Shown: positions 1-20,457 of the stretch, one piece after another
Layout: every line of letters begins with the position of its first letter
Position numbering within the stretch: position 1 is the stretch's first letter
From: a virus
Virus record (IMG/VR): IMGVR_UViG_3300032307_000133
Location: 1-20,457 of that record
DNA length: 20,457 nucleotides
Direction: 5' to 3' (one strand)
Program-made: the position numbers and the translations under genes
Notes under the pieces: model-generated
Database searches by the model: none
What the model was told of the DNA's origin: nothing
Seen by the model: only the letters and a program-made list of their open reading frames with translations

Positions 1-278
1 CTGATTATTACTGCTTGGCGAGCATCGTTTAGTAACGGGTAAATGTGGAGGGTGTTGATGTGTTCGCGTAGGTTTTTTTCGTGCGATGCAATTAAAGAAT
101 CTAGTTTTTTATTTCCAGATTCGAGAGTCATTGAAATTTCTGGAAGTGGCGCATCTTTTTCGCCGCACTTAAAGCCCCATCCAATTGTTGGATAGTTTTC
201 AGAGCAGTAGTACGGCCTGCTCTTGAATACTCCAGACTCTTCATCGAGCTTGATTATTTTCTCAATGTATTTATTCAC
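1..278 (-). CDS. Endolysin, T4-lysozyme-like (GH24), N-terminal part
   Basis: The first 92 residues of a muramidase-type endolysin, cut by the left window edge. It should cleave peptidoglycan glycan strands at the end of infection. The N-terminus carries a KLDEE motif (K10-E14), where E13 or E14 would match catalytic E11 of T4 lysozyme, and YYCSENYPTIGWG (23-35), where T31 matches T26. The position of T4 Asp20 is Cys25; T4 lysozyme is known to tolerate Cys at this site, so activity is likely. NDARQAVII (84-92) matches the conserved helix of the C-terminal lobe. No signal peptide is seen, so release should depend on a holin. The start is GTG, overlapping the upstream stop as GTGA, with an AGGGG ribosome site 8 bases before it. 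The family assignment rests on motif recognition only. Confidence 0.85.
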   Translation of the reverse strand, partial: MNKYIEKIIKLDEESGVFKSRPYYCSENYPTIGWGFKCGEKDAPLPEISMTLESGNKKLDSLIASHEKNLREHINTLHIYPLLNDARQAVII

Positions 279-508
279 TGTTCGCCCCTATTGCGCTGCA
301 ACGATTCGTAGATTTTAAATATGAATCCGAAAAGGCCGGTTAGAAGTCCGGCGAGGATGCCAACATACCACTCTGTTTTGTCGCATGTAGGGTCGAGAAT
401 TTCTTTTAGCAGAAGCCAGCCCGCACCACACATAAGCCCAGCAATCACAAGGGGGGCGACATTCCAGCGAAGCAACTCTTTTCTTAGTGACTCAATCGCG
501 TCGCGCAT
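275..508 (-). CDS. Two-helix membrane protein, holin or antiholin candidate
   Basis: A 77-residue protein with two predicted membrane helices (about residues 17-35 and 48-67) and a short charged tail (IYESLQRNRGEQ). Size and topology fit class II holins, which open the inner membrane so the endolysin can reach peptidoglycan. It sits directly upstream of the lysozyme gene, to which it is coupled by a GTGA overlap, and overlaps the preceding holin-like gene by 17 bases. The ATG at 508 was chosen over an upstream in-frame TTG because AAGAAGGG lies at good spacing before it. Which of the adjacent membrane proteins is the holin and which an antiholin cannot be told from sequence. Confidence 0.7.
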   Translation of the reverse strand: MRDAIESLRKELLRWNVAPLVIAGLMCGAGWLLLKEILDPTCDKTEWYVGILAGLLTGLFGFIFKIYESLQRNRGEQ

Positions 509-773
509 CGGAAACCCTTCTTTTTTTGTTAGCCTCGCGCTGCGCAATATCAAGCTGCAGCTGTAGAATTTGAGTTTCTAGATCTAATTTCTTTGTGTTT
601 TTGCGCCAGTATTGAATCATGACTAGGGATAATATGCCTCCGATTAACGACACTCCTTTACCTATGTCATCGGGAATCATGCCCACAAACGAAGCAAAGC
701 CGCTAGCGATTGTTCCCGCTGCTGTCACGCCCGCAACCTTTGCGCTTGCTGCGGCCTCTGCGATACGACTCAA
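492..773 (-). CDS. Holin-like protein with charged C-terminal tail
   Basis: A 93-residue protein. An Ala/Gly-rich hydrophobic stretch (about 11-33) is followed by MIPDDIGKG, a second hydrophobic helix (about 40-55) and then a highly charged, probably coiled tail (56-93, KKLDLETQILQLQLDI and on). This resembles small phage holins with two helices and a basic cytoplasmic end. The start appears to be TTG, forming a TTGA overlap with the stop of the upstream gene. AGGGGG lies about 9 bases before it, and no in-frame ATG occurs before residue 31, which would cut off the first helix. The position in the lysis block supports a holin role; the exact family is not certain. Confidence 0.72.
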   Translation of the reverse strand: MSRIAEAAASAKVAGVTAAGTIASGFASFVGMIPDDIGKGVSLIGGILSLVMIQYWRKNTKKLDLETQILQLQLDIAQREANKKRRVSDARRD

Positions 774-1189
774 CCGCGCATCCCCCTATAATTGCGACCG
801 AACAGGCGAGGCAAAACCCGATTATTAGTATTGTCATTATCTGCTCCAACCATCGCCGCTCCGAATATTCCTGCAATCCCAATTATAGCAAGCTCTGCGA
901 TGTAGGCGGCCATCTGTAATGTCGTGTAATGTGCTGCAATAAAAATTTCGTCGCGTAAACCCCAATTTGCTGCTATGTAACAGTTTGCTGCAATCAAACC
1001 AAGCTCAATAAGCGCTATCGCAAACGAATATATGCTTCGCGATAGCACCATCATCACAATGATCAACGCAAATGACCTGTATGCGTTCTCTCTCAAATTC
1101 CCCAGCTCTGTATATGCCCCGTCATAGTAAACTGGGAAGTTAAAACAAAGCAGAACGGCTATGAGAGCAATTGCGATGCGTATCAACAT
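770..1189 (-). CDS. Four-helix membrane protein of unknown function
   Basis: A 139-residue, strongly hydrophobic protein with four likely membrane segments (about 3-20, 38-52, 54-73 and 90-115) and a basic C-terminus (NRVLPRLFGRNYRGMRG). The ATG has AAGG about 7 bases upstream. It is the first membrane gene of the lysis block and shares a TTGA junction with the holin-like gene, so it is probably made together with it. I do not recognise a family. It could modulate lysis or exclude superinfecting phage, but nothing in the sequence decides this. The composition is ordinary for an inner membrane protein, and no signal peptidase or lipoprotein motif is seen. Confidence 0.65.
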   Translation of the reverse strand: MLIRIAIALIAVLLCFNFPVYYDGAYTELGNLRENAYRSFALIIVMMVLSRSIYSFAIALIELGLIAANCYIAANWGLRDEIFIAAHYTTLQMAAYIAELAIIGIAGIFGAAMVGADNDNTNNRVLPRLFGRNYRGMRG

Positions 1190-1192
1190 AAG

Positions 1193-1267
1193 TTAAGCCT
1201 TTGGTTTTTTAACTGGCTTATCTGTTGGCTTTGATTGCGGTCTAACGGGTTTAGATTTTGTGGCCAT
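1193..1267 (-). CDS. Tiny Lys/Pro-rich peptide
   Basis: An open frame of 24 codons (MATKSKPVRPQSKPTDKPVK and four more residues) ending 3 bases before the next start. GAG lies 9 bases before the chosen ATG; a second in-frame ATG two codons earlier would be too close to it. The composition is extreme, with eleven Lys or Arg-type and proline-rich repeats of the form KP, so the product would be very basic and disordered. It could be a real peptide, a leader peptide for the lysis genes, or chance. Its location in an otherwise empty gap between the tail and lysis modules makes it plausible. No family is recognised. Confidence 0.4.
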   Translation of the reverse strand: MATKSKPVRPQSKPTDKPVKKPKA

Positions 1268-1295
1268 TTGCATATTCTCGGTTGTGTGCTAAATT
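1268..1295 (+). promoter_or_regulatory. Candidate plus-strand promoter with inverted repeat
   Basis: TTGCAT (1268-1273) and TAAATT (1290-1295) are separated by 16 bases, and TG sits one base before the second hexamer as in an extended -10. The inverted repeat GCTAA (1288-1292) and TTAGC (1299-1303) covers the -10 and the expected start site. The direction is opposite to every gene in the window. This is inferred from consensus only. Confidence 0.3.
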
Positions 1296-1301
1296 AAATT
1301 A

Positions 1302-1347
1302 GCTGTCTTGGAAACCAGCCGCCTCGCCCGTTAATTCGGGCTTTTTT
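1302..1347 (+). ncRNA. Candidate small plus-strand RNA
   Basis: Lies between a consensus-like plus-strand promoter and a plus-strand intrinsic terminator, giving a predicted transcript of about 46 nt. A first weak hairpin could form from GCTG (1302-1305) with CAGC (1316-1319), and the terminator makes the second. It would be antisense to the leader of the lysis genes and to the last bases of the tail gene ending at 1346. There is no coding potential. It is reported because promoter, hairpins and terminator line up; expression is unproven. Confidence 0.25.
1326..1347 (+). terminator. Intrinsic terminator, plus orientation
   Basis: GCCCG (1326-1330), a six-base loop TTAATT and CGGGC (1337-1341) are followed by six T on the plus strand. 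On the minus strand, where the genes lie, no T-run follows the hairpin, so it does not look like a terminator for the tail operon. The T-run overlaps the stop codon of the tail-region gene. Confidence 0.55.
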
Positions 1348-1735
1348 ATAGTGGCACTCCATCCAAAATAACTTGAACTCTAGCAGGACTATCTAACAGA
1401 CCTCCAATAGACTGCAAATAAACGCCAGCCTGTAGTGATCGATTATTTACTGCCAAAGATGGCGCATCTTTAAATGACTTAAAAGTCGATCTAAGCGCAT
1501 CTCGGTAAGTAAAACCTGCAAATGCCAACAATGTCGGGTGTGATTCTATATCGATTAAATCATCCCAAGATATCTCCGACTGAAGAAAAGAAAGATCGCC
1601 ATCAATAAAACTTTCGGCTTTATCGTTCCTCAACACTTCGCTCGGAGTCATTATTGCCTCGCGCCATTCGGTCTTGGTTATTCCGCTGGTTTTATGTGTT
1701 GGGCGAGGGCTTTGCGCTAGTTCAAAATTTTCCAT
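1346..1735 (-). CDS. Tail-region protein of unknown function
   Basis: A 129-residue soluble protein, the last gene before the lysis block. The ATG at 1735 follows the stop of the upstream gene by one base and has GAGGA 8 bases before it; a longer frame upstream would run into the previous gene. The N-terminal third is rich in charge (SGITKTEWREAIMTPSEVLR). The middle is acidic (IDGDLSFLQSEISWDDLIDI) and the C-terminus looks like beta structure (ARVQVILDGVPL). I recognise no family. Its place after the fibre genes would suit a fibre accessory protein or chaperone, but a separate virion protein is as likely. Confidence 0.7.
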   Translation of the reverse strand: MENFELAQSPRPTHKTSGITKTEWREAIMTPSEVLRNDKAESFIDGDLSFLQSEISWDDLIDIESHPTLLAFAGFTYRDALRSTFKSFKDAPSLAVNNRSLQAGVYLQSIGGLLDSPARVQVILDGVPL

Positions 1736-1736
1736 A

Positions 1737-2333
1737 TTAAATGTCCTCAAACATATATTGAGCTTTAAACCTTGAGCCAGATTCAGTATTTGAAGTTGAC
1801 CACTCAATCAAAATAGAATCTGTCCATGTCAACTTCGGAAACGAATGTTCAGCTGTCTGTGCGCGAGGGCCAGCAATACAAAAACCTTCACCAATGGCAT
1901 TTACTCCAGGTTGTGACTGGTCAAATACAACAACACCATCAATGGTTATTTTTAATCGCATAGTCCTTGACGTGGCTTCATTGACCCAAGCAGTAAAGTT
2001 ATGTAGATACCCAGCACCGCCACGGCTAAGAATTGGGTATAGAACCCCAGCTGTAAATGTTCCCGAACCTGTTACATTAACAAGCCCTTCTATAACATCG
2101 CAGACGGTCGCGTATCTATCGCCGCCAATAAAAGATGTAGCCCTAATGCCATGCGCTCTCCAGTTCGTTGTGTCTAAACTAGGGTCTGTTGCACCTGCGC
2201 CATTTGTTTTCCTTATGTATGCCTTAAATGATACAGGACTAATAACCTGCTGCCCTATGGTGTACGAACCGCCACTAATCCACAGCGGCTGATCGACTGA
2301 GCCTGCTGGGATTAAATTTGTCATATCCAACAT
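1737..2333 (-). CDS. Tail-associated protein with CBM-like N-terminus
   Basis: A 198-residue protein. Residues about 20-62 (GGSYTIGQQVISPVSFKAYI, ending in TNWRAHG) follow the pattern of the small aromatic carbohydrate-binding-like modules repeated in the neighbouring fibre: a GxxYxxGxxV opening and a TxxW ending. The remaining 130 residues look like a beta-sandwich, with alternating hydrophobic strands such as MRLKITIDGVVVFDQSQPG and ILIEWSTSNT. The start directly follows the stop of the fibre gene, with GGAG 7 bases before ATG, so it is co-translated with the fibre. It probably belongs to the host-recognition apparatus. The fold and its ligand are inferred. Confidence 0.72.
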   Translation of the reverse strand: MLDMTNLIPAGSVDQPLWISGGSYTIGQQVISPVSFKAYIRKTNGAGATDPSLDTTNWRAHGIRATSFIGGDRYATVCDVIEGLVNVTGSGTFTAGVLYPILSRGGAGYLHNFTAWVNEATSRTMRLKITIDGVVVFDQSQPGVNAIGEGFCIAGPRAQTAEHSFPKLTWTDSILIEWSTSNTESGSRFKAQYMFEDI

Positions 2334-3488
2334 TTAAATACTCCACTCATTAATCCCGTTAGATTTATAACGCAACCCGCTTCGATAGTTTAAATTATAA
2401 CGGACGCTTGTGTCTGTCCCTCCGTTATATCGAATAACGTCAGACCCAGATCGAGAAACGATAGGTTGATTGCCTTTGTATTGCTCAGGTTTTATAACAT
2501 CGACAAAACCGCCATTAGGAACTGATGATGCTAACGGTAAAGTGTAAGTCGATGAATCTGTAATATCATGCGCAGAATATGGCGTTAATGCTCCACCGCC
2601 TGACATAGTTCTCACTGTAGTTAAACGCGGCTCAGCTTGCCATTCTGGCTTCCACCAAACCTCTGCAGTATCCGCACTTGGCAGATTATTAAGATTTGCA
2701 GAATTCTTTGAAATATATCGCCGCTCCCCATCAAAAACATAATCACCAGCTGCGTAGGTTTTCCCCGCATTCCACTTAAAGCTATATTTTTCCTCTGCCC
2801 AAAATGCCTGTGATGTAGCTGGGTCATTACCTATATTTGACGATTGCTGAGAAACGTATCGATTTTCGCCAACATACACCGCCGCGCCAGCTGCGTAGGT
2901 TTTTGCAGAGTTCCAAATAAAGTGATCTTTCAGGTGATCCCAGTATGCGCTGTTTAAGCTTGGAGTTTGGCCGGTAGATGTTGCAATCGATTTATACCAA
3001 GCCCCTAAATACAAAACCCAATCATTGGTGACATACTCGCTTAGCAGGTTGTAATAGTCGGTTAGGTTGAATTGCTCCCAGCCAGCATCTACACCAGGCT
3101 CATTGTCTTGGTTCAAATCATCGAGACTTATCCAAAACAACCCACCATAAGAAACAATTTGATTTTCAAAGTATGACGTTTGCGAATTCCAAGGACTAAA
3201 CTCACCGGCAGCAGCAACGCCGCCAACAGGGTCAAAGGTTTGGATTATTGTCCCGTCTGTGTATTCGAGCTGGATTTTGTAATAGCGATTCTGCCCGAAG
3301 CAGGAAGGTACACGCCCACCAGCAAGCAATGGAAGCGGGTTTGCGTTAGGGTTTTGAAGATTGATGTCGGAAAATGAATCAATCTCGTCATTGGTTCCAG
3401 ATGCCAAAAACCGAAGCTGGCCATCAGTAAGCACCTCGCCGCCATCGCTGAAATACTGGGAAAATGCGTCTAGCAATCTAACGGCCAT
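2334..3488 (-). CDS. Tail fibre with repeated CBM5/12-like modules
   Basis: A 384-residue probable adhesin for host surface recognition. Residues 1-90 resemble the N-terminal particle-binding segment common to phage tail fibres: a YF.DGGEVL.DGQLRF start, NPNANPLPLLAGGRVP in the middle and a YTDGTIIQTFDPVGG end. Four modules of 33-45 residues follow (98-139, 153-185, 191-231, 238-282). Their pattern is W-N-x-x-x-x-Y-x-x-x-x-x-V-x-x-x-x-x-x-Y, ending in FW or WW, as in CBM5/12-like chitin-binding modules. The last two are the most alike (KTYAAGAAVY and KTYAAGDYVF). The C-terminal 85 residues resemble a beta-rich fibre tip. No beta-helix or hydrolase motif is seen, so it is unlikely to be an enzyme like the P22 tailspike. 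GAGGA precedes the ATG. Confidence 0.82.
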   Translation of the reverse strand: MAVRLLDAFSQYFSDGGEVLTDGQLRFLASGTNDEIDSFSDINLQNPNANPLPLLAGGRVPSCFGQNRYYKIQLEYTDGTIIQTFDPVGGVAAAGEFSPWNSQTSYFENQIVSYGGLFWISLDDLNQDNEPGVDAGWEQFNLTDYYNLLSEYVTNDWVLYLGAWYKSIATSTGQTPSLNSAYWDHLKDHFIWNSAKTYAAGAAVYVGENRYVSQQSSNIGNDPATSQAFWAEEKYSFKWNAGKTYAAGDYVFDGERRYISKNSANLNNLPSADTAEVWWKPEWQAEPRLTTVRTMSGGGALTPYSAHDITDSSTYTLPLASSVPNGGFVDVIKPEQYKGNQPIVSRSGSDVIRYNGGTDTSVRYNLNYRSGLRYKSNGINEWSI

Positions 3489-3509
3489 TATTTTTCCTCA
3501 CTTTGCTTA

Positions 3510-5375
3510 TCATTTAGGCGCCCTTATCATTTGGTTGCCCATCTTCTTGGCGCCACGCTGCCTATCTAGCAGCTCATTCATGGTCTTGTATTTATTGTCT
3601 GTATTAACACCCTTTAGCTTTTGGTATGCGGAGCCTGCCATATCCAACGCGGTATCAATTTTTGACTGACGAAGACCTTGTGTGACGCCTTTACCAACTT
3701 CGCTAGCGAATGAAGTATCTGCGGCAATCCCAAACTGCTTATCAAGAGTGTCTGCAAATTTTACCAGATTGGTTAGGTTGCCTGCACTCTCTGATCCATA
3801 TTGCATGGCAACATCATCGATATTTATCAGTGCATCACGAACACGCTCTGCGCTCTGCGCATTGCTCAAGATTCTGCGGGATAACCGGCCAAGAACTTGG
3901 GGCGAGTAATCAGCGTCAAGGTTAATTTTTTTGCCGACCAAATCCTGCACAGCATCGAGTGCGGTTTTTGTCTGCGCATAATCCTGATTTGCTGCACGGT
4001 AAGAATCAAAGTTTTCATCAAGGATAGTGTCAAGATCATGGCGCAAACCTTTTACTATCCTGTCTGTATTCCCCTTGAGCCCGCCAAGCGTAGAGCCGTA
4101 TGATGCCTGAGTATCGATGTACATCTTAAGCCGGTGAACATCAAAGGCGCTCGGGGTTTTGGTGTTATACATGCGGTCAATCAGGTTTTTAAGCACGCCC
4201 TGAGCCGATTTAAGCTCTGGAGTGTTGCCCTCTAGGTTTGAGCCTCGAAAGTTAATAGCGACACCGTTTTTGGCTGGCGTTATCTGCACGCCCAAATCAT
4301 CAGATACGCTTGCCAAAAATCTATCAACCGCTGGCGCAACATCAACGCGCTCGTTTTTCAGGGACTTTGCCGCTTCATTAATTGCCTCGCCAGCTTGCTT
4401 TTTGGCTCGCTTAACCTGCCAAACCTGCTTGGCAAACTCGTCGCCCATTTCAGCTAGCGGGCGATTATTAGCTTTAAATGTGTCGTCCTTTGTTCCCATT
4501 TGTGCAACGCGAAGCATCCGCGCGGCAACCTCAGCGGTTTTAGGGTCAAAGTTCTTAACTGACTGAACTGTCCCAGGCTCCCATTCCTGATCCATGGCTT
4601 TTTTTGCCGTGTCATCAGGCACCAGTTTGTAATCAGTGGCGCGCAACTCCATACCATGGACAGGCGTGCGCTTTGGCTCGATTCGATACTGTGCCAGCTC
4701 GTTCTCTGTTGAGCCTTCTTTGATTTTTTTAATTGTTTCGAGCTGCTTAGGATAGTTTGATGGCGACAATATCCCAAGCTCTTGCTTGGCCGCTTCGCCT
4801 GCTGATTTTATCCCCTGAGCTGCTGATGTGCGTAGCGCTGGAACTCCTGACCTAGCGGCATTACCCGCAATATTCATTTGAGCCGTAAGACCTGCTGCAC
4901 CAGCGAATGGGGCGGAAACTTCACCAAGCTTCCTGAGCATCTCTTGTGCTGCTGGTGATTTAGGAGAATAGGTGGCGCTACCACCAACATCTGCGGCACG
5001 CTGCTCGATTCTGTCAGCTGCTTCTTGCGTGCCAAATTGACCGCCCATTATCTCGCGCCCGCCCTGCTGTAGGGTTCCAGCAATATTACCAAGTAATCCA
5101 GTTGTTGCGCCGGTTGCCATTGTTGCGGCCACCTCTGGGATTGCCTTAAGCCTATCCATCATGCCAATTTTCTGAGCTTGTTGTGATGGCTGGCTTTGAG
5201 CATATACTTGGGCGACATAAGCATCCTGCTCGGGGCCTGGCACATCGGTATTCATTGGCTGCACTTGATCAAACTCACCCGCGCGTATGGCAGCAGCGAA
5301 TCTACGCGCCGCCGCAACATCACCGGCCTTGTCCGCATTTCTTAGCGCCTGCTCTAGTCGTTCTTTTGTCGCCAT
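3510..5375 (-). CDS. Ejection (internal virion) protein, gp16-like position
   Basis: A 621-residue protein, the last and largest of four ejection-type genes, comparable in length to P22 gp16 (609 residues). The N-terminus (about 4-34, ALRNADKAGDVAAARRFAAA) matches a short helical motif common at the start of phage internal virion proteins. Two Gly/Ala-rich hydrophobic stretches (79-101 and 152-173) could insert into membrane. The remainder is charged, helical and coiled-coil-like, with a conserved-looking YIDTQASYGSTLGGLKGNT segment. Proteins at this position are packaged in the capsid and expelled to help carry DNA across the envelope. The start overlaps the upstream stop by one base (TAATG). 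No lytic transglycosylase motif is apparent. The assignment leans on position and composition more than on clear homology. Confidence 0.72.
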   Translation of the reverse strand: MATKERLEQALRNADKAGDVAAARRFAAAIRAGEFDQVQPMNTDVPGPEQDAYVAQVYAQSQPSQQAQKIGMMDRLKAIPEVAATMATGATTGLLGNIAGTLQQGGREIMGGQFGTQEAADRIEQRAADVGGSATYSPKSPAAQEMLRKLGEVSAPFAGAAGLTAQMNIAGNAARSGVPALRTSAAQGIKSAGEAAKQELGILSPSNYPKQLETIKKIKEGSTENELAQYRIEPKRTPVHGMELRATDYKLVPDDTAKKAMDQEWEPGTVQSVKNFDPKTAEVAARMLRVAQMGTKDDTFKANNRPLAEMGDEFAKQVWQVKRAKKQAGEAINEAAKSLKNERVDVAPAVDRFLASVSDDLGVQITPAKNGVAINFRGSNLEGNTPELKSAQGVLKNLIDRMYNTKTPSAFDVHRLKMYIDTQASYGSTLGGLKGNTDRIVKGLRHDLDTILDENFDSYRAANQDYAQTKTALDAVQDLVGKKINLDADYSPQVLGRLSRRILSNAQSAERVRDALINIDDVAMQYGSESAGNLTNLVKFADTLDKQFGIAADTSFASEVGKGVTQGLRQSKIDTALDMAGSAYQKLKGVNTDNKYKTMNELLDRQRGAKKMGNQMIRAPK

Positions 5376-6538
5376 TAGTATTTACTCAACAAGTCTTCTA
5401 ATGATGGCTCACCCGTTGCCGCTGGAGGTGCGATACCTTGGGTGGCGCCAGCGGGGGCTGATTTCATTTGCTCTTGCTGCTGTTTGCGCCATGACGAAAT
5501 AAGGCTTTCGCCGGATCTTGTTCGCAGACTGCCGTTTTCTGATATGAAATTGGCTTTAAACTCTGAAAATTGAGCGCGCTTTTCATTTAAGCGAGCAACT
5601 GCTGATAACCAATTGGCAACGTATTCTGGCGACGCCTTTTCTGTTGGGAATGGCGCACGAACAATCTCAATATCACGATCAGTAGCAGGCCCGGGGGGAA
5701 GGTTCTTGATCGCCTCACTATTTACGATCTGCATTGCCTGTTTGCGAAGACCAGTAACCTCGTCTTGATTGCCGGTTTGTTCTTTGATGTATTCTGTCCA
5801 TGTTGATTTTAGGCCGCCAGACATTGCTGATTGCTTTATCTGGTCGGCTAGCGTCATGTATCTACTAGCATCAGCAGAAGCAGTTGCAGCCTCTGTGCTG
5901 GCCATATCAAGCTGTTTTTCCGCGTAGGCCGATAGATCCATTCCTTCACGCGAAATCATATTTAGCTTACGCCCAACAGCCTCTTTTTCAGGGCCTTCTG
6001 GCAATCTGTTGTAATACTCAATCTCTTGGATTGATGCTGGTGCCTGCCCTTGCGCTGCCATCGCTGGGTCTTGCTTCTTGAAGTCAAATTGCTCGCGCTT
6101 TAGATCAATTTGAGCTTGTTGGTATGGCGTCATTCTTTCCGCTTCTGGTGGCTGCCAGAATATAGCGCCAGCGTCTACCGTATCCTGTAGTCCGCGCTGC
6201 AATTGCTCAAACTTTGCAGGATCACCAGATACAAGCAAATCTTTCACGCGCAAAGAGTCAGAGGGATCACCCCCCAGCTTATTTATTGACTCGATGCGGT
6301 TATCGAGAAGCTTTACAGCCGCCCCCATCTTACCTCCACCAATCAATTTCTGCAGCTGGTAGGCATCTTGAACCATTGCTGCGTAGCGCTCTTTAGAAAG
6401 CATTTGCTGCTTCTGCTGCTGCGCTTCTTGCTCCTGCTGCTCAATCATGCGCCGCTGGTCTTGCTGTGCGTTAAATTGCGGCAAATTGCCGGACAATCCC
6501 GCGCTTACGGCCTGCAATAAAGTACCTATGTTCGCCAT
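5375..6538 (-). CDS. Ejection-type internal virion protein
   Basis: A 387-residue, mainly helical protein. Residues 24-50 form a Gln/Glu-rich coiled-coil (QQDQRRMIEQQEQEAQQQ). The middle has charged helices. The C-terminal third carries LPPGPATDRDIEIVRAPFPT followed by EYVANWL, a motif found in several phage internal proteins next to injection genes. The C-terminal tail is Ala/Pro-rich, with a final SLEDLLSKY. It starts 3 bases after the upstream stop with GGGAG before the ATG, and its stop overlaps the next start. Position among the other ejection proteins suggests a role in the DNA conduit; a scaffold-like or chaperone role for the neighbouring proteins is also possible. Confidence 0.68.
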   Translation of the reverse strand: MANIGTLLQAVSAGLSGNLPQFNAQQDQRRMIEQQEQEAQQQKQQMLSKERYAAMVQDAYQLQKLIGGGKMGAAVKLLDNRIESINKLGGDPSDSLRVKDLLVSGDPAKFEQLQRGLQDTVDAGAIFWQPPEAERMTPYQQAQIDLKREQFDFKKQDPAMAAQGQAPASIQEIEYYNRLPEGPEKEAVGRKLNMISREGMDLSAYAEKQLDMASTEAATASADASRYMTLADQIKQSAMSGGLKSTWTEYIKEQTGNQDEVTGLRKQAMQIVNSEAIKNLPPGPATDRDIEIVRAPFPTEKASPEYVANWLSAVARLNEKRAQFSEFKANFISENGSLRTRSGESLISSWRKQQQEQMKSAPAGATQGIAPPAATGEPSLEDLLSKY

Positions 6539-6541
6539 TAC

Positions 6542-8113
6542 TTATCTCCCGTATTGATACGCTGCACCACCGGCGCCAAGAACTTGCGACAACTGATTAA
6601 CGTAGTCCGGCGATTTCATAAACTGCGCCACGCTTGTTTGATTGCCTGCTGTACTGGCGCTATTGGTAGCTAGGTTGGCCAGAAGACTAGCAAGATTGCC
6701 CTGCTGCGAGTTAATTGTGTCACCAACCCCAGAAAGAAGCTGGGCGATGTTAGACGCTCCGCCGCCGACAATATTGGACAGCCCTTGACCTTGCGCCTGC
6801 TGAATAGCCGATATATCCCTGCCTGCCTGCAAACGTCCGCCAGACAATAGCTGGCCTGTACCATACGCATAATCACCGGCGCTTAATCCTGCATTGTTGT
6901 AGATGTTTGCCAGATTATTCGATGCGTTCATCGATCCGGCGCCAAGATCACCATATACGTTTGACATTTGTCCGGCTGTATTGCTGTAGTTTGATCCAAG
7001 GTTGCCGTATATGTTGGCTGCCGCATTGGCGTTTTGCATGGTATTTGATCCCATGTTGCCAAGAACATTCGATGATAGTTGTGCGCCTTGAATTGCTCCG
7101 CTGCCAAGATCGCCGTAAACGTTTGATGCCAGTTGGCCGCCTTGCATTGCGTTTTGAGCCTGCTGCGCCGAAAGATTCCCTACAATTCCGGCTTGCTGCC
7201 CTCTTAGTGATCCGACACCTTGAGAGGCGCCAAACCCCATATCCGCAACGCCCTTGAGTCGGTTGTAGTAATCGTTAAACCCTTGTGACGCAACTCCTGT
7301 ACCGTACCGCTGAAGCTCTTTCAATACATTGCCGCCAACGCCGCCCGCTGCTCGTGCATTTTGCAAAACAGATCTTTCGCCCTGCTCTCTTAAAAACGCA
7401 ACGTCTGGCCCTTCCATGTAGCTGTCATAGGCTTGTTGTTGCGCCGCTGCACCGCCAGGGCCAGATCCTGAAAAATTAGCCATCAGATTGAATGCATTAG
7501 TGCCCTGCGGGATATATTGATTTAGCGCGGAAACCCCTTCATTAAATGCTGAATTAACACCGGTTATGCCTTTATTAATTGCGCCAGAAGCAGAACCGAC
7601 TGCGTTTTTTATTGCGCCTAAAGCTTGATTTCCGTATTGCTGCTGCATGCCTAAAGCGGAATTTATTCCGCCCAGAGCTTGATTTCCGTATTGCTGCTGC
7701 TGCCGATTTGCAGCCCCAATGGTATTTACAGCTTTATTGCCGAGTAGCTGATTGTAGCCCTGCGCGCCCTGAAGGGCATTAATGGCCTGATTTCCGTACA
7801 TTTGCTGGCCAGCAAGTCCGGTATTTACGCCCATTCCAGTAGAGCCAAGCAATGCCTGTCTGGCCATATCAACGCCACCCTGAACACCGCTCAAAGCCTG
7901 CTGGTAGCCTGACCCAAGTGCGGCCTCGCTACCCTGCAAGCCATATTGCATATTGGGCATTTGCGGGGCTGCTGCTGGAGTGTACTGATATGACTGAGGC
8001 ATAACCTGTGGCTGCATTTGTTGCTGGCCCTGCGCGGCAGTTGTGGCCATATAATTGGGGGTTTGCGCCCTCATCATTTGATTCTGCATCGATGGATTGA
8101 GCATCTTTGTCAT
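6542..8113 (-). CDS. Gln/Gly/Asn-rich ejection protein with 18-residue repeats
   Basis: A 523-residue protein of very biased composition. Residues 1-60 are Met/Gln/Pro-rich and probably disordered. Four copies of an 18-residue unit (each with YGNQA or a variant; GNxA at 107, 125, 143 and 161) form a first array, and five copies of another 18-residue unit (SNVYGDLG-type, starting at 330, 348, 366, 384 and 402) form a second. Between them lies a conserved-looking block: NARAAGGVGGNVLKELQRYG (252-271), then FNDYYNRLKGVADMGFG (279-295), typical of phage proteins found with injection genes. Eighteen residues equal five alpha-helical turns, so each array may form a regular helix with a Gly/Ala face. 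It probably forms part of the ejected channel. The ATG follows GGTGGAG. Confidence 0.72.
   Translation of the reverse strand: MTKMLNPSMQNQMMRAQTPNYMATTAAQGQQQMQPQVMPQSYQYTPAAAPQMPNMQYGLQGSEAALGSGYQQALSGVQGGVDMARQALLGSTGMGVNTGLAGQQMYGNQAINALQGAQGYNQLLGNKAVNTIGAANRQQQQYGNQALGGINSALGMQQQYGNQALGAIKNAVGSASGAINKGITGVNSAFNEGVSALNQYIPQGTNAFNLMANFSGSGPGGAAAQQQAYDSYMEGPDVAFLREQGERSVLQNARAAGGVGGNVLKELQRYGTGVASQGFNDYYNRLKGVADMGFGASQGVGSLRGQQAGIVGNLSAQQAQNAMQGGQLASNVYGDLGSGAIQGAQLSSNVLGNMGSNTMQNANAAANIYGNLGSNYSNTAGQMSNVYGDLGAGSMNASNNLANIYNNAGLSAGDYAYGTGQLLSGGRLQAGRDISAIQQAQGQGLSNIVGGGASNIAQLLSGVGDTINSQQGNLASLLANLATNSASTAGNQTSVAQFMKSPDYVNQLSQVLGAGGAAYQYGR
6857..7126 (-). repeat. 54-bp repeat array (18-residue units), second array
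   Basis: Five consecutive in-frame units of 54 bp encode residues 330-419 of the ejection protein. Each unit starts with (S/A)N(V/I)(Y/L)G or a variant and has Gly at positions 5 and usually 8. The DNA copies have diverged (for example ccgtatatgttgg and ccatatacgtttg), so the spacing is better kept than the bases, suggesting selection on protein register. It is part of a coding region, not a separate element. Confidence 0.75.
7583..7798 (-). repeat. 54-bp repeat array (18-residue units), first array
   Basis: Four in-frame 54-bp units encode residues 106-177 of the ejection protein, with GNQA or GNKA recurring exactly every 18 residues. The last two units are close copies at DNA level: gcttgatttccgtattgctg occurs near 7623 and again 54 bases further on. 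This indicates recent duplication or exchange between units. Confidence 0.75.
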
Positions 8114-8121
8114 TACTCCAC

Positions 8122-8715
8122 CTAAAATAGTTTTTTGAGAGCCTTGCGAGCAGGGTCTTTAGATTCGATTTTCTTCACGATAGACTTTGCGCCGCCTACC
8201 GGATCTTTTGCGTAATTCAGCGGATTAAGTAGGTCTTTTGTGCTTGGCGATGTGCCGACATTGGATGGCACATTTTCATAAGGGCCGTATGCGCCAAGCA
8301 TTGCAACCATTGCATCCTTGCCCAAAATGTTGTTTTCTTTGGGTTGCTGCGAATTTTTATACTGCGGCAGCGTTTGAGGAATAAAACCAAAATCAGGCTG
8401 CTGGAATGGAGTTACCTGGCCACCAAGAATGGCTGACATTGCATTATTCTGCCCCTGATTAAAAAGACCGGCCTGCTGAGGAAGTGAGCCGCGCAAAATA
8501 TCTAGCGCTGCCTGCCCGCCCATCATAGAGTTATCAGCCTGCATTCCGTAAAGTCGATTCACGTCATCGCGCGCTTGGCTTGTTTGCTGCAATATGAAAT
8601 CGCGTTCTTCTGCGTTTTGCCCCGCTTGCGCTTTTGATGCCTCTTTTGACGCCTTGTTTGACCTGTTTGCCGCATAAGCTGTACCGGCTGCGGCTATTGC
8701 TACACCGAATGGCAT
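8122..8715 (-). CDS. Small ejection-type virion protein, gp7-like position
   Basis: A 197-residue protein with an N-terminal Ala/Gly-rich hydrophobic segment (PFGVAIAAAGTAYAA, 2-16). A Lys/Ala/Gln helical region follows (17-55), then a Gln/Asn/Gly-rich middle and a basic C-terminus (SIVKKIESKDPARKALKKLF). Such an N-terminal Ala-rich stretch is common in small phage injection proteins, and the gene is the first of four ejection-type genes, as gp7 is in P22 (229 residues). Its ATG directly abuts the stop of the cupin gene, with GAGGTGAG serving as ribosome site. No enzymatic motif is seen. The functional call is from position and composition. Confidence 0.65.
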   Translation of the reverse strand: MPFGVAIAAAGTAYAANRSNKASKEASKAQAGQNAEERDFILQQTSQARDDVNRLYGMQADNSMMGGQAALDILRGSLPQQAGLFNQGQNNAMSAILGGQVTPFQQPDFGFIPQTLPQYKNSQQPKENNILGKDAMVAMLGAYGPYENVPSNVGTSPSTKDLLNPLNYAKDPVGGAKSIVKKIESKDPARKALKKLF

Positions 8716-9069
8716 TTAGCTCACCTCGCTAATAAATTGGTCGCTGAATTCGTGCTCTTCGTGGATATCCACTTTGCCAGTTCGGTCGATTCTGTGAATG
8801 CAGTAAACCACCGTATTGGGCTCAAGGCTCATGAAGGTGTGCTTGGTTTCGGCTGGGATATTGATTGGAATCGGGGCTTTAAAGTCGCCCATAAGCTCGC
8901 CGTTTTGCCAAACACGGATAGATCCGTGGGCAAGCATGGAGGCATGTTCGTAAGAGTGGGAGTGCTGAGGTACGTAGGTGCCTACTTTCTCCATCAGCAT
9001 TTGCTTGATGAATATTCCATCAGGAAGGGCGAACTCTACTTCTGGCAATTCAATCTTTTCTGCTGTCAT
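8716..9069 (-). CDS. Cupin-domain protein
   Basis: A 117-residue single-domain cupin. Motif 1 is G30-x5-H36-x-H38-x3-H42-x6-G49; His42 stands where the classical motif has Glu, with E41 beside it. Motif 2 has P72, H77 and N85 (IPAETKHTFMSLEPN). The metal site would thus be H36, H38, H77 and H42 or E41. Cupins of this size may be metal enzymes (dioxygenases, isomerases) or simple metal or ligand binders, and the sequence does not fix a substrate. It overlaps the preceding dioxygenase-like gene by ATGA and directly abuts the first ejection gene, so it is made with the late virion genes. The C-terminal tail (DIHEEHEFSDQFISEVS) is acidic. Confidence 0.82.
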   Translation of the reverse strand: MTAEKIELPEVEFALPDGIFIKQMLMEKVGTYVPQHSHSYEHASMLAHGSIRVWQNGELMGDFKAPIPINIPAETKHTFMSLEPNTVVYCIHRIDRTGKVDIHEEHEFSDQFISEVS

Positions 9070-9626
9070 GCGGCACCTCTGAATTTGTCAGTCTTTATGC
9101 AAATTATCATTGATATGCGGTCTTGATCGCTGTCGTTAATAACCCAGTGGGCTATGTTGTTTCTAAACAACCAGCAATCGCCGTTATCTGCGATAATTTC
9201 GCCGCCATCAAACCCAAATACTGATTTATCGGGTGCGGATATGGCTACATAAAACTTCTCATAATACTCAGCGTGCCACCCTGAATCAGAGTGTGGCTGT
9301 ATTCTACCACCGGGTGGAAGTTTTGTAATCAGTATCCCGCCCAATCGCTCGCCATCTACTGCGGCCATTACGTCAAATGCCATTCGCTTGGCGCCTTCAA
9401 TGACATCAGCGGACGGATACCAAATAGAATCATGCTCAGCTACGGACGCGGAAAAGTCACCGTTAGCCGTGTCACCAAACCTAACCCATATGTCAGTCAT
9501 TTCGCTGTGCGGGCTGCCCTTACAAATGCGGCGTTGTGGATTTTGATCCCAAAGCTGCGGATTGTTCAAAAGTGAACTTTTGATAGGCTCAACGTTCAAA
9601 CCCGAAAGTATTTTTTTGAATATCAT
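9066..9626 (-). CDS. 2-oxoglutarate/Fe(II) dioxygenase, Asp/Asn hydroxylase-like
   Basis: A 186-residue protein with the facial-triad signature of 2OG-Fe(II) oxygenases: H112-x-D114 in LPPGGRIQPHSDSGWH, distal H160 in NNIAHWVIND, and R170 ten residues on (DRISMII) as the likely 2-oxoglutarate anchor. The core resembles the aspartyl/asparaginyl beta-hydroxylase type of jelly roll, and the length fits one catalytic domain with no extra module. It would hydroxylate a protein side chain or small molecule; the target is unknown. The ATG at 9626 gives an ATGA overlap with the upstream stop; an ATG four codons earlier is possible. It is coupled to the cupin gene downstream. Hydroxylase-like genes occur in many phages, but placement inside the tail operon is notable. 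Confidence 0.82.
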   Translation of the reverse strand: MIFKKILSGLNVEPIKSSLLNNPQLWDQNPQRRICKGSPHSEMTDIWVRFGDTANGDFSASVAEHDSIWYPSADVIEGAKRMAFDVMAAVDGERLGGILITKLPPGGRIQPHSDSGWHAEYYEKFYVAISAPDKSVFGFDGGEIIADNGDCWLFRNNIAHWVINDSDQDRISMIICIKTDKFRGAA

Positions 9627-9880
9627 TCCAGCACCCATCCGGATTTAACATCACCGGCAACATTGGTTAGCATCTTTATCCATTTGATAGAACCGGTCGT
9701 CCCTGCTCTGTCGATGTACTGCGTGAACTGTGGGGCGCTAACTACCCCCTCGGGAGAGCCATCACCCAAGATAGGGAGTGACCGGCTAACTTCTTGCGTC
9801 CATTGCATGAATGGCTGTTGCATTACCATTCTGTCATCAGCAATAGCCAGGTGCGGGACGGGGGGATTTACGCCACTCAT
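9623..9880 (-). CDS. Small tail-region protein, unknown
   Basis: An 85-residue protein. The N-terminal half is Pro-rich with MQQPFMQWTQEVSRSLPILG (20-39). The C-terminal half reads EGVVSAPQFTQYIDRAGTTG and then SIKWIKM and GWVLE, a pattern common in small phage proteins next to tail or neck genes, where a strand-turn-strand unit ends in GWxLx. The start overlaps the gp10-like stop by ATGA, with GAGG upstream. It lies where P22 carries the tail needle gene 26, but it is far too short for that 233-residue coiled-coil protein. It could be a tail plug or adaptor; function unassigned. Confidence 0.65.
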   Translation of the reverse strand: MSGVNPPVPHLAIADDRMVMQQPFMQWTQEVSRSLPILGDGSPEGVVSAPQFTQYIDRAGTTGSIKWIKMLTNVAGDVKSGWVLE

Positions 9881-11292
9881 TGGATATCTGCCTCGATTTT
9901 AAGAATCATCTTTTTGCAGTTATCGGAAATAACCAGCTTCATAATCGCCAACCGAGAGAATCCGCCAAGCCTGCGCCAGATAGCCCTGCGAAGATATTCG
10001 CCAACCTTGCCTAATGCGCGAGGGCGCTCATCACTGAATTTGCGGCCATCTTTAGACCATGACAGTCTGATCTGTGGATTAGGCTCTTCGCTTGTGCCTA
10101 CGCCTGACTCACAGGTGGCCTCGAACGAAACAACGGAAAAATATTCGCTTTGATTTGAGAATGGCTGAGTGACCCAAGTGCTGATTATTGCGTTGCCGTA
10201 TTCTTTGTAAGTGTCGGGTGACAATTTACCTATGCGCCCGTCTTGGCTGTCGCCAACATAGATGCCGCCGTAAACCTGACACAATGAATTAACGCGCCAC
10301 CTCTCGCTAACATCATCAATAAGCGACTCTCGTGCGTGCCAGCGTTTTGATAAAAGCTCATAAACAATCGTTTTAGTGGGCAGACTGAATCCAACAAAAT
10401 AAGAGCCGTCTTGCGCGTAATAAAATCCGAATGTGTTCTGTATGCCTTCCTTTTGGAGCTCGCCACGGATTATAAAATCCTCGGCGTCTGTTGATATCTT
10501 CTCAGCTGATTGGCCGGTCGAACCCCATACCGCTGGTGATTCGTTTTCACCTGCACCAATCCAAAAGAATGAATCCGATGCCGAAACAACGGCGTGTCGG
10601 AATGCCAGCCCCTTGTTAATTAATAAGCCTCTGATCTTGGCGAAAGGAAAGTCTGAGCCGCCAATGTTTTGGAACGCCTCAGTTGTAATTGCGCCCATCA
10701 TGTAAAGCTGCCCACGGAAGAACAAGGGCGAGACTATATCGTCTGGGTCTCCATCAGCCCGAGAGAAGTCCAGCGCATTCCACGATAGCCCATCGTCAAT
10801 TCCTGACCCGACAAACTTCTTTTCGTCGGTCGAGCAAATGAAATACCCATCTGCATAAACTACCTTTTGCGGCGTACCGTTATCAGTAAAGCCACTGGCA
10901 GTTATTTCAGTAAGCGTTCCCGCCTCAAAAATATAACCATCGCCCAATTCATTCAGGATCATTAACTGTGTGCCATTGGTCGCCATTGAAACGCGGTCTT
11001 CACCGGCAATCTCGCCAAGGTCGGTCAATGTCATGCCTGCATTAAGCCGAACTAACCGCGACCCTTGAACGTAATAGGCCACGCCATTCATCACTAAAGC
11101 ACCACGCGACACGTTGCGATAATTACCGATATTGGCAACTTGGGTTATTCCGTCCGTACCGATGATGTATCCGTCAGACAAGGCCGCACCCTGCGCGGGT
11201 ACATAGTAAAAGTTCGTCAGTTGCTGCGAACTGAAAAGTCTTGACTTGGTGGCGTAAGATCCACCAAACACGGGGAGATTAACTATTGCCAT
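9877..11292 (-). CDS. Packaged DNA stabilisation protein, P22 gp10-like
   Basis: A 471-residue protein, close to P22 gp10 (472 residues). That family forms a hexameric part of the tail machine below gp4, closing the portal channel after packaging. The start MAIVNLPVFGGSYATKSR, then QLTNFYYVPAQG and later NYRNVSRGALVMNGVAYYV, match the beginning of gp10 proteins. The rest reads as short beta strands of a propeller-like fold with repeated G-x-Y-F/V motifs (GYIFEAG, GYFICSTD, GSYFVGFS). The ATG at 11292 overlaps the gp4-like gene by 14 bases; further upstream starts lie inside that gene and give no gp10-like residues. The ribosome site is weak (GGTG), consistent with coupling to gp4 translation. 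Confidence 0.88.
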   Translation of the reverse strand: MAIVNLPVFGGSYATKSRLFSSQQLTNFYYVPAQGAALSDGYIIGTDGITQVANIGNYRNVSRGALVMNGVAYYVQGSRLVRLNAGMTLTDLGEIAGEDRVSMATNGTQLMILNELGDGYIFEAGTLTEITASGFTDNGTPQKVVYADGYFICSTDEKKFVGSGIDDGLSWNALDFSRADGDPDDIVSPLFFRGQLYMMGAITTEAFQNIGGSDFPFAKIRGLLINKGLAFRHAVVSASDSFFWIGAGENESPAVWGSTGQSAEKISTDAEDFIIRGELQKEGIQNTFGFYYAQDGSYFVGFSLPTKTIVYELLSKRWHARESLIDDVSERWRVNSLCQVYGGIYVGDSQDGRIGKLSPDTYKEYGNAIISTWVTQPFSNQSEYFSVVSFEATCESGVGTSEEPNPQIRLSWSKDGRKFSDERPRALGKVGEYLRRAIWRRLGGFSRLAIMKLVISDNCKKMILKIEADIQ

Positions 11293-11716
11293 CAGCTGCA
11301 CCAGGATAAAAGGTATCATCCCACAACCCATCAGCCGTATTGCCTGAGCCGCGCGGCAACGTGCTTGGGAATTCAGTAACAGTTACCGTTTGCCCCAATC
11401 GATACATGGTAGCCATGCCTTTCTTGGCCTTCTTTTGCAGCTCAAAGCTAATCGGGCGGCCAAATTGTGGAGCGATGAGAATAGCGATATTGGACACCAT
11501 GCCCATGATTGCGCCATCGGGGACGGTTATCGCATCACTCAGCGAATTCACCTGCGTGTAGCCAAGGTCAACGCCATCGGCCTCTAGCCCAGCCATCCAC
11601 GAATTCATTACAAAGATGGCATCGCGGTATTCGTCACTTTCTAGCGGAGCTTCTGACGCCTGAACCAGTATTTCCTGTAGCGACTGCTTTAGTAGTTGCG
11701 CTGCTGTCGTCGCCAT
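11279..11716 (-). CDS. Tail accessory factor, P22 gp4-like
   Basis: A 145-residue protein matching the gp4/head-to-tail adaptor family by length (P22 gp4, 166 residues), position between coat and gp10, and pattern. A first helix (AAQLLKQSLQEILVQ) is followed by SDEYRDAIFVMNSWMAGLEADG, DLGYTQVNSLSDAITVPDGA and the helix MGMVSNIAILIAPQFG. The family binds the portal as a dodecamer and stabilises packaged DNA. P22 gp4 also has muramidase activity; no catalytic residues could be assigned here. The ATG at 11716 was chosen over an upstream GTG because AAAGGTG precedes it. The first 83 bases overlap the small gene upstream in another frame. Confidence 0.85.
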   Translation of the reverse strand: MATTAAQLLKQSLQEILVQASEAPLESDEYRDAIFVMNSWMAGLEADGVDLGYTQVNSLSDAITVPDGAIMGMVSNIAILIAPQFGRPISFELQKKAKKGMATMYRLGQTVTVTEFPSTLPRGSGNTADGLWDDTFYPGAADGNS

Positions 11717-11852
11717 CGCCTGCACCTTTGGTTAGTTCTGCTTCTGCGGGAGTATCAAGCCAGCCATCTTTTGCCATGCGATCTTTATCGCGGGCATAGA
11801 TCATCGACTTTACAATTTCTGAATCTAGCTTTTTGAATACGGTGACAATCAT
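11634..11852 (-). CDS. Small protein between coat and gp4, overlapping gp4 start
   Basis: A 72-residue protein. The first 45 residues are helical and charged (MIVTVFKKLDSEIVKSMIYA, then RDKDRMAKDGWLDTPAEAEL). The last 27 are Gly/Ser/Thr-rich and probably disordered (GAGDGDDSSATTKAVATG). The ATG follows GAGGTTTAT, located immediately after the T-run of the coat terminator. The C-terminal 83 bases are shared with the gp4-like gene in another frame, which may explain the low-complexity tail. The open frame continues upstream into the coat gene, but that part is only a shadow of coat codons. I recognise no family; a head or neck accessory role is possible from position. Confidence 0.62.
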   Translation of the reverse strand: MIVTVFKKLDSEIVKSMIYARDKDRMAKDGWLDTPAEAELTKGAGDGDDSSATTKAVATGNTGSGVRSSARK

Positions 11853-11861
11853 ATAAACCTC

Positions 11862-11888
11862 AAAAAAGCAGCCCCACCGAAGCGGGGC
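11862..11888 (-). terminator. Intrinsic terminator after coat gene, UUCG loop
   Basis: On the minus strand, GCCCCGC, loop TTCG and GTGGGGC (seven pairs including one G-U) are followed by TGC and six T. The C(UUCG)G cap is unusually stable. It lies 7 bases after the coat stop and ends just before the ribosome site of the next gene. It probably terminates part of the transcripts, giving more coat than tail message. Confidence 0.85.
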
Positions 11889-11895
11889 GCCTTCA

Positions 11896-13173
11896 TTAGC
11901 CGTAGAAGTTACCGGCAAATAGTGGGTTAAGTGTTGCGTAAGCGGGCAAAATATCGAACCGGATAGACTGGTTGTTCTTGTCACCGTCAGAGTACTTAGT
12001 AACACGAACTGAAATACCATCGCTAGTAGTAGCAATAGTGTCCCAAGTGTGCAGCTTTGGCAGTTTGATAAAGCCAATGCCGAACGCATCCTCGTGATAG
12101 AAGTAGTTGGGCTGCACGATCTGACCAGCAGTGCCCAAAATCTCGAACGCGTCACCAGAAGTGATTGCGTTGTTGATGGTGTCGTACTGGCCGTTGGTTT
12201 CTTTCAATGCCGCAGCAGTAACAGTTACCGTTACATTGCCGGAAACGTCAGTATTGCCACCAGTCACAACTTTGTAGTACCAAGTGATAGGGCCGGATTG
12301 GTCATAGGCAACGTTTCGGCTGCGAATGTTCAACAGGTTACGGCCTGACTGAGTAATTTTGATGGTATCACCAGCGCGCACAGCATTGGTTACGCTGGTG
12401 CTTAATCCAGTCAGTTGAATTGATTGGGTCATAGTCAATCGGGCGGTTACATAAGTCGCATCAGGTGTTGCTGCAACAGTGCCGGCACGGTCTGAAGCGG
12501 CGCCCAATGTAACCTGTGGCAATGCGTTCGACATTAAACCAGTAACGCCAGCAAAGTTACGTGGGATCTGTGCGCGCTCCCAAGCGGTATCAACAGTGCC
12601 AGCCGAGCCGCCTGCCAAACCTGCGGTAGTTTCTGCCAATGCCTGTACAGCGAATGGGTTCATAACCGCATAACGTTTACCAGCCTGAGGAACGCCAACA
12701 GAGGTCAACAGCGAACCAGTGCTAGCCACATCACCCCATGATGCGATTGGAGTGCCGATAGTGCCCAAGTGCAGTGCAGAATTGCGTTGCATGTAGCGGG
12801 CAAAGTCGGTTTCGAGATCGATTGCCAATTGCTCAGCAGCCGGTGCGATGATTTCCTCCATCTGGTCAAGTTGCAAAGCTTCTTCGCGGTTTGTCCAGTC
12901 AATCGGAACTGTCAAATAGTTCTGAACAGTTGCCGCAGCAGTGCCAGAAATAATATCGTTCTTGGTTGCTGCCGAAATATCACCACCAGCAGTGGAGATA
13001 GTGCGGTATTGATGCGCACGCTTAAATTGTACAGTCTCGCCAAATTGCGGCGTGAACTGCGGGGTCAGCATTGAGGTGTTGACGGTTTTTGATAAAACAC
13101 GGTTAGACTCGAACGCTTTTAAGAAGATGCGTGCGACTTTCGCCGTAGTGTTTGCACTGAGATTATTCGCCAT
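11896..13173 (-). CDS. Major capsid (coat) protein, P22 gp5-type
   Basis: A 425-residue coat protein (P22: 430). The position directly after the scaffold gene and the size fit the P22 coat family with HK97 fold. Likely N-arm and spine helix in residues 1-35. Residues 97-140 (REEALQLDQMEEIIAPAAEQ and on) fit the long helix region. Residues about 225-345 (RLTMTQSIQLTGLS to DTINNAITSGDAFEILG) form a beta-rich insertion like the I-domain of P22 coat. C-terminal strands lie around ISVRVTKYSDGDKNNQSIRF. GGGGCTAA precedes the ATG. It is followed by a strong terminator, as expected for the most abundant virion protein. The family call is from pattern and context. Confidence 0.88.
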   Translation of the reverse strand: MANNLSANTTAKVARIFLKAFESNRVLSKTVNTSMLTPQFTPQFGETVQFKRAHQYRTISTAGGDISAATKNDIISGTAAATVQNYLTVPIDWTNREEALQLDQMEEIIAPAAEQLAIDLETDFARYMQRNSALHLGTIGTPIASWGDVASTGSLLTSVGVPQAGKRYAVMNPFAVQALAETTAGLAGGSAGTVDTAWERAQIPRNFAGVTGLMSNALPQVTLGAASDRAGTVAATPDATYVTARLTMTQSIQLTGLSTSVTNAVRAGDTIKITQSGRNLLNIRSRNVAYDQSGPITWYYKVVTGGNTDVSGNVTVTVTAAALKETNGQYDTINNAITSGDAFEILGTAGQIVQPNYFYHEDAFGIGFIKLPKLHTWDTIATTSDGISVRVTKYSDGDKNNQSIRFDILPAYATLNPLFAGNFYG

Positions 13174-13186
13174 GATTTAGCCCCAT

Positions 13187-14005
13187 TTATTCAAAGGTGG
13201 CGCCCTCGACATGGTATCTATCCTTCTTCTGCGCGCCTGCGCCTCGGATGATATCTACCGGCTCGGGAGCCTGAGTGGTTTTTGGTTTCATTGCGGAAAG
13301 CTTTGGCTTGATGTTTTCAGCGATATACATCGCGGCAGCCAACGGGTTAATCTGTGATAGCTGGCTTACATGTTCAAGTTCATTGATGTTGTCGGCCAAA
13401 TACTTTGTGATTAATGCGCCTCGATCATCTTTAATGATCGCCTGCGCCAAATCCTCGCTGTAAATGTACGCGCCAACGGCTTGACCTGCCTGCGCCAATT
13501 CTTCACTGCTAACGCCGCTTTGTACTGCGCGCTTCTTGTATTCTTCAATATCAGAAGCTAATTGCTGTTGCTTCAATAGAGCCTTTTGCTGTTCCGCTTC
13601 GTGAGCCTGCTTTGCTGCATATGCTTGGCGTGCGTTCCATTCCCCACGCTTCGTTAATGCTTCTTCCCGCTGCCGTAGTTTCTGCTCGTAGTTTTCATCC
13701 CACTGATCAGGAACATCAGGTACAACAGGTGCCTGCTCTTGCTGAACGTTTTGAGATTCATAAGCCGCGATCCGGCGCTCCAACTCTTCACGCTGGCGCT
13801 GTTCTTCGCGCAACTTGAAGGTTTTCTTGCCTATCTCACGGTTGAAAAGCTCTTGCTGCTCAGCAGTGAACTCGATCTTTTTATGCTCAGTATCAGGAGC
13901 TGGTGGGGCTAAGTCACCAACGGATTCATTTTCGTCCTGCGTCCCTAGGTCTAGTTCTGCATCCGGTTCGATGATGATGTCATCTTGTAGCTCAGTGCCG
14001 CTCAT
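13187..14005 (-). CDS. Scaffolding protein, P22 gp8-like
   Basis: A 272-residue, highly charged protein between portal and coat, where P22 has its 303-residue scaffold. The N-terminus is acidic (QDDIIIEPDAELDLGTQDEN). Residues about 40-75 are helical (FTAEQQELFNREIGKKTFKL) and about 105-160 form a long Gln/Ala/Glu/Lys coiled-coil. The C-terminus is basic (PVDIIRGAGAQKKDRYHVEG), though less so than the P22 coat-binding hairpin. Scaffolds guide coat assembly into procapsids and leave before or during packaging. Its 54-base leader contains a hairpin with a copy of its ribosome-binding sequence, so translation may be regulated; P22 scaffold is known to limit its own synthesis after transcription. 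Confidence 0.87.
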   Translation of the reverse strand: MSGTELQDDIIIEPDAELDLGTQDENESVGDLAPPAPDTEHKKIEFTAEQQELFNREIGKKTFKLREEQRQREELERRIAAYESQNVQQEQAPVVPDVPDQWDENYEQKLRQREEALTKRGEWNARQAYAAKQAHEAEQQKALLKQQQLASDIEEYKKRAVQSGVSSEELAQAGQAVGAYIYSEDLAQAIIKDDRGALITKYLADNINELEHVSQLSQINPLAAAMYIAENIKPKLSAMKPKTTQAPEPVDIIRGAGAQKKDRYHVEGATFE

Positions 14006-14059
14006 AGCGTTATAACCTCAGTTAAGCCGCGATAACCTCGCGTAGGTGTTTGTTATATC
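14006..14059 (-). promoter_or_regulatory. Scaffold gene leader with decoy-like ribosome site
   Basis: The gap between portal stop and scaffold start holds the hairpin CGCGA-GGTTA-TCGCG (14028-14042, minus strand). Its loop exposes GAGGTTAT. The same octamer recurs downstream as the actual ribosome site (TGAGGTTATAACG before ATG). The duplicated sequence and hairpin suggest translational control of the scaffold; the mechanism is inferred. Confidence 0.4.
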
Positions 14060-16222
14060 TTACATCTGATTCATTGATTGATCAATTATTGTGTCGGTTT
14101 TGGCAATTTCCTGCGTTTGCTGTTCGTAATTTTGAACACCACCTTGTGACATTATTGCATCGACGCCCATAGCTTCACGAATTAGCTTCAGGGTTTCGGC
14201 TTGGGTTTTCTGCGCAGAGTACAGGCCTTGCATAACCTCGGCTTGCTTGCTTAATTGCTCCATCATCATATCGAATTGCGTTTTCTCCTTATCGTTCTGG
14301 AGCTTGGCAACTTGGATCTGCGCATTAACATCGGCTTGCGACTTTTTGGTCTCAGCGTCAACCATCTTGGCCTGCGCCTCAGTCATCATTGCTTGCGAGG
14401 CAATCATGTTCGGGTCAGGCTGCTGGTTCTGCTGCGCCATTTGCTGCTGCTGGCGCTCATCATCGGTCAATTGTACTTCAGGTATCATGCCCTGCTTGAA
14501 TAGCTGATCACGCGCGCGCTCGGACAGCACATCCATACCAGGTGCGTTAGTGTTCTTGAGCAGTATGTCCTTGCCTTGTTGGATGATTGACGGGTCATAA
14601 GCGCCCATTTCAATAATGGCCTGCACAGTCTCTTGCTGGCGATTCTGGAATGATGCGCCAGACGAACACACAACGTCATACTGGCCTTGCGATAGGTCAT
14701 TGAGCGTTACCATCTGGCCGGACTGCTGATCGAACACAGATTGGTTAATGGTTTTGATTTCGCTGGTGCCATCCTCGGCCAAGATTCTAATTTGGCGCTC
14801 AGTGTCATAAACTTTCTTGATTGCCTTGATCAGAATGCGCCCGGTGTGGGATATGGCAACCTCAAGAGCGCGGAAATATTTTACTGTCCCGGTGTCACCT
14901 TTGTTCTGAAGCGCCTTGATTGCCACGCCTGACTGCGCGTTAGGGTTATCACCCATGTTCGCAGCAAATATGCCGCCAGTCTCGATTATGTCTTGAGCCA
15001 TAGCAGCGGCAGCTTGGTCGAGCGCTGGATTCATTTCAGCACCACCAGCTCTGAAAGGTGGCGGCTGCCCATCTTCGTGGTTGTATCGCTGGAACGGCGC
15101 CTGTGAGGTATTCATCTTGGCGAACTCACCCTCAAAGCCTTCTATCTGCTCTGGGGTGACCATCCACTTAGCGCGTGGAGCAAGTGCTATCTCAGTAATT
15201 TGGCGAGAGCGAACATAGTTGTAAACGCGCTGCTGATCTTTCAGTCTGGATACTTTAGAGCCATTAACCCAAACTTGTTTGTTCTCGGAAATGATGAACG
15301 AGCCATAAGCGGGAATGACTGGAATATAGTCGAAAACAGTTTCTTTCGACTTGCTCAGCCATTTGTCATTATCAAAGAATCGCGCACAGACAATAACGTC
15401 ATCACGTTTTCGGGTGCGCTTCTCAGTCACACCGGCTGCGGTCAATTCATCGGCAATAGCCTTGTATTCGTCGCTTGATTTGTCAAACACCATTCCATTT
15501 GACATTTCCACAAGCTCTCGCTTTTTGCGCTTCTTGTATATGTATTCGCCGATCGTCACCATGTCTTCGGGTTTATGAGTGTAGACAGTTCCGGCAACAT
15601 TATCGCCGACGCTAGCACACTGCCCTTCGGCATCAGGAAAGCGGCGCTCATACTCTGCGTGCGTGATTTTATGCAGGACAATGACCCACTCGGAATCTGA
15701 TCTATCTTGCTTTTCGCTTGATGGATCAAACCAAACCCGATCATTAAAGTTTGCGATTTTCTCGATCTTTAGGTCTTGGTCAAAGCTGTCGTCGTCGATG
15801 TATTCAGTGACGACCCTCCATCCATCCTGACCAGACACAAGCATCCCGTAGGCCGTGGCGTGAACGATATCCTCAAAGCCGGATATGTTTTCAATGTTGC
15901 GGATTAGTCCGGTGTAAAGCTCGGCATTTTCTTTGCTTGCTGCGCCACTGCCGGGAATAACCTTAATGGAAAACTCAGCCTGCAGTATCTCCCCAGCAAT
16001 GGAGTCTATAATCGGGGTTGTCTTGTCGAACGTGTAGCGAGGCGCATCCGAAAACATCTTGACGACGTTAGGCTCCCACATTCCGTCGGCCTTATAGATG
16101 AAGTGCTCATTGTCCCTTGCTTGCTCGCGCTGGTCTTCTTCGGCGTTCTGTGCCTTCTCAAGCATGGACACAACATCGCTTACATTATCGTCGTCAGTGT
16201 CTTCGTATTTGTCGGCCTTCAT
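14060..16222 (-). CDS. Portal protein, P22-type
   Basis: A 720-residue portal, very close to the 725 residues of P22 gp1. The dodecameric ring at one capsid vertex through which DNA enters and leaves. The N-terminal half has the conserved run NEHFIYKADGMWEP (38-51), then TTPIIDSIAGEILQAEFSI and the wing and stem region with GMLVSGQDGWRVVTEY. The C-terminal ~150 residues are Gln-rich helix (from about QQQQMAQQNQQPDPNM to QTQEIAKTDTIIDQSMNQM), like the long barrel of P22 portal that projects into the capsid and senses headful packing. The ATG overlaps the terL stop as ATGA, with GAGGGC before it. Length and motifs together make this one of the surest calls. Confidence 0.93.
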   Translation of the reverse strand: MKADKYEDTDDDNVSDVVSMLEKAQNAEEDQREQARDNEHFIYKADGMWEPNVVKMFSDAPRYTFDKTTPIIDSIAGEILQAEFSIKVIPGSGAASKENAELYTGLIRNIENISGFEDIVHATAYGMLVSGQDGWRVVTEYIDDDSFDQDLKIEKIANFNDRVWFDPSSEKQDRSDSEWVIVLHKITHAEYERRFPDAEGQCASVGDNVAGTVYTHKPEDMVTIGEYIYKKRKKRELVEMSNGMVFDKSSDEYKAIADELTAAGVTEKRTRKRDDVIVCARFFDNDKWLSKSKETVFDYIPVIPAYGSFIISENKQVWVNGSKVSRLKDQQRVYNYVRSRQITEIALAPRAKWMVTPEQIEGFEGEFAKMNTSQAPFQRYNHEDGQPPPFRAGGAEMNPALDQAAAAMAQDIIETGGIFAANMGDNPNAQSGVAIKALQNKGDTGTVKYFRALEVAISHTGRILIKAIKKVYDTERQIRILAEDGTSEIKTINQSVFDQQSGQMVTLNDLSQGQYDVVCSSGASFQNRQQETVQAIIEMGAYDPSIIQQGKDILLKNTNAPGMDVLSERARDQLFKQGMIPEVQLTDDERQQQQMAQQNQQPDPNMIASQAMMTEAQAKMVDAETKKSQADVNAQIQVAKLQNDKEKTQFDMMMEQLSKQAEVMQGLYSAQKTQAETLKLIREAMGVDAIMSQGGVQNYEQQTQEIAKTDTIIDQSMNQM

Positions 16223-17619
16223 TGCCAGCCCTCGATTTTGATTGGTTTTTGTTTAATCTTCGGTTTAAAGAATTCTATCCCTCGACCAGCAAGAGAGCAC
16301 ACATCAACAGCGTCATCATGCTTACCGGCGGGAAACCTTAAAAGCTGCGTTATAACATCACCTTTCCAGCGCGCATTCTTTGGAAAAAACACCTTGCCCA
16401 TGCTTGCCATGCCTTGGAATGGCCTTGCTCTGATTGGCTTATCGCTTACGCTTGGCATCCATTCTATGCGGCAAAATGCGTTGCGGTCAGTCATACGCTG
16501 AACCATGTATGGCTCGATAGCCTTCCTGATTACGCCAGACTCGCCAAACCACATTGTTGGCGAGTGAGCAATAATTAGGTCGCACATAGCATCAATCCAT
16601 TTATCAGATGTGGTCTTGCCTCGCCACCAATCAACAAAATAGATGTTCTTATTCTGGTCCACACCATAAATTCCATGCTCTGTGAAGTCGCCACCATCCT
16701 CAGTCACCGCATAGTCGCTAGCGCCATAATACACCAAGCCTTCGGGGATTTCGTCGTATTCACCAAACCATGCCGATTTGAAAAAGTCCCCCTCATCTGG
16801 CACAGGGTTTTGTTGGTACAGGCTATTCCAATCACGCGCTGGTAATACTGATTTGATCTCGCTTAGCCGCTCTACCGGATACCACTCTGGCCAAAGCGCC
16901 TCGCCTTCATCATTTAATGCAGGCAGGCTTATCAATTCCCACTGATCGCCGCCACTCTTGGCTTGCTCAAGTAGTCGTCCGCTTAGATCGTCATCGTGCC
17001 ATCGGGTGTTGATAACAACAACTGCGCCCCCTGGCATCAGTCGGGTATACGCGGTTGATGTGTACCAGTTCCAAACAGTTTCGCGTCTTGTCTCGCTGTC
17101 TGCCTCTTGGCGGTCTTTGAATGGATCATCGATCAATAGAATGTTTGCACCGCGCCCAGTGATAGCAGTTCCTACACCAGCGGCCACATAAACACCGTGC
17201 TTGTCAGTGTGCCATCTGTTCGCAGCTTGTGAGTCTTGAGCTAGCCGAACATCGAACAAGCACCGGTACTCATCAGAGTTGACGATGTTACGAACCTCTC
17301 GCCCGAAGTCATTTGACAGGTCGCTGTTATAGCTGGCCGCGATTATCTGCTTATCTGGATTGTTGCCAAGATACCAAGCTGGAAAGCGTCTAGATGCTAA
17401 CTCGCTCTTTCCGTGCCTTGGGGGCATTGTGATCATCAAGCGCTTAATGTCGCCATTGGCAACCGACTCCAAGCCATCAGCGATTAATGCGTGATGGCTT
17501 GCAGGTATGTATGAAGGGTTTGTGTATGACGCAAATGATATTAGCGACTTTCTCGCGTTGCGCCTTGCTAACAGCTCGCTAGCTGCTTGCGCTTGAAGCG
17601 ATTGCTGCGAGTTCGTCAT
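16219..17619 (-). CDS. terL: Terminase large subunit (ATPase and nuclease)
   Basis: A 466-residue packaging motor. The ATPase domain has Walker A MPPRHGKSE (65-73), Walker B ANILLIDDP (158-166) and a coupling motif INTRWH (203-208). The RNase H-like nuclease domain shows D302 in ASDYAVT, E360 in MWFGES and the HDDAVD cluster (D435, D436, D439). The protein cuts concatemeric DNA and pumps it through the portal using ATP. The ATG at 17619 overlaps the small subunit gene by 41 bases; GTG one codon earlier is an alternative. Both active sites look intact. P22-like gene order implies headful packaging, but no pac site was identified. Confidence 0.95.
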   Translation of the reverse strand: MTNSQQSLQAQAASELLARRNARKSLISFASYTNPSYIPASHHALIADGLESVANGDIKRLMITMPPRHGKSELASRRFPAWYLGNNPDKQIIAASYNSDLSNDFGREVRNIVNSDEYRCLFDVRLAQDSQAANRWHTDKHGVYVAAGVGTAITGRGANILLIDDPFKDRQEADSETRRETVWNWYTSTAYTRLMPGGAVVVINTRWHDDDLSGRLLEQAKSGGDQWELISLPALNDEGEALWPEWYPVERLSEIKSVLPARDWNSLYQQNPVPDEGDFFKSAWFGEYDEIPEGLVYYGASDYAVTEDGGDFTEHGIYGVDQNKNIYFVDWWRGKTTSDKWIDAMCDLIIAHSPTMWFGESGVIRKAIEPYMVQRMTDRNAFCRIEWMPSVSDKPIRARPFQGMASMGKVFFPKNARWKGDVITQLLRFPAGKHDDAVDVCSLAGRGIEFFKPKIKQKPIKIEGWQ

Positions 17620-17899
17620 CACTTAGTCTCGATGCCTTGAAGTGTAAAGGGCTATCAGGATCACCGGTAATCTCGGTGCTTTTAAGGTCTGGAAGGTATT
17701 TGTTAATCAACCTTAATCGAGTATCAATAGAGATCTTTATCCTAGCAACCATATCAGGAGCGAGATCATTATCCTCATCACCTATTTTATCCGCCAAATC
17801 AATAACATGCTCAACTAGACCCCTGCTCTCCAAATAGTCCCTAAGTGCCTCTTGTCTTGCCTTTCTGTTGCGCGTTGCAACATTCGCATGATTGGTCAT
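17579..17899 (-). CDS. terS: Terminase small subunit
   Basis: A 106-residue protein directly upstream of terL and overlapping it. The pattern RKARQEALRDYLESRGLVEH, then RIKISIDTRLRLINKYLPDL and KSTEITGDPDSPLHFKASRL, is typical of small terminase subunits found with this large subunit type. It should bind the packaging start site on phage DNA as an oligomeric ring and pass it to TerL. The C-terminus (SDDELAAIASSASS) would contact TerL. AGGA lies about 10 bases before the ATG. It is the first gene after a candidate promoter. In many headful phages the pac site lies in terS; none could be recognised here. Confidence 0.82.
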   Translation of the reverse strand: MTNHANVATRNRKARQEALRDYLESRGLVEHVIDLADKIGDEDNDLAPDMVARIKISIDTRLRLINKYLPDLKSTEITGDPDSPLHFKASRLSDDELAAIASSASS

Positions 17900-17939
17900 T
17901 TTGCCAGTTTCCTGTAATTGCCTCGTACTGAGTTGTTAC

Positions 17940-17945
17940 AGTATA
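17940..17945 (-). promoter_or_regulatory. Candidate late promoter upstream of terS
   Basis: The -10 TATACT (minus strand) with TG one base upstream as in an extended -10. TTAATT 18 bases further up is a weak -35 and falls in the loop of the preceding hairpin. It would drive terS, terL, portal, scaffold and coat. Confidence 0.5.
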
Positions 17946-17950
17946 ACATA

Positions 17951-17976
17951 AAGTAAAGGGCTGAATTAACAGCCCT
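17951..17976 (-). terminator. Probable intrinsic terminator before terS
   Basis: AGGGCTG, loop TTAATT and CAGCCCT form seven perfect pairs, followed on the minus strand by the imperfect T-run TTACTTTAT. It lies 5 bases after the stop of the upstream beta-rich protein gene. The T-run is interrupted, so readthrough is likely. The terS promoter -10 follows directly. Confidence 0.6.
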
Positions 17977-17981
17977 ATTGA

Positions 17982-18437
17982 TTAGGCTACGCGGCGCGCT
18001 TGAATCTTACCGAATCCACCTAGAGTGCTTACAGTGAATGTAGCACGCGCAACCAGGTAAACTGTGGCAGTTGCACCTTCAGCTACAACATATCGGGTTA
18101 CTGGGATTGATGTGACCTGACCTACAGCACCAGGAACTACGGCAGCACTTGCACGTACAAAAGCATCGCCAGTTACGCTAATGGTTGCGGTGGTAGCACT
18201 TGATCCGCCAGCCAATGCAGTTATGGAAGTCGATGCAGCAGGAATAAACCCAACTGACCCGCTTACATCCCACTCGCCTTCAGTAAGGGTGATTGAGGTT
18301 ACGTTAGCCGCTTCTGTGCTTGTCAGGGATACAGCACTGCCAGAAGCAACTGAAGATGACAGGTAGCTACCAACAGAATCGAGGTAGTCGTACAGGTAGC
18401 CAAGTGATGGCTGTAAATGCTTGCGTGGTACTAACAT
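17982..18437 (-). CDS. Beta-rich probable virion protein (head fibre or decoration)
   Basis: A 151-residue protein rich in Ser, Thr, Val, Ala and Gly. After a short N-terminal part (MLVPRKHLQPSLGYLYDYLD) the sequence is almost all beta strands. SITLTEGEWDVSGSVGFIP (48-66) and a C-terminal VYLVARATFTVSTLGGFGKI followed by QARRV match a beta-sandwich domain often found at the end of phage fibre or decoration proteins (TxGxWxVSG opening, GxIxARR ending). It could sit on the capsid surface or form a trimeric fibre. GGAG precedes the ATG. It shares a transcription unit with the upstream 92-residue protein and is closed by a hairpin before terS. No enzymatic motif; the role is inferred. Confidence 0.7.
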   Translation of the reverse strand: MLVPRKHLQPSLGYLYDYLDSVGSYLSSSVASGSAVSLTSTEAANVTSITLTEGEWDVSGSVGFIPAASTSITALAGGSSATTATISVTGDAFVRASAAVVPGAVGQVTSIPVTRYVVAEGATATVYLVARATFTVSTLGGFGKIQARRVA

Positions 18438-18448
18438 GTTATCTCCTG

Positions 18449-18727
18449 TTATCCGAGCTGGACAGTGGTTGCAGCGGTTACGCCTTTGGTGACCCTGTAG
18501 GTTCCGTCAGCATTGATTGTGATGTGGGGTTTGGTGGCAGTCATTGTGACAACTGCGCCTGTGCTATCGAGCACGTCTGAAAAGTTGCCGTTGATCTCGC
18601 ATTGCAGTGTTACAACTTCGGCGCCGGTTAGGCCAACTGATTTAAGGCTTGGCGTTCTGCCGGGCGGCACCTTGAATGGGTTACTTGTGGCTGCGGCTGT
18701 TTGGTTATCTATCAGCAGTAATGACAT
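18449..18727 (-). CDS. Small beta-rich protein, possible decoration protein
   Basis: A 92-residue protein beginning MSLLLIDNQTAAATSNPFKV. After the P-P-G-R-T-P-S turn come alternating strands (SVGLTGAEVVTLQCEIN, VVTMTATKPHITINADGTYR) that end in GVTAATTVQLG. Composition and size fit small capsid or tail decoration proteins. The ATG at 18727 was chosen because AGGTGAT stands 7 bases upstream; an in-frame GTG three codons earlier is part of that ribosome site. It is the first gene behind a strong extended -10 promoter, so high expression is expected. I do not recognise a named family, and a non-virion role is possible. Confidence 0.68.
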   Translation of the reverse strand: MSLLLIDNQTAAATSNPFKVPPGRTPSLKSVGLTGAEVVTLQCEINGNFSDVLDSTGAVVTMTATKPHITINADGTYRVTKGVTAATTVQLG

Positions 18728-18754
18728 GGCTATCACCTGATTAATGTTTATTCG

Positions 18755-18763
18755 ATTATACCA
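18755..18763 (-). promoter_or_regulatory. Strong extended -10 promoter of the late block
   Basis: A consensus TATAAT (18755-18760) preceded by TGG, an extended -10. The -35 position falls on the terminator hairpin and has no good hexamer. It starts transcription about 20 bases upstream of the ribosome site of the 92-residue protein. Host sigma-70 recognition is likely. Confidence 0.65.
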
Positions 18764-18768
18764 CTAAT

Positions 18769-18790
18769 AAAAAAGCCCGACTACTCGGGC
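18769..18790 (-). terminator. Intrinsic terminator ending the accessory units
   Basis: On the minus strand GCCCGA, loop GTAG and TCGGGC (six pairs) are followed by six T. It lies 11 bases after the stop of the 74-residue gene and separates the small accessory genes from the structural block. The T-run abuts the next promoter. Confidence 0.88.
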
Positions 18791-18801
18791 GAAGGTGTGG
18801 G

Positions 18802-19026
18802 CTATATCGCATTACTCGGCCAGTCGTAGCTATCGCGCTCGTAGGCTCGGCAGGGTTCGGTTGGCCAGTGTTTGTTGCTAACCGGAGGCTGATTGGCTTG
18901 CTCAAGTAGCCGCTGGTGCCATTGGTTTCGAGGCTCGGTTTCTATCTCCTCAACCTCTGGTAATGGCAAGTCATTCATGGTTTTAAGCAGCGCCATGTAG
19001 GCGCGCTCCTGTAGTAGGTTTTTCAT
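18802..19026 (-). CDS. Small hypothetical protein
   Basis: A 74-residue protein starting MKNLLQERAYMALLKTMNDL. The N-terminus is helical, followed by an acidic Pro/Glu segment (PLPEVEEIETEPRNQW) and a C-terminal half rich in Trp, Pro and Asn (HWPTEPCRAYERDSYDWPSN). The ATG overlaps the upstream stop by one base (TAATG), so it is translated with the 64-residue protein. A longer in-frame GTG version would start inside that gene and is less likely. There is no recognised domain. It is the last gene of its transcription unit, before a strong terminator. Confidence 0.6.
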   Translation of the reverse strand: MKNLLQERAYMALLKTMNDLPLPEVEEIETEPRNQWHQRLLEQANQPPVSNKHWPTEPCRAYERDSYDWPSNAI

Positions 19027-19220
19027 TAGATACCGTCTGCTGCGATCAGGTAATTCTCCCACTGCGTGTCAGTGCATGGGCATGATTCAGTAGGATTTAC
19101 CAAACCATAATTGGTGGTTTGCTCAACATCAAAACCATCATCGCGCATCATCTGCGCCATTGCTGCAACTTTTTCAGCTGAATCCAAACCGGTGTTTTCT
19201 TCGTTAATTAAATAGGTCAT
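19026..19220 (-). CDS. Small acidic hypothetical protein
   Basis: A 64-residue acidic protein. An amphipathic helix (AEKVAAMAQMMRDDGFDVEQ, 15-34) is followed by NYGLVNPTESCPCTDTQWEN. The CPC pair (about residues 47-49) is the only notable motif; with just two Cys it is not a metal-binding zinc ribbon. GGAGA stands 7 bases before the ATG. It is the first gene after the second copy of the duplicated promoter module. The function is not recognised; small acidic proteins at such positions in phages are sometimes inhibitors of host proteins, but there is no evidence for this here. Confidence 0.62.
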   Translation of the reverse strand: MTYLINEENTGLDSAEKVAAMAQMMRDDGFDVEQTTNYGLVNPTESCPCTDTQWENYLIAADGI

Positions 19221-19264
19221 TTTCTATCTCCAATCTAGCTACCGGCTAGGCGGTGGTTGCTGTG

Positions 19265-19320
19265 TTGCTTCCATGTGTTTCATTATACGCATGATTTAAA
19301 TAAAATCTAGTATTGTTCTA
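19265..19320 (-). promoter_or_regulatory. Promoter module, copy 2
   Basis: On the minus strand the -10 TATAATGA (from 19287 down) is preceded by ATGCG and followed by CACATGG and AAGCAA, matching copy 1 at 19889-19919. Eighteen bases above the -10 stands CTAG within ACTAGA, and a second CTAG lies 11 bases further up. There is no good TTGACA, so an activator or a CTAG-binding regulator may be involved. It drives the genes at 19220 and 19026. Confidence 0.6.
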
Positions 19321-19335
19321 GCATTTATTTGATCT

Positions 19336-19509
19336 TTACACTTCCTTACCTTCGCAATATTCCAACCACCCGCCGCGAACTAATGCGCGAAACTTTACGG
19401 GGTTATTCAAAAACAGTTTAGGCATTGAGTTTTTGCCCAAGCCTAGAAACTCCTGGCACTCCCTCAAAGAGCGCCAGCCTATTTGTTTTGCGTATTGTGA
19501 TGGACTCAT
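19336..19509 (-). CDS. Small putative HTH-type DNA-binding protein
   Basis: A 57-residue protein starting MSPSQYAKQIGWRSLRECQE. The pattern SPSQYAK..G..SL.E...F.G......P..F...P..F..L...G resembles small phage proteins with a helix-turn-helix core, where the first helices carry SLxEV and the second GxSxxTL. Here GLGKNSMPKL replaces the usual recognition helix sequence, so DNA binding is uncertain. The ATG at 19509 was chosen because GGAG lies 9 bases before it and it overlaps the upstream stop as ATGA. A regulatory role on the nearby duplicated promoters is conceivable. It is closed by a 115-base gap containing promoter copy 2. Confidence 0.55.
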   Translation of the reverse strand: MSPSQYAKQIGWRSLRECQEFLGLGKNSMPKLFLNNPVKFRALVRGGWLEYCEGKEV

Positions 19510-19658
19510 TGCACAAACTCCAAATACACAGCTATACAAGCTCTTGCCGCGCAGCACTGGGATAAGCTTTTTATTGCTTTATCCCTTTCGTGTAGCTCTA
19601 TCCCCTCTGCTTTCAGAGATGCCTTTACAGCCTCCCATATTCTGATTTTAGATTGCAT
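19506..19658 (-). CDS. Small hypothetical protein, 50 residues
   Basis: A 50-codon frame (MQSKIRIWEAVKASLKAEGI then ELHERDKAIKSL and ending VYLEFVQ) linking two other small genes. It starts 11 bases inside the end of the upstream gene and ends ATGA with the next one. It therefore fills the gap exactly and is probably translated by coupling. The product is helical, basic at the N-terminus, with a CC pair at 35-36. No strong ribosome site is visible before the ATG. No family is recognised. Confidence 0.55.
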   Translation of the reverse strand: MQSKIRIWEAVKASLKAEGIELHERDKAIKSLSQCCAARACIAVYLEFVQ

Positions 19659-19860
19659 TTTCAACAACCTTCAAACAAGCGCGCAACTTTAAGAGTGGGG
19701 TTTTAAATTCGCCAACCGACTGCATAACATCAAACCGTTCCATAGCCGTCATTGCGCGTGACCAATACGCTTGAGCAATTTCGCCAGCGCTAGACACGTA
19801 CCCAAAAGCATTATTTTCTTCGACTATTGCATTCAGCGCATCGCGGTTTAATGTAATCAT
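19648..19860 (-). CDS. Small hypothetical helical protein
   Basis: A 70-residue protein starting MITLNRDALNAIVEENNAFG. It is mainly helical (SAGEIAQAYWSRAMTAMERF, then PLLKLRACLKVVENA). The ATG at 19860 has GGAG 8 bases upstream; longer in-frame starts lie over the promoter. It is the first gene of a unit of three small overlapping genes behind copy 1 of the duplicated promoter. No motif is recognised. Small early proteins of this sort are often phage-specific. Confidence 0.6.
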   Translation of the reverse strand: MITLNRDALNAIVEENNAFGYVSSAGEIAQAYWSRAMTAMERFDVMQSVGEFKTPLLKLRACLKVVENAI

Positions 19861-19888
19861 TTTCTTAACTCCACTTGGCTTAGCGTTA

Positions 19889-19932
19889 TTGCTTACCATG
19901 TGAGTCATTATACGCGCATTTGCTGTATTTAC
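19889..19932 (-). promoter_or_regulatory. Promoter module, copy 1
   Basis: The -10 TATAAT (19907-19912, minus strand) is preceded by ATGCGCG and followed by GACTCACATGG and AAGCAA. Eighteen bases above the -10 lies GCTAGT, the same CTAG at the same spacing as in copy 2. It would drive the three genes at 19860-19336. Confidence 0.6.
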
Positions 19933-19938
19933 TAGCAC

Positions 19939-20116
19939 TATGCGCCATTTTACTGTGTAAAGAAGTGTTAAGGCCCTTAACGTGGGCCACTCGGCGCAGT
20001 CAACAGAGGCGGAGGCGTACCGCTGGAGCCGTGAAATAACGGTCTGTCCTGCGCTGCGGGTAGTTGTAACGCCACCACACCGCTATGCGCGGCCTCGTGG
20101 GTGAGGCGGGGGAAAT
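19939..20116. other. Gap with GC-rich hairpins, no convincing gene
   Basis: No supported protein gene. GGCCC (19972-19976) and GGGCC (19984-19988) form a five-pair hairpin; on the minus strand it is followed by only scattered T (TTAACACTTCTTT), so it is at best a weak terminator for the tRNA transcript. GCCTC and GAGGC (about 20094-20098 and 20104-20108) form another hairpin just downstream of the tRNA. A minus-strand frame of about 33 codons crosses the region but has no ribosome site. Confidence 0.4.
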
Positions 20117-20194
20117 TGGTAGGCCTTGTGGGACTCGAACCCATCTATCTCCCGCTTATGAGGCGGACGCTTTTACCTGTTAAGCTAAAGGCCA
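20117..20194 (-). tRNA. tRNA with CAU anticodon (Met or Ile2), CCA encoded
   Basis: A full cloverleaf can be drawn: acceptor TGGCCTT with AAGGCCT, D stem GCTT/AAGC, anticodon stem TCCGC/GCGGG with loop CTCATAA (anticodon CAT at 20158-20160), variable loop AGATAG, and T arm ATGGG-TTCGAGT-CCCAC, ending ACCA. Base 1 and base 72 are both T, so the first acceptor pair is open, and one T-stem pair is A-C. Identity as elongator Met or as Ile with modified C34 cannot be decided from sequence. The encoded CCA and compact form fit a phage or gammaproteobacterial tRNA. It is not flanked by an integrase in this window. Confidence 0.85.
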
Positions 20195-20202
20195 ATAGAT
20201 AA

Positions 20203-20238
20203 CCCCCGCGTAACCGATGCTCTGGCAAGAGGCGGGGG
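20203..20238. other. GC-rich nested hairpin upstream of the tRNA
   Basis: CCCCCGC (20203-20209) and GCGGGGG (20232-20238) form seven GC pairs enclosing a second hairpin CTCT (20220-20223) with AGAG (20228-20231). The two stems would stack. The decamer GAGGCGGGGG occurs here and at 20103-20112, so it flanks the tRNA on both sides. The role is unknown: processing signal, structured RNA or remnant of recombination. Confidence 0.4.
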
Positions 20239-20326
20239 CCGTTTGCTGCGCAGGGTTTAAGTGCCTGCGCTCACTACCGCTTTATAGGTGCCGTGGTAAT
20301 ACTGCAACCGCCACGGCTCGGAGCGA

Positions 20327-20457
20327 TCATTGTGGCTTTTTGCTAAACAGCCACGGCCACAAAACTGCTATCAGTACAGCGGCAAAGATCCCATCAAAAA
20401 AAAATGATAGAACCTTGCTTACAAAATCAACAGCAACTAGCAATACAACTAACAGTA
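20327..20457 (-). CDS. Small membrane protein, C-terminal part
   Basis: An open frame entering from the right edge codes for 42 residues before TGA. It is strongly hydrophobic: LLVVLLVAVDFVSKVLSFFF, then a helix AAVLIAVLWPWLF and a short basic end SKKPQ. Two membrane helices are likely. The start is outside or at the edge of the window, so length and start codon are unknown. A run of nine T in the coding strand encodes the Phe stretch. Holin-like size and topology are noted, but no family is recognised and it could be spurious. Confidence 0.4.
   Translation of the reverse strand, partial: LLVVLLVAVDFVSKVLSFFFDGIFAAVLIAVLWPWLFSKKPQ

Follow-up and report, generated by a model that had tools for sequence, protein, structure and literature searches.

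L-Proline cis-4-hydroxylase (4p7w) and proline 3-hydroxylase (1e5r) are enzymes of about 280 aa that act on free L-proline, and they share the 2OG double-stranded beta-helix fold and an HxD...H...R site with an oxygenase encoded in the phage virion operon analysed here. The phage oxygenase differs from both in its length (186 aa), its low identity to them (about 10%) and its match to a protein N-terminus that would present proline after methionine removal. By Pfam cut-off it belongs to the PF05118 family of AspH, which acts on proteins, and LpxO, from which it is set apart by a fixed operon slot before the ejection genes and by a class signature (G97, W117, K124 and C176) that is lost or changed in relatives paired with a GNAT acetyltransferase. 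The neighbouring cupin has an H-x-H-x3-H...H metal pattern in common with 4-His manganese cupins of the TM1459 type and with CelOCE, but is phage-encoded and operon-coupled to a 2OG oxygenase. Bacterial N-terminal acetyltransferases (Rim-type GNATs) are matched to small-residue N-termini, as is the GNAT that takes the same slot in other phages, where it is encoded in the virion operon and acetylation is putative.

P22 and T7 carry gp14 (DUF2824) and gp13, respectively, at the same place between neck or tail genes and ejection genes. Neither has a Pfam or PHROG family in common with the oxygenase or the cupin, and no sequence similarity to the slot GNAT family was detected for either, the P22 gp14 relatives in IMG/VR being too uniform for a profile. 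Searches of open PMC text turned up nothing relevant on a phage beta-hydroxylase with a cupin, on acetylated N-termini in internal virion proteins, on hydroxylation of an N-terminal proline or on hydroxyproline in phage virions. Here, enzyme type in this slot covaries with the N-terminus encoded by the next gene, and this link is a new result.

The oxygenase and cupin genes of the window

The window, that is, the whole stretch of DNA analysed, is a fragment of a virus contig, 20,457 bases long, whose minus strand carries a P22-type virion operon. Its genes run in the order TerS, TerL, portal, scaffold, P22-type coat, gp4, gp10, an 85-aa gene, oxygenase, cupin, a 197-aa gene, a phrog_598 ejection protein, a phrog_917 protein, a third ejection gene and a tail protein (Table 1), of which TerS, TerL, scaffold, gp4 and the third ejection gene are named from position and sequence only. 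The coat (PF11651, E = 8e-61) and the gp10 neck protein (PF11134) mark the virion module as P22-like; gp14 (DUF2824), which stands ahead of gp7 in such a module, is not at that place in the window, where the slot contains the oxygenase and cupin. A first-pass annotation of this DNA had picked out both reading frames, their ATGA overlaps and the oxygenase residues H112-x-D114, H160 and R170. Both frames are real, the coordinates and overlaps are present in the sequence, and the residues are correct as numbered from the ATG at 9626. The pair had also been placed rightly, with gp10 upstream beyond a single 85-aa gene and the phrog_598 and phrog_917 ejection proteins downstream. The cupin stop abuts the ATG of the 197-aa gene at 8715.

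Table 1 Features of the operon around the oxygenase and cupin, in gene order
Feature	Positions	Strand	Evidence or remark
gp10-like head-closure/neck protein	9877..11331	-	phrog_578 E 6e-105; PF11134 E 1e-10
85-aa gene between gp10 and oxygenase	9623..9880	-	weak phrog_21909 match
ATGA overlap, 85-aa gene stop/oxygenase start	9623..9626	-	sequence
2OG-Fe(II) oxygenase (HYDROX), 186 aa	9066..9626	-	PF05118 match; AlphaFold2 model; H112, D114, H160 metal triad and R170 2OG arginine
ATGA overlap, oxygenase stop/cupin start	9066..9069	-	sequence
4-His cupin (CUPIN), 117 aa	8716..9069	-	AlphaFold2 model, Foldseek; H36, H38, H42, H77 and C90
Codons 1-3 of the 197-aa gene, ATG CCA TTC (Met-Pro-Phe); proposed modification site, putatively Pro2 after Met removal	8707..8715	-	covariation with enzyme
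197-aa gene, first downstream of cupin, N-terminus MPFGVAIAAAG; proposed substrate	8122..8715	-	same N-terminal motif in relatives
DNA-ejection protein, phrog_598 domain, 523 aa	6542..8113	-	phrog_598 E 1.7e-16
gp20-like ejection protein	5375..6538	-	phrog_917 E 6.4e-9
gp16-position ejection protein, 621 aa	3510..5375	-	follows gp20-like gene; no family match
Tail protein	2334-3488		CBM_5_12 carbohydrate-binding module match E 2.4e-4, under curated cut-off

The oxygenase matches PF05118 (Asp_Arg_Hydrox; E = 1e-8, 35.6 bits against a curated cut-off of 22.6) and no PHROG of known function. Its AlphaFold2 model has a pLDDT of 94.5 with 87 sequences in the alignment. Among solved folds the model is closest to 1e5r (Z = 15.5) and 4p7w (Z = 15.2), with a nucleoside-antibiotic beta-hydroxylase (7v4m, Z = 14.9) tied with these proline hydroxylases and AspH next (Z = 14.3), and 4p7w ranks first in a profile search of PDB sequences (E = 1.8e-6). 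Across 87 diverse relatives H112, D114 and H160 are invariant and R170 is kept in >90%; in a second set of 184 sequences the triad stands at 99-100% and R170 at 98%. Retention of the metal triad and R170 in both sets indicates that oxygenase catalysis is under selection.

The AlphaFold2 model of the cupin (10 sequences) has a pLDDT of 77.4, and its Foldseek comparison with metal cupins gave a best E of 7e-6 and 223 matches at E <= 0.001. Profile matches include 1vj2 (TM1459, E = 4e-5) and 9bwf (E = 6e-7). Four histidines (H36, H38, H42 and H77) and C90 are invariant in 72 cupin sequences, and the histidines are arranged like the metal ligands of TM1459 and similar 4-His cupins. The Pfam Cupin_2 score of the window cupin is below the cut-off (12.6 against 27.2 bits), so the protein is not filed as Cupin_2. 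The first-pass reading of a 2OG oxygenase with intact catalytic residues and a metal-type cupin, both in late operon position, is thus supported. Distant relatives of the cupin (L028, L029 and L161-L180) stand alone in other viral contigs, in a different gene neighbourhood. Apparent N-terminal fusions of the oxygenase or cupin were rejected, nearly all being frame artefacts of open reading frame picking.

Distribution and alternative partners of the oxygenase

A profile scan of IMG/VR returned 423 oxygenase relatives, of which 80 were kept, and 73 cupin relatives; GTDB genomes yielded 16 loci, many in Variovorax, Paraburkholderia, Cupriavidus and Undibacterium. Among prophages, Paraburkholderia kirstenboschensis LMG 28727 has the oxygenase with a cupin and an MPWG start, whereas Pseudomonas phage PfAn1 combines the oxygenase with a GNAT and an MVAAA start. 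The pair had seemed unusual for this slot of a P22-like map. It proves to be widely distributed among IMG/VR podophages, and only the cultured ones nearly lack it, with the oxygenase found in 3 of 50,697 phage records. Nor is the pairing a matter of chance, since dozens of diverged phages have the same two genes in this position.

Partners were counted at 129 oxygenase places on unique contigs, sampled near the query, and the counts are not population frequencies. A cupin lies beside the oxygenase in 93 places (77 downstream, 16 upstream), a P-loop (sulfotransferase-like) protein takes its place upstream in 21, and a GNAT acetyltransferase is the downstream partner in 3, whereas 7 oxygenases have no partner and 5 places are truncated at a contig end. 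The partner types are mutually exclusive, none of the 129 places combining two of them. The two-protein unit envisaged in the first-pass annotation is therefore not obligatory, as the cupin may be replaced by a P-loop or GNAT protein or be missing. The P-loop partner carries a GLPRSRTAWL motif (alignment including L008, L010 and L055) and matches phrog_10855, annotated 'hydrolase' (E = 3e-11); its best Sulfotransfer_3 score lies below the Pfam cut-off (18.5 against 27 bits), and a profile search of PDB gave no convincing match.

In nearly all loci examined the oxygenase lies just upstream of internal-virion genes, rather than alone at scattered positions. Distant cupin relatives do in part occur alone elsewhere, 18 of 149 loci being without an oxygenase and without a recognised ejection gene. 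At loci where window-seeded profiles missed gp10 or gp7, PHROG scans placed virion structural, DNA-ejection, internal virion and lytic-domain proteins on the downstream side; on the upstream side there were often tail or tail-fibre proteins. The constant neighbour of the oxygenase is thus the ejection gene. Probable homing (HNH) endonuclease genes are inserted beside the slot in L446 and L079.

Enzyme type and the start of the first ejection protein

In nearly every case the first gene downstream of the oxygenase module encodes a start of the form M-P-[W/F/Y]-[G/A], most often leading into an Ala-rich stretch, and the bodies of these proteins are not conserved. An MP-x start is present in about 101 of 117 sampled oxygenase loci, and several of the other ~16 are mis-called reading frames or inserted small genes. 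In pairs of ejection proteins with bodies <25% identical, the first 8 residues are 63% identical. The window protein starts MPFGVAIAAAG and its closest relative MPWGVAIAAA. In window-type phages (the window, L004, L005 and L018) this start belongs to a separate gene of ~170-200 aa that precedes the one for the phrog_598 ejection protein, an arrangement resembling a single gene broken in two.

With a GNAT in the slot, the next protein starts MVAAA, MVAIA, MGVTA or MCVAAA. Five non-redundant oxygenases that occur with a GNAT precede proteins lacking Pro2 (MVAAA, MVAIA, MGVTA and probably a GTG-started MAAAV), so the oxygenase family as a whole is not proline-only. All five keep the metal triad and R170 and differ at G97 (R in 5/5), P104, W117, K124 (R in 5/5) and C176 (D in 5/5), which, from these alignments, are candidate substrate-pocket positions. 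Two cupin-only loci were examined: L139 has an MPVG start without an oxygenase, which counts against a strict link between the two, and the true start in L128 could not be found. GNAT acetyltransferases occupy the same slot in many other podophages (L421-L449 and L450-L453), where the next gene starts MCVAAA, and a MAV start follows the slot GNAT in three Zobellviridae records and in a Variovorax Autographiviridae phage.

IMG/VR was scanned with patterns for the N-terminal peptide alone, the enzyme not being used as a condition. The pattern MPW[GA]xAA gave at least 120 stretches, 84 of them assessable; among the matches listed, the oxygenase is directly upstream in 73/84 (60 with a cupin, 12 with a P-loop protein and 1 alone), and the remaining 11 comprise 10 unrelated proteins and one microvirus-like pilot protein (L407). 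Restricted to ejection-like cases, again among the matches listed, the oxygenase is upstream in 73/74, the exception being L407. We set L407 aside as a true exception: it is without a gp10, ejection or enzyme match and, as we read the sequence, resembles a microvirus pilot gene. For MCVAAAI[GA], a complete IMG/VR scan gave 29 stretches, with a GNAT upstream in 26/26 assessable cases and an oxygenase in 0/26. Prophage loci reached through the ejection domain phrog_598 also fit the rule, this set being only partly independent because three of its genomes were reached through oxygenase hits. We note that the probable pilot protein in L407 (L407:2689-3342) starts MPWGAAAA with no enzyme nearby, possibly by chance and possibly through the same membrane function.

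A tree of 108 ejection-protein bodies with their N-termini removed, a quick tree in which several branches are long and roughly half of the inner ones are open, shows enzyme state and N-terminal state each changing 16 times. Enzyme state was scored as 'oxygenase without GNAT', with five rows unscored (true start on another gene or mis-called). In 8 independent enzyme-differing pairs on well-supported branches, the N-terminus follows the enzyme in 7.9 on average and never goes the opposite way (P = 0.008). One close pair switches both traits: L090 has the oxygenase and MPWG, and L283 has the GNAT and MCVAAA.

A predicted N-terminal modification and competing readings

We propose that the slot encodes an enzyme which modifies the first ejection protein at its N-terminus ahead of packaging and that the window oxygenase works on the Met-Pro-aromatic-Gly/Ala start, most likely hydroxylating Pro2 after Met removal, a reading to which we assign a probability of roughly 0.57. 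Methionine aminopeptidase cleaves Met before Pro; the host enzyme would remove Met from the MP-aromatic start and expose an N-terminal proline, which the oxygenase would then hydroxylate. An exposed N-terminal Pro resembles free proline, the substrate of the closest-fold hydroxylases. The cupin, the P-loop (sulfotransferase-like) protein of other phages, or nothing at all would supply an interchangeable accessory or second step, which may work on the product or shield it. N-terminal acetyltransferases of the GNAT kind take small exposed residues as substrates, and the GNAT variant of the slot would acetylate the N-termini of small-residue starts (MCVAAA, MAV and MVAAA). The modification may tune how the first ejection protein is packaged, ejected or inserted into the outer membrane. 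In P22 a host protease trims 20 residues from the N-terminus of gp7 (record annotation), a precedent for N-terminal processing of the first ejection protein. The first-pass annotation had named the neighbouring ejection protein as a possible target; the covariation argues strongly for this protein and narrows the target to its N-terminus, whereas nothing supports its Asn/Gln-rich stretches in that role.

The oxygenase might instead act on the N-terminal segment away from Pro2, hydroxylating the aromatic residue 3 or a nearby residue, or using the MP-aromatic start only to dock and then modifying the ejection protein at another site. An aromatic residue occupies position 3 in most loci (85 W, 7 F and 2 Y among 101 starts, a count that took only starts with Pro2), as this alternative would have it, and the oxygenase is also present with non-Pro N-termini in the GNAT loci, which weakens the proline-specific form of our proposal. 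In the same count, however, V, A, I or L sometimes replaces the aromatic residue with Pro2 retained, and free-proline hydroxylases are among the closest solved folds; we consider a target other than Pro2 not very likely.

Passive linkage would offer another account of the covariation: the N-terminus would be conserved for a reason of its own, such as outer-membrane insertion, and would move together with the neighbouring enzyme gene when recombination occurs within the ejection gene, the enzyme having its target elsewhere. Enzyme and ejection-gene start do lie within a few bases of each other, a closeness that could help to keep the enzyme and the first codons of the next gene together and to that extent counts against our proposal, and close pairs such as L090 and L283 fit a breakpoint just past the N-terminus. 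However, the N-terminus does not vary with the gene that borders the ejection gene (the cupin in 48/74 loci, the oxygenase in 26/74), and the MP-aromatic link persists across an extra reading frame (L187, L188 and L191), as does the GNAT link past the HNH insertion in L446. In L123 the module is ~2 kb from the ejection gene, which still starts LPVPYGFAAAA. Physical linkage alone thus fits poorly. All four Pro, all four Gly and all four Ala codons are used in MP-aromatic starts, and this variety, which places the conservation at the protein level, also counts against passive linkage, an explanation we regard as unlikely.

It is improbable that the enzymes act on a small molecule or a host surface component (lipopolysaccharide or a metabolite), with the late operon setting only the timing of expression. 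Cupins and 2OG oxygenases often have such substrates, and the oxygenase weakly matches LpxO (NF033391, E = 0.0016, 17.6 bits against a cut-off of 500), but a target of this kind leaves unexplained both the match of enzyme type to N-terminus and the constant place before internal-virion genes, and nothing was found in support of the host-surface molecule that the first-pass annotation had entertained. Least probable of all is that the oxygenase and cupin are structural or chaperone factors that bind the ejection N-terminus and have lost catalysis, which the slot shared with P22 gp14 ('virion stability factor' or 'head assembly protein') and T7 gp13 might suggest and the metal and 2OG residues kept across 87 to 184 sequences argue against.

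Modification of the N-terminus by the slot enzyme, our preferred reading, may extend to T7. Ejection proteins of the T7 gp14 type directly after gp13 start MCW in 28/29 loci and MCE in one (L198 and L455-L483), so the T7 slot also precedes a conserved N-terminus. We tentatively suggest an undescribed N-terminal code in short-tailed phages, in which a dedicated, swappable enzyme beside the first ejection protein (oxygenase with cupin or P-loop protein for Met-Pro-aromatic, GNAT for Met-small and perhaps gp13 for T7 MCW) would covalently modify its N-terminus, including by N-terminal proline hydroxylation, for correct packaging or outer-membrane opening. The preferred reading predicts a post-translational modification on ejection proteins, none of which was found described in the open literature searched. 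If true, it would supply a substrate and a purpose for a large set of phage 2OG oxygenases and cupins that have no assigned target and account for unrelated enzymes sharing one slot in podophage genomes. The role of the small gene between neck and ejection genes in P22 (gp14) and T7 (gp13), an old question, would become directly testable. The same gene order is found in the Bcep22-like phage JC1, whose gp61-gp64 are a head closure protein, a 117-aa gene, an acetyltransferase that its authors call a moron gene and a virion-associated protein (PMC9144972).
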